The notes under the pieces were generated by a model. The model saw only the letters and a list, made by a program, of their open reading frames with translations. It was not told the DNA's origin and searched no databases. Below are positions 1 to 64,000 of a stretch of DNA of 64,000 nucleotides, piece by piece. Source of the DNA: Streptomyces sp. Edi4 (GTDB lineage: Bacteria > Actinomycetota > Actinomycetes > Streptomycetales > Streptomycetaceae); NCBI RefSeq assembly GCF_040253615.1, contig NZ_JBEJGY010000004.1:5146001-5210000 (forward strand), read 5' to 3'. Numbering within the stretch: position 1 is the stretch's first letter; the number at the start of each line of letters is the position of its first letter. A program made the translations under genes and the position numbers.

Positions 1-270
1 CCGGTCCGAGCGCCGGACCGGACATCACTCCGAGCGCCGGCCTGGAACAGGCCCGGGACCGGTCCGAGAACCCCTCCCAGAACCCGCAGTAACGTTTTTC
101 GGGATGCCGGCGCAGTACTGAGTGAGCCGACTGGTCATCGGCGGCGCAGAAGAGCCGGGGTTCCCCCCGTACCCACGGCTCCGCGCGAATGGCGCGGGCG
201 GGACACGTTCCCCCGGTCCCGCCCGCGCCCCCCTTCGTGACCGTCGGGCGCGCGCCGAGCCCGAGCGCCG

Positions 271-1206
271 CTACCAGTACACGACGACCTTGTCGCCGAT
301 GTTCACCTGGTCGAACAGCGCCGCGACCTTCGCCTTGTCCCGGACGTTGACGCAGCCGTGGGAGGCGCCGTTGTAGCCACGGGCGGCGAAGTCGGACGAG
401 TAGTGCACGGCCTGGCCGCCGCTGAAGAACATCGCGTACGGCATGGCCGTGTGGTAGATCGTCGAGACGTGGTCACGGCTCTTCTCGAAGACCTTGAAGA
501 CGCCCTCGCGGGTCGGCGTGTACTGCGAGCCGAAACGCACGTCCATCGTCGAGCGCACCGTGCCGTCGACCACCCAGGACAGGGTGCGGCTCGTCTTGCT
601 GATGCAGATCGCGTGGCCCGTCAGGCAGCGCGGGTCGAGCTTGACGGCCGGCTTGTTGACCGCGCGGCCCGCCAGCTCCCCGGCCGTCGGCTCGGTCGTC
701 ATGCCGAGCAGCTTGGCCCAGGTCACGCTGTCCGTGCTGCCCGTCGCCGGGAGCCCGCGTTTGCCCTGGAAGCCCTTGACGGCGGCGGTGGTCGCCGCGC
801 CGTATGTGCCCGTCGGGGTGTCGTCGAACCAGCCGATCTGGGCGAGCCGGGCCTGGAGCTCCTTGACCTGGGCGCCCTTGGAGCCGTTCGCCATCAAGAC
901 CTTGGGCGCGGGCTCGGGGTCGGCCTTGGCCGCCGGTTTGGCCGCCGCTTTGGCCGTCGGCTCCGCCGCCGGTTCGGCGACGGCCCCGGCCGGAGTCGCG
1001 GGTTTGTCGTCGGTGGCCGCCGACGCGGACGCGGCCGGTGGCGCGGGTGTGGACGGCGCGGTGGACGGCGCCGAGGGTGCGCCCGGGGCGGCCGGAGCTT
1101 TCGCGCCGGCCCCGGCGCTCTGTGGACCGCATCCCACGGCCGCCGCGATGACGGCGGTCGCGGTGAGGGTTTGGGCTATGAGAGTGGTGCGGTGGTTCCG
1201 GCGCAT
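271..1206 (-). CDS. L,D-transpeptidase lipoprotein with peptidoglycan-binding domain
   Basis: Predicted cell-wall enzyme of 311 aa that would make 3-3 peptidoglycan cross-links or attach proteins to peptidoglycan outside the membrane. The N-terminus is a lipoprotein signal ending in a lipobox with Cys26 (AAVGC). A long Ala/Pro/Lys-rich linker follows, then a PG_binding_1-like helical domain (about residues 110-170), then a C-terminal YkuD domain with the catalytic SHGCVN motif (Cys about 285). I chose the ATG at 1206 because it has a GGGGG-type ribosome site and opens directly into the signal peptide; the frame is open for 64 more codons upstream but without signal character. It is a single gene, transcribed divergently from the acyl-CoA mutase gene. 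Confidence 0.9.
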   Translation of the reverse strand: MRRNHRTTLIAQTLTATAVIAAAVGCGPQSAGAGAKAPAAPGAPSAPSTAPSTPAPPAASASAATDDKPATPAGAVAEPAAEPTAKAAAKPAAKADPEPAPKVLMANGSKGAQVKELQARLAQIGWFDDTPTGTYGAATTAAVKGFQGKRGLPATGSTDSVTWAKLLGMTTEPTAGELAGRAVNKPAVKLDPRCLTGHAICISKTSRTLSWVVDGTVRSTMDVRFGSQYTPTREGVFKVFEKSRDHVSTIYHTAMPYAMFFSGGQAVHYSSDFAARGYNGASHGCVNVRDKAKVAALFDQVNIGDKVVVYW

Positions 1207-1403
1207 GCGTCGCCCCCTGATTCTCTGGTGTCCCCCTAGACAGTTTCCCGGCGCGAACGGTTGCAAAAGCGCCCGTCCGCATCGGGCGCGTTGTGAGCAA
1301 GCTCCCAGCGCGCGTCCGCCCACCCCGCGCGCCCTCGCCGCTACAGTCCGTCGCGAGGGTCGGGTACCAGCGAGTAATACGGCTTCAACGGGAGGCACTG
1401 CAC

Positions 1404-2984
<1,581 letters not shown>

Positions 2985-2988
2985 GGGT

Positions 2989-3262
2989 GGGACCGGGCCG
3001 GGGCGGCGGGACCGGGCCCCGGCGGTGGGGCCGGCCCCCGGGCGGTGGGACGGGCCGGGGTGGCGGGACCGGCCCCGGGCGGTGGGACGGGCCGGGGTGG
3101 CGGGACCGGCCCCGGGCGGTGGGACCGGCCCCGGCCGGAGGGACCAGCCCCGGGCGGTGGGACCCGGCCCCCGGCCGGTGGGATCCGGCCCCCGGGCCGA
3201 GGGGCCGAGCCCCGGCCGGAGGGACCAGCCCCGAAGGCGGGGATGCGGGCCCGGGCGGAGGG
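2989..3262. repeat. degenerate GC-rich tandem repeat array
   Basis: Directly after the mutase stop codon, about a dozen imperfect copies of an 18-21-bp unit follow, built on GGGACCGGCCCCGGGCGGT and variants. The array fills almost the whole 340-bp gap to the LysE gene. It is about 90% G+C and keeps several frames open, which explains spurious long reading frames on both strands. I see no conserved protein in it. It could fold strongly as RNA and act as a transcriptional insulator, but it is probably slippage-prone spacer. Confidence 0.75.
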
Positions 3263-3324
3263 GTGTGTTCCGCTCTGTGAAACGCGCGTGCCCGCTGTCG
3301 TACCCCCGTGCGAGACTCACCCCC

Positions 3325-3987
3325 ATGCTGGGTGTGACCGATCTTCCGACCTATCTCGCCGGCGTGGCGCTGATCGTCCTGCTGCCGGGGCCGAACTCGC
3401 TGTACGTGCTGTCCGTCGCCGCCCGGCGCGGGGTGCGGACGGGGTACGCGGCCGCCGCCGGGGTGTTCACCGGCGACACGGTGCTGATGACGCTGTCCGC
3501 GCTGGGCGCGGCCTCGCTGCTCCAGACGACGCCGCTGCTGTTCGCCGCCGTCAAGTACGCGGGCGCGGGCTATCTGAGCTGGCTGGCGCTCGGCATGCTG
3601 CGTCAGGCGGTGGCGATGTGGCGCTCACGGCACGACAAGGCGCAGGAGTCCGCTGCCCCCGCGCAGGACGCGGCGGGCGCGGCGGGTGAGCGCCCCTACC
3701 GGCGGGCGCTGATGCTGAGCCTGTTCAACCCGAAGGCGATCCTGTTCATGATCTCCTTCTTCGTACAGTTCGTGTCGCCCGACTACGCCTACCCCGCCCT
3801 GTCGTTCCTGGTGCTCGGCGCGCTGCTCCAGCTCGGCAGCTTCCTGTATCTGTCGACGCTCATATTCAGCGGCACCCGCCTCGCGGCCGCGTTCCGCCGC
3901 CGCAAGCGGCTCTCGGCGGGCGCGGCGTCGGCGGCGGGCGCGCTCTTCCTCGGTTTCGCGGTGAAGCTGTCCCTCAGCGGGGTGTGA
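3325..3987 (+). CDS. LysE/RhtB-family amino-acid exporter
   Basis: Membrane protein of 220 aa with the LysE-family signature near the N-terminus (VLLPGPNSLYVLSVAARRG) and about six hydrophobic segments. Family members export basic or neutral amino acids and similar metabolites by proton antiport; the substrate here cannot be read from sequence. The ATG at 3325 begins right at the first membrane segment; upstream codons belong to the GC-rich repeat array. Its last 14 bp overlap the end of the convergent acyltransferase gene. Confidence 0.88.
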   Translation: MLGVTDLPTYLAGVALIVLLPGPNSLYVLSVAARRGVRTGYAAAAGVFTGDTVLMTLSALGAASLLQTTPLLFAAVKYAGAGYLSWLALGMLRQAVAMWRSRHDKAQESAAPAQDAAGAAGERPYRRALMLSLFNPKAILFMISFFVQFVSPDYAYPALSFLVLGALLQLGSFLYLSTLIFSGTRLAAAFRRRKRLSAGAASAAGALFLGFAVKLSLSGV

Positions 3988-5155
3988 CGGTCCGGGGTGT
4001 GACGGGCCGGGGTGTGGCGGGCCGGACTGTCAGCGCCCGGCGCAGCAACGGCGTGGCCCAGCGCTCCACATAGCGGTTGAGCAGCCAGGCGAGGAGCAGC
4101 ATCGCCGCGATGGTCAGGGCGAAGGTGGCAGGCGCGGGGACGTGCAGCTCGCGGTGGAGCACGCCGACCACCACCCAGCCCAGGTGCTCGTGCACCAGGT
4201 AGAACGGGTAGGTGAGGGCGCCCGCCACGGTGAGCCAGCGCCAGTTCGCCCAGCGCAGGTGGCCCAGCGCGATCGCGCCGACGAGCAGGAAGCCGAGCGT
4301 GACGATCGCGACGATCACCCACACGTGCCGGTTGGAGAAGGCCGCCGGGTTCGGCTTGTGCCACAGGCCCGCGACCGCCCAGTGCTGGCCGATGGCCCAG
4401 CTGACGGCGACGATGCCCCAGGCGGTCACGTCCCGCCGGTTGCGGTGCAGCAGGTACAGGCCCATGCCGCCGATGAAGAAGGACGCGTACTCGGGCATGA
4501 ACACCGCGTCCAGGAAAGGCTGTTTGGCCGTCGAGGTGAGCGCGGCCGCCAGCGTCCAGCCCGCGCAGAACAGCACCACGCGGCGCCGGGTCGCGCCGGG
4601 CAGTACGACACACAGCGCGAACAGCGTGTAGAAACGCAGCTCGGCCCAGAGCGTCCAGCACACCCCGAGCACCCGGTGCACGCCGACCGGCATCTGGAGC
4701 ATGGTCAGGTTCACCACGAACTCGCTGGGCGTGACCGTCCTGTAGACCACCCAGGGCAGCGCGAACACCGCCGTGACGATGATCAGCGCCGCCCAGTACG
4801 CCGGGTAGAGCCGCGAGACGCGGGAGGCGAAGAAGGAGCGCAGCGGGCGGCCCCAGCCGCTCATGCAGATGACGAAGCCGCTGATGACGAAGAAGATCTG
4901 CACCCCGAGGCAGCCGTAGGAGAACCACTCGTGGGCGTCCGGGAACAGCTTCTTGGGGGAGGCGCCCCAGCCCCTGCTGATGTCGCCCGAGCGGCCGCCG
5001 TAGTGGTAGAGCGCGACCATCAGGGCCGCGATCAGTCGCAGTCCGTCGAGCGCGCGAAGCCGCGAGACCGGGGCCGCCACCGGCGCTCTCGCGGAAGTCG
5101 GCCGGTGCGTCGGACGGCCGGCGGCGACGCCGGCCACCGGCAGGGTGTTGGTCAC
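3974..5155 (-). CDS. acyltransferase 3 (OafA/YrhL-type) integral membrane protein
   Basis: A 393-aa polytopic protein with about ten membrane segments. After a ~45-residue cytoplasmic tail comes the family hallmark: an Arg followed by a membrane helix ending in the catalytic-type His (RLIAALMVALYHYGG). Such enzymes move acetyl or other acyl groups onto sugars, polymers or antibiotics at the membrane. The start is GTG at 5155, preceded by AGAGGAG at good spacing; the frame extends upstream without this signal. The target is unknown. The nonulosonate polymer genes lie 1.5 kb away, so modification of that polymer is possible but unproven. Confidence 0.88.
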   Translation of the reverse strand: MTNTLPVAGVAAGRPTHRPTSARAPVAAPVSRLRALDGLRLIAALMVALYHYGGRSGDISRGWGASPKKLFPDAHEWFSYGCLGVQIFFVISGFVICMSGWGRPLRSFFASRVSRLYPAYWAALIIVTAVFALPWVVYRTVTPSEFVVNLTMLQMPVGVHRVLGVCWTLWAELRFYTLFALCVVLPGATRRRVVLFCAGWTLAAALTSTAKQPFLDAVFMPEYASFFIGGMGLYLLHRNRRDVTAWGIVAVSWAIGQHWAVAGLWHKPNPAAFSNRHVWVIVAIVTLGFLLVGAIALGHLRWANWRWLTVAGALTYPFYLVHEHLGWVVVGVLHRELHVPAPATFALTIAAMLLLAWLLNRYVERWATPLLRRALTVRPATPRPVTPRTVTPR

Positions 5156-5444
5156 GGTTCTCCTCTGGCCCGGTTCTCCTGCGGCCCGGTGGGCCTCGGC
5201 GTCGACAGCGTAGAACCGCCGAACGCCGAAAAAAGGCCCACCGCCCGGGAGTTCCCACGCTTGACGCGGCATGTTCATCTCACGCCCCGGCGCGTTCTCC
5301 TGGGCGTCGATTCCAGGGGCACCAGCGGCGGCACCGGGCCGACGGGCGCGCGGACGGGACCGACGGGCCTGTGGCGGGGGCTTGTTGTCAGTGGCGGCCG
5401 ATAGCGTGCGCGGACCACGAACGGCGAGGAACGGGGACGACGGG

Positions 5445-6620
5445 ATGCAGTTCCGGATCGAACGGGGCGTGCTGGCCGACGCGGTGGCGTGGGCGGCCGG
5501 ATCGCTGCCCGCGCGCTCACCGGTGCCGGTGCTCGGCGGGCTGCTCCTGACGGCGGGGAAGGGGCGGCTCGCCCTGTCGGGGTTCGACCACGAGGCGTCC
5601 GCGCACATCGAGGTCGCGGCCGGGACCGGGGCCGCCTGGCAGGTCCTCGTGCTGGGCCGCAGGCTGCTCGACATCTGCAAGGTGCTGCCGGAGGCGACGC
5701 TGACCTGCGCGATGGAGGGCTCCCGATTCACCGTCGAGGGCGGCGGGATCAGCTTCGGTCTGTCCACCCTGCCGGTGGCGGAGTACCCGGCGCTGCCCGC
5801 GCTGCCCGCGCGGCGCGGGTCGGTGGACGCGGCGGCGTTCGCGACGGCCGTCGCCCAGGTGTCGGTCGCGGCCGGGCGCGACGAGGCGCTGCCCGTCCTG
5901 AGCGGCATCCAGCTCCGTCTGGACGGCGCCTCGATGACCCTGGCGGCCTCCGACCGCTACCGGTACGCCGTGCGCACCCTGCCGTGGCGGCCCGACCGGC
6001 CGGACCCGGAGCCCGCCCAGGTGGTGATCCCGGGCCGCAGGCTCGCCGAGCTCTCGCGCTCCCTGGCGAAGGCGGGAACGCTCACGGTGGGTCTGGACGC
6101 ACCTGTGGGGGGCGGCGGTTCGGGCCGGGGCCTGATCGCCTTCGAGGGCTCCCGGGCGCGCACCACCTTGCGCCTCCTGGACGGCCGGCTGCCGCGCTAC
6201 GACAAGCTCTTCGCGCTCGCGGACCCGGCCGTCGCCGTCACCGGACGCGAAATGCTCGCCGAGGCGGTCCGCCGGGTCGCGGTCGTCGCGGAGCCGAACA
6301 GCCCGGTCCGGCTCGGCTTTCGCGCCGACCAGACGGTGCTCCTCCAGGCGGGTTACGAGGACGACATCGCCGCGCAGCGCCTGCCCTGCGCGCTGACCGG
6401 CGCCGACGACCTGACCGTGGCCTTCAATCCCGCCTATCTGCTGGACGCCCTCACCTCGCTGCGGGCGCCCCGGGTCCGCTTCGAACTGTTGGGCCCCGGA
6501 CAGCGGGCCTTGCTCAGCGGCGCCCCGGCGGCGGAGGGCACGAGCCGGGCGGACGGCGCGGTGGCCCCGGCGTCGGGCGAACACCGCCATCTGCTCATGT
6601 CCGTACGGCAGTTGGCCTGA
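5445..6620 (+). CDS. DNA polymerase III beta-subunit (sliding clamp) paralogue
   Basis: A 391-aa protein with the three-fold beta-clamp architecture: LPVLSGIQLR and LAASDRYRYA in the middle domain, and a C-terminal FNPAYLLDAL...LLSG...HLLMSVRQL ending typical of DnaN. It is slightly longer than the replicative clamp (about 376 aa), with a Gly-rich insert (GGGGSGRG) in the middle domain. The neighbours are not dnaA, recF or gyrB, so this is probably a second clamp rather than the oriC-linked dnaN. The ATG at 5445 follows GAGGAACGGGGA. Whether it loads onto DNA or serves repair polymerases cannot be told from sequence. Confidence 0.88.
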   Translation: MQFRIERGVLADAVAWAAGSLPARSPVPVLGGLLLTAGKGRLALSGFDHEASAHIEVAAGTGAAWQVLVLGRRLLDICKVLPEATLTCAMEGSRFTVEGGGISFGLSTLPVAEYPALPALPARRGSVDAAAFATAVAQVSVAAGRDEALPVLSGIQLRLDGASMTLAASDRYRYAVRTLPWRPDRPDPEPAQVVIPGRRLAELSRSLAKAGTLTVGLDAPVGGGGSGRGLIAFEGSRARTTLRLLDGRLPRYDKLFALADPAVAVTGREMLAEAVRRVAVVAEPNSPVRLGFRADQTVLLQAGYEDDIAAQRLPCALTGADDLTVAFNPAYLLDALTSLRAPRVRFELLGPGQRALLSGAPAAEGTSRADGAVAPASGEHRHLLMSVRQLA

Positions 6621-6642
6621 CGCCGTTCCGGCCGCCCCCCGC

Positions 6643-8016
6643 TCAGGCGCGGCGGCGGGCCAGGGTGCGCGCTCGGGTCACGGTGCGGGTGCGGGTCAGG
6701 GCGCGGGCTCGGCGGGCGAGTCTGCGGACCGTCGCGTTGCGCGGCACGAAAGCGAGCCGCCCGGGTATCGCGCCCGGAAGGGCGAGCGCGGTCAGGCGGC
6801 GCCGCTTGAAGTAGCGCCACGTGTACGCGTCGAGCGACCCCGCGAGGTAGCGCTCGGCCGCGCCCCGCAGATCCGGGCGGATCTCGGGCTGCATCGCGTA
6901 GCCGACCGCGCTCAGGAGTTCCGGCAGGTCGACGGAGGGCGCCGGCTCCTTCTCCAGGGGCGGGACCAGCGCGTCCACGATGGTCACCGGCACCCGGTTG
7001 CTGTTCTGGTAGGGCGCGAGCCGGTCGAGAAGGAGTTCGGTGCCGACCCGGGCGGTGGGGATGCCGTAGAAAGCCGACGCGGTGAGCAGACCGGTGGAGA
7101 AGCAGCCCACCACGAGCGCGGGGGACAGCCGCTCGTACAGCACCTCGGCGAGCAACGGGCGGTCAACGACGGTCAGTTGGACGCCAAGCGCGTCCGCCTC
7201 AAGCACGAGTTCCCGCGTTCCGGCGAGCGGCGCCGAGGGGTGCGGCTTGAACACGATGTGACGGTGCCCGCGCGCCGCCGCGCCCCGCAGCATCCGCAGG
7301 TGCAGCTCCTCCTCCTGCTCCGGGGTGAGGATGGACAGCGCGGACAGGTACTGGCCGAGCAGGAGCGCCACCGGCTCGCCCCCGGCAACCGCCCCCAACT
7401 CGCCCTCGGTGGCGCCCAGTTCGCTCGCCACCTTCAAAAACGCGGCCGTCGGCACCGGCTCGCACGGCACCTTGAACTCGCCGAGCAGCAGCGGAGCCAG
7501 GCCCGGCACCAGGTCGAGGTGGAGCACCCGGCGCACCCGCCCGCCGATCAGCGGGTCGAGCTTGTTGCGGGTGGGGCCGTACGTCATCAGGCCGTCCGCG
7601 TAGACGGTCAGGGGCGCGTCGGGGAAGAGCTGGGCCACGGCCTGGGCCGGGTTCACCTGGATGGATTCGACGGCGAGCTCGATCCGGTCCTCGCCAAGCC
7701 CCCACAGGGCTCTCAACTGCCGCTCCCACAGCGGGACATCGTCGGCCCTCGGGGACCAGCCGCCGGGGTGGAAGGGCGCGATGGTGGCGTTCCAGGAGAG
7801 CACACCGTCGAAGCGCTCCCGCAGCGGCTCGAAGCCCGGCATGGTGTCCAGCGGCGCCGACGTCTCGGGCACGGGCGCGTTGTTGCTGATCAGCAGGAGC
7901 CGGCGGTCGGCCGCCGGAAAACAGCCGCTGTCGAGCGCGGCGGCCAGCGTGGCCACCCCGTACAGGGTGGACGCGGCGAAGATCTGCGTGGTGCGTACGG
8001 CCGGGGTCGTGGGCAT
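6643..8016 (-). CDS. polysialyltransferase-family glycosyltransferase
   Basis: A 457-aa protein of the alpha-2,8-polysialyltransferase-like group. Visible family marks are an acidic-Gly motif (YADG, Asp141-Gly142), the HP motif in FKPHPSAP (His259-Pro260), and a Ser/Thr motif in VVGCFSTGLLTAS. These are the motifs known to matter in bacterial sialyltransferases. It probably transfers a CMP-activated nonulosonic acid onto a growing cell-wall polymer. Its ATG overlaps the stop of the upstream GT2 gene by one base (TGATG), implying translational coupling. The C-terminal ~40 residues are a basic Arg-rich tail that may bind membrane. Confidence 0.8.
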   Translation of the reverse strand: MPTTPAVRTTQIFAASTLYGVATLAAALDSGCFPAADRRLLLISNNAPVPETSAPLDTMPGFEPLRERFDGVLSWNATIAPFHPGGWSPRADDVPLWERQLRALWGLGEDRIELAVESIQVNPAQAVAQLFPDAPLTVYADGLMTYGPTRNKLDPLIGGRVRRVLHLDLVPGLAPLLLGEFKVPCEPVPTAAFLKVASELGATEGELGAVAGGEPVALLLGQYLSALSILTPEQEEELHLRMLRGAAARGHRHIVFKPHPSAPLAGTRELVLEADALGVQLTVVDRPLLAEVLYERLSPALVVGCFSTGLLTASAFYGIPTARVGTELLLDRLAPYQNSNRVPVTIVDALVPPLEKEPAPSVDLPELLSAVGYAMQPEIRPDLRGAAERYLAGSLDAYTWRYFKRRRLTALALPGAIPGRLAFVPRNATVRRLARRARALTRTRTVTRARTLARRRA

Positions 8017-8999
8017 CAGGCGGCCGCCCCCGCCGAGACGGTGGCCGGCCGGCGGCGCAGCCTGCGCAGCCGGGCGGCGCGGCGGGAGTCCATGGAGTCC
8101 AGCGCGTCCCTGAGATGGTCCTGCGGCAGCCTTCTCAGGGCGTCCGCGCTCAGGGCCCGCAGCTTTCTGGCCACGGCGGGTTCGAACCTTTCGATGCCGC
8201 TCATATGGTGGGAAATGATCGCGCAGTACGTCCGTACCGCTTTCGGGAGCAGATCGGCCGCATTTCGGTCCTTTGCCGTCTCTTCTATTACCTGGTCGAA
8301 TGCGCGAATGAAATCGAGTTGCCGGACATCGCCGATCTGCGTGAGCGAGGAAGCCACGCCGCGCCGGTAGAAGACGCCGAGCGCGCCCGTGACGGCGAAC
8401 GTCCGCGCCTCGCGGTGCAGCCGCCAGATCCACGGCCGGTCCTCCGCGGTGCGCAGGCCGTCGGTGAAGTGCAGCAGGCCCTGGTCGACGAGCCTGCGGT
8501 GGTACATCCCGGCCCACGCGAAGGCGTAGTCCACCGAGGTGGAGCGGGTGGCGGGCAGGATCGCCTCGCGCGGCGACATCACCTCGCCGCGCCGCCCGTG
8601 CGGCACCCGGTGCACCGTACGCTCCTGCCCCGTCACCTGGACATGGTCGGCGCGTATGAAGTCGCAGCCCAACTCCTCGATGGAGGAGAGGAGTTGAGCG
8701 AAGTGGCCCGGCGCCACCCAGTCGTCGCCGTCCAGGTAGGCCAGATAGGTGCCGCGCGCCGCGTTCAGACCCGTGTTGCGCGCCGTGGCCAGACCGCCGT
8801 TGCGTTCGTGTCTGAGCAGCACCGCCCCTGGCAGCTCGCGCTCGGCGCGTTCGAGCAGCTCGATCGTGCCGTCCGACGAACAGTCGTCGACGAGCACGAA
8901 CTCGAAGTCGTCGCGGGTGTTCGCGCGCAGACTTCGCAGGGTGTCGGGTGCGTAGGCGCGCACGTTGTAGAACGGCACGATGACGGAGAGCTTGACCAC
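8016..8999 (-). CDS. family 2 glycosyltransferase
   Basis: A 327-aa GT-A enzyme. It starts with the nucleotide-binding strand KLSVIVPFYN, then FVLVDDCSSDGT, then the metal-binding acidic motif YLDGDDW (Asp90-Asp93). It likely adds a hexose or links the acceptor for the cell-wall polymer made by this cluster. The start is assigned to GTG at 8999 because it opens exactly at the Rossmann strand. There is no clear ribosome site, but TAGCGT lies 8-13 nt upstream and would make a leaderless transcript. The C-terminal ~100 residues are helical and unassigned. Confidence 0.85.
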   Translation of the reverse strand: MVKLSVIVPFYNVRAYAPDTLRSLRANTRDDFEFVLVDDCSSDGTIELLERAERELPGAVLLRHERNGGLATARNTGLNAARGTYLAYLDGDDWVAPGHFAQLLSSIEELGCDFIRADHVQVTGQERTVHRVPHGRRGEVMSPREAILPATRSTSVDYAFAWAGMYHRRLVDQGLLHFTDGLRTAEDRPWIWRLHREARTFAVTGALGVFYRRGVASSLTQIGDVRQLDFIRAFDQVIEETAKDRNAADLLPKAVRTYCAIISHHMSGIERFEPAVARKLRALSADALRRLPQDHLRDALDSMDSRRAARLRRLRRRPATVSAGAAA

Positions 9000-9187
9000 G
9001 GCCGTGACGCTAGGCGCGCCGCGCGTCCTTCGTCCTGTCCGGCGGCCGGATGCCGGATGAACGACGGACGGCGAATTCGTTAACCGGTCCGTCCGTATGC
9101 ACCGGGCGCCATTCGTAGTCACGCTGTTAACCCTTTGTTGCGGCCGAGTTGGGCCGCGAATCCGCCGGGCTTCCTAGTTTCTACGGC
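9000..9187. promoter_or_regulatory. divergent promoter region of the nonulosonate cluster
   Basis: This 188-bp gap separates the two outward-facing arms. The same element precedes each GTG start: CCTAG-CGTCACGGC(C)-GTG leftward and CCTAG-TTTCTACGGC-GTG rightward (9173-9190). Both place a TAG-type -10 hexamer 7-8 nt before the start codon, which suggests two leaderless mRNAs under common control. Two direct GTTAACC copies lie at 9079-9085 and 9126-9132, 47 bp apart. No clear -35 hexamers are seen, so an activator or alternative sigma factor is possible. Confidence 0.5.
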
Positions 9188-10561
9188 GTGCCATCACGTA
9201 CACCTTCACGGCTGCGGATCGCGGTCCTCGCGGATTCGGACACCCGGTGGAAATGGGGCGCGCTCACCGCGCGCCGCCTCGCCGGACAGATGCCCGGATC
9301 CGAGGCCGACGCGTCCCGGCCCGCCGCCTGTGACCTCGACGGCTTCCTGCTGCGCGGCCGCGCCACCCCCACCTCACGCCAGCTCGCCGAGGTCGGCGCG
9401 GACACGGGCGCGCCGGTCGAGCTGACGATGGCTCACTTCCTGGACAGGGCCGCCAAGTCGGCCACAGGGTGCGCCGAGGAGCCCGCGTACGACGTGATCG
9501 TGCTCGCGCTCGTCGGCGGCGCGGCCCAGGCGGCGCTGCACGGACTCGCCGCCCGGTGGCGGGGACGCGCGCGCCGGCCCGTGGTCGTCACCGGCTATGT
9601 CGGCGTCGTCTACGAGAAGCTGGCCGACGGCCTGCTCCTGCGGCACGGCGCGGACATCGTACTCGCCAACTCCCGCCACGACGCGGAGCGTTTCCGCGCC
9701 GTGTACGAGGGAGTGGGCGCCGACGCCGGCGCGGTCACCGAGGCCGCGCTGCCCTTCCTCGGCGGCGCCCCCCACCGCGCCGAACCAGGACGCGACACCG
9801 TCGTCTTCGCCGCCCAGCCCTCCGTGCCGGAGTCCCGCGCCGACCGCCAGTACCTGCTGCGGCGCCTGGTCGCGCACGCCCGGCGCCACCCCGGGCGCGA
9901 GGTCGTGCTCAAGCTCCGCTCACAGCCCGGCGAGCACACCACCCACATCGAGGAGCACCCCTTCCAAAAGCTCGCCCGCGGTGTCGACCTGCCGCCCAAC
10001 TTCCGCCTGGCGTACGGAAACATGGGCGAGGTCCTCGACCGCACCGACCTCCTGGTGACCGTCTCCTCGACCGCCGCCCTCGAGTCCCTGCACCGCTCGG
10101 TCCCCACCGCCGTCCTGACCGACCTCGGCGTACGCGAAAACCTCGGCAACCACCACTTCGTCGGCTCCGGCTGCCTCACCTCCTGGGACCGGCTCGACGC
10201 CGGGCACCGGCCCGCGCCCGACGCCGGCTGGCTCGCCGCCCACGGCGTCGCGCCGGGCGAGGCCCACCAGCGCGCCTTCGACGGCGTACGAGAGCGCCTG
10301 GACGGCCTGCTCACGCGCCGGAGCCTGCCACCCATCGCGCCGTACTACACCCCGGCCACCGCGCCCGGCTATCTGCCCGGTGTCCTCGCCCGCCACCACC
10401 TCGCGCCCGACGGCACCCCGCTGCCCGGCGCGGCCCCCGCGCGCGAGCCGAACGGGCTGCGCCGGGTGTTCAGGGACGCCGTGCGCGACGCGGCGCGCGG
10501 CGCCTACCGCCACGGCGTACAGCGGATCGCGCCCGTGATCCGCCGGATGGGAGAACTGTGA
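9188..10561 (+). CDS. capsule-type glycosyltransferase, polysialyltransferase-like
   Basis: A 457-aa protein, GT-B-like, with no clear match to a named enzyme. It contains VVVTGYVGVVYEK, a nucleotide-sugar region (FAAQPSVPESRADRQYLLRR...VVLKLRSQPGEHTTHIEEHP) and a TVSSTAALESL motif like the Ser-Ser/Thr motif of bacterial sialyl- and capsule transferases. The start is GTG at 9188 with a TAGTTT -10 at 9175-9180, so the message may be leaderless. It is first in a rightward operon with the CMP-synthetase, the nonulosonate synthase and another transferase, and ends overlapping the next start (TGATG). It probably elongates or primes the same polymer. Confidence 0.72.
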   Translation: MPSRTPSRLRIAVLADSDTRWKWGALTARRLAGQMPGSEADASRPAACDLDGFLLRGRATPTSRQLAEVGADTGAPVELTMAHFLDRAAKSATGCAEEPAYDVIVLALVGGAAQAALHGLAARWRGRARRPVVVTGYVGVVYEKLADGLLLRHGADIVLANSRHDAERFRAVYEGVGADAGAVTEAALPFLGGAPHRAEPGRDTVVFAAQPSVPESRADRQYLLRRLVAHARRHPGREVVLKLRSQPGEHTTHIEEHPFQKLARGVDLPPNFRLAYGNMGEVLDRTDLLVTVSSTAALESLHRSVPTAVLTDLGVRENLGNHHFVGSGCLTSWDRLDAGHRPAPDAGWLAAHGVAPGEAHQRAFDGVRERLDGLLTRRSLPPIAPYYTPATAPGYLPGVLARHHLAPDGTPLPGAAPAREPNGLRRVFRDAVRDAARGAYRHGVQRIAPVIRRMGEL

Positions 10562-11772
10562 TGAGTCCAGCGACGGCCACCCCGGCCACCAGGGTCCTCG
10601 CGGTGATCCCCGCGCGCGGCGGCTCCAAGGGGGTGCCCGGCAAGAACCTGGCCCCCGTCGCCGGTGTCCCGCTCGTCGTACGGGCCGTGCTGGCCTGCCG
10701 CGCCGCGCGCCACGTCACCGACGTCGCCGTCTCCACCGACGACCCGGCGATCGCCGCCGCGGCCCGCGCCGCCGGCGCCGACGTGGTCGTCCGGCCCGCC
10801 GCCATCGCGGGCGACACCGCCAGCAGCGAGGCCGCCGTCCTGCACGCCCTCGACGCCTACCCCTCCACCGCCGTCGTGCTGCTCGTGCAGTGCACCAGCC
10901 CCTTCCTGGCCCGCGAGGACGTCGAGGGCGTGGCGGCCGCGGTCGTCGAGGACGGCGCCGACAGCGCGGTGACCGTCGCCCCCTTCCACGGCTTCCTGTG
11001 GCGCGAGGACGAACTCGGCGGCGGCCAGGGCATGGGCCACGACAAGGCGTTCCGGCCGCGCCGCCAGGACCGCCCCCAGGACTTCCTGGAGACCGGCGCC
11101 GCCTACGCCATGGACGCCGCGGGTTTCCGCAAGCACCAGCACCGCTTCTTCGGCCGCACCGCGCTCGTGCGCACCGACCCCGCGCGGGTCCTGGAGATCG
11201 ACGAGCCGCACGACTTGGCGCGGGCCCGCGCGCTCGCCCCCCTCATCGACCCCGCGACCACCCCCGTACTCGACGACGTCGACGCGGTCGTCCTCGACTT
11301 CGACGGCACCCAGACCGACGACAGGGTGCTCATCGACTCCGAGGGACGCGAACTGGTCGCCGTGCACCGGGGCGACGGGCTCGGCGTCGCCGCCCTGCGC
11401 CGGGCCGGCCTGAAGCTGCTCATCCTGTCCACCGAGCAGAACCCCGTGGTCGCCGCTCGCGCCCGCAAGCTGAAGATCCCCGTCCTGCACGGCATCGACC
11501 GCAAGGACCTCGCCCTCAAGCAGTGGTGCGAGGAGCAGGGCGTCGATCCACAGCGCGTGCTCTACGCCGGCAACGACGTCAACGACCTGCCCTGCTTCGC
11601 GCTCGCCGGCTGGCCCGTGGCCGTCGCCGACGCCCACGACTCGGTGCGCGCCGCCGCGCGCGCCGTCACCCGCACCCCCGGTGGCGCGGGAGCCGTCCGC
11701 GAGATCGCCGCCTGGCTCCTGGGACCCGAGCTCGACCGCACCCCCTCACCTGCCATCTCATCCACCCCGTGA
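10561..11772 (+). CDS. CMP-sialate (acylneuraminate) cytidylyltransferase fused to HAD phosphatase
   Basis: A 403-aa two-domain protein. Residues 1-230 form a cytidylyltransferase with the CTP-binding loop IPARGGSKGVPGKN and QCTSPFL, and would activate a nonulosonic acid as its CMP-sugar. Residues 240-400 form a KdsC-like HAD phosphatase: motif I is DFDGTQTDD (Asp246, Asp248), followed by GDGLGVAALRRAG, LSTEQNPVVAARARKL and GNDVNDLPC. The phosphatase part would remove the 9-phosphate left by a phosphate-type synthase, so one polypeptide may do two successive steps. The ATG overlaps the previous stop codon by one base. Confidence 0.88.
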   Translation: MSPATATPATRVLAVIPARGGSKGVPGKNLAPVAGVPLVVRAVLACRAARHVTDVAVSTDDPAIAAAARAAGADVVVRPAAIAGDTASSEAAVLHALDAYPSTAVVLLVQCTSPFLAREDVEGVAAAVVEDGADSAVTVAPFHGFLWREDELGGGQGMGHDKAFRPRRQDRPQDFLETGAAYAMDAAGFRKHQHRFFGRTALVRTDPARVLEIDEPHDLARARALAPLIDPATTPVLDDVDAVVLDFDGTQTDDRVLIDSEGRELVAVHRGDGLGVAALRRAGLKLLILSTEQNPVVAARARKLKIPVLHGIDRKDLALKQWCEEQGVDPQRVLYAGNDVNDLPCFALAGWPVAVADAHDSVRAAARAVTRTPGGAGAVREIAAWLLGPELDRTPSPAISSTP

Positions 11773-11824
11773 CCCGACGCACCCCCAGCCACACCCCACC
11801 CCGCACAGCTAAGGAAACGCCCTC

Positions 11825-12784
11825 ATGAGCAACCGTCTGCGCACCCTCGGCAGCCGCACCGCAGGTCCGGGCCGGCCCGTGTACATCACCGGCGAGATCG
11901 GCATCAACCACAACGGTGACCTGGACAACGCGATCGCCCTGATCGACGCGGCCGCCGACGCCGGCTGCGACGCGGTCAAGTTCCAAAAGCGCACCCCGGA
12001 GATCTGCACCCCGCGCGACCAGTGGGACATCGAGCGCGACACCCCGTGGGGCCGGATGACGTACATCGACTACCGCCACCGGGTGGAGTTCGGCGAGGAC
12101 GAGTACCGCGCCATCGACGCGCACTGCGAGGAGCGCGGCATCGACTGGTTCGCCTCCCCGTGGGACACCGAGGCCGTCGCCTTCCTGGAGAAGTTCGACG
12201 TGCCGGCCCACAAGGTGGCCTCCGCCTCGCTCACCGACGACGAGCTCCTGCGTGCCCTGCGGGCCACCGGACGCACCGTCATCCTCTCCACCGGCATGTC
12301 CACGCCGCAGCAGATCCGGCATGCGGTGGAAGTGCTCGGCAGCGCCAACATCCTGCTGTGCCACGCCACTTCGACCTACCCCGCCAAGGCCGAAGAGCTC
12401 AACCTGCGGGTGATCAACAGCCTGATGGCCGAGTACCCCAACGTGCCGATCGGCTACAGCGGCCACGAGACCGGCCTCCAGACCACGCTCGCCGCCGTCG
12501 CCCTCGGCGCCACCTTCGTAGAGCGCCACATCACCCTGGACCGCGCGATGTGGGGCTCCGACCAGGCCGCCTCCGTCGAGCCCGGCGGCCTGGCCCGCCT
12601 GGTCCGCGACATCCGCACCATCGAGGCGGCGCTCGGCGACGGCGTCAAGAAGGTCTACGACTCCGAGCTCGCCCCGATGAAGAAGCTGCGCCGCGTCGCC
12701 GGTGTCGTCGCCCAGACCGAAGCGGACCAGGACGCCGAGCGGGCCGGCAGCGCCACCGAGGACCGCGCTCCGGCCGCGGTCTGA
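11825..12784 (+). CDS. N-acetylneuraminate/nonulosonate synthase (NeuB-type), no SAF domain
   Basis: A 319-aa TIM-barrel enzyme condensing phosphoenolpyruvate with a hexose or hexosamine to give a nine-carbon 2-keto-3-deoxy acid. Family motifs are GEIGINHNGD, DAVKFQKRTPE, FASPWDTE, STGMST, LCHATSTYPA, GYSGHE and ERHITLDR. Typical NeuB enzymes are about 350 aa and end in an antifreeze-like SAF domain; here the protein stops after the barrel plus a short charged tail. The ATG at 11825 has AAGGAA upstream. With the CMP-synthetase/phosphatase it defines the sugar of the cluster as sialic-acid-like, in line with the Kdn-type teichulosonic acid known from Streptomyces walls. Confidence 0.9.
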   Translation: MSNRLRTLGSRTAGPGRPVYITGEIGINHNGDLDNAIALIDAAADAGCDAVKFQKRTPEICTPRDQWDIERDTPWGRMTYIDYRHRVEFGEDEYRAIDAHCEERGIDWFASPWDTEAVAFLEKFDVPAHKVASASLTDDELLRALRATGRTVILSTGMSTPQQIRHAVEVLGSANILLCHATSTYPAKAEELNLRVINSLMAEYPNVPIGYSGHETGLQTTLAAVALGATFVERHITLDRAMWGSDQAASVEPGGLARLVRDIRTIEAALGDGVKKVYDSELAPMKKLRRVAGVVAQTEADQDAERAGSATEDRAPAAV

Positions 12785-12810
12785 GCGGGCCGCCCACCGT
12801 GCCCCGGGAG

Positions 12811-13887
12811 ATGGCCGCCACCGTCGCGTTCGTGGAGAGCCCGGTCCAGCTGCTCAACGTCCTGGAGTGGGCGCACGCGCCAGGGCCGCTGCTGGACGGC
12901 GTGCCCGTGCAGCAGCGCGCCACGCAGGACCTGGCGGGCCTGACCGTCGTGGTGCTCTCGCCGACCGACCCCATGTCACGCGGCCAGCTGCGCCGGATGG
13001 CCGAACTGGCCCGTGACGCGGGCGCGACGGTGCGGTGGGAGGAGGCGCGCGGCGGTCTCACGGCGCCGCTGCACACGGTGGCCGGGCTCACCCCGACGCT
13101 GCGGCGCGCGGAGCGGATCGTCATCGGCGACCCCTTCTCGCGCTATGTACAACTGCTCCTGACCGTGGCCGGCGCCCGCGACCTGGTGGTCGTCGACGAC
13201 GGCACGGCCACGATGGAGTTCGTCTCCCAACTCGCGGGCGGAGAACGCCTGGTGCGCTGGCACCGGCGCGGCAGCAGGGCCGGCGCGCGCGACCTGGTGT
13301 TCGCGCCGGTCTCCGCCGCCGCCCGGCGCCGGCTCACCCCCGGGGCGCGGCACGGCGTCGAAGTGTTCAGCGCGATGCCCATAGAGGCGCCCGACGGGGT
13401 CACGGTCACGGCCAACACCTTCGGCTGGACCCGTGCGCGCTTCGGGCCGCCGAGGCTGACCAAGGGGGCCGATCTGGTGGGGACTTCGCTGGTGGAGACC
13501 GGCGTCGTGGACCCCGGGAGCTATCTCGACGCCGTCGGCCAGCTGGCCGCCAGGCACGGGGTGACCCGCTACTTCGCGCACCGCAGGGAGTCGGCGGACA
13601 AACTGCACGCCCTGCACGCCCGCACGGGCCTCGAAATAGTCCGGCCCGATCTGCCGCTCGAACTGATAGCCCGGCGCGGGCCCGTGGGCCGTACGGTCCT
13701 CAGCTTTCCCTCCACCGTCGTCCACACGCTGCCCCTCGCGCTCGCGGGCACGGGCGTGTCCGTCGTGGTCTGCGACATCGACCCGCGCTGGCTGACCGAG
13801 CGGGCGTCCCCCCGGGCGCAGGGCTTCCTCGACGGCGTGACGGGGGCGGCGCGCAAGGCCCACGGGCTCGCGACGGTGGCGGCCTGA
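12811..13887 (+). CDS. sialyltransferase/polysialyltransferase-like protein
   Basis: A 358-aa protein with the ordered bacterial sialyltransferase marks. It starts FVESPVQLLNVLEW like GT52/polysialyltransferases, then has a DDG motif (VVVDDGTATMEF), a His-Arg variant of the HP motif (YFAHRRESADK), and a C-terminal Ser/Thr motif (LSFPSTVVHTLPLAL). It is the best candidate in the cluster for transferring the CMP-nonulosonate. The ATG at 12811 has GGGAG immediately before it, too close for ideal use; a GTG at 12799 would add four residues. It is last in the rightward operon. Confidence 0.78.
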   Translation: MAATVAFVESPVQLLNVLEWAHAPGPLLDGVPVQQRATQDLAGLTVVVLSPTDPMSRGQLRRMAELARDAGATVRWEEARGGLTAPLHTVAGLTPTLRRAERIVIGDPFSRYVQLLLTVAGARDLVVVDDGTATMEFVSQLAGGERLVRWHRRGSRAGARDLVFAPVSAAARRRLTPGARHGVEVFSAMPIEAPDGVTVTANTFGWTRARFGPPRLTKGADLVGTSLVETGVVDPGSYLDAVGQLAARHGVTRYFAHRRESADKLHALHARTGLEIVRPDLPLELIARRGPVGRTVLSFPSTVVHTLPLALAGTGVSVVVCDIDPRWLTERASPRAQGFLDGVTGAARKAHGLATVAA

Positions 13888-14114
13888 ATCTTGCGCGCAC
13901 CGGCCCGGCTCCACGCGGAGGCTGTGCGCCGAGGCTGTGCGCGAAGGGGAGGGCCGGCCCCGGGCATCGGGCAAAAGGACGAAATACAGTACCCAGGCGA
14001 CGCGATCGCCATGCGCCAGGTGACCCGCTTTCTTTCCCCTATGCGACTGAACTTTTGTTGATCGCGAGCGAGTTGACCCTCGAAAAGGCCTACCCTCAAC
14101 GAGTGAACCACTTG

Positions 14115-15371
14115 ATGTCCCGTGAGTCCGAAGCCGATCTGCCCGGCGAAGCACCGCTGCCCGGCGAGCTGAGCGAGGCCCTGTGTGCCGAACTCATCGC
14201 CTTCCGCCGGGACTTGCACATGCATCCCGAGCTGGGCAATCAGGAGTTCAGGACCACCGCCGCGATCAGAGCCCGCCTCGAAGCGGCCGGCCTGGAACCC
14301 CGCGTCCTGCCGGGCGGCACCGGACTCATCTGTGACATCGGGACCGCGACCGGGCCGAAGGGCGGCGGCGCGAGCAAGGGCGGCGCCCCCCGCCCGATGC
14401 TCGCCCTGCGCGCGGACATCGACGCCCTGCCCATCCCCGACGCCAAGGCGGGCGTTTCCTACCGCTCCACCGTGCCCGACCGCGCGCACGCCTGCGGTCA
14501 CGACGTGCACACCACCACCGTCCTGGGCGCCGGCCTGGTCCTGGCCGCCCTGCACCGCGAGGGCCGCCTCCCCGCGCCCGTACGGCTGCTCTTCCAGCCC
14601 GCAGAAGAGGTGCTGCCGGGCGGCGCCGCCGACGCCATCGTGGCGGGCGTCCTCGACGGGGTGGGCCGGATCATCGCCGTGCACTGCGACCCGCGCGTGG
14701 ACGCCGGCCGGATCGGGCTGCGCACCGGCGCCATCACCTCCGCCTGCGACCGCCTGGAGGTCGCCCTCGACGGGCCCGGCGGACACACCGCCCGCCCGCA
14801 CCTGACCACCGATCTGGTGACCGCCGTCGCGCGGGTCGCCGCCGACGTGCCGGCGCTGCTCGCCCGCCGCGTCGACGCCCGCGCGGGCCTCGCCCTGACC
14901 TGGGGCCGCATCGAGTCGGGCCACGCCTGCAACGTGATCCCGATGCACGCCGAGCTGGCCGGCACCGTGCGCTGCCTGGACCTCGCGGCCTGGCGCGACG
15001 CGCCCGACCTCGTACACGCCGCGATCGACGAGGTGGCCACCCTGCACGGGGCCAAATCGGAGATCAACTACGTCCGAGGGGTGCCCCCGGTCGTCAACGA
15101 TCCCGCCATCACCGAACTGCTGCACGACGCCATGACCGCCCGCCGGGGCGCCTTCTCGGTCGAGGACACGGAGCAGTCACTGGGTGGCGAGGACTTTTCG
15201 TGGTACCTGGAGCACGTACCTGGGGCGATGGCCCGGCTCGGGGTCCGTACGCCCGGCTCCCATGCCCGGCTTGACCTCCATCGGGGTGATTTCGACGCGG
15301 ACGAAGCCGCGATCAAGGTCGGGGTGGAGCTCTTCACCGCCGCCGCGCTCCTGGATGGCAACCGCTCGTAA
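14115..15371 (+). CDS. M20-family amidohydrolase/peptidase
   Basis: A 418-aa metallohydrolase. Motifs are LALRADIDALPI, the zinc ligands in HACGHDVHTT, PAEEVLPGGA with the catalytic Glu-Glu pair, and GHTARPH in the dimerisation domain, ending with GGEDFSWYLEHVPGAMARLG. Family members remove acyl groups from amino acids or other amides such as hippurate or indole conjugates; the substrate is not evident. The ATG at 14115 is chosen; an in-frame GTG at 14103 would add four residues. A run of Ala/Gly/Lys (about residues 80-95) is a local insertion. It stands alone, just before the nucleoside-uptake genes. Confidence 0.88.
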   Translation: MSRESEADLPGEAPLPGELSEALCAELIAFRRDLHMHPELGNQEFRTTAAIRARLEAAGLEPRVLPGGTGLICDIGTATGPKGGGASKGGAPRPMLALRADIDALPIPDAKAGVSYRSTVPDRAHACGHDVHTTTVLGAGLVLAALHREGRLPAPVRLLFQPAEEVLPGGAADAIVAGVLDGVGRIIAVHCDPRVDAGRIGLRTGAITSACDRLEVALDGPGGHTARPHLTTDLVTAVARVAADVPALLARRVDARAGLALTWGRIESGHACNVIPMHAELAGTVRCLDLAAWRDAPDLVHAAIDEVATLHGAKSEINYVRGVPPVVNDPAITELLHDAMTARRGAFSVEDTEQSLGGEDFSWYLEHVPGAMARLGVRTPGSHARLDLHRGDFDADEAAIKVGVELFTAAALLDGNRS

Positions 15372-15436
15372 CCGGACACTTCATCCCCTGTTCGCGACGA
15401 TCCGATAACGGCTTCCGAACAGGGCTTTACGCGACA

Positions 15437-15450
15437 TCTACGCGCGTTAC
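15437..15450. promoter_or_regulatory. nucleoside-regulon palindrome upstream of bmpA (degenerate copy)
   Basis: The sequence TCTACGCGCGTTAC matches the window's recurrent TCTACGCGCGTAGA palindrome with three mismatches, all in the right arm. A possible promoter surrounds it: TTTACG at 15426-15431 and TACGAT at 15448-15453 with a 16-bp spacer. A protein bound here would block RNA polymerase. It lies 62 nt before the TTG start of the lipoprotein gene. Confidence 0.6.
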
Positions 15451-15511
15451 GATCCGACGCGAAACCAGCGCCGGTAGGGGCGCCTCGGTTCAGGTTTGAA
15501 GGGACCTCCTC

Positions 15512-16576
15512 TTGCGCCGGGTATCCAAGATCGCTGCCGCGGGTGTCGCCACCGCAGCGCTCGCGCTTTCCGCCACCGCCTGTGGCTCCACGTCCTCCCA
15601 GAAGGACTCGGGCACCTCCTCGTCGTCCTCCACGGGCGGCAAGGGCGTCAAGATCGGTGTCGCGTACGACGTCGGCGGCCGTGGCGACCACTCGTTCAAC
15701 GACTCCGCCGCGCGCGGCATCGACAAGGCCAAGTCCGAGTTCGGCGGCTCCGTGAAGGAGCTGACCGCCAAGACGACCGACACCGAGGCGGACCGCGAGC
15801 AGCGGCTCACCGACCTGGCGGGCGCGGGCTACAACCCGGTCATCGGCATCGGCTACGCGTACGCGACCTCGATGAAGAAGGTGGCGGACAAGTACCCGAA
15901 CACCACCTTCGGCATCGTCGACTCCGTCGTCGAGGGCCCCAAGAACATCGACAACATCGTCTTCACCGAGGAGCAGGGCTCCTACCTCGCGGGTGTCGCC
16001 GCGGCGCTGAAGTCCAAGACGGGCCACGTCGGCTTCATCGGCGGTGTGGACGTCCCCCTGATCAAGAAGTTCGAGGCGGGCTTCAACCAGGGCGTCAAGG
16101 ACACCAAGCCGGACGTCAAGATCGACAACCAGTACCTGTCGCACGGCTCGGACACCTCCGGCTTCGCCAGCCCCGACAAGGGCAAGGAAGCCGCGCAGGG
16201 CATGCTGGACAACGGCGCCGATGTGATCTACACGGCGGCCGGCTCCTCCGGCACCGGCGCGATCGAGGCCGTCGCGGGCAAGAAGGGCGCCTGGGCGATC
16301 GGTGTCGACTCCGACCAGTACCAGCAGGCCTCGCTGTCCAAGTACAAGAACTCGATCCTGACCTCGGTCGTCAAGAACGTCGACATCGGCGTCTACGACC
16401 TGATCAAGTCGATCAAGGACGGCAAGCCGCTGGTCGGCACCAACAGCTACCCGCTGGCCAAGGGCGGCGTCTCGCTCGCCACGAGCGGTGGCTTCATCGA
16501 CGACCTGAAGCCGCAGCTCGACGCGGCCCAGAAGAAGATCGTCGACGGCACCATCAAGGTCAAGACCACCCCGTGA
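15512..16576 (+). CDS. BmpA-family nucleoside-binding lipoprotein
   Basis: A 354-aa substrate-binding lipoprotein of an ABC importer. The signal peptide ends in a lipobox with Cys24 (LSATAC), followed by a Ser/Thr-rich linker and the BMP fold (KIGVAYDVGGRGDHSFND, VIGIGYAYATSMKK, FTEEQGSYLAGVAAAL, GVDSDQYQQ). This family binds purine nucleosides in spirochaetes and other bacteria. The start is TTG at 15512 with AAGGGA at proper spacing. The ATPase, two permeases and cytidine deaminase follow. A strong hairpin separates it from them, which would let the binding protein be made in excess. Confidence 0.9.
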   Translation: MRRVSKIAAAGVATAALALSATACGSTSSQKDSGTSSSSSTGGKGVKIGVAYDVGGRGDHSFNDSAARGIDKAKSEFGGSVKELTAKTTDTEADREQRLTDLAGAGYNPVIGIGYAYATSMKKVADKYPNTTFGIVDSVVEGPKNIDNIVFTEEQGSYLAGVAAALKSKTGHVGFIGGVDVPLIKKFEAGFNQGVKDTKPDVKIDNQYLSHGSDTSGFASPDKGKEAAQGMLDNGADVIYTAAGSSGTGAIEAVAGKKGAWAIGVDSDQYQQASLSKYKNSILTSVVKNVDIGVYDLIKSIKDGKPLVGTNSYPLAKGGVSLATSGGFIDDLKPQLDAAQKKIVDGTIKVKTTP

Positions 16577-16609
16577 TCCATGGCGGTCGCTGACCGCCCC
16601 GTCACGAAC

Positions 16610-16647
16610 CGGCCCGGTGGGCAGGGACCGCCCTGCCCACCGGGCCG
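16610..16647 (+). terminator. 17-bp stem terminator after bmpA
   Basis: A perfect inverted repeat (CGGCCCGGTGGGCAGGG, loop ACCG, and its complement) follows the lipoprotein stop codon by 33 bp. There is no long T tract, as is usual in Streptomyces. It would end or attenuate the bmpA transcript before the next operator. Confidence 0.75.
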
Positions 16648-16662
16648 TAACGAAGTGTCAAC

Positions 16663-16676
16663 TCTACGCGCGTAGG
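16663..16676. promoter_or_regulatory. nucleoside-regulon palindrome upstream of ABC operon
   Basis: TCTACGCGCGTAGG matches the recurrent palindrome with one mismatch. It lies just after the bmpA terminator and 126 nt before the ABC ATPase start, so the ABC-permease-cdd operon seems to have its own controlled promoter. Confidence 0.75.
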
Positions 16677-16802
16677 CCGGAGTTGGCGCGCCGTGAGTGT
16701 GCTGAACTACTACGCCGGGACCCGGCGTGGCACACCAGTACGCTTCCCGGCTTCCCCGGAAGCTCCCCGCCCCCCTGCTCCTGCCCACGAGGAGAGTGCG
16801 CC

Positions 16803-18368
16803 ATCAACGCGTCCAGCCCTCCCGCCGTCGAACTGCGCGGCATCACCAAACGATTCCCCGGTGTCGTCGCCAACAAGGACATCGACATCACCGTCCGCAA
16901 GGGCACCGTGCACGCCCTGTGCGGTGAGAACGGCGCCGGCAAGTCGACCCTGATGAAGATCCTCTACGGCATGCAGAAGCCGGACGAGGGCACCATCACC
17001 ATCGACGGCACCCAGGCCTCCTTCGCCGGCCCGGCGGACGCCATCGCGCTCGGCATCGGCATGGTCCACCAGCACTTCATGCTGGCCGACAACCTGACCG
17101 TCCTGGAGAACGTCGTCCTCGGCGGCGAGAAGCTGTACGGCATCGGCTCCAAGGCCCGCAACAAGATCAAGGAGATCTCGGACGCGTACGGCCTCGGCGT
17201 GCGACCCGACGTCCTGGTCGAGGACCTGGGTGTGGCCGACCGCCAGCGCGTGGAGATCCTGAAGGTCCTCTACCGCGGCGCCCGCACCCTCATCCTCGAC
17301 GAGCCGACCGCGGTCCTCGTGCCCCAGGAGGTCGAAGCCCTCTTCGACAACCTGCGCGAGCTCAAGGCCGAGGGTCTGACCGTCATCTTCATCTCGCACA
17401 AGCTCGGCGAGGTGCTGTCGGTCGCCGACGAGATCACGGTGATCCGGCGCGGCACCACGGTCGGCACCGCCGATCCCCGCACGACCACCACCAAGCAGCT
17501 CGCCGAGCTCATGGTGGGCAGCGAGCTGCCCTCGCCCGAGACCCGCGAGTCGACGGTCACCACGGTGCCCATGCTCCAGGTCAGCGACCTGCGCCTGGCG
17601 GCCACCGACCCCGACGGCGTGGTGCGCGAGGTGCTGTCCTCGGTGTCCTTCACCATCCACAAGGGCGAGGTGCTCGGCATCGCGGGCGTCGAGGGCAACG
17701 GCCAGGCCGAACTGGTCGAGGCCATCATGGGCATGCGCCTGCCCGACGGCGGCGTCATCACCCTGGACACCGCCGACATCTCGACCGCCCCCACGCGCAA
17801 GCGCCGCGAGGGCGGCATCGGCTACATCCCCGAGGACCGCCACCGCCACGGCCTGCTCCTGGAAGCGCCGCTGTGGGAGAACCGCATCCTCGGCCACGTC
17901 ACCGAGAAGCCCAACTCCAGGGGCGCCCTCCTCGACAACGGGGCCGCCCGCAAGGACACCGAGCGGATCGTGCGCGAGTACGACGTGCGCACCCCCGGCA
18001 TCGAGGTCACCGCGGCGTCCCTGTCCGGCGGCAACCAGCAGAAGCTGATCGTCGGCCGCGAGATGAGCCACCACCCCAAGCTGCTGATCGCCGCGCACCC
18101 GACCCGGGGCGTGGACGTCGGCGCCCAGGCGCAGATCTGGGACCAGATCCGCGAGGCCCGCCGTGAAGGCCTCGCCGTCCTGCTGATCTCCGCCGACCTG
18201 GACGAGCTGATCGGCCTGTCCGACACCCTGCGGGTGATGTACCGGGGCCGTCTGGTCGCCGACGCCGACCCCGCCACGATCACCCCCGAGGAACTGGGCT
18301 CCGCCATGACCGGTGCCGCCAGCGGCCACCTGGAGCACCAGCACAACACTGGGGGAGAGGACCGATGA
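16803..18368 (+). CDS. nucleoside ABC importer ATP-binding protein (two ABC domains), probable ATC start
   Basis: A 521-aa double ATPase of the sugar/nucleoside type that powers uptake through the two permeases downstream. Domain 1 has Walker A GENGAGKST, Walker B LILDEP and a degenerate signature (LGVADRQ). Domain 2 has the usual defective Walker A (GVEGNGQAE), an intact LSGGNQQK and AAHPTRGVDVGA. No ATG, GTG or TTG fits the natural N-terminus. A GAGGAG ribosome site at 16789-16794 sits 8 nt before an in-frame ATC (Ile-Asn-Ala-Ser). In-frame alternatives (ATG 16617, TTG 16683) would give long Pro/Arg-rich leaders, the first one running through the operator. Confidence 0.88.
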   Translation: MNASSPPAVELRGITKRFPGVVANKDIDITVRKGTVHALCGENGAGKSTLMKILYGMQKPDEGTITIDGTQASFAGPADAIALGIGMVHQHFMLADNLTVLENVVLGGEKLYGIGSKARNKIKEISDAYGLGVRPDVLVEDLGVADRQRVEILKVLYRGARTLILDEPTAVLVPQEVEALFDNLRELKAEGLTVIFISHKLGEVLSVADEITVIRRGTTVGTADPRTTTTKQLAELMVGSELPSPETRESTVTTVPMLQVSDLRLAATDPDGVVREVLSSVSFTIHKGEVLGIAGVEGNGQAELVEAIMGMRLPDGGVITLDTADISTAPTRKRREGGIGYIPEDRHRHGLLLEAPLWENRILGHVTEKPNSRGALLDNGAARKDTERIVREYDVRTPGIEVTAASLSGGNQQKLIVGREMSHHPKLLIAAHPTRGVDVGAQAQIWDQIREARREGLAVLLISADLDELIGLSDTLRVMYRGRLVADADPATITPEELGSAMTGAASGHLEHQHNTGGEDR

Positions 18369-19489
18369 AGAAGCTCACCTCCCGCATCGACAAGGAGAAG
18401 CTGCTCCTCGCGATCGCGGCGCCGCTGCTCGCGCTCGTCGCGGCCCTTGTCGTCACCGCCCTGATCATCCTCGCCACCGGCAGGAACCCGTTCCCGGCCT
18501 TCAACGACATGCTGTCGTACGGCTCGGCGAGCGACAGCCAGGTCTACATCCTCAACAAGGCGACGACGTACTACCTCGCGGGCATCGCGGTGGCCATCGG
18601 CTTCCGGATGAACCTCTTCAACATCGGTGTGGACGGCCAGTACCGCCTCGCGGCCTTCCTCGCCGCGGTGGTCGGCGGCGCGCTGAACCTGCCCGGCATC
18701 GTGCAGATCCCGGTCATCATCGTCGTCGCCATGCTGGTCGGCGCGATGTGGTCGGCGGTCGCGGGCGTCCTGAAGGTCACCCGGGGCGTCAGCGAGGTCA
18801 TCTCGACCATCATGCTGAACGCCATCGCGACCGCGATCATCGCCTATCTGCTCCAGCCCGACCGGCTCGGCCAGCTCGACCAGGCCGGCACCCTGGTCTC
18901 CACCAAGCCGCTGCCCAGCTCGTCGTGGTTCTTCACCCTGGACATGGGCCCGGCCGGACAGCTGTGGGGCTTCATCGTCGTCGCGGTCCTGGTCGGCGTG
19001 GCGTACTGGTTCACCCTCGGCCGTACCCGCTTCGGGTTCGACCTGCGGGCCGTGGGCCAGTCCGAGTCGGCCGCCGCCGCCAGCGGCGCCGACGTCAAGA
19101 AGATGATCGTCACCAGCATGATCATCTCGGGCGCCGTGGCCGGTCTCGTCGGCATGCCGACGCTGCTCAACGACAGCCACCAGTTCGACAACAGCTTCCC
19201 GCTCGGCCTCGGCTTCACGGGCATCGCCATCGCCCTGCTCGGCCGCAACCACCCGGTGGGCGTCGCGCTCGCCGCCCTGCTCTGGGGCTACCTGGAGCGC
19301 ACCACAGGACACTTCGAAGTGATCGGCTACGACAAGGAGATCCTCGGCGTGATCCAGGGCGTCATCGTCCTGTGCGTCGTGATCGCCTACGAACTCGTCC
19401 GCCGTTACGGCCTCAAGCGCCAGCAGCAGCGCGTCGGCGCCGAGCTCGCGGCCCAGGCCGCCAAGACCGAGACGGAGGTGACGGCATGA
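18365..19489 (+). CDS. nucleoside ABC transporter permease (NupP/YufP-type)
   Basis: A 374-aa membrane protein of the BPD_transp_2 class with about ten hydrophobic segments and NLFNIGVDGQYRLAAF, SEVISTIMLNAIA and LGLGFTGIAIALLGRNHP. It pairs with the next permease to form the channel for nucleosides. The ATG overlaps the ATPase stop (ATGA) and has GGGGGAGAGG upstream. It has an unusually long charged C-terminal tail after the last helix. Confidence 0.9.
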   Translation: MKKLTSRIDKEKLLLAIAAPLLALVAALVVTALIILATGRNPFPAFNDMLSYGSASDSQVYILNKATTYYLAGIAVAIGFRMNLFNIGVDGQYRLAAFLAAVVGGALNLPGIVQIPVIIVVAMLVGAMWSAVAGVLKVTRGVSEVISTIMLNAIATAIIAYLLQPDRLGQLDQAGTLVSTKPLPSSSWFFTLDMGPAGQLWGFIVVAVLVGVAYWFTLGRTRFGFDLRAVGQSESAAAASGADVKKMIVTSMIISGAVAGLVGMPTLLNDSHQFDNSFPLGLGFTGIAIALLGRNHPVGVALAALLWGYLERTTGHFEVIGYDKEILGVIQGVIVLCVVIAYELVRRYGLKRQQQRVGAELAAQAAKTETEVTA

Positions 19490-20775
19490 GCGTCACGACC
19501 GACACGACCACGACCCCACCGCCTCCGGCCGGGGTCAAGCGGGGCAACGCCACGCGCAAGTTCTCCCTCGCGCAGGTCCTGATGATCATCGCGGGCGCGC
19601 TGATCCTCGTCTCCGCCGTACGCGTCATCACCGGCGCCGAACAGCTCACCAGCGAGGGCCAGATCAGCGCCGCGCTCGGGCTCGCCGTGCCGATCGGGCT
19701 CGCGGGCCTGGCCGGCCTGTGGTCGGAGCGGGCCGGCGTGGTCAACATCGGCCTCGAAGGCATGATGATCCTCGGCACGTTCGGCGCCGGCTGGGTCGGC
19801 TGGCAGTCGAGCCCCTGGCTCGGCCTGCTCGCCGGTATCGGCTTCGGCGTCCTCGGCGGCCTGATCCACGCGGTCGCCACCATCACCTTCGGCGTCGACC
19901 ACATCGTCTCCGGTGTCGCGGTCAACCTGCTCGCGCTCGGCGTGACGCAGTACCTGGCCAAGCTGTTCTTCAACGGTGGCGAGGCCCAGGTCAAGGGCGG
20001 CAACCCCAAGCAGTCGCCGCCCGCCGACCCCCTGCCCAGCTTCAGCGTCCCGGGCCTGTCCTCGGGCCTGGAATCGATCCAGAACCGCCACTGGTTCCTG
20101 GTCTCCGATCTCGCCGGCATCATCGGCGGCCTGCTCACCGACGTCTCCTGGGTCACCGTCATCGCCGTCGCGCTGTTCGTCGGCACCTGGTGGCTGCTGT
20201 GGAAGACGGCCTTCGGCCTGCGTCTGCGCTCCTGCGGCGAGAACCCGATCGCGGCCGAATCCCTCGGCGTGAACGTGTACTCCTACAAGTACGCGGCGGT
20301 CGCCGTCTCCGGCGGCCTCGCCGGCCTCGGCGGCGCCTTCCTCGCCCTGGTCACCTCGCACATCTACCTGGAGAACCAGACCGGCGGCCGCGGCTACATC
20401 GGCCTCGCCGCGATGATCTTCGGCAACTGGCGGCCGGGCGGACTCGCCATGGGCGCGGGCCTGTTCGGCTTCTCCGACGCGCTCCAGCTGCGCAATGGCG
20501 GCCCCACGGTGCACGCCCTGCTGCTCCTGCTCGTCGTGCTGCTCGCGGCGCTGGCGGGCTGGAAGGCGTACAAGAAGGCCATGATCCAGGCCGCGATCAG
20601 CGCGGTGATGGCCGTGCTCATCCTGGTCTGGTACCTGGTCACCGACGACGTGCCCGGCGACTTCGTCGGCGCGACGCCCTACGTGGTGACGCTGCTGGTC
20701 CTCTCGCTCTCCGCCCAGCGCCTGCGGATGCCCAAGGCGGACGGCATGCGCTACCGGAAGGGCCAGGGCAAATGA
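19486..20775 (+). CDS. nucleoside ABC transporter permease (NupQ/YufQ-type)
   Basis: A 429-aa second permease. A Thr/Pro-rich cytoplasmic leader (about 30 residues) precedes the membrane domain with ERAGVVNIGLEGMMILG, a typical conserved loop, and GGRGYIGLAAMIFGNW. It is longer than usual because of an added region around residues 160-200 with a Lys/Gly-rich loop. Start and previous stop overlap as ATGA. It would form the heterodimeric nucleoside channel with the preceding gene. Confidence 0.9.
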   Translation: MSVTTDTTTTPPPPAGVKRGNATRKFSLAQVLMIIAGALILVSAVRVITGAEQLTSEGQISAALGLAVPIGLAGLAGLWSERAGVVNIGLEGMMILGTFGAGWVGWQSSPWLGLLAGIGFGVLGGLIHAVATITFGVDHIVSGVAVNLLALGVTQYLAKLFFNGGEAQVKGGNPKQSPPADPLPSFSVPGLSSGLESIQNRHWFLVSDLAGIIGGLLTDVSWVTVIAVALFVGTWWLLWKTAFGLRLRSCGENPIAAESLGVNVYSYKYAAVAVSGGLAGLGGAFLALVTSHIYLENQTGGRGYIGLAAMIFGNWRPGGLAMGAGLFGFSDALQLRNGGPTVHALLLLLVVLLAALAGWKAYKKAMIQAAISAVMAVLILVWYLVTDDVPGDFVGATPYVVTLLVLSLSAQRLRMPKADGMRYRKGQGK

Positions 20776-21164
20776 CGCCCACGCCCGACTGGGAGGCCCT
20801 GCGCACGGCCGCGCGCGAGGCCATGTCCCGCGCCTACGCGCCGTACTCGGGCTACCCGGTCGGCGCGGCGGCCCTGGTGGACGACGGGCGCACGGTCACC
20901 GGCTGCAACGTCGAGAACGCCTCGTACGGCATCGGCCTGTGCGCCGAGTGCGGGCTCGTCTCGGCGCTCCAGCTCTCCGGCGGCGGCCGCCTGACGCACT
21001 TCACCTGCGTCGACGGCCACGGCGACGTGCTGGTGCCGTGCGGCCGCTGCCGTCAGCTGCTCTTCGAATTCGGCGGCCCGGACCTCCTGTTGGAGACCCC
21101 GAAGGGTGTGCTCACGCTCGCCGAGATGCTGCCCCAGGCCTTCGGCCCGGACCACCTGAAGTAA
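20772..21164 (+). CDS. cdd: cytidine deaminase
   Basis: A 130-aa zinc enzyme converting cytidine and deoxycytidine to uridine and deoxyuridine. Active-site motifs are NVENASYG, CAECG (Cys ligand and catalytic Glu) and PCGRCRQ (two more Cys ligands). Length is normal for the small tetrameric class. The ATG overlaps the permease stop codon, so import and first catabolic step are coupled. A strong hairpin ends the operon. Confidence 0.95.
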   Translation: MTPTPDWEALRTAAREAMSRAYAPYSGYPVGAAALVDDGRTVTGCNVENASYGIGLCAECGLVSALQLSGGGRLTHFTCVDGHGDVLVPCGRCRQLLFEFGGPDLLLETPKGVLTLAEMLPQAFGPDHLK

Positions 21165-21168
21165 CCTC

Positions 21169-21199
21169 GCGGCCCCCGCACCACGCGTGCGGGGGCCGC
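21169..21199 (+). terminator. 12-bp stem terminator after cdd
   Basis: The inverted repeat GCGGCCCCCGCA / TGCGGGGGCCGC with a 7-nt loop begins 4 bp after the cdd stop codon and precedes the deoA operator. Confidence 0.8.
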
Positions 21200-21213
21200 A
21201 CTCTCAACTCCCC

Positions 21214-21227
21214 TCTATGCGCGTAGA
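21214..21227. promoter_or_regulatory. nucleoside-regulon palindrome upstream of deoA
   Basis: TCTATGCGCGTAGA has the full outer arms of the recurrent palindrome, with one change in the left core. TAGAGT at 21224-21229 could be the -10 hexamer, so the site overlaps it. The start of deoA is 78 nt downstream. The leader also carries several GTAC/GTACGT-like repeats. Confidence 0.75.
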
Positions 21228-21304
21228 GTCGCGTAGGTACCCATGTGTGCGGACGTACCAACGTGTGTGTACGTACCCACCTGCACCAAGCCGGAAGGAA
21301 TGCC

Positions 21305-22582
<1,278 letters not shown>

Positions 22583-22615
22583 CCTGCGCGTTTGGGCTGA
22601 CGCCCTCGTATGGGT

Positions 22616-22649
22616 GAACGGGACCGGTGGACCATCGCCGGTCCCGTTC
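22616..22649 (+). terminator. 12-bp stem terminator after deoA
   Basis: GAACGGGACCGG and its exact complement CCGGTCCCGTTC with a 10-nt loop, 33 bp after the deoA stop. The right arm starts the segment duplicated upstream of the second Uma2-like frame. Confidence 0.75.
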
Positions 22650-22691
22650 GGCATGCTGGACTGCGTGACGAACCGACGTAGGGAGACCGCC

Positions 22692-23279
22692 ATGAGCGCA
22701 CTCACGGTTGGCCACGACCCCGGCCAGGGTTGGGACGACGTCGTCCGCCTCTGGGAGGGGACGGACTGGCCCGAGGGCTGCAAGGTGGAGATCATCGAGG
22801 GGATCGTCACCGTGTCACCACCGCCGTCCAATGCCCACAACGACATCGCCGACAGTGTTCAGCGGCGCTTGTACGGGGCCATCCCCGAAGACTGGGGGAT
22901 CTATCAGACGCTGGGAGCGGCAGTGCCCTCCCGCAGCAGTCTGTACATCCCCGACCTCGCCGTGGTGCCGAAGGGCCTCTTGCACGAAGGGTCCGGCAGC
23001 TACATCTCGGCGGCCGCAGCCGAGTTGGTCGTGGAGATCACCTCGAAGGCCAACGCGGTCCACGACCGCGTGACGAAGGCGGCGGGCTATGCCTCCGCGG
23101 GCGTTCCGCTCTACCTCCTCATCGACCGCTGGGCTCCGGCCGGCCCCATGACCACGCTCTATGGCGAGCCGAAGGGCGATGTCTACCGGGTTCTGGAGAC
23201 GGTCAAGTTCGGTGAGGTGATCCGGCTGCCCGCGCCGTTCGGACCGGGGCTGGACACGGGGGCTTTTCCTGTCGACTAG
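22692..23279 (+). CDS. Uma2-family (DUF820) putative nuclease-fold protein
   Basis: A 195-aa protein typical of the large Streptomyces Uma2 family, which has a PD-(D/E)XK restriction-endonuclease-like fold. It shows KVEIIEGIVTVSPPPSNAHN near the start, then YIPDLAVVPKG with the acidic catalytic-type Asp, ELVVEITSKANAVHDR with Glu and Lys of the E-x-K pair, and LYLLIDRW. Physiological function is unknown. ATG at 22692 with GGGAGA upstream. A shortened copy follows directly. Confidence 0.8.
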   Translation: MSALTVGHDPGQGWDDVVRLWEGTDWPEGCKVEIIEGIVTVSPPPSNAHNDIADSVQRRLYGAIPEDWGIYQTLGAAVPSRSSLYIPDLAVVPKGLLHEGSGSYISAAAAELVVEITSKANAVHDRVTKAAGYASAGVPLYLLIDRWAPAGPMTTLYGEPKGDVYRVLETVKFGEVIRLPAPFGPGLDTGAFPVD

Positions 23280-23284
23280 GAGCC

Positions 23285-23322
23285 GGTCCCAGCAGGACCG
23301 GGGCCACGGCCCTGCTGGGACC
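23285..23322 (+). terminator. 11-bp stem hairpin after Uma2 gene
   Basis: GGTCCCAGCAG and its complement CTGCTGGGACC with a 16-nt GC-rich loop, just after the Uma2 stop codon. Confidence 0.65.
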
Positions 23323-23346
23323 GCGACGCACTGTGAGGCCACGTCC

Positions 23347-23424
23347 GGGTGAACGAGATCGTGCACCCGTCATCGTCCCGTTCGGCGTGCTGGACTGCGT
23401 GTTGAACCGACGTAGGGGGCCGCC
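23347..23424 (+). repeat. second copy of the 5' region of the Uma2 gene
   Basis: About 78 bp here repeat, with scattered changes, the segment 22613-22691 that precedes the intact Uma2 gene. The most similar part is GTCCCGTTCGGC(A/G)TGCTGGACTGCGTG followed by AACCGACGTAGGG. It indicates a tandem duplication of gene plus upstream region; the hairpin present in copy one is degenerate in copy two. Confidence 0.8.
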
Positions 23425-23748
23425 GTGGGCGCGATTGCCGTCGATCACTCGGGGAGTGGCGATGAGTGGGACGACGTCCTCCGGACCTGGGAGGGGACGG
23501 ACGCACCCGAGGGCCGGAAGGTGGAGATCCTTGACGGGGTGATCACCGTGGCGCCCATGCCGTCCGGGGGACACGTCGACGCCGTGCTCCTCGACCCCTG
23601 GCACTCGGACAGGCCGGCCCCGACGCTCTACCGCGCGCCCGAACACGGCACCTACCGGGTCCTCGACATCGTCGAGTACGGCGCGAAGCTGACGCTTCCA
23701 GCACCCTTCGACCTGGAAGTCGACACCGGGGAATTCCCGGTCCTCTAG
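23425..23748 (+). pseudogene. internally deleted Uma2-family copy
   Basis: A 107-codon frame starting GTG. Its first ~50 residues (DEWDDVLRTWEGTDAPEGRKVEILDGVITVAPMPSGGHVD) and last ~40 residues (YRVLDIVEYGAKLTLPAPFDLEVDTGEFPV) match the start and end of the upstream Uma2 protein. The catalytic middle, about 85 residues including the acidic and E-x-K motifs, is gone. The frame is intact, so a short protein could be made, but not an active nuclease fold. It is best read as the decaying product of a tandem duplication. Confidence 0.78.
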
Positions 23749-23778
23749 GCGGGGCGGGCCGCTCGCTCCGGCCTACCG

Positions 23779-24105
23779 ATGACTTCCGCGACCCGCCGGG
23801 GTCTCATCGGTGTGGAACCCATCGATCCCCCGGAGCGGCCCGCCGTCCTCAGCGTGCCCGACCCCCTCACCTTCGCCGACGTACCCCTCCTGTGCGAGCG
23901 GCTGCGTGGGCTGTACGGGGCCGGGGCGCGGGAGGTGGTGTGCGACTTCGGCGCGGTGACCCGGGCCGACCTGGCCGTGGTCGAGGCCGTGGCCCGGCTG
24001 CGGCTCACGGCTCGGCGGGCCGGGGGACGGGTGGTGCTGCGCAACGCGGGGGCGGGGTTGGTGGCGCTGCTCGATCTGGCGGGGCTGGGGCTGGACTCCC
24101 CGTAA
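23779..24105 (+). CDS. STAS-domain protein (anti-sigma-factor antagonist-like)
   Basis: A 108-aa single-domain protein with the STAS fold pattern: beta strand PAVLSVPDPLTF, helix VPLLCERLRGLY, strand REVVCDFGAV followed by TRADLAVVEAVARL, and RVVLRNAGAGLVALLDLAGL. The usual phosphorylatable Ser/Thr of SpoIIAA is not clear: a Thr-Arg-Ala-Asp stretch stands at the loop. Genus members often work in sigma-factor or phosphate-relay switches. No kinase lies nearby. The start lacks a clear ribosome site. Confidence 0.65.
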   Translation: MTSATRRGLIGVEPIDPPERPAVLSVPDPLTFADVPLLCERLRGLYGAGAREVVCDFGAVTRADLAVVEAVARLRLTARRAGGRVVLRNAGAGLVALLDLAGLGLDSP

Positions 24106-24215
24106 CACCCGGGCCGCACGCGGCCGAACGTCCCGGTGCGGGGCCCGGTGGACGTCCCGACACGGGGTCCGGCGAGCGGACGGCCGACGTGCGATGACGG
24201 CCTTCCTCGTCAATG

Positions 24216-24635
24216 TCAATGAATGTCGTGGTCGGGGTGCGTCCGGTCGTACGCCTGCCTGGCTTCGGCGATGGCGCCCCGGTGGGCCAGAGACCAGTCG
24301 GCGAGTGCCTTGACCAGGTGGGTCAGGCCGGCTCCGGTCTCGGTGAGCCGGTAGTCGACCTGCGCCGGGACGGTCGGATACACGGTGCGCAGTACGAGGC
24401 CGTCACGTTCGAGTCTGCGGACGGTGAGGGTGAGCATGCGCTGGGAGATGCCGTCGACGGCGCGTTGCAGTTCGCGGAACCGGCGCGGCCCGCCCGCGAG
24501 TTCGACGATCACCAGCACCGACCATTTGTCGCCGATGCGGTCCAGGACGTCCCGGATCCCGCAGTCGGGGTGGTCTTCGCGGCCACAGGGGCCAAGGGCG
24601 GCAGGAGTGGTTACCCCGGTGTGCGTGGCTGACAT
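24216..24635 (-). CDS. HxlR-family transcriptional regulator
   Basis: A 139-aa winged-helix regulator. It shows [54 protein letters not shown] and DYRLTETG, all typical of HxlR/YtfH. Cys residues near the N-terminus (about 17 and 25) could sense quinones or electrophiles, as in related regulators. The start at 24635 has AGAAGG. It is divergent from a QorB-like reductase 87 bp away, the same arrangement as E. coli ytfH-ytfG, so it probably controls that gene. Confidence 0.88.
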
Positions 24636-24722
24636 CAAAGTGCCTTCTTGTGGCGGGTGGGCGTGCGATGAAGGATCAAGCGTAGTTACTGATGAGAACC
24701 ACGACGGAAGACTGCGAATCAC

Positions 24723-25544
24723 ATGATCTTGGTGACGGGCGCAAACGGGAACCTCGGCGCGGCCACCCTCGCGGCGCTGCGTGCGGGCGGCGCCACCGCC
24801 ACGGGCGGCAGCCGCACGCCGGGCGAGGGAACGCGGCACCTCGACTTCGACGATCCGGCGAGCCTCGATCTCACCGGGGTGTCGACCCTGGTGCTGATTT
24901 CCGCCGGTTACGGCGAGGACGATCAGGTCGTCGGCCGGCACACGGCTGTCCTGGACGCCGCCGTCCGTGACGGCGTGCGCCACGTCGTGTACACGAGCCT
25001 GACCACGGCCGGCGACCACCTCGGATTCGCCCTGGCACACCGGGCCACCGAGCGCCTGGTGCGGTCGAGCGGCCTGCCGTGGACGATCCTGCGCAACGGC
25101 CTGTACGCCGAGCTCTTCGGCGGCCTGCTGATGTGGGCCGGTGACGCGGTGGAATCCCCGTTCGCAGAGGGCGCTCTGGCGGCGGTCGCGCGGGAAGACC
25201 TCGCCGATGCCGCGGCGAACGTGGCGGCGGATCCGGCGCGGCACGACGGCATGGTCTACGACCTCGTCGGCACGCCGATCACGGCGGGGCAGGTGGCGGA
25301 CGAACTCGGCGTCCCGCACCACACCATCGGCCTGGGCGAGTACCGCCGAAGGCTTCTCGATGAGACGCCGGGGCTCCTGCCGTTCCAGCCCCCCATGCTC
25401 GCGTCGATCGCCACGGGCATCCGCCACGGCTTCCTGAACGGCACCACTCCCGACCTCGCGCATCTTCTCGGCCGCCCGGCCCGCGACCCGTTGACCACGG
25501 CGGTCGCCGTCGCGTCCGCCACACGGGCAGAGGCAAGCCTCTAG
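24723..25544 (+). CDS. QorB-like NAD(P)-binding reductase (NmrA/SDR type)
   Basis: A 273-aa Rossmann protein starting [23 protein letters not shown] (dinucleotide-binding GxxGxxG), with [23 protein letters not shown] and a C-terminal [17 protein letters not shown]. It resembles E. coli YtfG/QorB, an NADPH:quinone oxidoreductase. The catalytic Tyr-x3-Lys of classic SDRs is not seen, as usual in this group. Its divergence from an HxlR regulator suggests induction by electrophiles. A hairpin follows at 25585. Confidence 0.85.
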
Positions 25545-25584
25545 CACCGCACCCCGTGCTGATCAGTGAACTCCCCGTACGGGT

Positions 25585-25618
25585 GGGACGCAGGTCGAAC
25601 GGCGGAAACCTGCGTCCC
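25585..25618 (+). terminator. 11-bp stem terminator after qorB-like gene
   Basis: GGGACGCAGGT and its exact complement ACCTGCGTCCC with a 12-nt loop, 40 bp after the reductase stop codon. Confidence 0.75.
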
Positions 25619-25644
25619 ATGTCGCCGCACGGTTGGCCTCCTCC

Positions 25645-25965
25645 ATGCACGGTGGGTACCGCCCGCCGGTCAACGCTCCGGCCCTGCGGGGCGATCCGGC
25701 GCGGCTGAACGTATTCCGTTCCCTGCTGCTGGCCCGGCTCGGTGATGAGCCAGGGGCGGTCGCCGCACAGGACGCGGTCCGCGCGGAGCTCCCCCCGGCT
25801 CTGCCACGCTCCGCCACGCATCTGGATATGCACCGGGGCTTGATGCTGGCGCGTGCCGGAGACCGGCAGGGAGGCGCCGCTTACGCGCTGGCGGCCATGG
25901 ACGCATTGCTGCCCGAGAAGCACAGCCTCACTTTGCGCATGCTCATGCGTGAGATCCAGGGGTGA
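25645..25965 (+). pseudogene. C-terminal remnant of an XRE/TPR-type regulator
   Basis: A frame of about 106 codons. It contains LRGDPARLNVFRSLLLARLGDEPGAV, a short TPR-like helix pair, and an ending DALLPEKHSLTLRMLMREI that resembles the C-terminal tail of Streptomyces helix-turn-helix/TPR regulators. No DNA-binding domain or further TPR units precede it; the reductase terminator lies directly upstream. I read it as the residue of a deleted regulator, though a free short protein cannot be excluded. Confidence 0.55.
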
Positions 25966-25984
25966 GGGGAGGCCCGCCATCCCA

Positions 25985-26003
25985 CCCCGCCGAAGTGGCG
26001 GGG
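25985..26003. terminator. short hairpin after the regulator remnant
   Basis: CCCCGCC-GAAGT-GGCGGGG, a 7-bp stem 19 bp after the remnant's stop codon. The 140 bp that follow, up to the zinc-finger-like gene, hold nothing I can assign. Confidence 0.4.
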
Positions 26004-26146
26004 CGCGTCGATGGCAGACGGCCATCGCCGACCGGAAGTCGGTTGAACTGCTCGGCACTGGCTGCCCAGTCCTTGTGGCGGGAGCTCGCCACCACGGTGG
26101 GTGCGGGGCTCCCGCGCCGGGATGATTCGGTGTTCGGCGTGCCGTA

Positions 26147-26356
26147 CTACGGAACCCTAGGCCGGGTCTCGCCGGCCTTGACGCACCGAAGGTGCCAATG
26201 GGCGATACGACGCGTTCCGTCCCCGTGAGCGCGCGTCCCTCGCTGGGCGGGCAGGTCCAAGGGGATGGGTTCGCGACAGGCCGGGCACGTTTCGCGCCTC
26301 GCGGTGTAGGTCACGTACTCGAACCGGACTGTCTCGGTGCCGGACACGCCTTCCAT
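26147..26356 (-). CDS. small zinc-ribbon-like protein
   Basis: A 69-aa protein with a likely metal site: CPAC near the middle and HWHLRC near the end (Cys-x2-Cys ... His-x2/3-Cys). It has an excellent AAGGAGGG ribosome site before the ATG at 26356, so it is probably real. No named family is recognised. It is in the same direction as two other small genes upstream and may belong to the same mobile-element-like or conjugation-associated gene pool common in Streptomyces. Confidence 0.6.
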   Translation of the reverse strand: MEGVSGTETVRFEYVTYTARRETCPACREPIPLDLPAQRGTRAHGDGTRRIAHWHLRCVKAGETRPRVP

Positions 26357-26509
26357 GCCAGTTGACCCTCCTTTTTTACTTCGCTTTCGCTTCGTTTGCC
26401 ACGCGGTGGGCCTCCCGCGTGGGCGGTGCGCCACTGTCCGGTGAGCAACGCGCCGACCGTGCCCGCCAGTTCGGCCCCCTTGCGACCGGTACTGGACGCG
26501 GTCTGGGGG

Positions 26510-26839
26510 TTACTCAATGCTTCGGGTGTCGGCCCGCGCGTCCTCGGCGGCGCCGCCGAGGTGCCTGTATTCCAAGGCGTTGGCCTGGGCCCGTCGTTCC
26601 TGTTCGGCCCGGTCGGCCAGGACCACGACGGCCGTGTCCTGGACCGTGCGGGTGAAGACGGCGTGGCCGGTGTTCGCCGTGTGCTGCCGCATGGCCTGGC
26701 TCGCCTTGTCGACCTGGTCCGTCGGAAGGACCACGAAGTGGCAGGCCCCCTTCACGCACGTAGCCGAGATGCTGAAGGGTCCGTCCGGGTGGGCCATGAC
26801 GCGGTAGCGCACGAACCGTGCGGCGCTCCTGATGCTCAT
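26510..26839 (-). CDS. small conserved Streptomyces protein, DUF7848-like
   Basis: A 109-aa protein: RFVRYRVMAHPDGPFSI, then a Cys-containing stretch (ATCVKGACHF), then QAMRQHTANTGHAVFTRTVQDTAVV. The pattern 'RxHTxxTGHxxFxR' followed by a hydrophobic strand resembles the many small Streptomyces proteins grouped as DUF7848. Function unknown. Its ATG overlaps the stop of the upstream small gene (ATGA), so the two are co-translated. Confidence 0.6.
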   Translation of the reverse strand: MSIRSAARFVRYRVMAHPDGPFSISATCVKGACHFVVLPTDQVDKASQAMRQHTANTGHAVFTRTVQDTAVVVLADRAEQERRAQANALEYRHLGGAAEDARADTRSIE

Positions 26840-27087
26840 CGGTTCCGTCGCCCCTGGACGGGAGTGTCGAGGACGTGTGCCTGGACGAGTTCGGTGGCCG
26901 AGGGGTGGCGCAGGGCCTCGGGCCGGGTGGTCCACTCCACTCCGCCACCCGGCGGCCGAAGGTACACGCTCCCCTCGAAGCGTTCCTGTACGACGCCGAT
27001 TCTGTTGTCGTTCGCCGTGTCCACCGCGTATTCGGCGGTGCTTTCGGTGGCGTCCTCGGCCCGGTGCATGGTGCTGTCCACGTCCAT
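26836..27087 (-). CDS. small hypothetical protein
   Basis: An 83-aa acidic N-terminal half (DVDSTMHRAEDATESTAEYAVDTAND) followed by a strand-rich stretch (RIGVVQERFEGSVYLRPPGGGVEW) and LRHPSATELVQAHV. It has a strong AGGAAGGAACC ribosome site and is translationally coupled to the next small gene. I recognise no family. It is divergent from the TPR regulator at 27218, with an AT-rich promoter patch between them, so that regulator may control it. Confidence 0.6.
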   Translation of the reverse strand: MDVDSTMHRAEDATESTAEYAVDTANDNRIGVVQERFEGSVYLRPPGGGVEWTTRPEALRHPSATELVQAHVLDTPVQGRRNR

Positions 27088-27217
27088 GGCGCGGTTCCTT
27101 CCTCGGTGGTCTCTCCTGTCTCTAAGCAACCGCATGACCACGCTCAGCGGTACCGTGGATGCGGCGCGGCGGATTTATAACGTTTAAATCGCTTACTGGC
27201 GAGGGGAGTTGGCGACG
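27088..27217. promoter_or_regulatory. AT-rich divergent promoter patch
   Basis: The 130-bp gap between the small-gene operon and the TPR regulator contains TTTATAACGTTTAAATC at about 27174-27190. This is one of the most AT-rich stretches in the window and includes a palindromic AACGTT. It is a likely promoter or operator for one or both directions. Confidence 0.45.
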
Positions 27218-28555
27218 ATGGCAGGCATGCCGAACGATCACCTGCGGCGACTGTTCGCGGAAAGCGGCTGGACGCTCAGCCAATGGGCGCGCGCCGTGAA
27301 CCTGGTCGGGAGCGAGAACGGCACGCCCCTGCGATACATCGCCTCCGCGGCACATCATTGGCTCGGGGGTACGACGCCCCGGGACCGGGTGCGGGGCTTC
27401 ATCGTCGAAGCGCTGTCGCGACGGCTTCAGCGTCCCGTGACCCACGCCGAGGCGGGGTTCGGGCGTTGCTCGGCCCCGTCTGCACCCGTGCCCGATGCGG
27501 TGGAGGGGCTGGTCGAGTTGGGGAGGGGGGACATGGGCCCGTCACGGCGAGGCGTGCTCGGTGCGGGCCTGTTCTCCGTGGCCCTCACGATCCCCGGATG
27601 GCCGGACGTCGTAGGTCGTGCGGAAGCTCTGCAGTCAGGGAAGACCACGCGTATCGGCCCGCACGACGTCGACATGGTCGTCGCCATGACCGAGCGCGTT
27701 TCCGATCTGGACGACGAGTTCGGAGGACGGTACGCACGCCCCATGGCTGCCGCCTTTCTGGTCAACACGGTGGCTCCCGCTCTCCGCGCCGATGGCTCCG
27801 AAGCGGTCAAGAACGCCATGCGGTCGGCCGCATCGGACCTCTGCTACCTAACCGGATACATGGCGGTGGACGAGGGCCTGCACGGGCTGGCGCAGGGCTA
27901 CTACGTGAAGGCTCTTGAGCTTGCGGGGGCGGCCGACGATCACCTGACCTACTGCACCACGCTGCGGGGGATGAGCGTTCAAGCCGTCGATCTGGGGCAC
28001 GGCCGAACGGCGGCGCGGCTGGCCGACTCGGCAGCTGCGGCCTCGCCTGCCGCAGGGCCGCGCATGCGGGCCTTCCTGGCCGGACAGCAAGCTCATGCCG
28101 CCGCGCAGACCGGAGACCGAGTCGGCGCGCTGCGGTACATGAGTGAGGCCGAGGTCGCCATGGACCGAGCCGAATCCCGGGGGAAGGCCTTCGGCTCGTA
28201 CGATCCCGCTTCCCTTCACTACCACGTGAGCCAGGTCCGCTATGAGCTGGGTGATGTGGCGGGCGCGGTCGAGGCGATGCTGGAGTCCGATCGGACGCGG
28301 CACAATGTCTACCGGCGCTCTCGTGTGCACCGCCGGGGGCTTCTGGCCGAACGGCAGTTGCAGGTCGGACACCTTGAAGCGGCTTGCCATACCTGGGGTC
28401 TGGCGCTTGACGACTACCCGTTGGTGCAGTCCGGGCGAGCGGATGACCGGATGTCCCGCATGGCGGGGATGTTGCGGCCCCATGCCAAGAACGCGGTGGC
28501 CCGCGAATTGCTCGACCGCGCGCGTGCGGTGATGCCGGGCCGGCTCTACGGGTAG
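27218..28555 (+). CDS. TPR-containing transcriptional regulator-like protein
   Basis: A 445-aa protein. The N-terminal ~75 residues look like a helix-turn-helix/core-binding region (RRLFAESGWTLSQWARAVNLV, HHWLGGTTPRDRVRGFIVEALSRRL). A linker with an Arg-rich patch and a hydrophobic stretch (RRGVLGAGLFSVALTIPG) follows, then about 300 residues of helical TPR-like repeats (YYVKALELAGAADDHLTYCTTLRG, HYHVSQVRYELGDVAGAVEAM). Such Streptomyces proteins act as pleiotropic regulators, sometimes peptide- or metabolite-sensing. The ATG at 27218 has GAGGGGAG. Its targets are unknown; divergence from small genes suggests local control. Confidence 0.68.
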   Translation: MAGMPNDHLRRLFAESGWTLSQWARAVNLVGSENGTPLRYIASAAHHWLGGTTPRDRVRGFIVEALSRRLQRPVTHAEAGFGRCSAPSAPVPDAVEGLVELGRGDMGPSRRGVLGAGLFSVALTIPGWPDVVGRAEALQSGKTTRIGPHDVDMVVAMTERVSDLDDEFGGRYARPMAAAFLVNTVAPALRADGSEAVKNAMRSAASDLCYLTGYMAVDEGLHGLAQGYYVKALELAGAADDHLTYCTTLRGMSVQAVDLGHGRTAARLADSAAAASPAAGPRMRAFLAGQQAHAAAQTGDRVGALRYMSEAEVAMDRAESRGKAFGSYDPASLHYHVSQVRYELGDVAGAVEAMLESDRTRHNVYRRSRVHRRGLLAERQLQVGHLEAACHTWGLALDDYPLVQSGRADDRMSRMAGMLRPHAKNAVARELLDRARAVMPGRLYG

Positions 28556-28709
28556 GGGTCGTGGCCCGGGTCTCGGTGCCGGCTGTTCGCGTCCCGCGCG
28601 GTTTCCCCGGCGCCGTAGGAGCACCCGGTGCCGGGGCCACGGCGGTCGCGGTGGGGCCGCGTCGCAAAAGGCACAGCTCCGCGCACCCCGCACCGAGAGG
28701 CTGCCCCCC

Positions 28710-29711
28710 TCAGTCGGCCGTCACCGCGTACCCCTCCGCGTCAAGGCGGGCCGGGAGGTTGAACAAGGGGAACCAGCGTTCCGTGTCCAGGAAGGACGTG
28801 ATGCCCGAGACCTTGCCCCCGGTCGTTTCCAGCACCATCAGGGCCCACGGGGCGAACCCGCCCGCCGGGTCCGGGTGGTAGTGGGCGAACGCCGGCGTGC
28901 CGTTGGCCACCGTCGGCAGGAGGCGGGAGCCGCGGCAGACCGAGCCCACGCCCAGCATCCAGCCCACGATGTCGTCGTGGCCCCGCAGCCACAGGTCGTA
29001 CGGCGGCATCGACAGCGTCGCGTCCTCGTGGAGCAGGGCGGTCAGGGCCGTCATGTCGTAGCCCTCGAAGGCCGCCACATAGCGGTCCAGGAGCTTCTGC
29101 TGCTCCTCGTCGAGGGGGTCGGCCGCGTCCGTCTGCTTCGGGTCGGACTCGGCCAGCGTCGAACGGGCGCGCTGGAGCGCGGAGTTGACCGAGGCGACCG
29201 TCGTGTCCAGGAGCTCGGCGACCTCCGCCGCCTTCCACGCCAGCACCTCGCGCAGGATCAGCACCGCGCGCTGCTTGGGCGGCAGGTGCTGGAGCGCCGC
29301 GACGAAGGCGAGCCGCACCGACTCGCGGGCCAGCGCCGCCTCCGCCGGGTCCTCGACAGTGGGCAGCACCCGGCCGTCCGGCACCGGCTCCAACCAGGTC
29401 ACTTCCGGGCGGGAGTTGAGCTGGGCGTTGGCCACCGGGGTGGCCGCCGTCAGATCCATCGGGCGGGCCCGCTTGTTGCCTGCCGTCAGCATGTCCAGGC
29501 ACACGTTGGTCGCGATGCGGTACAGCCACGAGCGCAGGGAGGAGCGGCCCTCGAACTTGTCGATGCTCCGCCACGCCCGCACCAGCGTGTCCTGCACCGC
29601 GTCCTCCGCCTCGAAGGCCGAGCCGAGCATGCGGTAGCAGTACCCCGTCAGCTCCCTGCGGTGTTCCTCCAGGCGTACGTCCAGGTCCGCCGCCGCTGCC
29701 AGATCACTCAT
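28710..29711 (-). CDS. ECF RNA polymerase sigma factor with C-terminal SnoaL-like domain
   Basis: A 333-aa sigma factor. Region 2 is [25 protein letters not shown]...[18 protein letters not shown]; region 4 is [44 protein letters not shown]. The last ~120 residues form a SnoaL/NTF2-like domain ([31 protein letters not shown]...), which in such factors modulates activity in place of a separate anti-sigma factor. The ATG at 29711 is preceded by GGGGTGG. No anti-sigma gene is adjacent. Confidence 0.88.
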
Positions 29712-29803
29712 CGGTCCACCCCGTGTCGCACCGTGCACTACCAGCACTCGCGAAGCTACCCGACCCCACTGACAATCGCGCGCTTAACCGAAGAAAGCGC
29801 AGG

Positions 29804-31087
29804 TCAGGGGCGGGCGTGTGCCAAGCGCAGGCGCTGGACGCGGCGCTCGGCGCGGGCCGCGTGGGTGCCGTACAGAGTCACCGATACGACGCCGACGACC
29901 GCGACGAGGCCCAGCGCCACCGTGGCCGGCCAGCCCGCCGCGTGGAAGGCGACCGCGCCGAGCGTGCCGCCCGCGCTGGAGCCCAGGTAGTACGCGGACT
30001 GGTAGAGCGCGGACGCCTGGGCGCGGCCCTGCTTGGCGGTGTGGCTGACCGAGGAGGAGGCGACGGAGTGGCCCATGAAGAAGCCCGCGGTGATCAGGAC
30101 AAGGCCCGCGAGGATCGCCGGCAGGGAGCTCGCGAGTGAGAGCAGCAGGCCCGCCGCCGTCGTGGACACCGCCAGGTACAGGGCGCCCCTGCGGCCCACC
30201 CGGGCCACCAGCTTGCCGGCCGTGGCCGAGGAGACCGTACCGACCAGGTAGACCAGGAAGATCGAGCCGATCAGGCCCTGCGGCAGATGGAAGGGGGCCG
30301 CGGTGAGGCGGTAGCCGATCACCGTGTAGACCGCGCCGAACACCGTCATGAACAGCGCGCCGATGACATACAGCCGGACCAGGAGCGGGTCGGTGAGGTG
30401 GCCGCGCACCGTGTGGGCCAGGGCGCGCGGGTTCAGTGAACCCGGCTGGAAGTTGCGGGCGCTGGGCAGCAGCACCTTGAAGGCGACCGCGCACACCGCC
30501 GCCAGTACGCCCACCGCGAGCAGCGCCGCGCGCCAGCCGAGGGCCTGGGCGACCCAGCCGGTCAGGATGCGCCCGCTCATGCCGCCGATCGAATTGCCCG
30601 CGACGAACAGGCCGATCGCCGCGACCAGCGCCTTCGGCCGCACTTCCTCCGCCAGGTACGCCATCGCCGACGCCGGAAGTCCCGCTATCGCCGCGCCCTG
30701 GACGGCGCGCAGCGCCACCAGCCAGGTCACGTTCGGCGCGAACGGCACGAACAGGCCTACCGCCACCGCGACCGCCAGGGACACCGTCATCATCCGGGTG
30801 CGCCCGAACCGCTCGGACAGGGCGCTGAGCGGCAGGACGAACAGGGCGAGCGCGCCGGTGGCCGCCGACACCGTCCAGCTGGCCGCGCTCGCCGTGGCCC
30901 CGAGGTCGGCGGAGATCAGGGGCAGCAGGGCCTGGGTGGAGTAGAGGAGGGCGAAGGTGGCGACACCGGCGGCGAAGAGCGCGAAGCTCATCCGGCGGTA
31001 ACCGGCGGCGCCCGGGGCGAGCTGGAGCGGGGACGACGAGGTCGAGGCGGCCACGGTGGTGGACGCCCCGGTACTGGCGGGAGGCAT
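29804..31087 (-). CDS. MFS transporter (drug/metabolite exporter type)
   Basis: A 427-aa protein with twelve hydrophobic segments and the MFS motif between TM2 and TM3 (LSERFGRTR), resembling YnfM/AraJ-type exporters. A Ser/Thr-rich N-tail of about 30 residues precedes TM1. The ATG at 31087 is the natural start. It is divergent from a LysR regulator with a gap of about 90 bp, so expression is probably controlled by that protein in response to an exported compound. Confidence 0.87.
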   Translation of the reverse strand: MPPASTGASTTVAASTSSSPLQLAPGAAGYRRMSFALFAAGVATFALLYSTQALLPLISADLGATASAASWTVSAATGALALFVLPLSALSERFGRTRMMTVSLAVAVAVGLFVPFAPNVTWLVALRAVQGAAIAGLPASAMAYLAEEVRPKALVAAIGLFVAGNSIGGMSGRILTGWVAQALGWRAALLAVGVLAAVCAVAFKVLLPSARNFQPGSLNPRALAHTVRGHLTDPLLVRLYVIGALFMTVFGAVYTVIGYRLTAAPFHLPQGLIGSIFLVYLVGTVSSATAGKLVARVGRRGALYLAVSTTAAGLLLSLASSLPAILAGLVLITAGFFMGHSVASSSVSHTAKQGRAQASALYQSAYYLGSSAGGTLGAVAFHAAGWPATVALGLVAVVGVVSVTLYGTHAARAERRVQRLRLAHARP

Positions 31088-31180
31088 GCCAAGACCGTAG
31101 GCCCGCCTTCGTTGATGCGTCCAATGCACAGATGGGGGACAATCAATCCACTCCTGCATCAGCCGAGGTCAGAGGCGCGC

Positions 31181-32113
31181 GTGTCATTGAACAGTTACGT
31201 AGAATCCATGGAGGGCGCCGCGATGGCGCTCGCGCCGCGCCTCGCCTGCTTCGTCGGGGTGGCCCGCCACGAGCACGTCACACGCGCCGCGCTCGAACTG
31301 GGCGTGCCGCAGTCGACCCTCTCGCGCGCCATGGTCCGTCTCGAAGAGGACCTGGGCGTCGCCCTGTTCGCGCGCAAGGGCCGCACCGTGGCGCTGACCG
31401 CCGCGGGCCGCGCCTTCCTCGGCTCGGCCGAGCGGGCGCTGGCCGAGGTCGGCAGGGCCGCCGAGTCGGTGCGCGCGGACGCCGACCCGGGCACCGGAAA
31501 GGTCGCCTTCGGCTTTCTGCACACCATGGGGTCCGAGACCGTGCCGGGTCTCATCCGCGCCTTCCGGGCCGATCATCCCCGGATCCGCTTCACCCTCGTA
31601 CAGAACTACGGCGAGGCGATGATCGAGCGGCTGCGGGCCGGTGAACTCGACCTGTGTCTGACCTCGCCGGTGCCCGACGCGCCCGACCTGGTGGCCCGGC
31701 GCCTGGACGAGCAGCGGCTGCGTCTTGTGGTGCCCGAGGACCACCGGCTCGCGGGGCGCAAGCGGGTGCGGCTCGCGGAGGCCGCCGATGAGACCTTCGT
31801 GACGCTGGAGCCCGGTTACGGTCTGCGGCGCATCACCGACGACCTGTGCGCCAAGGCCGGGTTCGCGCCGCGCATCGCCTTCGAGGGCGAGGAGGCCGAG
31901 ACGCTGCGCGGTCTGGTCGCCGCCGGGCTCGGCGTGGCGCTGCTGCCGCCACCGGCGGTGGCCAGGCCCGGGGTCGTGGAGCTGACCGTCACCGCGCCGC
32001 GCGCGGTGCGCGAGATCGGCGTGGCCTGGCTCGACGGCCACCCCGACACCCCGCCGGTGGCCGCCTTCAAGGCCTTCCTGCTGTCCCGGCGCGGCAAGCT
32101 GATCCCGCAGTGA
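31181..32113 (+). CDS. LysR-family transcriptional regulator
   Basis: A 310-aa regulator. Its helix-turn-helix (ARHEHVTRAALELGVPQSTLSRAMVRLEEDLGVALFARKGRTVALT) is followed by a periplasmic-binding-protein-like sensor domain (GKVAFGFLHTMGSETVPGLIRAFRADHP). GTG at 31181 has AGAGG 5 nt upstream; an ATG at 31208 is an alternative nine codons in. It likely regulates the divergent MFS gene. Its end faces the hydrolase gene with only 28 bp between. Confidence 0.87.
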   Translation: MSLNSYVESMEGAAMALAPRLACFVGVARHEHVTRAALELGVPQSTLSRAMVRLEEDLGVALFARKGRTVALTAAGRAFLGSAERALAEVGRAAESVRADADPGTGKVAFGFLHTMGSETVPGLIRAFRADHPRIRFTLVQNYGEAMIERLRAGELDLCLTSPVPDAPDLVARRLDEQRLRLVVPEDHRLAGRKRVRLAEAADETFVTLEPGYGLRRITDDLCAKAGFAPRIAFEGEEAETLRGLVAAGLGVALLPPPAVARPGVVELTVTAPRAVREIGVAWLDGHPDTPPVAAFKAFLLSRRGKLIPQ

Positions 32114-32141
32114 GTTCCCGGACCGAGGCCCAGCAACTCCC

Positions 32142-32906
32142 TTACGGGTGCAGGGACTTGCCGAACCCCGCGGCCAGGGGCATGCGCAGCCCCAGCGGCG
32201 GCGGCGCGGCGAAGGCGTCCTCGACCGGGCGGGCGTACGGGCGCGAGCACAGGGTCCCGAGCACGAAGTCCACGGCGAGCGCGTGCACTTCGGGGCGGTG
32301 CTGGCGCAGCGCGTGGCCGTCGGAGTGGACCTCGAAGCGGCAGGTGTCCCGGTTGGCCTTCTTGGCGCGCTCGGCGAGGCGGTAGGAGAGCTCGGGGTCG
32401 CTGCGCGCGTCATTGGTGCCGTGCACGATGAGCACCCGCCGTCCCACGAGCTGCTTCACCGGCTCCCCATCGGCCGTCACGTCGTCCGGCGGGATCCAAG
32501 GGGCGAGCGCGAGAACGGAGTTGACCGCCGGGTGGCCCGCCGCGCGCAGCGCCGCGCGGGCACCCATGCCGTGTCCCGCCAGGCACACCTGGACATCGCC
32601 GTAGCGGCGTACGGCCTCGTCGGCCGCCCACTCGGCGTCCAGGGCGAGCCGGGCGTCGCCGCCGTTCCAGCCGCCCGCGCGGTAGTGCACGCCGTGCGCC
32701 ACCAGGCCCGCCGCGCGGCCGTCCCTGGCCAGCCTGCGGGCCAGGGGCAGCGCGGCCGCGTAGGAGAAGGGGGAGGGCCGGCGTGCCGAGACGGGGTCGC
32801 CGTCCGGGAGCACGAGGACCACACCGCTGACCGTCGCGCCGGCGCCGGTCGCACCGACGGCCCGTCCCAGCCGGGCAGCAGGCAGGGGAATCGCTTGCTG
32901 TGCCAT
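32142..32906 (-). CDS. alpha/beta-hydrolase-fold protein lacking nucleophile serine
   Basis: A 254-aa protein of the dienelactone-hydrolase type: SGVVLVLPDGDPVS, the elbow VQVCLAGHGMGARAAL, VLIVHGTNDARSDPELS (acid residue) and a late His in VHSDGHALRQH. The nucleophile elbow reads Gly-His-Gly-Met-Gly; the Ser or Cys expected at the centre is Gly, so classic esterase chemistry should be absent. It may be a binding protein or use another mechanism. It is convergent with the LysR gene and divergent from add. Confidence 0.78.
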   Translation of the reverse strand: MAQQAIPLPAARLGRAVGATGAGATVSGVVLVLPDGDPVSARRPSPFSYAAALPLARRLARDGRAAGLVAHGVHYRAGGWNGGDARLALDAEWAADEAVRRYGDVQVCLAGHGMGARAALRAAGHPAVNSVLALAPWIPPDDVTADGEPVKQLVGRRVLIVHGTNDARSDPELSYRLAERAKKANRDTCRFEVHSDGHALRQHRPEVHALAVDFVLGTLCSRPYARPVEDAFAAPPPLGLRMPLAAGFGKSLHP

Positions 32907-33006
32907 GGCAGAACAGTCTCAGAAGCCCGGGTGTACGCCACCCGTCCGCACGGTCACTGTTACGTATCGACGACGCCTGGGCGCCCGGACGCCCGACACC
33001 CGGCGA

Positions 33007-33020
33007 TCTACGCGCGTAGG
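33007..33020. promoter_or_regulatory. nucleoside-regulon palindrome upstream of add
   Basis: TCTACGCGCGTAGG, one mismatch from the palindrome. A TAGAGT -10 hexamer stands at 33024-33029, only 6 nt before the add ATG, so the mRNA should be leaderless and the palindrome fills the -35/-10 spacer. This is the clearest repressor-like placement in the window. Confidence 0.75.
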
Positions 33021-33035
33021 GGCTAGAGTGCGCAG

Positions 33036-34190
33036 ATGACGAGCCAGACCGCATCCGTGCCCACCCCGGATCAGATCAGCCGTGCCCCGAAGGTGCTGCT
33101 CCACGACCACCTCGACGGGGGTCTGCGCCCCGGGACCATCATCGACATCGCCCGCGAAGTCGGGTACGAAGGCCTGCCCGAGACCGAGGCCGACAAGCTC
33201 GGCATCTGGTTCCGCGAGGCCGCCGACTCGGGCTCCCTCGAACGGTACTTGGAGACCTTCGCGCACACCTGCGCCGTCATGCAGACCCGCGACGCGCTCG
33301 TCCGCGTCGCCGCCGAGTGCGCCCAGGACCTGGCCGAGGACGGCGTCGTCTACGCCGAGGTGCGCTACGCGCCCGAGCAGCACCTGGAGGGGGGCCTCAC
33401 CCTCCAAGAGGTCGTCGAGGCCGTCAACGAGGGCTTTCGCGAAGGGGAGAAGCGGGCCCGCGCGGGCGGCCACCGCATCCGGGTGGGCGCGCTGCTGACC
33501 GCCATGCGGCACGCCGCCCGCGCCCTGGAGATCGCCGAACTGGCCAACTCCTACCGGGACTCGGGCGTCGTCGGCTTCGACATCGCGGGCGCGGAGGCGG
33601 GCTTCCCGCCCACCCGTCACCTCGACGCCTTCGAGTACCTGAAGCGCGAGAACAACCACTTCACCATCCACGCAGGCGAGGCCTTCGGCCTGCCGTCGAT
33701 CTGGCAGGCGCTCCAGTGGTGCGGCGCCGACCGGCTCGGCCACGGCGTCCGCATCATCGACGACATCGAGGTCACCGAGGACGGCGGCGTGAAGCTCGGC
33801 CGGCTCGCCTCGTACGTGCGCGACAAGCGGATCCCCCTGGAGATGTGCCCCACCTCCAACCTCCAGACCGGCGCCGCCTCCTCGTACGCCGACCACCCCA
33901 TCGGGCTGCTGCGCACACTGCACTTCCGGGCCACCGTCAACACCGACAACCGGCTGATGTCGGGGACCAGCATGAGCCAGGAATTCGAGCACCTGACGAA
34001 GGCGTTCGGCTACACGCTCGACGACATGCAGTGGTTCACGGTCAATGCGATGAAATCCGCGTTCATTCCTTTCGATGAACGGCTCGCGATGATCAATGAG
34101 GTGATCAAGCCCGGTTATGCCGAGTTGAAATCCGAATGGCTGTTCCAGCAGACGGCCACGACCAGCGGTTCCGCCTCCGCGAGCGGCTGA
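33036..34190 (+). CDS. add: adenosine deaminase
   Basis: A 384-aa zinc enzyme converting adenosine and deoxyadenosine to inosine and deoxyinosine. The metal and catalytic motifs are [19 protein letters not shown] (catalytic Glu) and GHGVRI, plus NTDNR in place of the commoner NTDDP. The other family regions are intact ([30 protein letters not shown]). It has its own leaderless-type promoter with the palindrome and a T-tract terminator behind, making it a single-gene unit of the nucleoside set. Confidence 0.95.
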
Positions 34191-34205
34191 TCCCCGGCGG
34201 ACGGG

Positions 34206-34235
34206 AACGGCCGGGTGGCCGAACGCCCGGCCGTT
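34206..34235 (+). terminator. terminator after add
   Basis: AACGGCCGGG, a 10-nt loop, CCCGGCCGTT, then TT: a 10-bp stem followed by a short T run, 15 bp after the add stop codon. Confidence 0.8.
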
Positions 34236-34314
34236 TTCGGGTGTTTGCCCCCGGGTCCCGGCGTGACTACCTTGGCGAGCCGCCCACCCTCCCCTTCCCA
34301 AGGACGAACCTCTG

Positions 34315-34614
34315 ATGAAGCAGTCCCCCAAGACGATCGGTGTCGTTGCCCTCGGCGCCGCCGCCCTCGCTGCCGTCGGTACCGGTACGGCCTCCGCCGC
34401 CCCCGCGCTTCCGATGGGAACGGTGTCGAGCCTGACCGCCGGCACCCCGCTCGGCGTCGTCGCCCGGGCGGTGCCCGCGGCCTCCCCCGAGGCGCTGGCC
34501 GGCCAGAAGAAGGGCACCAGCTCCGACCCGGTCGCCGGGCTCCTCGGCGGACTGCCCACAGGGCCGGTGGCCGGCAGCCTCAACACTGGCGGACTGCCGG
34601 GTCTCTCCGGCTGA
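34315..34614 (+). CDS. small secreted protein
   Basis: A 99-aa protein with a clear Sec signal (KQSPKTIGVVALGAAALAAVGTGTASAAPA, cleavage after ASA). The mature part is low-complexity, rich in Gly, Leu, Pro, Ala and Thr, with a repeat-like tail (GLLGGLPTGPVAGSLNTGGLPGL). It carries no cysteines. Unknown function; similar small exported proteins are common in Streptomyces and one of comparable character lies at 41.1 kb. Confidence 0.75.
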   Translation: MKQSPKTIGVVALGAAALAAVGTGTASAAPALPMGTVSSLTAGTPLGVVARAVPAASPEALAGQKKGTSSDPVAGLLGGLPTGPVAGSLNTGGLPGLSG

Positions 34615-34690
34615 CCTGGACCGGCCCGCCAGGGGCGGGCACCCGTGAGCCGGGTGCGCGCCCCTCGGGTGTCCGAGTAGGGTCCGGATC

Positions 34691-35383
34691 ATGCGTCCGA
34701 CGGCGTACGCCCGAGCGGCGGTGCTCACCCTGACCGCGGTGGCCGCGGCGGCCTGCGCCGGACCGCGCGGTGGGCCCGACGGCTTCGCGGGCGCTTCCTC
34801 CCCGATGCGCGCCGCCCTTGCGCGCGCCGCGCTCGCGGCCGCCGACGTGCCCGGCTACCAGGTGTCGGGCGACCCCTCGCCCGACGACACCCGCGGCACC
34901 CCGCACGCCGACCGGGCCGCCTGCGCGCCGCTCGCCGAAGTCATGGGCGAACGCCCCGACGACCGCGCCCGCGCGACCGTGAACCGGGGCCTCGGCTCCC
35001 GCAGCGTGCCCGGCCTCGCCGTGTCCGCGTCGCTCTCGGCCTACGCCGAGCCGGACGCGCGGGACCTGATGATCCGGCTGCGCACCGCGCTGACCCGCTG
35101 CGGGACAGACTTCGCCACCCTGCTCGACGGCCGCGAGGCCACCTATCAGGACGTGCGGGCGGTGCCCTACGACGTCTTGGGCGGAGAATCGGTCAGCTGG
35201 ACGGCCACCGCGCCGAGCCGGCAGGCGCCCGCGCCGGTGCACATCGTCGTCGTGCGCCGGGGTGCCACCATCGTGCGGTTCATGGCGATCGACCTGTCCG
35301 GGCGCCGGGCCCCGGCGGTGCGGGTGCCCCGCGAGATCGCCGACGTACAGCTGGCCAAACTGGCCAGGTCCGGGACCGGCTGA
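34691..35383 (+). CDS. putative lipoprotein
   Basis: A 230-aa exported protein. The signal (RAAVLTLTAVAAAACAG) has a lipobox Cys at about 22. The mature protein has a soluble alpha/beta pattern (RAALARAALAAADVPGYQV, DLMIRLRTALTRCGTDFATLLDG, HIVVVRRGATIVRFMAIDL) like actinobacterial lipoproteins of unknown role, possibly with an internal disulfide. It is in tandem with the small secreted protein but 76 bp away. Confidence 0.75.
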   Translation: MRPTAYARAAVLTLTAVAAAACAGPRGGPDGFAGASSPMRAALARAALAAADVPGYQVSGDPSPDDTRGTPHADRAACAPLAEVMGERPDDRARATVNRGLGSRSVPGLAVSASLSAYAEPDARDLMIRLRTALTRCGTDFATLLDGREATYQDVRAVPYDVLGGESVSWTATAPSRQAPAPVHIVVVRRGATIVRFMAIDLSGRRAPAVRVPREIADVQLAKLARSGTG

Positions 35384-35440
35384 CCTGCCGGCGCTGACCT
35401 GCCGGCGGTGACCTGCCGGCGCTGACCTGTCGGCGGTGAT

Positions 35441-35644
35441 CTACCAGGCGGCGCGGGGTGACTTCTCGCCGGGGATCAGGGCCCACAGGGCCAGATAGAG
35501 CACGCACTGCGGCCCCGGAAGCAGACACGACACCAGGAAGATCACGCGCATCGTGGACGCGGAGGTGCCGAAACGCCGTGCGAGTGCGGCGCACACCCCG
35601 CCGATCATGCGGCCTTCGGTGGGTCGGACGAGAGAGGCGCTCAT
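35441..35644 (-). CDS. PspC-domain small membrane protein
   Basis: A 67-aa protein with the PspC signature: RMIGGVCAALARRFGTSASTMRVIFLVSCLL followed by a second hydrophobic part (YLALWALIP) and a short basic tail. PspC proteins sit in the membrane and respond to envelope stress, sometimes through a paired kinase. Here it stands alone between a lipoprotein and a VanZ-like gene. GC-repeat DNA ('gctgacctgccggc' units) fills the gap before its stop codon. Confidence 0.85.
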   Translation of the reverse strand: MSASLVRPTEGRMIGGVCAALARRFGTSASTMRVIFLVSCLLPGPQCVLYLALWALIPGEKSPRAAW

Positions 35645-35737
35645 GGAAGGCTCCTTCGGGAGCGGGCGGGGAGCCCTCTGCGTGGGCTCCCTCGTGATGT
35701 CTCCATGGTCCAGCCCGGCGCGGCGCGCGGCCTCGGG

Positions 35738-36289
35738 CTACGGGGCGATCCCGACCCTGGGAATCGTCGGGGTGCGCCCCTGAGCGGAGTCCTCCCGAAG
35801 GACGGGGGCGGGGCCCACGCGCTGGTTCCTGCGGCGTATGCCGCGCCGGCCCGCCGGTACCACCGCGAGGTGGGCCAGGGCCACTCCGGTGGTGTTCAGG
35901 AGCAGCGCGTCGACATCGGGCACCTGTCCGGGCACGGCCGTCTGGAGCAGGGCGATGCCGAGGGAGATCAGCGCGCCCGCCAGGACGGTGCGGACCAGCG
36001 AGGCGAGCGGGGAGACCCAGAGGCGGCCGCCGGCCAGCGGGAGCAGTATCCCGAGCGGCGCCAGCAGCAGAAGCCCCTCGCCGATCCGGTGGGCGGCCTC
36101 CAGGGGGCCGAGCGCCAGATCGGCCTTGATGCCGGCGAGCGGGGTCAGATTGGTGGCGGTCACCCACAGCACGTCCCGTGGACGCAGGGTGACCCATGCC
36201 ACGAGCAGCAGATGCGCGAGGAGGAGCACGCATCCCACCACGCGGAACCGGATGACGGCGTCGCCGCCCTGACCTTCACGCTGCTGCAC
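35738..36289 (-). CDS. VanZ-family membrane protein
   Basis: A 183-aa protein with about four to five membrane segments: VVGCVLLLAHLLLVAWVTLRP, LTPLAGI..., LLLLAPLGILLPL and DVDALLLNTTGVALAHL. The 'DvddlllNttGaalG'-like motif is the VanZ mark. VanZ relatives give low-level teicoplanin tolerance in some hosts; here an envelope role is all that can be said. GTG at 36289 is the likeliest start; upstream ORF extension is not protein-like. Start moderately uncertain. Confidence 0.75.
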   Translation of the reverse strand: MQQREGQGGDAVIRFRVVGCVLLLAHLLLVAWVTLRPRDVLWVTATNLTPLAGIKADLALGPLEAAHRIGEGLLLLAPLGILLPLAGGRLWVSPLASLVRTVLAGALISLGIALLQTAVPGQVPDVDALLLNTTGVALAHLAVVPAGRRGIRRRNQRVGPAPVLREDSAQGRTPTIPRVGIAP

Positions 36290-36416
36290 GCTGCCCAAGA
36301 CGCGGACGGCGGCGGGAACGGTTCCGCCTCGGCCGGGTGATTCCCCCGAGTGCTCCTCTAGGGGGTCTCTGGTGGACCATGGCCGGGGGTGCCGACCCTG
36401 ATCCACCAGCCACCCC

Positions 36417-37040
36417 CTAGGCCCGCGGGGAGGGGGCGATCTCGCCGAGGGTGGCCGTGCTGTCGGGGCGCGACTTCATCTCGGAGGTGCAGCTGTAGCC
36501 GCGCGCCGGATCCCCGCCAGGCCCGCCGAGCAGGATCTGCTGGGCGTCAGGCGCGGCCGGGGTGTTCTCCGCGAACGTGCACACCACCTGCGAGAGCGCC
36601 CGGGCGGACAGGGCCTCGGGCTCGCGGCTCAGGCGCAGCGTGCCCGCCGGGTCGCCCGGGCGGGCCGCCGAGACGGTCAGCGGTCCCTTGAGGGCCGTGG
36701 TGTACCCGGCGTCCTTCTCCTCGCCCGACGCCGGGGCGATGAGCGCGTCGAGCAGCGCCTGCGCGAAACGGACCCGGTCGGCCGCGCCCTTGCTCTCGGG
36801 GATGCGTACCGAACGCTCGGCCGTGACCAGCTGGGCGCCGCACACCAGATACACCTGGACGGTGACGCCCTCGAACTGCGGGGTCAGCGCGTCCTGCGAC
36901 ACCGTGCACGCCACCCGCGACGGCGCGGGGCCCGCGTCGACGGGGACGGACGTGGGACGGATGCCGCAGCCGGACGCGGCCGCGCCCAGCGTCATGAGCC
37001 CGGCCAGCACGACGGCCGGCCGGTGAAGGGGTCCTCTCAC
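36417..37040 (-). CDS. GerMN-like lipoprotein of the afsQ locus
   Basis: A 207-aa lipoprotein (signal ending GAAASGC, Cys about 24). The mature domain, VQVYLVCGAQLVTAERSVRIPES...RFAQALLDALIAPASGEEKDAGYTTALKG, fits the GerMN-type fold. It is translationally coupled to the kinase gene by a 4-bp overlap (GTGA), which implies a joint function, perhaps as an extracytoplasmic input or modulator for the AfsQ2 sensor. In S. coelicolor the corresponding gene also follows afsQ2. Confidence 0.85.
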   Translation of the reverse strand: MRGPLHRPAVVLAGLMTLGAAASGCGIRPTSVPVDAGPAPSRVACTVSQDALTPQFEGVTVQVYLVCGAQLVTAERSVRIPESKGAADRVRFAQALLDALIAPASGEEKDAGYTTALKGPLTVSAARPGDPAGTLRLSREPEALSARALSQVVCTFAENTPAAPDAQQILLGGPGGDPARGYSCTSEMKSRPDSTATLGEIAPSPRA

Positions 37041-38542
37041 TGCGCCGCGTCTCCTTCCGGCGTCCGGGGGCCGGCGGGCGGCGTGGCGTCGATCGGCAGG
37101 CGCAGCACGAACACGGCGCCGCCCTCGGGGGAGTTGGTGGCGGTGATGTCGCCGCCGTGGATGTGCGCGTTCTCCATGGCGATGGACAAACCGAGCCCGC
37201 TGCCCTCCGAACGCGGCCGTGAGGCGCTGGCCTTGTAGAACCGGTCGAAGACGTGCGGCAGTACGTCCTCGGGGATGCCGGGCCCGTGGTCGCGTACCGC
37301 GATGACCAGCTCCTCGCCCTCCACCCGCACCGAGACCCGCACCGGGGACCCGCCGTGCTTGAGCGCGTTGCCGATCAGGTTGGCCAGGACCACGTCCAGG
37401 CGGCGCGGGTCGAGGCGGGCCATGATGCCGCGCTCCGCGTCCAGTTCGACGGCGTCGAGCCAGGCCCGGGCGTCGATGCACGCGGTGATCTGGTCGGCGA
37501 TGTCCACGTCGTCCAGGACCAGACGCGCGGTGCCCGCGTCGAAGCGGGTGACCTCCATCAGGTTCTCGACCAGGACGTTCAGGCGCCGCGTCTCGGAGAC
37601 CACGAGCCGCACGGCGGGCGCGATCATCGGGTCGAGGCTGTCCTCCTCCTCGTCGAGGACTTCGGCGACGGCCGTCAGCGCGGTCAGCGGCGTACGCAGC
37701 TCGTGCGACATGTCGGCGACGAAACGGCGGCTCGCCTCCTCGCGCGCGCTCATGTCGGTGACCTTCTTCTCCAAAGCCTCCGCCGTGCGGTTGAACGTCC
37801 TTGACAGATCGGCGAGTTCGTCCGTGCCGGACACTCGAAGCCGGGTGTCGAGCTTGCCCTCGCCCAGCCTGCGCGCCGCGTCCCCGAGGCGCCGTACCGG
37901 CCGCAGCACGGTGGTGGCGGCGGCCTGCGCGAGCAGCGCGGAGGCGAGCAGCGCGAGGAAGGTGGCGATGCCGAGCGACCAGGCCAGGGAGTTGAGGTCG
38001 CGCCGCTCCTGGTCCAGCGGGGCCAGCATGTAGCCGGTCGGCCCGGCGCCGATCACCTTGGTGCCGCCGACCAGGTAGGGATGGCCGTGCAGCGTGACGC
38101 GCTGCCAGAAGAGGTGGTACGGGTAGGCGTTGGTCTGGGTGACCTTCTGCTTCTTGGTGACCGCGTCCTGGAGCGAGGCGGGCACGTCATCGAGCGTGAA
38201 GACGTCCAGGTCGGACGCGCCCACGATCGGCTTGCCCGGGGCGCGCTCATCCACGAGGACCACGTTGTACCGGGAGTTGGAGCTGTCCGCCATCTGCTGG
38301 GCGGCGCTCTGGAGGTCGTGCTCGGCCGGCTGCAACGGCAAGGACGCCGCCCGGCTCTGCATGCCCTGGCGGAAGTCGTTGAGGGCCGCGTCCTGGGTGC
38401 GCACCAGCACGGCCTCGCGGTTGAGCCAGTACGCGATGCCGGAGGCGGAGACGGCGGCGGTGAGCGCGACGAGTGCGAACACGACGACGAGCCGCAGCCG
38501 CAGACTGGTCCAGCGCAGACCGGCGAGTACAGCTCGCTTCAC
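37037..38542 (-). CDS. afsQ2: two-component sensor histidine kinase AfsQ2
   Basis: A 501-aa membrane kinase. TM1 lies at about residues 17-37, an extracytoplasmic sensor region at about 45-185, TM2 at about 187-208, then HAMP, then the phosphoacceptor MSHELRTPL (His280). The ATPase domain has NALKHGG, DHGPGIP and GSGLGLSI. Its partner is AfsQ1, encoded 40 bp upstream. In S. coelicolor AfsQ1/Q2 affects antibiotic production and development on glutamate medium and represses nitrogen-assimilation genes. The start is GTG at 38542. Confidence 0.93.
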   Translation of the reverse strand: MKRAVLAGLRWTSLRLRLVVVFALVALTAAVSASGIAYWLNREAVLVRTQDAALNDFRQGMQSRAASLPLQPAEHDLQSAAQQMADSSNSRYNVVLVDERAPGKPIVGASDLDVFTLDDVPASLQDAVTKKQKVTQTNAYPYHLFWQRVTLHGHPYLVGGTKVIGAGPTGYMLAPLDQERRDLNSLAWSLGIATFLALLASALLAQAAATTVLRPVRRLGDAARRLGEGKLDTRLRVSGTDELADLSRTFNRTAEALEKKVTDMSAREEASRRFVADMSHELRTPLTALTAVAEVLDEEEDSLDPMIAPAVRLVVSETRRLNVLVENLMEVTRFDAGTARLVLDDVDIADQITACIDARAWLDAVELDAERGIMARLDPRRLDVVLANLIGNALKHGGSPVRVSVRVEGEELVIAVRDHGPGIPEDVLPHVFDRFYKASASRPRSEGSGLGLSIAMENAHIHGGDITATNSPEGGAVFVLRLPIDATPPAGPRTPEGDAAQ

Positions 38543-38582
38543 TTGCCCTGCTTCTGGGGGGTACGGGGACGGTGTGACAGGT

Positions 38583-39260
38583 TCACGAGGGGGTGTCCAG
38601 GCGGTAGCCCACGCCACGGACCGTACGGATCAGCGTCGGTGAGGACGGCACGTCCTCGACCTTGGCGCGCAGGCGCTGCACACAGGCGTCGACGAGCCGG
38701 GAATCGCCCAGGTAGTCGTGCTCCCACACGAGCCGCAGCAACTGCTGGCGGGAGAGCGCCTGTCCGGGACGGCGGCTCAGTTCGAGCAGCAACCGCAGTT
38801 CGGTGGGGGTGAGTTGCAGGTCCTCGCCGTTCTTGGTGACGGTCATCGCGGCCCGGTCGATCACCACGCTGCCGAACGCCGCCGAGTCGGTGGCCTCCCG
38901 CTCGCCGCGACGCAGCACCGCCCGGATCCGGGCGTCGAGCACCCGGCCCTGGACCGGCTTGACAACGTAGTCGTCGGCCCCGGATTCAAGGCCCACCACC
39001 ACATCGATGTCGTCGTTGCGCGCGGTCAGCAAAATGATCGGCAGCTGGTCGGTGCGCCGGATGCGGCGGCACACCTCGAAGCCGTCGATCCCGGGCAGCA
39101 TCACATCCAGCACGATCAGGTCCGGCCGCTGCTCGCGCAGCAGTTTCAGGCCGTCCTCTCCCGTCGCCGCGGTGGCCACACGGTGGCCCTGGCGTGACAG
39201 GGAGAGTTCGAGGGCCGTGCGGATGGCGTCGTCGTCCTCGATCAGCAACAGGAAAGGCAC
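38583..39260 (-). CDS. afsQ1: two-component response regulator AfsQ1
   Basis: A 225-aa OmpR/PhoB-family regulator. The receiver has the acidic pocket EDDD (residues 8-11), the phosphorylation site Asp52 (IVLDVMLPG) and LLTARND...KPV. The winged helix ends with LVDACVQRLRAKVE...IRTVRGVGYRL. GTG at 39260 gives the 225-aa length known for S. coelicolor AfsQ1; an ATG at 39269 would add three residues. It is followed by afsQ2 and the lipoprotein gene in one operon. An AfsQ1-type box lies upstream at 39342-39357. Confidence 0.95.
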   Translation of the reverse strand: MPFLLLIEDDDAIRTALELSLSRQGHRVATAATGEDGLKLLREQRPDLIVLDVMLPGIDGFEVCRRIRRTDQLPIILLTARNDDIDVVVGLESGADDYVVKPVQGRVLDARIRAVLRRGEREATDSAAFGSVVIDRAAMTVTKNGEDLQLTPTELRLLLELSRRPGQALSRQQLLRLVWEHDYLGDSRLVDACVQRLRAKVEDVPSSPTLIRTVRGVGYRLDTPS

Positions 39261-39341
39261 AGAGGTCATTCTGGCCCATGGGGGGAAGGAGTACGACCCC
39301 CGTCCTGCCCCCGGACCGCGCGGACGTGCGCCACGACGGCT

Positions 39342-39357
39342 GTGACGCCTCTGTGAC
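39342..39357. promoter_or_regulatory. AfsQ1 box GTGAC-N6-GTGAC
   Basis: GTGAC-GCCTCT-GTGAC in the gap between the divergent afsQ1 and sigQ genes matches the published AfsQ1 consensus GTnAC-N6-GTnAC exactly. It fits autoregulation and AfsQ1 control of sigQ. Confidence 0.8.
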
Positions 39358-39453
39358 AGTCGCAGGACAACCCCATGAAACTGCCCGGGCAGGCTCTTCC
39401 TCGTAACCGAGCACGCCGATGAAACACAGACTCCACCCGACGGGGGGCGCGAG

Positions 39454-40245
39454 ATGAAAGCACTGCACAGCACCAACTCCAGCGCAGTTGTGACGCGTCT
39501 CCACGACGTCGTACGGAGCACCGAGAAGTCCGGTGCCGCGAGCATGCGGGGGTGCGCTCGCGGCGCCGGGCGTCAGCACACGCCCTCCGCGCAGCAGGAC
39601 CCTCGCATGACGCTGCCCTACATGACGGTGGTGGAGGCCCCTTCGGTTCCGTCCGGGGGCGACGCGTGGCGAACCGGCGGAGAAGCGGCGTACCGGGAGG
39701 GCTCGGGGGAGCCGGCGAGCCTGTCGGAGGCGGAGTTCACCGCCTACGTCCAGGAGCGCCGCGCCTCCCTTTACGCCACCGCCTACCACCTGACCGGCGA
39801 CCGCTTCGAGGCCGAGGACCTGTTGCAGAGCGCGCTGTTCTCCACCTACCGGGCGTGGGACCGCATCAGCGACAAGGCGGCGGTCGGCGGCTATCTGCGC
39901 CGCACGATGACCAATCTGCACATCAGCGCCTGGCGGCGGCGCAAGCTGAACGAGTACCCGACCGAGGAACTGCCGGAGACGGCGGGCGACACGGACGCGA
40001 TGCGCGGCACCGAACTGCGCGCCGTGCTCTGGCAGGCGCTGGCCCGCCTTCCCGAGACGCAGCGCACGATGCTGGTCCTGCGCTACTACGAGGGCCGCAC
40101 CGACCCGGAGATCGCGGACATACTCAACATCAGTGTCGGCACGGTGAAGTCAAGCATCTGGCGCTCGCTGCGCCGGCTGCGCGAGGACGACGTCCTCAGC
40201 TTCGGCCGTGACGAGGAGGAGTCCTTCGGCGAGCTGGTGGCCTGA
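39454..40245 (+). CDS. sigQ: ECF sigma factor SigQ (SigE-type)
   Basis: A 263-aa ECF sigma factor with a ~90-residue N-terminal extension of low complexity. Region 2 follows (RASLYATAYHLTGDRFEAEDLLQSALFSTYRAWDRI), then region 4 (LARLPETQRTMLVLRYYEGRTDPEIADILNISVGTVKSSIWRSLRRLR). Position, divergent from afsQ1, identifies it as SigQ, which in S. coelicolor antagonises AfsQ1/Q2 effects. The ATG at 39454 has GGGGGGCGCGAG. A C-terminal acidic tail ends the protein. A strong hairpin follows at 40316. Confidence 0.92.
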   Translation: MKALHSTNSSAVVTRLHDVVRSTEKSGAASMRGCARGAGRQHTPSAQQDPRMTLPYMTVVEAPSVPSGGDAWRTGGEAAYREGSGEPASLSEAEFTAYVQERRASLYATAYHLTGDRFEAEDLLQSALFSTYRAWDRISDKAAVGGYLRRTMTNLHISAWRRRKLNEYPTEELPETAGDTDAMRGTELRAVLWQALARLPETQRTMLVLRYYEGRTDPEIADILNISVGTVKSSIWRSLRRLREDDVLSFGRDEEESFGELVA

Positions 40246-40315
40246 AGGTCCGGGGGAGGGGAAAGGGAAACGGGGGTCCACGGGGGACACGGGGACCCCC
40301 GGGGGGATCGGGGGG

Positions 40316-40342
40316 AGCGGCGGGGCCATCGGCCCCGCCGCT
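40316..40342 (+). terminator. 12-bp stem terminator after sigQ
   Basis: AGCGGCGGGGCC-ATC-GGCCCCGCCGCT, a perfect inverted repeat between convergent sigQ and the uridine-kinase-like gene; it could serve both. A G-run-rich stretch (40250-40315) precedes it. Confidence 0.8.
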
Positions 40343-40369
40343 CTGTTGTGTGCCGCCCGCCGGGCCCGC

Positions 40370-40999
40370 TCAGGCCGCCGCGGCCGTACGGGAGCGGCCC
40401 GCCGCCGCGCCCGCGATGCGGCCAAGTGCCTCCTGCTTGCCGCAGGGGTGCGCGCCCAGGGCCGACTGGCGGGCCACGATCGCGCGCTCGGACCGCATCA
40501 GACGCCAGCCGCGGCGCAGCAGGAACGCCACCGACTTGCGGCCCTCGCGCAGATCACGAAGGAGGCGCCGGCGGAAGGTGGTGCTCGGCCGCCCGCGCAG
40601 GCAGATCGCGTCGGCCAGGACACCGAGCTCCTGGCAGCGGGTCACGATGTCGGCGGCGAAGATGCCCTCCGCGATGAACAGCGGGGTGCGCTCGATGGCG
40701 AGCGTGGTGGTGCCGGTGATGGAGCTCGTCGCGATCGAGTAGAGCGGCACCGAGGTGCGGCCCGTGCGGCACAGCTCCACGATGGCGTCCACCGCCGCGT
40801 CGGCGTCCCAGGACAGCGGGGAGTCCCAGTCGATGTCCGAACTGCCCGCCACCACCGGCAGGGTCGGGTCGTCACCTTCTTTGTAGAAGTCGTCCAGGCG
40901 CAGCACGGGCAGGTCCGTGTGGGCGGCGAGGGACGACTTGCCGGAGCCGGAGGGCCCCGAGAGGAGGACGACGCGCGTCGCCACGGCAGAAGAGCTCAC
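40370..40999 (-). CDS. uridine kinase-like P-loop kinase
   Basis: A 209-aa P-loop protein: Walker A GPSGSGKSS near residue 15, VLRLDDFYKEGDDPTLP as in uridine/cytidine kinases, DIDWDSPLSWDADA, PLFIAEGIFAADI and a basic lid region RRLLRDLREGRKS. It probably phosphorylates uridine or a related nucleoside, which suits the nearby salvage genes. The start is assigned to GTG at 40999 (start of the P-loop strand); longer forms from ATG 41068 are possible. No copy of the nucleoside palindrome is seen upstream. Confidence 0.82.
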   Translation of the reverse strand: MSSSAVATRVVLLSGPSGSGKSSLAAHTDLPVLRLDDFYKEGDDPTLPVVAGSSDIDWDSPLSWDADAAVDAIVELCRTGRTSVPLYSIATSSITGTTTLAIERTPLFIAEGIFAADIVTRCQELGVLADAICLRGRPSTTFRRRLLRDLREGRKSVAFLLRRGWRLMRSERAIVARQSALGAHPCGKQEALGRIAGAAAGRSRTAAAA

Positions 41000-41132
41000 G
41001 GGACACCAGTGTGGGCCATGCACCCGGGAGTGGGATCCATCGGGGAGGCCGGTGGTATCGAGCATCACATCTCAACTACGCTTCGTGTTCGCCTGATTAC
41101 GCTTCGAACGCTACGAGAGTGAGTGGGAACCC

Positions 41133-41543
41133 ATGGCACATCACGAGGCCCCCGGCGTCGCCGGCACCCGGCGTCACAGGGCGCTGCTGCGCGCCGGGCT
41201 CACCGTCACCGCCGCCGGTGTGGCCCTCGTGGGCGCCGGCCAGGCCGCCCAGGCCCTGCCGATGCCCGCGCCCGCCCTCGGCCGCGACGCGGGCGCCGAC
41301 GACCTCACGGCCGCGGCCCAGGGCCTGACCGGCGCGGTCGGCCACACCGTCGGCCCCGTGGCGGGCCTGCGGCTCGACCCGCTGGCCAACACCGGCGTCG
41401 ACCCGCTGACCAATGGAGTGGGCACCCAGATCGCCGACTTCAAGCCTGTCTCGACGACCTCGGCCACCGGCGTCCTCACGAGCGGCGCCGCCCTCAAGGA
41501 CCTGCCCGTGGTGGACACGGCGGTCGGCGCGCTCCCGCGCTGA
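41133..41543 (+). CDS. small secreted protein
   Basis: A 136-aa exported protein. After a basic n-region (HEAPGVAGTRRHRALLRAG) comes a hydrophobic core and an AQA-type cleavage site. The mature part is rich in Gly, Ala, Leu, Asp and Thr without cysteines (VGPVAGLRLDPLANTGVDPLTNGVGTQIADFKPVSTT). Unknown role. It has GAGTGAGTGGG before the ATG. Convergent with the deoC operon and separated from it by a strong two-way terminator. Confidence 0.75.
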   Translation: MAHHEAPGVAGTRRHRALLRAGLTVTAAGVALVGAGQAAQALPMPAPALGRDAGADDLTAAAQGLTGAVGHTVGPVAGLRLDPLANTGVDPLTNGVGTQIADFKPVSTTSATGVLTSGAALKDLPVVDTAVGALPR

Positions 41544-41595
41544 CGGACACGGGGAACGTACGGGGGAGATGCGGGGAAGCCACGGGAGGGCGCGA

Positions 41596-41627
41596 GAAGG
41601 GCCCCGCCGGCGCCGGCGGGGCCCTTC
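41596..41627. terminator. 15-bp stem bidirectional terminator
   Basis: GAAGGGCCCCGCCGG and its exact complement around a central CG, between convergent genes ending at 41543 and 41656. It is flanked by a short T run on the reverse strand. Confidence 0.85.
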
Positions 41628-41655
41628 CGTGTGACGTGCGCGAGGACGCGCCGGC

Positions 41656-42570
41656 TCAGTACGCCGAGCCGGACGCGCCGAGCGAACCCGTCGGATGCCA
41701 GACCGTCTTGGTCTCCAGGAACGCGGTGAGGCGGCCGGTGCCCGGGTCCGCGGTGAAGTCCACGGGGCCCGGGCGCAGCACGCGCTTGAGGTTGTCCGCC
41801 GCCGCGATCTCCAGGTCGCGCGCGAGATCGGCGTCCGCGCCCGTCAGGTCGATGGCGTTGACGTCCTGGTGCGCGGCCAGCGGCGCCGCGATCTCCGCCG
41901 TGCGGCCGGACAGGACGTTGACCACGCCGCCGGGCAGGTCGGACGTGGCCAGCACCTCGCCGAGCGAGAGCGCCGGGAGCGGCGCCTTCTCGGAGGCGAT
42001 GACGACCGCGGTGTTGCCGGTCGCGATGACCGGCGCGATCACCGAGACCAGGCCGAGGAAGGACGACTCCTGGGGGGCCAGGACCGCCACAACGCCGGTC
42101 GGCTCGGGGGTGGAGAGGTTGAAGAAGGGGCCCGCGACCGGGTTGGCCCCGCCCACGACCTGACCGATCTTGTCGGTCCAGCCCGCGTACCAGACCCAGC
42201 GGTCGATCGCCGCGTCCACGACGGCGGCGGCCTTGTGCTTGGAGATGCCCTCGGCGTCGGCGACCTCCCGCACGAACTGGCCTCTGCGGCCCTCCAGCAT
42301 CTCCGCGACGCGGTAGAGGATCTGGCCGCGGTTGTACGCGGTCGCGCCCGACCAGCCGCCGAACGCCTTGCGGGCGGCGACGACCGCGTCCCGCGCGTCC
42401 TTGCGGGAGGACAGGGGAGCGTTGGCCAGCCACGTGCCCTTGCTGTCGACCACTTCGTACACCCGGCCGCTCTCGGAACGCGGGAACTTCCCGCCCACGT
42501 ACAGCTTGTAGGTCTTGAAGACGCTCAGCCGCGTCGGCTCGCTCTTCTGGCTCTTGTCAACGGTGCTCAT
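41656..42570 (-). CDS. half-length aldehyde dehydrogenase-family protein lacking the catalytic domain
   Basis: A 304-aa protein matching only the NAD-binding N-terminal part of aldehyde dehydrogenases (YKLYVGGKFPRSESGRVYEV, ANPVAGPFFNL, GVVAVLAPQESSFLGLVSVIAPVIATGNTAVV, LPGGVVNVLSGR). The catalytic Cys-containing domain is absent; the protein ends with a unique TVWHPTGSLGASGSAY tail. It begins directly after the full-length dehydrogenase (TAAATG). The pair recalls eukaryotic/bacterial ALDH16, where one active and one inactive ALDH unit are joined. It may be a structural partner subunit. Third gene of the deoC operon. Confidence 0.8.
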   Translation of the reverse strand: MSTVDKSQKSEPTRLSVFKTYKLYVGGKFPRSESGRVYEVVDSKGTWLANAPLSSRKDARDAVVAARKAFGGWSGATAYNRGQILYRVAEMLEGRRGQFVREVADAEGISKHKAAAVVDAAIDRWVWYAGWTDKIGQVVGGANPVAGPFFNLSTPEPTGVVAVLAPQESSFLGLVSVIAPVIATGNTAVVIASEKAPLPALSLGEVLATSDLPGGVVNVLSGRTAEIAAPLAAHQDVNAIDLTGADADLARDLEIAAADNLKRVLRPGPVDFTADPGTGRLTAFLETKTVWHPTGSLGASGSAY

Positions 42571-44043
42571 TTAGCGCTCACCCTCCGGGCTCGACGGGGC
42601 GAGGTAGCCCTCCAGGCCGTGCCGGCCGCCCTCGCGGCCGAAGCCCGACTCCTTGTAGCCGCCGAACGGCGAGGTCGGGTCGAACTTGTTGAACGTGTTG
42701 GCCCACACCACGCCGGCGCGGAGCTTGCCCGCGACCGCGAGGATGCGCGAGCCCTTCTCCGTCCAGATGCCGGCGGAGAGGCCGTACTGGCTGTTGTTGG
42801 CCTTGGCGACGGCCTCGTCGGGGGTGCGGAAGCTCAGCACCGAGAGGACCGGGCCGAAGATCTCGTCACGGGCGATGGTGTGCGCCTGGGTGACGTTGGT
42901 GAACAGCGTCGGCGCGAACCAGTAACCAGCCGACGGCAGTTCGCACGGGGCACTCCAGCGCTCGGCGCCCTCGGCCTCGCCGGTCGCGGTGAGCGCGGTG
43001 ATACGGGCGAGCTGCTCGGCGGAGTTGATCGCGCCGATGTCGGTGTTCTTGTCCAGCGGGTCGCCCAGGCGCAGCGTGGACAGGCGGCGCTTGAGCGAGT
43101 CCAGGAGCTCGTCCTGGATCGACTCCTGCACCAGCAGGCGCGAGCCCGCGCAGCAGACCTGGCCCTGGTTGAAGAAGATGCCGGTGACGATGCCCTCGAC
43201 GGCCTGGTCGATGGGGGCGTCGTCGAAGACGATGTTGGCGCCCTTGCCGCCCAGCTCCAGGGTGACCTTCTTGTCGGTGCCCGCGACGGAACGCGCGATG
43301 GCCTTGCCGACGTTGGTCGAGCCGGTGAAGGCGACCTTGTTCACGTCCGGGTGCTCGACCAGGGCCGCGCCCGCGTCGCCGTAACCGGTGAGGATGTTGA
43401 CGACGCCCTTGGGCAGGCCCGCCTGGCGGCAGATGTCGGCGAAGAAGAGCGCGGAGAGCGGGGTGGTCTCGGCGGGCTTCAGGACGACCGTGTTGCCGGT
43501 GGCGAGCGCCGGGGCGATCTTCCAGGCCAGCATCAGGAGCGGGAAGTTCCACGGGATGACCTGGCCGGCCACGCCGAGGGGGCGCGGGTTCGCACCGAAC
43601 CCGGCGTGGTCGAGCTTGTCGGCCCAGCCCGCGTAGTAGAAGAAGTGCGCGGCGACCAGCGGGAGGTCCGCGTCGCGGGTCTCCCTGATCGGCTTTCCGT
43701 TGTCCAGGGTCTCCAGGACGGCCAGCTCGCGGCTGCGCTCCTGGATGATCCGGGCGATGCGGAACAGGTACTTGGCGCGCTCGGAGCCGGGCAGCGCCGA
43801 CCACTTCACGAACGCCTTGCGGGCGGCCTTGACGGCCCGGTCCACGTCCTCGGCGCCGGCCCGGGCGACCTCGGACAGGACCTCCTCGGTGGAGGGCGAG
43901 ACGGTCTTGAAGACCTTGCCGTCGGCTGCCTCGGTGAACTCGCCGTCGATGAACAGGCCGTAGGACGGCGCGATGTCGACGACCGAGCGGGACTCGGGAG
44001 CGGGCGCGTAGTCGAACGCGGCCTTCTGCTTTTCCATTGCCAT
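42571..44043 (-). CDS. aldehyde dehydrogenase
   Basis: A 490-aa NAD(P)-dependent aldehyde dehydrogenase. The active site is complete: VIPWNFPLLMLAWKIAPALATGNTVVLKPAE (Asn), LELGGKGAN (Glu) and FNQGQVCCAG (Cys). As second gene of the deoC operon, 5 bp after deoC, it most likely oxidises the acetaldehyde released by DeoC, giving acetate or feeding acetyl-CoA formation. The ATG at 44043 is used (GGTGG upstream); another ATG lies two codons in. Confidence 0.92.
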   Translation of the reverse strand: MAMEKQKAAFDYAPAPESRSVVDIAPSYGLFIDGEFTEAADGKVFKTVSPSTEEVLSEVARAGAEDVDRAVKAARKAFVKWSALPGSERAKYLFRIARIIQERSRELAVLETLDNGKPIRETRDADLPLVAAHFFYYAGWADKLDHAGFGANPRPLGVAGQVIPWNFPLLMLAWKIAPALATGNTVVLKPAETTPLSALFFADICRQAGLPKGVVNILTGYGDAGAALVEHPDVNKVAFTGSTNVGKAIARSVAGTDKKVTLELGGKGANIVFDDAPIDQAVEGIVTGIFFNQGQVCCAGSRLLVQESIQDELLDSLKRRLSTLRLGDPLDKNTDIGAINSAEQLARITALTATGEAEGAERWSAPCELPSAGYWFAPTLFTNVTQAHTIARDEIFGPVLSVLSFRTPDEAVAKANNSQYGLSAGIWTEKGSRILAVAGKLRAGVVWANTFNKFDPTSPFGGYKESGFGREGGRHGLEGYLAPSSPEGER

Positions 44044-44048
44044 GGTGA

Positions 44049-45005
44049 TCAGTCCACCGTCACGTAGTCGGGGCCGGAGTAACGGCCGGTCGCCAGCTTC
44101 TGACGCTGCATCAGGAGGTCGTTGAGCAGCGAGGAGGCGCCGAAGCGGAACCAGTGGTTGTCCAGCCAGCCCTCGCCCACGGTCTCGTTGACCAGGACCA
44201 GGAACTTGATGGCTTCCTTGGTGTTGCGGATGCCGCCGGCCGGCTTCACGCCGACCTGGGTGCCGGTCTGGGCGCGGAAGTCGCGTACGGCTTCGAGCAG
44301 GACCAGGGTGTTGGCGGGGGTGGCGTTGACGGCGACCTTGCCCGTCGACGTCTTGATGAAGTCGGCGCCGGCCATCATGCCGAGCCAGCTGGCGCGGCGG
44401 ATGTTGTCGTACGTCGACAGCTCGCCGGTCTCGAAGATGACCTTGAGGCGGGCCTTGTCGCCGCACTCGGCGCGGACGGCCGCGATCTCCTCGTAGACCT
44501 TGAGGTAGTGACCGGCCAGGAACGCGCCCCGGTCGATCACCATGTCGATCTCGTCGGCGCCGGCCGCGATCGCGTCCCGTACGTCGGCGAGCTTGACCGC
44601 CAGCGCGGCGCGGCCCGCCGGGAAGGCGGTGGCGACGGACGCGACCTTGACGTCCGAGCCCTTCAGCACCTCCTTGGCGGTCGCCACCATGTCCGGGTAC
44701 ACACAGACGGCGGCGGTGTGCGGGGTGGTGCGGTCGGTCGGGTCGGGGTTGACGGCCTTGGCGGCGAGCGCCCGGACCTTGCCCGGGGTGTCCGCGCCTT
44801 CCAGCGTCGTCAGGTCGATCATCGAAATGGCCAGGTCGATGGCGTAGGCCTTGGCCGAGGTCTTGATCGAGCGGGTGCCGAGGGACGCGGCACGCGCTTC
44901 CAGGCCCACCGGGTCGATGCCGGGGAGCCCGTGGAGGAAGCGACGCAGCGCGCCGTCGGACGCGGTCGCGTCGGCGAGGGCAGCAGAAGGTGCATTGGTG
45001 GGCAT
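44049..45005 (-). CDS. deoC: deoxyribose-phosphate aldolase
   Basis: A 318-aa class I aldolase splitting 2-deoxyribose-5-phosphate to glyceraldehyde-3-phosphate and acetaldehyde. Motifs are VCVYPDMV, VASVATAFPAG, ADEIDMVIDRGAFL, LKVIFETGEL, the Schiff-base Lys in ADFIKTSTGK, and VKPAGGIR. It is longer than the E. coli enzyme (about 259 aa) because of an N-terminal ~60-residue extension, usual in actinomycetes. The ATG at 45005 is 18 nt after the palindrome. It leads an operon with two aldehyde dehydrogenase genes. Confidence 0.94.
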   Translation of the reverse strand: MPTNAPSAALADATASDGALRRFLHGLPGIDPVGLEARAASLGTRSIKTSAKAYAIDLAISMIDLTTLEGADTPGKVRALAAKAVNPDPTDRTTPHTAAVCVYPDMVATAKEVLKGSDVKVASVATAFPAGRAALAVKLADVRDAIAAGADEIDMVIDRGAFLAGHYLKVYEEIAAVRAECGDKARLKVIFETGELSTYDNIRRASWLGMMAGADFIKTSTGKVAVNATPANTLVLLEAVRDFRAQTGTQVGVKPAGGIRNTKEAIKFLVLVNETVGEGWLDNHWFRFGASSLLNDLLMQRQKLATGRYSGPDYVTVD

Positions 45006-45023
45006 GGTCACCAGATGAGCATA

Positions 45024-45037
45024 TCTACGCGCGTAGC
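45024..45037. promoter_or_regulatory. nucleoside-regulon palindrome upstream of deoC
   Basis: TCTACGCGCGTAGC (forward strand), one mismatch from the palindrome. On the deoC strand the right arm runs into TAGATA, a possible -10, giving a leader of only about 10 nt. The site would cover the -10 region. Confidence 0.75.
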
Positions 45038-45188
45038 TTCCTGTACAGCCCTCCGGGCGCAGGTGGCTGCCGGTGAGGCCTGTCACACGCCCGTGACACG
45101 GGGCGGACGCTTCTCGCACAGCTGCTCCATAAGTTTCTTCTTGCAGCCCCGCCCAGCCTCAGCGGCCCCACCCGGCAGAGGAGGCGGC

Positions 45189-46370
45189 ATGCGACCTCCG
45201 CTTCTTCCTCTTCCGGCCGCTCGGCCGGCCTGCGTCATGGAGTCGTTCATGTCGACCTACACCCGCACCTCGCTCCGCGCCGCGATCGCCACCGGTGCCG
45301 TCGCCACCGCCGCCGTCGCCGGGGCCCTCCTCACCCCGGCGACCGCCTTCGCGCAGTCCGGACCCTGCCAGGTCACCGAAAAGATCCCCTCGGCCTTCGG
45401 CGGCATGTCCGTCTCGCTCACCAGCGACCCCGGCACCGGCCCGATCGCGGTGCTCCGGGACGCGGACGGCAAGGCGGTCGCCACCGTGGACCGGGCCCAC
45501 CCCACCGATCTGGCCGACGGCATCAAGATCGAGGAGCCCAAGGGCGGCGCGCCCGTCTTCTACCAGCGCTCCCAGGGCGGCGACACCGCCTGGCAGTCGC
45601 ACGCCTTCCCCGCGCTGCCCAAGTCCTGCACGGAGACGGGCGTGACGTACAAGCTGGTCGACGGCGAGTCGGTGAAGGTGACCAAGTCCGGTCCTGGCCA
45701 GTACAGCGCCGTGGCCGCCGCCGGCGGCAAGTCCGTGACGGTCCTTCAGACCCGGGCCACCGGATGGGACGCGGACGGGTTCTACCGGGGGATGCACGTG
45801 ACCCTCAGCTCCAAGACGGGCCAGGTGTACTCCGAGTACACCGACAGCCGCTCCGGCTGCATTGTCAGCACCGTCGTCACCAGCGTCTTCCACGACGGCG
45901 GCTCGGTGAAGCTCACCATCGGCCCCGAGGGTCCGAAGGCGGTCCTGCGCGACAGCGCGCTCAAGGCCGGGGCCACCGTCGACCGCGCCCACCCCAGCGA
46001 CCTCGGCGCCGGCGTGATCATCGAGGGCGCGAAGTCCGCCACGCCCAAGCTCGGCCAGCGCACCCAGGGCGGCAGCGCCCCCTACACCTACAGCGCCTTC
46101 CCCGAGCTCCCGGCCGGGTGCGCGAGCGGCACGCCCGCCAAGGCGGCCACCGGCGCCACCGCCGCGGCGGCCAAGACCCCGGCCAACGCACCGGTCCAGA
46201 ACGGCGGCCAGACCACCGTCGTTCCCAAGGGCGCCGTCGCGGCCGGCGCCGAGTTCCAGCAGGGTGGCAGTGACACCGGTGTCCTGGTCGCGGGCGGGGC
46301 GGCGACGGCCGCCGTAGCCGGCGGGATCGGGTTCGTGGCGCTGCGCCGGCGCGCGGCCGGCCGCGTCTGA
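45189..46370 (+). CDS. secreted, membrane-anchored protein with two repeats (putative sortase-linked)
   Basis: A 393-aa protein. It has a signal peptide (core ATGAVATAAVAGALLTPATAFA), then two homologous units. In the first, TVDRAHPTDLADGIKIEEPKGG and TAWQSHAFPALPKSC stand out; in the second, TVDRAHPSDLGAGVIIEGAKS and YTYSAFPELPAGC, each with a Cys. An Ala/Thr linker, a C-terminal hydrophobic helix and RRRAAGR complete it, like a wall-anchoring signal. No LPxTG is present; SDTG precedes the helix. ATG 45189 has a strong GAGGAGG site; ATG 45249 is an alternative. A class F sortase gene follows. Confidence 0.78.
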   Translation: MRPPLLPLPAARPACVMESFMSTYTRTSLRAAIATGAVATAAVAGALLTPATAFAQSGPCQVTEKIPSAFGGMSVSLTSDPGTGPIAVLRDADGKAVATVDRAHPTDLADGIKIEEPKGGAPVFYQRSQGGDTAWQSHAFPALPKSCTETGVTYKLVDGESVKVTKSGPGQYSAVAAAGGKSVTVLQTRATGWDADGFYRGMHVTLSSKTGQVYSEYTDSRSGCIVSTVVTSVFHDGGSVKLTIGPEGPKAVLRDSALKAGATVDRAHPSDLGAGVIIEGAKSATPKLGQRTQGGSAPYTYSAFPELPAGCASGTPAKAATGATAAAAKTPANAPVQNGGQTTVVPKGAVAAGAEFQQGGSDTGVLVAGGAATAAVAGGIGFVALRRRAAGRV

Positions 46371-46453
46371 CCGTCTCCTGCCGTCACTCATACCGTCTCG
46401 CCCCGGGCGGGCCCCCAGTGGGCCCGCCCCTCTTCCGTCTCCCGGAGCGCCCC

Positions 46454-47077
46454 ATGTCCCGCACCCGCGTGGCCCGTTCGGCCGCCGCCGCTCTGTTCCT
46501 GCTCACGCTCGGCGCCTCGGTCACCGGCTGTGGCGCGAGCGCCGCGAAGCCCGCCACCCCGCCCCCGAACATCGTGTCCGCCAGCGCCGCACCCAGCGCC
46601 GCCTCCTCCGCCCCCGCGACCGCCCTGCCCGCCTCCAAGCCGGTACGCGTACGGATCCCGGCGGCCGGCGTCGACGCGAGTCCGGTTCTCGACCTCGGAC
46701 TCGCCGCCGACGGCACCGTGGAGGTGCCCGCCGTCGCCGACGCCGACAAGATCGGCTGGTACGACAAGGGCGTGACCCCGGGCCAGACCGGGCCCGCCGT
46801 GCTCATCGGGCACTTCGACACGGTCCAGGGGCCCGCGGTCCTGAAGAACGTCTCCAAAATCAAGGCGGGCGACACCGTCTCGGTCGAGCGCGCCGACGGG
46901 AAGACCGCGCAGTTCAAGGTCCGCGCGCTCGAACAGGTCGACAAGAAGACGTTTCCGACGCAGAAGGTCTACGGCAACACCGACCGCCCCGAACTGCGGA
47001 TCGTCACCTGCGGCGGCGAACTGACCGGCGGGCACCGGCCCGACAACATCATCGTGTACGCGGATCTGGTGGGCTAG
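46454..47077 (+). CDS. class F sortase (lipoprotein-type N-terminus)
   Basis: A 207-aa cysteine transpeptidase. The signal ends SVTGCG, a lipobox-like site, followed by an Ala/Pro/Ser linker. The sortase domain has its His in LIGHFDT, Cys in IVTCGG and Arg in GGHRPDNIIVYADL. Class F sortases are common in actinobacteria and their substrates are poorly known. It follows the repeat protein by 83 bp in the same direction, so that protein may be its substrate. The ATG at 46454 has GGAG before it. Confidence 0.9.
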   Translation: MSRTRVARSAAAALFLLTLGASVTGCGASAAKPATPPPNIVSASAAPSAASSAPATALPASKPVRVRIPAAGVDASPVLDLGLAADGTVEVPAVADADKIGWYDKGVTPGQTGPAVLIGHFDTVQGPAVLKNVSKIKAGDTVSVERADGKTAQFKVRALEQVDKKTFPTQKVYGNTDRPELRIVTCGGELTGGHRPDNIIVYADLVG

Positions 47078-47114
47078 CGCGGCCGCCCCCGAAGGTGTGA
47101 GGCAGAATCGGGCC

Positions 47115-47750
47115 ATGACGAGCCCCACGCCGCCCGCCGAGCCGGCCTACGCCGACCGTACCTACCGCTCATCCGCCGGTATCGCCGGTGGCGCGCTGCT
47201 GCTCGCGCTCTGCCTCTGGCTCGGCATCGACGCCGTGTTCCAAGGCCACGGCAACGCCCCCTGGCTGGCGCTCGCCGTCCTGCTGTGCGTGGTGCCGCTG
47301 ATCGTCGCCTTCAGCCTGCGCCCGGCGGTGTTCGCGAGCGCCGACCGGCTCCTGGTGCGCAACCCCTTCCGTACGATCACGCTGCCCTGGTCGGCGGTGG
47401 CGGACGTGCGGGCCGGGTATTCGAGCGAGGTCTACGCGCACTCGGGGCGCAAGTACCAGATGTGGGCGATCCCCGTGTCGCTGCGCGGGCGCAAGCGGGC
47501 CGCCCGCCAGCAGGCCAGGGCGGCCGCGCTCGGCGACCGGCGCGGTGCCTCGGTGAGCGCCGACGTCACCGACGACAAGGCGCGCCTGGCGGCCGCCGAC
47601 CAGTCCATCCGGGACCTGCGCGACCTCGCCGAACAGGGCGCCTCCCGCGAGAGCGCGCAGGGCACCGTGAGCGTCCGCTGGGCGTACGAGGTCATCGCGC
47701 CCGCCGTGGCCGGCGCGCTCGTGTTCGCCGTACTGCTCGCCATCGGCTGA
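47115..47750 (+). CDS. PH-domain membrane protein
   Basis: A 211-aa protein. Two N-terminal hydrophobic segments (GIAGGALLLALCLWLGI and LALAVLLCVVPLIVAF) lead to a bacterial PH-like domain (RPAVFASADRLLVRNPFRTITLPWSAVADVRAGYSSEVYA). A charged helix and a C-terminal membrane segment follow. This is the common actinobacterial 'PH domain-containing protein' type; role unknown, perhaps membrane homeostasis. ATG at 47115 is preferred to the upstream frame start. Confidence 0.8.
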   Translation: MTSPTPPAEPAYADRTYRSSAGIAGGALLLALCLWLGIDAVFQGHGNAPWLALAVLLCVVPLIVAFSLRPAVFASADRLLVRNPFRTITLPWSAVADVRAGYSSEVYAHSGRKYQMWAIPVSLRGRKRAARQQARAAALGDRRGASVSADVTDDKARLAAADQSIRDLRDLAEQGASRESAQGTVSVRWAYEVIAPAVAGALVFAVLLAIG

Positions 47751-47780
47751 GGCCTTGGGGCCGGGCGCGGGCCGGGCCGC

Positions 47781-49004
47781 TCACGGCGGGCCCGGCCACA
47801 CGAGCAGCATGTACGCGCCGGCCCACGCCGAGGACAGGGCGGCCGCGGCAAGCACCACAAGGGCCGGCGCCCGCCGGGCCCTCGCGAGCGCGAGCGCGAC
47901 CGGGAGCAGCAGCGGGAAGGCCGGGACCAGGAAGCGGGCCCGGGGGAAGTAGACCCCGCCGCTGCCGAGCACGACCAGGAGCAGCGCCCCGGTGAACACG
48001 AGCAGCACCAGTGGCTGGCGGTCGGCGAGACAGAGCAGGTAGAGCGCGCAGGACCCGATCAGGACCAGGGTCACCAGGACCAGGAACAGCGGCGGGCGCT
48101 GGGCGTACACCAGCAGCTCACGGATGTCGCGCAGGGTGCCGATGCCGCCGTCCCACTGGTTGTCCCATCGTTTCTGCACCGCGAAGTAGCCGTCCCAGCG
48201 TCCGACGCGCAGCCCCACCCAGGCCACGTAGCCGCACCAGCCGGCCGGCGCGAGCAGGCCCCCCAGAGCCGTGCGCCACTCCACGCGGCGGCCGCGTACG
48301 AGGGCGGCGAGCGCGGCCAGCGAGACGGCGGCCGCGAGCGCGACCCCGGTGGGCCGGGTCAGGCCCGCGAGCGCCGCGAGGGCGCCCGCCAGGACCCAGC
48401 GCCGCGCCAGCACACAGTGCAGCGCCCACGCCGTCAGGGCGGTGAACAAGGACTCGGTGTAGCCCATCCACTGCACCACCCCGACCGGCAGCGCGGCCCA
48501 CAGCACCGTGAGCCAGGTGCCGGCGCGCCGGCCGTGCAGCCGGCTCCCGACCGCGAACACCCCGCACGCGGCCACCAGCGAGAAGCCCACGGCCAGCAGC
48601 AGCCCCACGCCGGCACGTGAGCCGGGCGTGACGGCCGCGACCGCCTTCTCCAGGGCCGGGTACAGCGGGAAGAAGGCGAGGTTGCTGGTCTCCTTGGGGT
48701 CGGCGGGCAGCACATAGCCGTGGGCCGCGATGCCGAGGTACCAGTTGGAGTCCCAGGACGTGGCGAGCACCGGCCACAGGCCGTGGTGGCGCGCGTGCGC
48801 CCACTTGGCGAGGACCAGCGTCCCCAGGAGGCGGACCGCGAGGTAGCCGGCGAGCGCGGGGCCCGCGTGGGCGAGGGCGGCGCGGGCCAGGGCGGTGGCC
48901 GGGGGCCGGCCGGGTGTGCCGCGCGGTCCCGGTCGTCTGCGGGCGGCGGGTACGGGCCCGCGACGGCCCGTGGTCGTCGCGGGGGACGGCGCGGTCGGGG
49001 GCAC
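47781..49004 (-). CDS. GT-C membrane mannosyltransferase-like protein (PIG-V type)
   Basis: A 407-aa polytopic protein with about nine to ten hydrophobic segments. It shows WDSNWYLGIAAHGY near the first loop, resembling the acidic catalytic motif of GT-C enzymes using polyprenyl-phosphate sugars, then FFPLYPALEKA, WMGYTESLF and LTRPTGVAL, all typical of the PIG-V/mannosyltransferase group. It probably glycosylates lipids or exported proteins on the outer face. GTG at 49004 has AAGGAG 8 nt upstream; the preceding ~30 codons are not included. Confidence 0.82.
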   Translation of the reverse strand: MPPTAPSPATTTGRRGPVPAARRRPGPRGTPGRPPATALARAALAHAGPALAGYLAVRLLGTLVLAKWAHARHHGLWPVLATSWDSNWYLGIAAHGYVLPADPKETSNLAFFPLYPALEKAVAAVTPGSRAGVGLLLAVGFSLVAACGVFAVGSRLHGRRAGTWLTVLWAALPVGVVQWMGYTESLFTALTAWALHCVLARRWVLAGALAALAGLTRPTGVALAAAVSLAALAALVRGRRVEWRTALGGLLAPAGWCGYVAWVGLRVGRWDGYFAVQKRWDNQWDGGIGTLRDIRELLVYAQRPPLFLVLVTLVLIGSCALYLLCLADRQPLVLLVFTGALLLVVLGSGGVYFPRARFLVPAFPLLLPVALALARARRAPALVVLAAAALSSAWAGAYMLLVWPGPP

Positions 49005-49122
49005 TGCGACAGCTCCTTGGCTCGGACAGGGCGCGAGGGGGTGGATGCCACCCTTTCGCGCGCGCCCCCGCCGATTGCGGCACCGCTGCGTCAACCGCCG
49101 TACGAAATCACCCGAAAGCAGG

Positions 49123-49156
49123 ACCGGGGCGGTGGTCCCTTGACCACCGCCCCGGT
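49123..49156 (-). terminator. 15-bp stem terminator after phosphosugar mutase gene
   Basis: ACCGGGGCGGTGGTC and its complement GACCACCGCCCCGGT around CCTT, 20 bp after the stop codon on the reverse strand; it would end the pnp-mutase operon. Confidence 0.85.
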
Positions 49157-49176
49157 TGCGTTCCTCGCCCGCGCCG

Positions 49177-50838
49177 TCAGATGCCGGCGGCCGCCGCGAG
49201 GTCCTTCTTGATGCCGGCCAGGAGCTCGGCGCCCTTGGCGCGCGCCGCGTCCAGCTCGTCGGCCGACGCGACCGGCACGACGACCTCCAGGTAGCACTTG
49301 AGCTTGGGCTCGGTGCCGCTCGGGCGCACGATCACACGGGCGCCTTCCAGGTAGTAGCGCAGGCCGTCGGTGGGCGGCAGGTGCTCGGTGCCCTCCGTCA
49401 GGTCCTCGGCCTTCGTCACCGCGAGGCCGGCGAGCGAGAGGGGCGGCTGCTCGCGCAGGCGCGCCATCGCGTCGGAGATCACCGTCAGGTCCTCCACGCG
49501 CACCGACAGCTGGTCGGTGGCGTGCAGGCCGTGCGCCAGGGCCAGTTCGTCGAGCAGGTCCAGGACCGTGCGGCCCTGCTCCTTCAGGACGGAGGCCAGC
49601 TCGGCGAAGACCAGGGCGGCCGTGATGCCGTCCTTGTCGCGCACGCCCTCGGGGTCGACGCAGTAGCCGAGCGCCTCCTCGTAGCCGTACCGCAGGTCCT
49701 CCACGCGGGCGATCCACTTGAACCCGGTCAGCGTCTCCTCGTACCCGAGCCCGGCCGCTTCGGCGATGCGGCCGAGCAGCGAGGACGACACGATCGACTC
49801 GGCGAACACGCCGCTCACGCCCTTGGCGACCAGGTGGGCGGCGAGCAGCGCGCCCACCTCGTCGCCGCGCAGCATCCGCCACTGGCCGTCGCGGTCCTTG
49901 ACGGCGGCGGCGCAGCGGTCGGCGTCGGGGTCGTTGGCGATCACGAGGTCCACCCCGCCGTCCCGGCTCTCCACGCGGCGGGCGGTGGCGAACGCCAGGT
50001 CCATCGCGCCCGGCTCCTCCGGGTTGGGGAAGGCCACCGTCGGGAACGCCGGGTCGGGCTCGGCCTGTTCGGTCACGAGCACCGGCTCGGGGAAGCCCGC
50101 CCGGGCGAACGCGGCGAGCAGGACGTCCTTGCCGACGCCGTGCATCGCCGTGTAGACGACGTTGGCGGTGCGCGGGGAGCCCGGGGTCAGGACGGCGTCC
50201 GTACGCGCCAGATAGGCCTCAAGGACCTCCTCGCCCAGCACCTCCCAGCCGCTCTCGGGGCGCGGCACGTCGTGCAGCGAGGCGACGGCGGCGATCTCGG
50301 CGGCGATCTCCGCGTCGGCCGGCGGCACGATCTGGGAGCCGTCGCCGAGGTAGACCTTGTAGCCGTTGTCACGCGGCGGGTTGTGGCTCGCGGTGACCTC
50401 GACACCGGCGACGGCGCCCAAGTGCCTTATGGCGTAGGCCAGTACGGGCGTGGGCAGCGGCCGGGGCAGGAGCATGGCCCGCAGCCCCGCGCCGACCATG
50501 ACCGCCGCGGTGTCCCGCGCGAAGTCCGCGGACTTGTAGCGGGCGTCGTAGCCGATGACGACGACCCCGTCGCCCTGCCCCTTGGCCTTGAGGTACGCGG
50601 CGAGCCCGGCGGCGGCGCGGATGACGACCGAACGGTTCATCCGCATCGGCCCGGCGCCCAGCTCGCCGCGCAGCCCCGCGGTGCCGAACTGGAGCGTGCC
50701 GCTGAACCGCGCGGCGAGGTCCGCGGCGTGCCCGGCGTCGGACGCGCTCTCGATGAGCTTGGCCAGCTCCTCGCGCGTCTCGCTGTCCGGGTCCTCGGCC
50801 AGCCAGGCCTCGGCCCGCGCGATCAGGTCCTGCGTCAC
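49177..50838 (-). CDS. phosphohexomutase-family enzyme (PGM2-like, probable phosphopentomutase)
   Basis: A 553-aa alpha-D-phosphohexomutase superfamily enzyme. The active-site Ser is in TASHNPPRDNGYKVY, the metal loop is DPDADR, the sugar loop is EEALGYCVDP, and the phosphate loop is RPSGTEPKLK. The annotated class is usually phosphomannomutase/phosphoglucomutase. It lies directly after purine nucleoside phosphorylase under the nucleoside palindrome, and the EEALGY loop resembles PGM2-type enzymes, which act as phosphopentomutases. It most likely turns (deoxy)ribose-1-phosphate into the 5-phosphate for DeoC. GTG at 50838 with AAAGG. Confidence 0.88.
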   Translation of the reverse strand: MTQDLIARAEAWLAEDPDSETREELAKLIESASDAGHAADLAARFSGTLQFGTAGLRGELGAGPMRMNRSVVIRAAAGLAAYLKAKGQGDGVVVIGYDARYKSADFARDTAAVMVGAGLRAMLLPRPLPTPVLAYAIRHLGAVAGVEVTASHNPPRDNGYKVYLGDGSQIVPPADAEIAAEIAAVASLHDVPRPESGWEVLGEEVLEAYLARTDAVLTPGSPRTANVVYTAMHGVGKDVLLAAFARAGFPEPVLVTEQAEPDPAFPTVAFPNPEEPGAMDLAFATARRVESRDGGVDLVIANDPDADRCAAAVKDRDGQWRMLRGDEVGALLAAHLVAKGVSGVFAESIVSSSLLGRIAEAAGLGYEETLTGFKWIARVEDLRYGYEEALGYCVDPEGVRDKDGITAALVFAELASVLKEQGRTVLDLLDELALAHGLHATDQLSVRVEDLTVISDAMARLREQPPLSLAGLAVTKAEDLTEGTEHLPPTDGLRYYLEGARVIVRPSGTEPKLKCYLEVVVPVASADELDAARAKGAELLAGIKKDLAAAAGI

Positions 50839-50890
50839 GATGTCAGCCTTTCGGGGAGGGGGCTCGGGGGGGAGGGCTTGTGAAGGGATT

Positions 50891-51715
50891 TCAGATGCGG
50901 TCGAGTACCCGGGTGAGCAGTTCACCCATGCGCGCCGCCGAGTCACGGCCGGCCTGGAGCACCTCTTCGTGGTTGAGCGGCTCACCGGTCAGACCGGCGG
51001 CGAGGTTGGTCACGAGCGAGATCCCCAGGACCTCCGCGCCGGCCTCGCGCGCGGCGATGGCTTCGAGCACGGTGGACATGCCGACGAGGTCGCCGCCGAG
51101 CACGCGGACCATGTTGATCTCGGCCGGGGTCTCGTAGTGCGGGCCGGGGAACTGGACGTAGACGCCCTCTTCCAGCGTCTCGTCGACCTCCTTGCACAGC
51201 GCGCGAAGGCGCGGCGAGTACAGGTCGGTGAGGTCCACGAAGTTGGCGCCCACGATCGGCGAGGTGGCCGTCAGGTTGATGTGGTCGCTGATGAGGACCG
51301 GCTGGCCCGGGCGCATGCCGTCGCGCAGACCGCCGCAGCCGTTGGTCAGCACGATGGTCCGGCAGCCGGCGGCGACGGCGGTGCGCACGCCGTGCGAGAC
51401 GGAGGCGACGCCGCGGCCCTCGTAGAAGTGGGTGCGGCCGAGGAAGACCAGGACGCGCTTGGCGCCGATCTTGTACGAGCGGATCTTGCCGCCGTGGCCC
51501 TCGACGGCCGGGGCCGGGAAGCCGGGCAGCTCGGTCACGGGGAACTCGGCCTCGGGGGAGCCAAGGGCGTCGACGGCGGGGGCCCAGCCGGAGCCCATCA
51601 CCAGGGCGACGTCGTGGGTCTCGGCGCCGGTGAGCTCACGCAGGCGCGCGGCGGCGGCGTCGGCGGCCGCGTAAGGGTCGTCCTGGAGCTGGTCCGGGGT
51701 GGCAGATGCGTTCAC
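50891..51715 (-). CDS. purine nucleoside phosphorylase
   Basis: A 274-aa enzyme of the trimeric PNP class. It has VMGSGWAP (phosphate loop), [74 protein letters not shown] and [10 protein letters not shown]. It splits inosine, guanosine and deoxy forms to base and pentose-1-phosphate. GTG at 51715 has GAGAG upstream. It heads an operon with the phosphosugar mutase and carries the palindrome about 115 nt upstream. A GC hairpin lies in the leader at 51772-51790. Confidence 0.94.
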
Positions 51716-51771
51716 TGGGTCTCTCGCCTCGCGAAGGAACGTCGTCCCGCCCGGTGACTGTCCGGCCGGGT

Positions 51772-51790
51772 CCGGGGGGTTTTCCCCCGG
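51772..51790 (-). promoter_or_regulatory. hairpin in the pnp leader
   Basis: CCGGGGG-GTTTT-CCCCCGG sits between the palindrome and the pnp start, within the expected 5' leader. It may be an attenuator or an mRNA-stability element; no known riboswitch is recognised. Confidence 0.4.
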
Positions 51791-51828
51791 TAAAGAAGAA
51801 GTACGCGCACGAGCGTAACCGCTGAAGT

Positions 51829-51842
51829 CCTACGCGCGTAGA
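51829..51842. promoter_or_regulatory. nucleoside-regulon palindrome upstream of pnp
   Basis: CCTACGCGCGTAGA, one mismatch from the palindrome. A half-site-like GTACGCGC at 51801-51808 lies nearer to the gene. It is about 115 nt upstream of pnp. Confidence 0.75.
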
Positions 51843-51937
51843 TGTCCGAGGATAACGGACTCGCCGGATCCGTTTGTGGCTTCGCACCAAAGCCCGGTCC
51901 CGCGCCGCCGCCGGACGCCCCTGACCTGGGGCGCGGC

Positions 51938-52375
51938 TCAGCAGGGGCGCTTGCGCAGCTCCATCACATAGTCGTGGGGCGCGCCCGCCGACTCGGCCGC
52001 GTCGGCCAGCTCACCGAGGTATCTGGCCGAGGGCAGACCGCCCTCGTACCCGTTCAGGACGTACAGCCAGGCCGCGTCCTCGCCGTCCAGGGTGTGCACC
52101 CGCACCCGCATCCGGCGGTAGATGTCGAGCCCGACGCCCTCCCACCGGTCCATCGACTCCTCGTCGAGCGGCGCGATGTCGTACAGGGCGACGAAGACCT
52201 GCGAGCGCGGGGCCTCGACGATCGTCGCGAGGGCGCCCTCCCAGCCCATCTGCTCCCCGCCGAACGTCAGGCGCCAGCCGTTGAGCCAGCCGGTGCCGCG
52301 CAGCGGTGAGTGCGGGGCGCGGCGGGTCATCAGCCGCGGATCCAGGTTGCCGGCGTACGCGGCGTAGAGCGACAT
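51938..52375 (-). CDS. gamma-glutamylcyclotransferase-like (GGCT-fold) protein
   Basis: A 145-aa protein starting MSLYAAYAGNLDPRLM, the substrate-loop motif (normally YGSN/YGSL) of GGCT-like cyclotransferases. It continues with LTFGGEQMGWEGALATIV, VALYDIAPLDEESMDRWEGV and AWLYVLNGYEGGLPS. The catalytic-type Glu may be in the DEES segment. It may cyclise gamma-glutamyl compounds, but the substrate is unknown. It is divergent from the quinone reductase gene. The ATG at 52375 fits the family start. Confidence 0.8.
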   Translation of the reverse strand: MSLYAAYAGNLDPRLMTRRAPHSPLRGTGWLNGWRLTFGGEQMGWEGALATIVEAPRSQVFVALYDIAPLDEESMDRWEGVGLDIYRRMRVRVHTLDGEDAAWLYVLNGYEGGLPSARYLGELADAAESAGAPHDYVMELRKRPC

Positions 52376-52599
52376 GGTGTCGAGGGTACGACAGTGGCCC
52401 GCGGGGGCACTTCGCACGGCCCGCCCGGGCGAAGTGCTCGCGACAGCGCGTCACGACGGCCGAATGGCGCCCCCGGGGCGAAGACACTTGAAGCGTGCGG
52501 GACAATGAGGTATGTACTGCGTTCCCCCGGGGCCCCGCCCCGGACCCCCGGCCGGGCGGGCAGGCAGGCCGGGATCGACACTACGAGGCGGACTTTTTC

Positions 52600-54039
52600 G
52601 TGACGCGGATCGTGATCATCGGTGGCGGACCGGGCGGATACGAGGCGGCCCTGGTGGGCGCCCAGCTCGGTGCGGAGGTGACCGTCGTGGACTGCGACGG
52701 TCTGGGCGGGGCGTCGGTGCTGACCGACTGCGTACCGTCGAAGACCCTGATCGCGACGGCCGAGGTGATGACCACCTTCGACTCTTCGTACGAGGAGTTG
52801 GGCATCCTCGTCGCCGACGACACCCCGCCCGATGAGCAGGCCGCGCGCGTGGTCGGCGTGGACCTCGGCAAGGTCAACCGGCGTGTCAAGCGCCTCGCGC
52901 TCGCCCAGTCCCACGACATCACCGCCTCCGTGACCCGCGCGGGTGCCCGGGTCATGCGCGGCCGGGGCCGGCTCGCCGGACCCCAGGGCATCGACGGCAC
53001 CCGGGACGTGATCGTCACCTCCGCCGACGGCACCGAGGAGATGCTGACCTGCGAGGCCGTGCTGATCGCCACCGGCGGCAGCCCGCGCGAGCTGCCCGAC
53101 GCGCAGCCCGACGGCGAGCGGATCCTCAACTGGACGCAGGTGTACGACCTGGACGAGCTGCCGGAAGAGCTGATCGTGGTCGGCTCGGGTGTCACCGGCG
53201 CCGAGTTCGCCGGCGCCTACCAGGCGCTCGGCTCCAAGGTCACCCTGGTCTCCTCGCGCGATCGCGTGCTGCCCGGCGAGGACCCGGACGCGGCCGCCGT
53301 ACTGGAGGACGTCTTCCGCCGCCGGGGCATGAACGTCATGGCCCGCTCCCGCGCCGAGTCCGCCAAGCGCGTCGGCGACCGCGTGGAGGTCACCCTCTCC
53401 GACGGCCGCGTCATCAGCGGCACCCACTGCCTCATGGCGGTCGGCGCGGTCCCCAACACGGCGAACATGGCCCTGGAGGAGTCGGGCGTACGCCTCAAGG
53501 AGTCCGGCCACATCTGGACCGACAAGGTCTCGCGCACCTCCGCGCCCGGCGTGTACGCGGCCGGCGACGTGACCGGCATCTTCGCGCTGGCCTCGGTCGC
53601 CGCCATGCAGGGCCGCATCGCGATGTACCACTTCCTGGGCGACGCGGTGGCCCCGCTCAACCTGAAGACGGTCTCCTCCAACGTCTTCACCGACCCCGAG
53701 ATCGCCACCGTCGGCTACACCCAGGCCGACGTGGACGCGGGCAAGATCGACGCCCGGGTCGTCAAGCTGCCGCTGCTGCGCAACCCCCGCGCCAAGATGC
53801 AGGGCATCAGGGACGGCTTCGTGAAGATCTTCTGCCGCCCCGGCACCGGCATCATCGTCGGCGGCTGCGTCGTCGCGCCGCGCGCCAGCGAACTGATCCA
53901 CCCCATCTCGATCGCGGTCGACAACAACTTGACGGTGGAACAGATCGCGAACGCGTTCACCGTGTACCCCTCGCTTTCGGGATCGATCGCCGAGGTGGCG
54001 CGCCAGCTGCACACCCGCAAGAAGGCCGGAGAGGCGTAA
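52600..54039 (+). CDS. NAD(P)H-quinone dehydrogenase, LpdA-like flavoprotein
   Basis: A 479-aa FAD protein of the disulfide-reductase family. It has the FAD fold TRIVIIGGGPGGYEAALVGAQLG, the NAD fold VVGSGVTGAEFAGAYQALG and VYAAGDVTG. The redox site reads GGASVLTDCVPSK: the first of the two active-site cysteines is missing and only the second remains. The C-terminal active-site His-Glu pair is also absent. These losses match M. tuberculosis LpdA (Rv3303c), which reduces quinones rather than lipoamide. GTG at 52600 begins at the nucleotide-binding strand. Confidence 0.87.
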   Translation: MTRIVIIGGGPGGYEAALVGAQLGAEVTVVDCDGLGGASVLTDCVPSKTLIATAEVMTTFDSSYEELGILVADDTPPDEQAARVVGVDLGKVNRRVKRLALAQSHDITASVTRAGARVMRGRGRLAGPQGIDGTRDVIVTSADGTEEMLTCEAVLIATGGSPRELPDAQPDGERILNWTQVYDLDELPEELIVVGSGVTGAEFAGAYQALGSKVTLVSSRDRVLPGEDPDAAAVLEDVFRRRGMNVMARSRAESAKRVGDRVEVTLSDGRVISGTHCLMAVGAVPNTANMALEESGVRLKESGHIWTDKVSRTSAPGVYAAGDVTGIFALASVAAMQGRIAMYHFLGDAVAPLNLKTVSSNVFTDPEIATVGYTQADVDAGKIDARVVKLPLLRNPRAKMQGIRDGFVKIFCRPGTGIIVGGCVVAPRASELIHPISIAVDNNLTVEQIANAFTVYPSLSGSIAEVARQLHTRKKAGEA

Positions 54040-54192
54040 CTCGCCTGGTGGGACAGGGGGTTGGCGAGTGCGGCGGGCGTCCCGGCGGGACGCGCGGGAC
54101 GTATACCACTTGCCGACCCCCTTTGGGTGCACCTTCCGTTATTCGGCGGAAACTGCTGAGAACATTCGGCCGCCCAGGTTACTGTCAGTTCC

Positions 54193-55161
54193 GTGTTCGC
54201 TGCAGAACGTCGTCAATTGATCCTCGAAATGGTGCGCGCCAACGGGGCGGTATCGCTCCGTGAGCTCGCCCGCGTCGTCCAGACCTCCGAAGTGACCGTA
54301 CGGCGGGACGTGCGGGCGCTGGAGGCCGAAGGACTCCTCGACCGCCGCCACGGCGGTGCGGTGCTGCCGGGCGGTTTCACCCGCGAATCCGGCTTCCCGC
54401 AGAAATCCCATCTAGCGACCGCGGAGAAGACGGCCATCGCCGACCTCGCGGCCGGTCTCGTCGAAGAGGGCGAGGCCATCGTGGTCGGCGCGGGGACGAC
54501 CACGCAGGAGCTGGCCCGCCGGCTCGCGCGTATCCCCGGCCTGACCGTCGTCACCAACTCCCTGCTCGTGGCCCAGGCGTTGGCGCACGCCAACCGGGTC
54601 GAGGTCGTCATGACCGGGGGCACCCTGCGCGGCTCCAACTACGCCCTGGTGGGCAGCGGTGCCGAGCAGTCCCTCCAGGGCCTGCGGGTCTCGCGCGCCT
54701 TCCTGTCGGGCAGCGGCCTGACCGCCGAACGCGGCCTGTCCACCTCCAACATGCTCTCCGCGAGCGTGGACCGCGCCCTGGTCCAGGCGGCTGCCGAGGT
54801 CGTGGTCCTGGCCGACCACACCAAGCTCGGCACCGACACCATGTTCCAGACGGTGCCGACGGACGTCATCACGCGCCTGGTCACCGACGAGCCGCCGGTC
54901 CACGACGACCGGGCCGCCACCGAGCTCCAGGCGCTCGCCGACCAGGGGGTGCAGATCGCCGTGGCCGGCGCCGCCGGGGCGCCACCGGGCGAGGCCGCCC
55001 CCGGCCGCCCGCCGCGCCGCGACATGCCGCTGCCCGGCCAGCGCCGAACCCACGCGCCCGGTACGGGGCCGCAGTTGCGCAGCGCGGCGGCGATGGGCGA
55101 GCCGCAGGGCCCCGGGAGCCCCGCCGAGCGCGCGAGGGTGGCGGATCTGCGCCGGCGCTAG
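54193..55161 (+). CDS. DeoR-family transcriptional regulator
   Basis: A 322-aa regulator. The N-terminal DeoR helix-turn-helix is ERRQLILEMVRANGAVSLRELARVVQTSEVTVRRDVRALEAEGLLDRRHGGAV. The sugar-phosphate-sensing domain has EAIVVGAGTTTQELARRL, VVTNSLLVAQAL, MTGGTLRGSNYALVG and VLADHTKLG. The last ~65 residues are a Pro/Gly/Arg-rich tail beyond the family fold. GTG at 54193. It is the only DeoR-type protein in the window and lies beside nucleoside genes, so it is the prime candidate for reading the TCTACGCGCGTAGA sites. No such site precedes its own gene. It may correspond to S. avermitilis SdrA; that is from memory. Confidence 0.88.
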   Translation: MFAAERRQLILEMVRANGAVSLRELARVVQTSEVTVRRDVRALEAEGLLDRRHGGAVLPGGFTRESGFPQKSHLATAEKTAIADLAAGLVEEGEAIVVGAGTTTQELARRLARIPGLTVVTNSLLVAQALAHANRVEVVMTGGTLRGSNYALVGSGAEQSLQGLRVSRAFLSGSGLTAERGLSTSNMLSASVDRALVQAAAEVVVLADHTKLGTDTMFQTVPTDVITRLVTDEPPVHDDRAATELQALADQGVQIAVAGAAGAPPGEAAPGRPPRRDMPLPGQRRTHAPGTGPQLRSAAAMGEPQGPGSPAERARVADLRRR

Positions 55162-55188
55162 TCCTTCAGGCGGCGCTAGTTCTTCAGG
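55153..55188. repeat. 18-bp direct repeat spanning two convergent stop codons
   Basis: CGGCGCTAGT(C/T)CTTCAGG occurs twice head to tail (55153-55170 and 55171-55188) with one mismatch. The first copy supplies the TAG stop of the deoR gene and the second the TAG stop of the convergent tetR gene. Confidence 0.8.
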
Positions 55189-55751
55189 CCCCGGTAGGTG
55201 AGGGCGAGCAGCCGGTCCGCCAACTCCGGGTCCTCCGGGGACTGTTCGGCCGCGAGCGCGATGGCGTTCGTGAGCTGCATCAGGTCGGTGATGGTGACGT
55301 CGGCGCGTACGGAGCCGGCCGCGCGGGCTCGCACGAGCAGGGCGTCGCCCGCCTCCCGCATCGGTTCGCTGCACCGGGCCAGGGCCGAACTGGCGTCGCC
55401 CGATGCCGACATGAGGGCGCGGGCCACGCCCCGGTACGCGCCCGCGTGCGTGATGATGGCGCGCAGCCACTCGACGAGGGCGGTGCAGGGGTGCTCGGCG
55501 TCCAGCAGCTCTCTCGACCGGTCGAGCAGGACGTCCACCTCGCTCTGGAACACCGCGCTGAGCAGGGCGTGCCGGGTGGGGAAGTGGCGGTACAGGGTGC
55601 CGATGCCAACTCCTGCCCTGCGGGCCACGTCCTCCAGCGAGGTGTCCGTGCCGTGTTCCGCGAAGGCGGTGCGGGCTGCGGCGAGCAGGCGGTCGCGGTT
55701 GCGCCGTGCGTCCGCCCGCAGCGCGCGGGGCGCCCCCGAAATCCGGTCCAT
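55176..55751 (-). CDS. TetR-family transcriptional regulator
   Basis: A 191-aa regulator. The helix-turn-helix is RRNRDRLLAAARTAFAEHGTDTSLEDVARRAGVGIGTLYRHFPTRHALLSAVF. A variable C-terminal ligand domain follows (LLDRSRELLDAEHPCTALVEWLRAIITHAG). The ligand and targets are not evident; adjacent divergent DNA is a repeat array and not a gene, so it probably regulates itself or distant genes. The ATG at 55751 opens at the family start. Confidence 0.87.
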   Translation of the reverse strand: MDRISGAPRALRADARRNRDRLLAAARTAFAEHGTDTSLEDVARRAGVGIGTLYRHFPTRHALLSAVFQSEVDVLLDRSRELLDAEHPCTALVEWLRAIITHAGAYRGVARALMSASGDASSALARCSEPMREAGDALLVRARAAGSVRADVTITDLMQLTNAIALAAEQSPEDPELADRLLALTYRGLKN

Positions 55752-55880
55752 GCCCCCAGCATGCCACCGCCCCATCCGGCCCCGGCCGGAGCGGTGTGCC
55801 CCCGGGGCCCGAAGGGGTCCGCCTTCGGGCGCGGATCGTGCGGGGCTGGTCGCGCGGTTCCCCGCGCCCCTGGGTATCCG

Positions 55881-55999
55881 GTGCCGGCCCGGTCCGGCGG
55901 CCTCGGCCCGTCCGGGGGCAGGGCTGGTGCCGGCCCGGTCCGGCGGCCTCGGCCCGTCCGGGGGCAGGGCTGGTGCCGGCCCGGTCCGGCGGCCTCGGC
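55881..55999. repeat. 46-bp tandem repeat, about 2.6 copies
   Basis: The unit beginning GTGCCGGCCCGGTCCGGCGG recurs at 55881, 55927 and 55973 (last copy partial), nearly without mismatch. It lies in the 309-bp gap between tetR and accA2, which has no supported gene. Confidence 0.85.
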
Positions 56000-56013
56000 C
56001 CATGGGGTGGGGT

Positions 56014-56046
56014 GGAGCCCCGGGCCGGCGGGTGGGCCGGGGCTCC
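56014..56046 (-). terminator. 10-bp stem terminator after accA2
   Basis: GGAGCCCCGG and its complement CCGGGGCTCC around a 13-nt loop, 14 bp after the accA2 stop codon on the reverse strand. Confidence 0.7.
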
Positions 56047-56060
56047 GTTAAAGGGGGGGG

Positions 56061-57815
56061 TCAGTCCTTGATTTCGCAGATGGTGGCGCCGGATGAGACC
56101 GACGCTCCGACCTGCGCGGCGAGCCCCTTGACCGTGCCGGCCCGGTGGGCGTTGAGGGGCTGTTCCATCTTCATCGCTTCCAGGACCACCACGAGGTCGC
56201 CCTCCTTGACCTCCTGGCCCTCCTCGACGGCGACCTTGACGATCGTGCCCTGCATGGGAGATGCCAGGGTGTCCCCCGACGCGGCGGAGCCGGCCTTCTT
56301 GGCCGCCCGCCGCTTCGGCTTCGCGCCGCCCGCCGCGGCCGTACGGGCCAGCGTCATACCCAGCGAGGACGGCAGGGAGACCTCGAGACGCTTGCCGCCG
56401 ACCTCGACGACGACCGTCTCGCGTCCCGGCTCCTCATCCCCTTGCGTGTCGGCGGTGGCCGTGAACGCGGGGATGTCGTTGACGAACTCCGTCTCGATCC
56501 ACCGGGTGTGGATGGTGAAGGGGTCGGCGGTGAAGGCGGGGTCGGCGACCACCTTGCGGTGGAAGGGGATGGCGGTGGCCATGCCCTCGACCGTGAACTC
56601 CGCCAGCGCCCGCGCGGCCCGCTGCAACGCCTGCTCACGCGTCGCGCCGGTCACGATGAGCTTGGCCAGCAGGGAGTCCCACGCGGGGCCGATGACCGAG
56701 CCGGACTCCACGCCCGCGTCCAGACGCACACCCGGCCCCGAGGGCGGCGCGAACAGCGTCACGGTGCCCGGCGCGGGCAGGAAACCACGGCCCGGGTCCT
56801 CGCCGTTGATCCGGAACTCCAAGGAGTGCCCGCGCATGACCGGGTCGCCGTAGCCCAGTTCCTCGCCGTCGGCGATACGGAACATCTCCCGCACCAGGTC
56901 GATGCCGGTGACTTCCTCGGTGGCCGGGTGCTCGACCTGGAGACGGGTGTTGACCTCAAGGAAGGAGATCGTGCCGTCCGCGCCGACCAAAAACTCCACC
57001 GTGCCCGCGCCGACGTACCCGGCCTCGCGCAGGATCGCCTTGGACGCGGCGTACAGCTGCGCGTTCTGCGCCTCGCTCAGAAACGGTGCCGGGGCCTCCT
57101 CGACCAGTTTCTGGTGGCGGCGCTGGAGCGAGCAGTCCCGGGTGGACACGACGACCACGTTGCCATGGGTGTCGGCCAGGCACTGCGTCTCCACGTGCCG
57201 GGGCTTGTCGAGGTAGCGCTCCACGAAGCACTCCCCCCGCCCGAACGCCGCGACCGCCTCACGCACCGCGGAGTCGTACAGCTCGGGGACCTCCTCCAGG
57301 GTGCGGGCGACCTTCAGGCCGCGTCCGCCACCGCCGAAGGCCGCTTTGATCGCGATGGGCAGGCCGTGTTCGCGGGCGAACGCGACGACCTCGTCCGAGC
57401 CCGATACGGGGTCGGGGGTGCCCGCGACCAGAGGCGCGCCGGCGCGCTGGGCGATGTGACGGGCCGCGACCTTGTCCCCCAGGTCGCGGATGGCCTGCGG
57501 GGGCGGGCCGATCCAGGTCAGGCCCGCGTCCAGGACCGCCTGGGCGAACTCGGCGTTCTCGGAAAGGAATCCGTATCCCGGATGGACCGCGTCGGCCCCC
57601 GAGTCGGCCGCGGCCGCGAGCACCTTGGCGATGTCGAGATAACTGGCCGCCGGGGTGTCACCGCCCAGGGCGAATGCCTCGTCCGCTGCCCGGACATGCA
57701 GAGCGTCCCGGTCCGGATCGGCGTAAACGGCAACGCTCGCGATCCCGGCATCCCGGCAGGCCCGGGCAACACGGACAGCGATTTCGCCTCGGTTGGCGAT
57801 GAGCACCTTGCGCAC
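56061..57815 (-). CDS. accA2: acyl-CoA carboxylase alpha subunit (biotin carboxylase + BCCP)
   Basis: A 584-aa two-domain protein. The biotin carboxylase part has [20 protein letters not shown], the ATP-grasp Gly loop [22 protein letters not shown] and [21 protein letters not shown] Lys/Ala-rich linker follows, then the biotinyl domain with EAMKMEQPL (the biotinylated Lys). It is the shared alpha subunit of acetyl- and propionyl-CoA carboxylases in Streptomyces, working with PccB/PccE in this window and AccB elsewhere to supply malonyl- and methylmalonyl-CoA. GTG at 57815 has AAGGAGGGAG. Confidence 0.95.
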
Positions 57816-58239
57816 GATGGCTCCCTCCTTGAAACAAGCTGAGTTTAGGGAAGCCGCACACTGGCATACGACCCGTCCCCAATGGTGAGCTTGCCCACAC
57901 GGAGTGTGATCCGAGGCACGCTCAAGTCGCGAAATCCCTTGTCGAACCACGGTACGCCGGGCTCCCGTACCGCACAGTAGCGGTGAGGTGTGGTCAAGGT
58001 CTCTGTCTCGGGCCCCAGCAGGTCCGTGCGTTTCTTTGTCGAGTCCCTACGAACGACCGCGTACGCCCACCGAGATTCTTTCCGGCCGGAACGCCGCGTC
58101 GTGAAGCGCTTTCCTCCCGCATCCGGCCGGATTCCGGTACCGGCGCCGCCCCTTGATCCATCCAGGACCCTTGTACGAACCGTTACTCGTTAGTAGCGTG
58201 CGCGCCACAGCCGTACTACGGGTAACAGGGGGTCGTGCC
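57816..58239. other. 424-bp intergenic region with promoters
   Basis: This gap divides accA2 and the membrane protein gene. Its left part holds the accA2 leader (ribosome site AAGGAGGG). The right end has a good housekeeping-type promoter (see 58171-58199). A 67-codon GTG frame at 57990 has no protein-like character. I find nothing else in it. Confidence 0.6.
58171..58199 (+). promoter_or_regulatory. sigma-70-type promoter for the membrane protein gene
   Basis: TTGTAC, 17-bp spacer, TAGCGT: a good match to the Streptomyces HrdB consensus, placing the start of transcription near 58206, about 34 nt before the ATG. Confidence 0.65.
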
Positions 58240-58707
58240 ATGCTGCGACGACTGATCGCCATCGTGGCCGCGCTCGTCCTCGTCGCCGAGGCCGCCGCCG
58301 TCGTGCTCGTGAACTACGTGCTGGGCAGGGTGGCGGCCAACCAGCACATGGCCCTCGCCGGCCTCGATCCCTACGCGATCGCCACCGGGGCGTGGGTCGC
58401 GGGCGCCGTGCTCGGGGTGTTCCTCGTGGTGTGCGCGGTCCTTCTGCTGGTCGTCGCCGTCCGCGACCGCGCGCCCGGCCGGGTCGCGCGCATCACCCTG
58501 ATCGGTTGCGCGGTGGTGCACGCGGTGCTCGGGGCGTTCCTGGTGGGCCTGGTCGGGTGGGCGGCGTTCGCGGTCCTCATGGTCGTGCTCGCGCTGCTCG
58601 TCTTCGTACTCCTCGCGTACGTGAGGGAGCGGCCCGCGCCCGGTCCGAAGGACGAGACCCCAAACGCGCCCGGCGCGCCCGACCACGGGGCCCCGGCGGC
58701 CGCCTGA
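58240..58707 (+). CDS. small integral membrane protein
   Basis: A 155-aa protein with four hydrophobic segments: LIAIVAALVLVAEAAAVVLVNYVL, ATGAWVAGAVLGVFLVVCAVLLLVVAV, ITLIGCAVVHAVLGAFLVGLVGWAAFA and VLMVVLALLVFVLLAYV. A Pro/Ala-rich cytoplasmic tail follows. No family is recognised; similar proteins occur at this position in other Streptomyces (next to Maf). ATG at 58240 with CAGGGGG upstream. It converges on the maf gene. Confidence 0.78.
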   Translation: MLRRLIAIVAALVLVAEAAAVVLVNYVLGRVAANQHMALAGLDPYAIATGAWVAGAVLGVFLVVCAVLLLVVAVRDRAPGRVARITLIGCAVVHAVLGAFLVGLVGWAAFAVLMVVLALLVFVLLAYVRERPAPGPKDETPNAPGAPDHGAPAAA

Positions 58708-58714
58708 GCCGGGG

Positions 58715-59317
58715 TCACGCCCAGAGGTCGGTGACCGAGAGTCCGAGCTCGGCCAGGAGCCCCCGCAGCAGGGGCAGCGAGAGCCCGATGACGTTCCCGT
58801 GGTCGCCCTCGATGGAGTCGACGAACGGCGCCGAGCGGCCGTCGAGCGTGAACGCACCTGCCACGTACAGGGGTTCACCGCTCGCCACGTACGCCGCGAT
58901 CTCCGCGTCGGTGGGCTCGCCGAACCGTACGACCGTCGAGGCGGTGCGGGCGGCGCGCCCGCCCGTCGCGGTGTCGATCACGCAGTGGCCGGTCTGGAGG
59001 ATGCCCGCGCGGCCGCGCATCGACTTCCAGCGGGCTGTGGCGTCCTCGGCGTCGGCGGGCTTGCCGAGGGCGCGGCCGTCCAGTTCGAGCACCGAGTCGC
59101 AGCCGATGACCAGGGCGCCGGCGGCCTCGGGGCGGGCGGCCACGGCGTCGGCCTTCGCCTCGGCGAGTACGAGGGCGAGCTCGGCGGGGCTCGGGGCGGT
59201 CAGGGCGTCCTCGTCGACGCCGCTGACGATCACCTCGGGCGCGAAGCCGGCCTGGCGGAGCAGGCCGAGCCGGGCGGGGGATTGGGAGGCGAGGACGAGC
59301 CGGCGCTGAGCAGTCAT
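58715..59317 (-). CDS. maf: Maf-family nucleoside-triphosphate pyrophosphatase
   Basis: A 200-aa protein with [49 protein letters not shown] (the key acidic residues), [24 protein letters not shown] and [22 protein letters not shown]. Maf proteins hydrolyse non-canonical or excess nucleotides (dTTP, UTP and modified forms), so they cleanse nucleotide pools. ATG at 59317 is preferred; an ATG three codons upstream (59326) is possible. Confidence 0.92.
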
Positions 59318-59388
59318 GCGTGCCATCGTAGGCGCCCGCCCCGGCCCCCTCCCGGCCCGGCCCGGCGGCTTCGGGCTCCGCGGGGGCG

Positions 59389-59517
59389 TCAGCGCAGGCC
59401 GACCGCGAGCATCGCCACGATCATGGCGAGGGCGAGGAAGAGCCCCGCCCGGCGCATCATGGCCTGGGCGTCGCGCAGTTCCTTGGGAGGCTCGTCCTTG
59501 GGGTCTGACCACAGCAT
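59389..59517 (-). CDS. mmpB: morphogenic membrane protein MmpB (42 aa)
   Basis: A 42-codon gene. The N-terminal half is soluble and charged ([20 protein letters not shown]). The C-terminal half is one membrane helix (residues about 24-40) with RR before it and ending GLR. The sequence and position beside maf match the tiny MmpB protein known from many Streptomyces and linked to morphological development. No clear ribosome site precedes the ATG, so it may be leaderless. It lies on the same strand as maf and upstream of it. Confidence 0.85.
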
Positions 59518-59610
59518 GGGTTCGATAGTGCGGCGGGCGTCGGCGCGGCGCCTGAGTACGCATACTCACCCAACCCCGGCCGGGCTAGGTACGCCTGGCC
59601 GGGCCCCCAA

Positions 59611-60004
59611 CCCCGCCAGGGGCGCGGAGAACTGCGCGCCCAGCCGCCCACGGCCCGCAGCCGAGCTCCCTGGGGCTCCGCCCCAGACCCCGTTCGCGCT
59701 GAAGGCGCTCGTCCTCAAACGCCGGACAGGCTGAGGATGCCCATGCAGGCCCGCACCAGATGCTCAACGGCCACGGGCTGAGGTGGCCGATGCGGGCCAG
59801 CACCGCCCCCGCCAGGGGCGCGGGGAACTGCGCGAGGAGCGACCACGGCCCGCAGCCGAGCTCCCGGGGGCTCCGCCCCAGACCCCGTTCGGCCTGAACG
59901 GCCTCGTCCTCAAACGCCGGACGGGCTGAGGTGGCCGATGCGGGCCAGCTCCGACCCTGCCAGGGGCGCGGGGAACTGCGCGAGGAGCGAGCACGGTCCG
60001 CACC
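59611..60004. repeat. three copies of a Streptomyces intergenic repeat
   Basis: A ~125-bp element occurs at 59611-59736 and 59807-59931, with a third partial copy at 59953-60004. Landmarks are 'CGCCAGGGGCGCGG(G/A)GAACTGCG', 'GGGGCTCCGCCCCAGACCCCG' (a hairpin), and 'CTCGTCCTCAAACGCCGGACRGGCTGAGG'. The same family is scattered through Streptomyces genomes between genes. It fills most of the 560-bp mmpB-pccE gap; the open frames in it are artefacts of its composition. No transposase is present. Confidence 0.85.
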
Positions 60005-60078
60005 TGAAAGCCGGCCGGGAAGGCGCCCGTGGGCAACCCCGCCCGCACTCCACGCGGCCGGGGTCGCAAGGGGAACCC

Positions 60079-60285
60079 CTAGCCGGGCCAGTACGTGCGG
60101 GCCCACGTTCGCGTGCCCGGCCTCGGCAGAGCCCCGCGGGCGATGCGCGCGGGATCGGACCAGCCCGCACGCGGACGGGGCGCGCCGGTACCGGCCGCCG
60201 CCGTCGCCGCGGCGCGCGCCTGAACCACCGCCAGCGCGGCGGCCAGCTCCTCCGGGGTCGGGTTGCCCCGAACTACCTTGATCAC
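60079..60285 (-). CDS. pccE: acyl-CoA carboxylase epsilon subunit
   Basis: A 68-aa protein beginning IKVVRGNPTPEELAAALAVVQARAAA and ending PRPGTRTWARTYWPG, the conserved ends of AccE/PccE epsilon subunits in actinomycetes. Epsilon binds and stimulates the beta subunit complex. GTG start at 60285. It lies 40 bp after pccB on the same strand, so the two are co-transcribed. Confidence 0.92.
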   Translation of the reverse strand: MIKVVRGNPTPEELAAALAVVQARAAATAAAGTGAPRPRAGWSDPARIARGALPRPGTRTWARTYWPG

Positions 60286-60325
60286 AGCGGCTCCTGGATC
60301 GACGATCGACTCGTGGACTAGAGGG

Positions 60326-61933
60326 CTAGAGAGGGATGTTGCCGTGCTTCTTCGGCGGCAACGACTCCCGCTTCGTACGCAGCTGCCGCAACCCCTTCAC
60401 AATGTGCGCCCGCGTCTCCGACGGCATGATCACCGCGTCCACGTACCCCCGCTCCGCCGCGATATAGGGGTTGAGGAGCGTGTCCTCGTAGTCGGAGATC
60501 AGTCCGGCCCGCACCCCCTCCTGCTCCTCGACGGCCGCCGCCGCGATCGTGCGCCGGTGCAGGATGTTGACGGCGCCCTGCGCGCCCATCACCGCGATCT
60601 GCGCCGTCGGCCACGCCAGGTTGAGGTCCGCGCCCAGGTGCTTGGAGCCCATGACGTCGTACGCCCCGCCGAACGCCTTGCGCGTGATGACGGTGATCAG
60701 CGGAACCGTCGCCTCGGCGTACGCGTAGATCAGCTTGGCGCCGCGCCGGATGATGCCGCCGTACTCCTGGTCGACACCGGGAAGGAAGCCCGGCACGTCC
60801 ACGAAGGTCAGCACCGGGACGTTGAACGCGTCGCAGGTCCGCACGAACCGCGCCGCCTTCTCCGACGCGTCGATGTCGAGGCAACCGGCGAACTGCATCG
60901 GCTGGTTGGCCACGATGCCGACCGGGTAACCCTCGACGCGGCCGAAGCCCGTGATGATGTTCGGCGCGAACAGGGCCTGGGTCTCCAGGAATTCACCGTC
61001 GTCCAGGACGTGCTCGATCGCCGTGTGCATGTCGTACGGCTGGTTCGCGGAGTCCGGGATGAGGGCGTCGAGCTCGCGGTCCTCGTCCGAGGTCTCCAGG
61101 TCGGCCTCCTCGGGGAAGGCCGGCGGCTCGCTCAGGTTGTTCGACGGCAGGTACGACAGCAGGGACTTGACGTATTCGATCGCGTCCTTCTCGTCGCCCG
61201 CCATGTGGTGCGCCACGCCCGACGTGGTGTTGTGGGTGCGGGCGCCGCCCAGCTCCTCGAAGCCCACGTCCTCACCGGTGACGGTCTTGATGACGTCGGG
61301 CCCGGTGATGAACATGTGCGAGGTCTGGTCGACCATCACCGTGAAGTCGGTGATCGCGGGCGAGTACACCGCGCCGCCCGCGCAGGGGCCGACGATGAGG
61401 GAGATCTGCGGGACGACGCCCGACGCGTGGACATTGCGGCGGAAGATCTCGGCGAACAGGCCGAGCGCGACCACGCCCTCCTGGATGCGGGCGCCACCGC
61501 CGTCGTTGATGCCGATGACCGGACAGCCGGTCTTCAGGGCGAAGTCCATGACCTTGACGATCTTCTCGCCGTACACCTCGCCGAGCGAGCCGCCGAAGAT
61601 CGTGAAGTCCTGCGAGTAGACGCACACCGGGCGGCCGTCGACGGTCCCGTAACCCGTGACCACACCGTCCCCGTACGGGCGGTTCTTCTCGATCCCGAAG
61701 TTGGTCGAGCGATGCCGGGCGAACTCGTCCAGTTCGACGAACGAGCCCTCGTCCAGGAGGAGTTCGACCCGCTCACGAGCCGTCAGCTTGCCCTTGGCGT
61801 GCTGCTTCTCGATCGCCCGCGCGGAGCCGGCGTGGGTCGCCTCGTCGATCCGGCGCTGAAGATCCGCGAGCTTTCCCGCGGTGGTGTGGAGGTCGACGGT
61901 GGCGTCGCTCTGGGCGTTTTCCGGCTCGGACAT
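60326..61933 (-). CDS. pccB: propionyl-CoA carboxylase beta subunit
   Basis: A 535-aa carboxyltransferase moving CO2 from biotin to propionyl-CoA to give methylmalonyl-CoA. Both oxyanion/crotonase-like domains are complete ([61 protein letters not shown]). In S. coelicolor PccB a single residue, Asp422, gives propionyl-CoA preference (Ile in the acetyl-CoA enzyme); here the matching GGAYDVM has Asp. Works with AccA2 and PccE in this window. ATG at 61933. Confidence 0.95.
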
Positions 61934-62079
61934 CGGGATGCGGCTCCCTGCCTGGTCACGGGGTGGCTACGGACTCGTAGGCTGGCTACTGACTCGTAGG
62001 GTAGTGGTGCGGATACGGTTCGGCAGTGCGGCGTTGGCCACACCCGAAGCCCCTTGCCATCGCGGCCTAACCTGGCTGC

Positions 62080-62940
62080 ATGACACCCCAGGACGCCCCC
62101 GACAGCCGCTGGTCCGACCTCGACCGGCCGCCCCTGAACGCCACCGCGCTGCGCCGCGCCCTGCTGCGGCCGGACGCCCTGTGGACCGCCCTGGACGTGG
62201 TCACCGCCACCGGCTCCACCAACTCCGACCTCGCCGCGAAGGCGGACGCGCTCGGCGAGGGGGCCGTCCTGGTCGCCGAGGAGCAGACCGCGGGACGCGG
62301 GCGCCTGGACCGGCGCTGGTCCGCGCCTGCCCGCTCGGGCCTGTTCTTCTCCGTCCTGCTCAAGCCGGGCGAGACGGTGCCCATGGAACGGTGGGGCTGG
62401 CTGCCGCTGCTCACCGGCGTCGCCGTGGCGACCGGGCTCGCCCGGGCCGCGGGCGTCGACACCGCCCTGAAGTGGCCCAACGACCTCCTGGTCACGGTGG
62501 AGGGGCAGGAGCGCAAGGCCGGCGGCATCCTCGCCGAGCGGGCCGGCACGGACGGGGTCGTCGTCGGCATCGGCCTCAATGTCACGCTGCGCGCCGATGA
62601 GCTGCCCGTGCCCGGCGCGGGCTCCCTCGCGCTCGCCGGCGCCGTCTCCACCGACCGCGACACCCTGCTGCGGGCGGTGCTGCGCTCCCTGGAGCACTGG
62701 TACGGGACCTGGCGCGCGGCGGCGGGCGACCCGGCGGGTTCCGGGCTCCAGGAGGCGTACGCGGCGGGCTGCGCGACCCTGGGGCGCTCCGTGCGCGCGG
62801 AGCTGCCCGGGGGGCGGGCGCTGACGGGCGAGGCGGTCGCGGTGGACGGGGACGGGCGTCTGGTGCTGGCCACGGCGGAGGGCGTCCAGCGGCCCGTCGC
62901 GGCCGGCGACATCGTCCACCTGCGGCCGGCCGCGCCGTAG
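62080..62940 (+). CDS. birA: biotin-[acetyl-CoA-carboxylase] ligase
   Basis: A 286-aa ligase that attaches biotin to the AMKM lysine of AccA-type proteins. It has VTATGSTNSDL, the biotinyl-AMP loop AEEQTAGRGRLDRRW, LKWPNDLLV and KAGGILAER, then the C-terminal SH3-like domain (LTGEAVAVDGDGRLVL). The N-terminal DNA-binding helix-turn-helix of E. coli BirA is absent, so it is a pure enzyme. It is divergent from pccB, its likely target pathway. Confidence 0.93.
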   Translation: MTPQDAPDSRWSDLDRPPLNATALRRALLRPDALWTALDVVTATGSTNSDLAAKADALGEGAVLVAEEQTAGRGRLDRRWSAPARSGLFFSVLLKPGETVPMERWGWLPLLTGVAVATGLARAAGVDTALKWPNDLLVTVEGQERKAGGILAERAGTDGVVVGIGLNVTLRADELPVPGAGSLALAGAVSTDRDTLLRAVLRSLEHWYGTWRAAAGDPAGSGLQEAYAAGCATLGRSVRAELPGGRALTGEAVAVDGDGRLVLATAEGVQRPVAAGDIVHLRPAAP

Positions 62941-63055
62941 GCGGCGCCGGGACACGCTCCCGCGACGTGAGCTACGGCACACCTGCCGTATCGTGGAGCC
63001 CGATCCAGCGACAGATCGGCAGGGCAGTGCGCAGGCAACGGGCAGGAGGCGGCCG

Positions 63056-64000
63056 GTGACCGTCGACGAGACACGGTCCGGTGCGGAGTCCGGTGACGGC
63101 ACGGGCGGCGGCCCCGGCGCCGGTGCGGGCGGCTCCGGCGCCCCCGACCAGGCGCCCGTCTCCGCGTATCCGACGCCGCACCACGCCGTCGACCACACCG
63201 CCGAGCCCACCGACGACCCGCTCGCCATCCGCCTGGAACAGCTGATCCTCGGCGCCGACCGCCGCTACACGCCCTTCCAGGCGGCCCGTACGGCGGGCGT
63301 CTCGATGGAACTCGCGTCCCGGTTCTGGCGGGCCATGGGGTTCGCGGACATCGGGCAGGCCAAGGCGCTCACCGAGGCCGACGTGCTCGCTCTGCGCCGG
63401 CTCGCCGGTCTGGTGGAGGCGGGGCTGCTCAGCGAGCCGATGGCGGTGCAGGTCGCCCGCTCCACCGGGCAGACCACCGCCCGGCTGGCCGAATGGCAGA
63501 TCGATTCTTTTCTGGAGGGCCTGACCGAGCCGCCCGAGCCCGGCATGACCCGCACCGAGGTCACCTACCCCCTGGTCGAGCTGCTGCTGCCCGAGCTGGA
63601 GGAGTTCCTGGTCTATGTGTGGCGGCGCCAGCTCGCCGCCGCGACCGGGCGCGTGGTGCAGGCCGCCGACGACGAGGAGATGGTGGACCGCCGCCTCGCG
63701 GTCGGTTTCGCCGACCTCGTCGGGTTCACCCGGCTCACCCGGCGCCTTGAGGAGGAGGAGCTGGGCGAGCTGGTGGAGGCCTTCGAGACCACCGCCGCCG
63801 ACCTGGTCGCGGCGCACGGCGGCCGGCTCATCAAGACCCTCGGCGACGAGGTCCTGTTCGCCGCCGACGACGCGGGCACGGCCGCCGAGATCTCGCTGCG
63901 GCTCATCGAGACGATGGCCGGTGACGAGACCATGCCGGCCCTGCGCGTGGGCATCGCCTTCGGCACCGTCACCACGCGCATGGGCGACGTGTTCGGCACC
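63056..64000 (+). CDS. cya: class III adenylate cyclase (3' end beyond window)
   Basis: The first 315 codons of a cyclase. A Gly/Ala/Asp-rich tail (about 70 residues) leads to a regulatory helical domain (LEQLILGADRRYTPFQAARTAGVSMELASRFWRAMGF...). The catalytic domain then starts with VGFADLVGFTRLTRRL (metal Asp) and AAHGGRLIKTLGDEVLFA (substrate Lys and second Asp). Streptomyces cyclase Cya makes cAMP affecting germination and development. GTG at 63056 has AGGAGG 7 nt upstream. The gene is cut by the window edge, so the cyclase C-terminus is not seen. Confidence 0.92.
   Translation, partial: MTVDETRSGAESGDGTGGGPGAGAGGSGAPDQAPVSAYPTPHHAVDHTAEPTDDPLAIRLEQLILGADRRYTPFQAARTAGVSMELASRFWRAMGFADIGQAKALTEADVLALRRLAGLVEAGLLSEPMAVQVARSTGQTTARLAEWQIDSFLEGLTEPPEPGMTRTEVTYPLVELLLPELEEFLVYVWRRQLAAATGRVVQAADDEEMVDRRLAVGFADLVGFTRLTRRLEEEELGELVEAFETTAADLVAAHGGRLIKTLGDEVLFAADDAGTAAEISLRLIETMAGDETMPALRVGIAFGTVTTRMGDVFGT

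Follow-up and report, generated by a model that had tools for sequence, protein, structure and literature searches.

A CMP-nonulosonate synthetase fused to a probable Kdn-9-phosphate phosphatase in the teichulosonic-acid cluster of Streptomyces sp. Edi4

The fused gene and its cluster

The stretch of Streptomyces sp. Edi4 DNA analysed here (64 kb, referred to as the window) carries a gene in which a CMP-nonulosonate synthetase is followed by a HAD domain of the KdsC/KDN9PP-like kind (Table 1). The initial annotation had reported this fusion, and it was confirmed as a single open reading frame with Pfam and PDB matches to both halves. The start codon of the fused gene shares bases with the stop codon of the DUF6716 gene before it (TGATG), and the NeuB gene starts 52 bases after the fused gene. 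Pfam CTP_transf_3 (PF02348) matches residues 14-138 with 78.1 bits (cut-off 22.6), and Hydrolase_3 matches residues 314-373 with 36.6 bits (cut-off 20.9). In PDB sequence searches, the N-terminal half matched the NeuA structures 9T4Z (best, E 8e-34), 1QWJ, and 1EYR, and the HAD half matched 3MMZ (E 4e-87, residues 234-393). An AlphaFold model of the protein has a mean pLDDT of 89.3; the angle between the two domains is unsure because pTM is 0.63. VIA-align of the model gave 3MMZ (Z 30.7), 3E81 (Z 25.2, rmsd 2.1, 161 aligned), and 3EWI (Z 24.2) on the HAD side, and 9T4Z and 1EYR (both Z 28.7) on the synthetase side. By profile and by its PARGGSKG.P.KN motif, the synthetase half is a NeuA protein. 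Its closest solved relative by sequence, PpNeuA of Prymnesium parvum (9T4Z), has no HAD domain and is titled a CMP-Kdn synthetase; the Edi4 domain would probably make a CMP-sugar.

Table 1. Features of the fused gene and its neighbours (positions in the window)
Feature	Position	Strand	Basis
Alpha-2,8-polysialyltransferase-like protein (PF07388)	6643..8016	-	Pfam; same cluster
Family 2 glycosyltransferase	8016..8999	-	Pfam; same cluster
DUF6716 putative glycosyltransferase, translationally coupled upstream neighbour	9149..10561	+	Pfam
Fused CMP-nonulosonate (probably CMP-Kdn) synthetase-HAD phosphatase gene	10561..11772	+	403 aa, ATG to TGA, single open frame
CMP-nonulosonate synthetase domain, PARGGSKGVPGKN motif	10594..11256	+	Residues about 12-232; Pfam, PDB sequence and fold matches
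Type C0 (KdsC/KDN9PP-like) HAD domain	11266..11733	+	Residues about 236-391; 3MMZ, 3E81, 3EWI fold matches
HAD motif I DFDGTQTDD, residues 246-254, putative nucleophile D246 and acid/base D248	11296..11322	+	Motif alignment
Motif II S290 and sugar-binding signature E292, R300, K303 (BT1713 E56, R64, K67)	11428..11469	+	Alignment
Motif III K315	11503..11505	+	Alignment; 45/45 fused proteins
Motif IV GNDVND, residues 337-342, N338 replacing first Asp	11569..11586	+	Alignment
NeuB-type synthase lacking a SAF domain at the C-terminus (proposed Kdn-9-P synthase)	11825..12784	+	Pfam and length comparison
Downstream cluster ORF, 358 aa	12811..13887	+	No Pfam/NCBIfam match

The fused gene is part of the cluster for teichulosonic acid, a Kdn wall polymer, that is typical of Streptomyces. 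Streptomyces walls are described as containing a Kdn-containing teichulosonic acid, a Kdn/galactose polymer (PMC11481543, PMC7831098). The wall-polymer cluster has been named as SCO4873-4882 and placed under PhoP (PMC13011467), and SCO4880 appears in one report as a "putative transferase" (PMC2267785). A Pho-box scan gave seven matches with three or fewer mismatches (5.4 expected), and the intergenic region preceding the cluster held none of them. The heptamer GTTAACC occurs only twice in the window, 47 bases apart (9079-9132), in the divergent intergenic region of the cluster, where the two-repeat Pho-box scan had found no match.

The SAF domain of Neisseria NeuB binds the N-acetyl group of ManNAc; its absence would therefore fit a mannose-based sugar. 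NeuB is present in 76 of 80 fused loci, and in 21 of 22 hand-picked loci it lacks SAF and ends no more than 12 residues past the barrel. The one NeuB with a C-terminal extension lies next to a stand-alone HAD (locus L079). The Edi4 genome has one NeuB and one HAD of the KDN9PP-like kind. NeuC above the cut-off was found in none of 14 genomes searched, seven of which had weaker epimerase matches; the Edi4 genome had no match at all. The 358-residue ORF beyond NeuB, which matches no Pfam or NCBIfam family, lies next to NeuB in each of the 12 HAD-less loci examined.

Catalytic residues of the HAD half

The KDN9P phosphatase BT1713 of Bacteroides thetaiotaomicron (3E81) shares with the Edi4 HAD the type C0 fold, both motif I aspartates, the motif III lysine, and the Glu/Arg/Lys signature, but it is a single-domain protein with a GDD motif IV and 26% identity. 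In the alignment, D246, D248, S290 (Thr in BT1713), E292, R300, K303, K315, D339, and D342 are kept. E56, R64, and K67 form the sugar-binding set of BT1713; E56A and E56A/K67A mutants are listed in PDB titles. Position 338 is Asn in the Edi4 fusion (GND) and Asp in BT1713 and KdsC (GDD), and this first Asp of GDD binds metal in KdsC and KDN9PP. The HAD motifs had been described as intact in the initial annotation. This holds for D246 (correctly numbered), D248, S290, and K315, but motif IV, which was not mentioned, is changed. The structural genomics crystal of a Streptomyces avermitilis HAD (3MMZ) is 77% identical to the Edi4 HAD and has the same GND and Glu/Arg/Lys residues, but it holds the HAD part only, and its title names no function.

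The catalytic and Glu/Arg/Lys residues are retained in 44 of 45 fused proteins, including that of Edi4, and in all 80 fused loci of a second set from several phyla and archaea. That set was found with two search patterns, one of which contained motif I, so motif I invariance in it is partly due to selection. The exception among the 45 is L021, from another actinobacterium (G214), which has A246, T290, G292, A303, and H338. In L021, D246, E292, K303, and N338 are lost and fold residues are retained, which makes it a bacterial counterpart of the inactive HAD in vertebrate CMAS.

Comparison of these positions separates three kinds of HAD. The KdsC type (six sequences) has Arg at 292, no Lys at 303, and GDD. 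The KDN9PP type with GDD comprises BT1713, stand-alone L175 and L193-L195, and the fused archaeal L172-L174. The third kind combines Glu/Arg/Lys with GND; it includes the Edi4 fusion and stand-alone L079 and L192. Vertebrate CMAS (mouse C-domain, 3EWI) also consists of a CMP-sialate synthetase followed by a C0 HAD with GN in motif IV, but mouse CMAS has Asn at the nucleophile (motif I NIDG), Arg, Ser, and Lys at the Glu/Arg/Lys positions, and GNE in motif IV. The Edi4 HAD was thus correctly set apart earlier from the inactive vertebrate tail by its nucleophile, D246, and it is not of the vertebrate type, which is a HAD without one.

Against the NCBIfam KDN-9-phosphatase model NF058599, the Edi4 protein scored 73.1 bits, far below the cut-off of 180, and GND departs from the GDD of that family; the C0 fold and E292, R300, and K303 agree with it. 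KdsC identity is not indicated either, with a TIGR01670 score of 80.6 bits (cut-off 106.95), no Arg at 292, and the E292/K303 pair present. The Edi4 HAD most likely works like a KDN-9-P phosphatase, judging from these residues, and we do not claim that it belongs to the BT1713 type.

Distribution and descent of the fusion

By hand count from the match table, 119 of 132 genomes of the same genus match the Edi4 protein through the HAD, nine match only to about residue 235, and four have no strong match. In a phylum sample of 396 genomes, fusions were found outside the genus too (L012-L019, L021). Fused loci also occur in Methanoculleus, another Methanomicrobiales archaeon, Caldilineaceae, Verrucomicrobia, Methylopila, a deltaproteobacterium, and Mycolicibacterium. 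Matches were present in eight of 148 genomes of the Methanoculleus phylum and 17 of 151 of the Caldilineaceae phylum. The 26 match loci from these two phyla comprised 18 with NeuA and HAD in one frame, two with reversed HAD-KdsB, and six without a synthetase in the same frame. In L176 and L177 (Methanoculleus phylum), a KdsC-type HAD precedes a KdsB-like cytidylyltransferase in one frame. The same single-ORF NeuA-HAD fusion in 119 of 132 same-genus genomes and 80 of 80 loci from several phyla argues that it did not arise by chance. Since it is widespread in the genus, the phylum, other phyla, and archaea, the reading of the fusion as unusual was rejected.

HAD-less loci have the same cluster, with the polysialyltransferase-like gene, GT2, DUF6716, NeuA, NeuB, and the 358-residue ORF. 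A different NeuB was expected in the nine HAD-less genomes but was not found; their main-cluster NeuB is 87-92% identical and has the same neighbours. A search for a full-length relative of the Edi4 HAD elsewhere in these nine genomes found none, the best matches being partial and covering motifs III-IV. In five of 12 HAD-less Streptomyces loci (L060, L062, L066, L068, L070), no stop codon separates the NeuA frame from NeuB; the product may be a single NeuA-NeuB protein, or NeuB may have its own start within the frame. In three Streptomyces genomes (L067, L069, L071), the whole cluster is present a second time in diverged form, and this copy too lacks the HAD.

In the NeuA tree, HAD-less rows fall at two separate positions within Streptomyces, and the rows outside are fused. 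This pattern suggests an old fusion and two losses of the HAD within Streptomyces. The nine-row HAD-less group has support of 89/82 (not starred). The HAD tree contains a GND clade (support 99/94) of mostly fused proteins from several phyla and archaea, with L079 and L192 as its two stand-alone members. Mouse HAD is placed next to this clade on a long branch (support 69/85), and the vertebrate HAD may branch there. When 36 Streptomyces fusions were compared in pairs, the HAD half was the better conserved of the two in 592 of 630 pairs, and mean identity was 0.919 for the HAD half and 0.872 for the NeuA half. Median dN/dS over 629 pairs is 0.166 for the HAD half and 0.217 for the NeuA half, rough ratios because synonymous sites are compositionally biased.

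Proposed function and its alternatives

The fused protein is most likely a bifunctional Kdn-9-P phosphatase/CMP-Kdn synthetase that catalyses the two final steps leading to CMP-Kdn when teichulosonic acid is made. Its two activities, its substrate, and its oligomeric state are inferred from the architecture, motif conservation, neighbourhood, and fold match. The SAF-less NeuB would condense mannose-6-phosphate and PEP to Kdn-9-phosphate. The C-terminal HAD would then hydrolyse the 9-phosphate by way of an aspartyl-phosphate formed at D246. In this scheme D248 would serve as acid/base, S290 and K315 would bind the phosphate, and D246 and motif IV would hold Mg. E292, R300, and K303 would read the Kdn part, and relatives suggest that some of them probably come from the neighbouring subunit of a tetramer. 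The N-terminal domain would couple Kdn to CTP, and CMP-Kdn would feed the glycosyltransferases of the cluster. Kdn-9-P and Neu5Ac-9-P had both been named earlier as substrates for phosphatase assays. Kdn-9-P is sensible and the more likely of the two because of the Glu/Arg/Lys signature, the SAF-less NeuB, the absence of NeuC above the cut-off, and the Kdn-type wall polymer. Catalysis by one protein is not obligatory, since the cluster operates with no HAD in nine of 132 genomes of the genus.

The bifunctional reading is open to doubt chiefly on two points, namely the GND motif and the existence of lineages that do without the HAD. GND counts against it because Asn is aligned with the metal-binding Asp, as in mouse CMAS, for which no phosphatase activity was found. 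The HAD could instead be a catalytically silent oligomerisation or stability module as in vertebrate CMAS, with another phosphatase or none acting. The GN shared with mouse, the HAD missing from those nine genomes without an orthologous replacement, and the decayed HAD retained in L021 all point this way, and the mouse C-domain is described as a tetramer without phosphatase activity (PMC8636478). However, a silent module has no reason to keep the nucleophile, Ser, Lys, and Glu/Arg/Lys set in 44 of 45 and 80 of 80 proteins across phyla. Under relaxed selection, in mouse and L021, most of these same residues were lost, and GND proteins also exist as stand-alone proteins (L079, L192). We consider a silent HAD unlikely.

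The HAD could also be active on a different phosphate ester, which might be Neu5Ac-9-P, Kdo-8-P, or some generic sugar phosphate. The substrate is not settled by sequence alone, because the KdsC (97 bits) and KDN9PP (70 bits) profiles are both under their cut-offs, and HAD sugar phosphatases are described as functionally redundant (PMC6200933). Yet the signature is that of KDN9PP, KdsC differs at E292 and K303, NeuC was not found above the cut-off in the 14 genomes, and the wall sugar of the genus is given as Kdn (PMC11481543, PMC7831098), which makes another ester quite improbable.

The type of fusion is already known. Daughtry et al. (2013, Biochemistry 52:5372) reportedly described fused KDN9P phosphatases (KDN9P phosphatase-cytidylyltransferases). 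Those proteins, too, are reported to join a KDN9PP-like HAD to a pathway nucleotidyltransferase and to have the Glu/Lys pair for Kdn, but the Edi4 fusion belongs to the GND clade. The GND clade marker, the twofold HAD loss, and the decayed L021 copy are observations of the present analysis. A literature search found no paper that calls the Streptomyces fusion bifunctional, which is no proof of absence.

If the bifunctional assignment is true, it would attribute to a gene (SCO4880 by gene order) the phosphatase step by which Streptomyces make their Kdn wall polymer. A broader and rather doubtful proposal is that the GND clade is the living counterpart of the dead vertebrate CMAS tail, a tetrameric bifunctional enzyme that dephosphorylates and activates Kdn-9-P in one assembly. 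Streptomyces would have lost its phosphatase half on at least two occasions, and in L021 that half would have decayed in place, re-enacting the vertebrate line. The bifunctional assignment, if true, would also provide an active comparison for the question of what led vertebrate CMAS to retain an inactive phosphatase, since there are natural genes with the HAD, without it, or with a decayed form of it.
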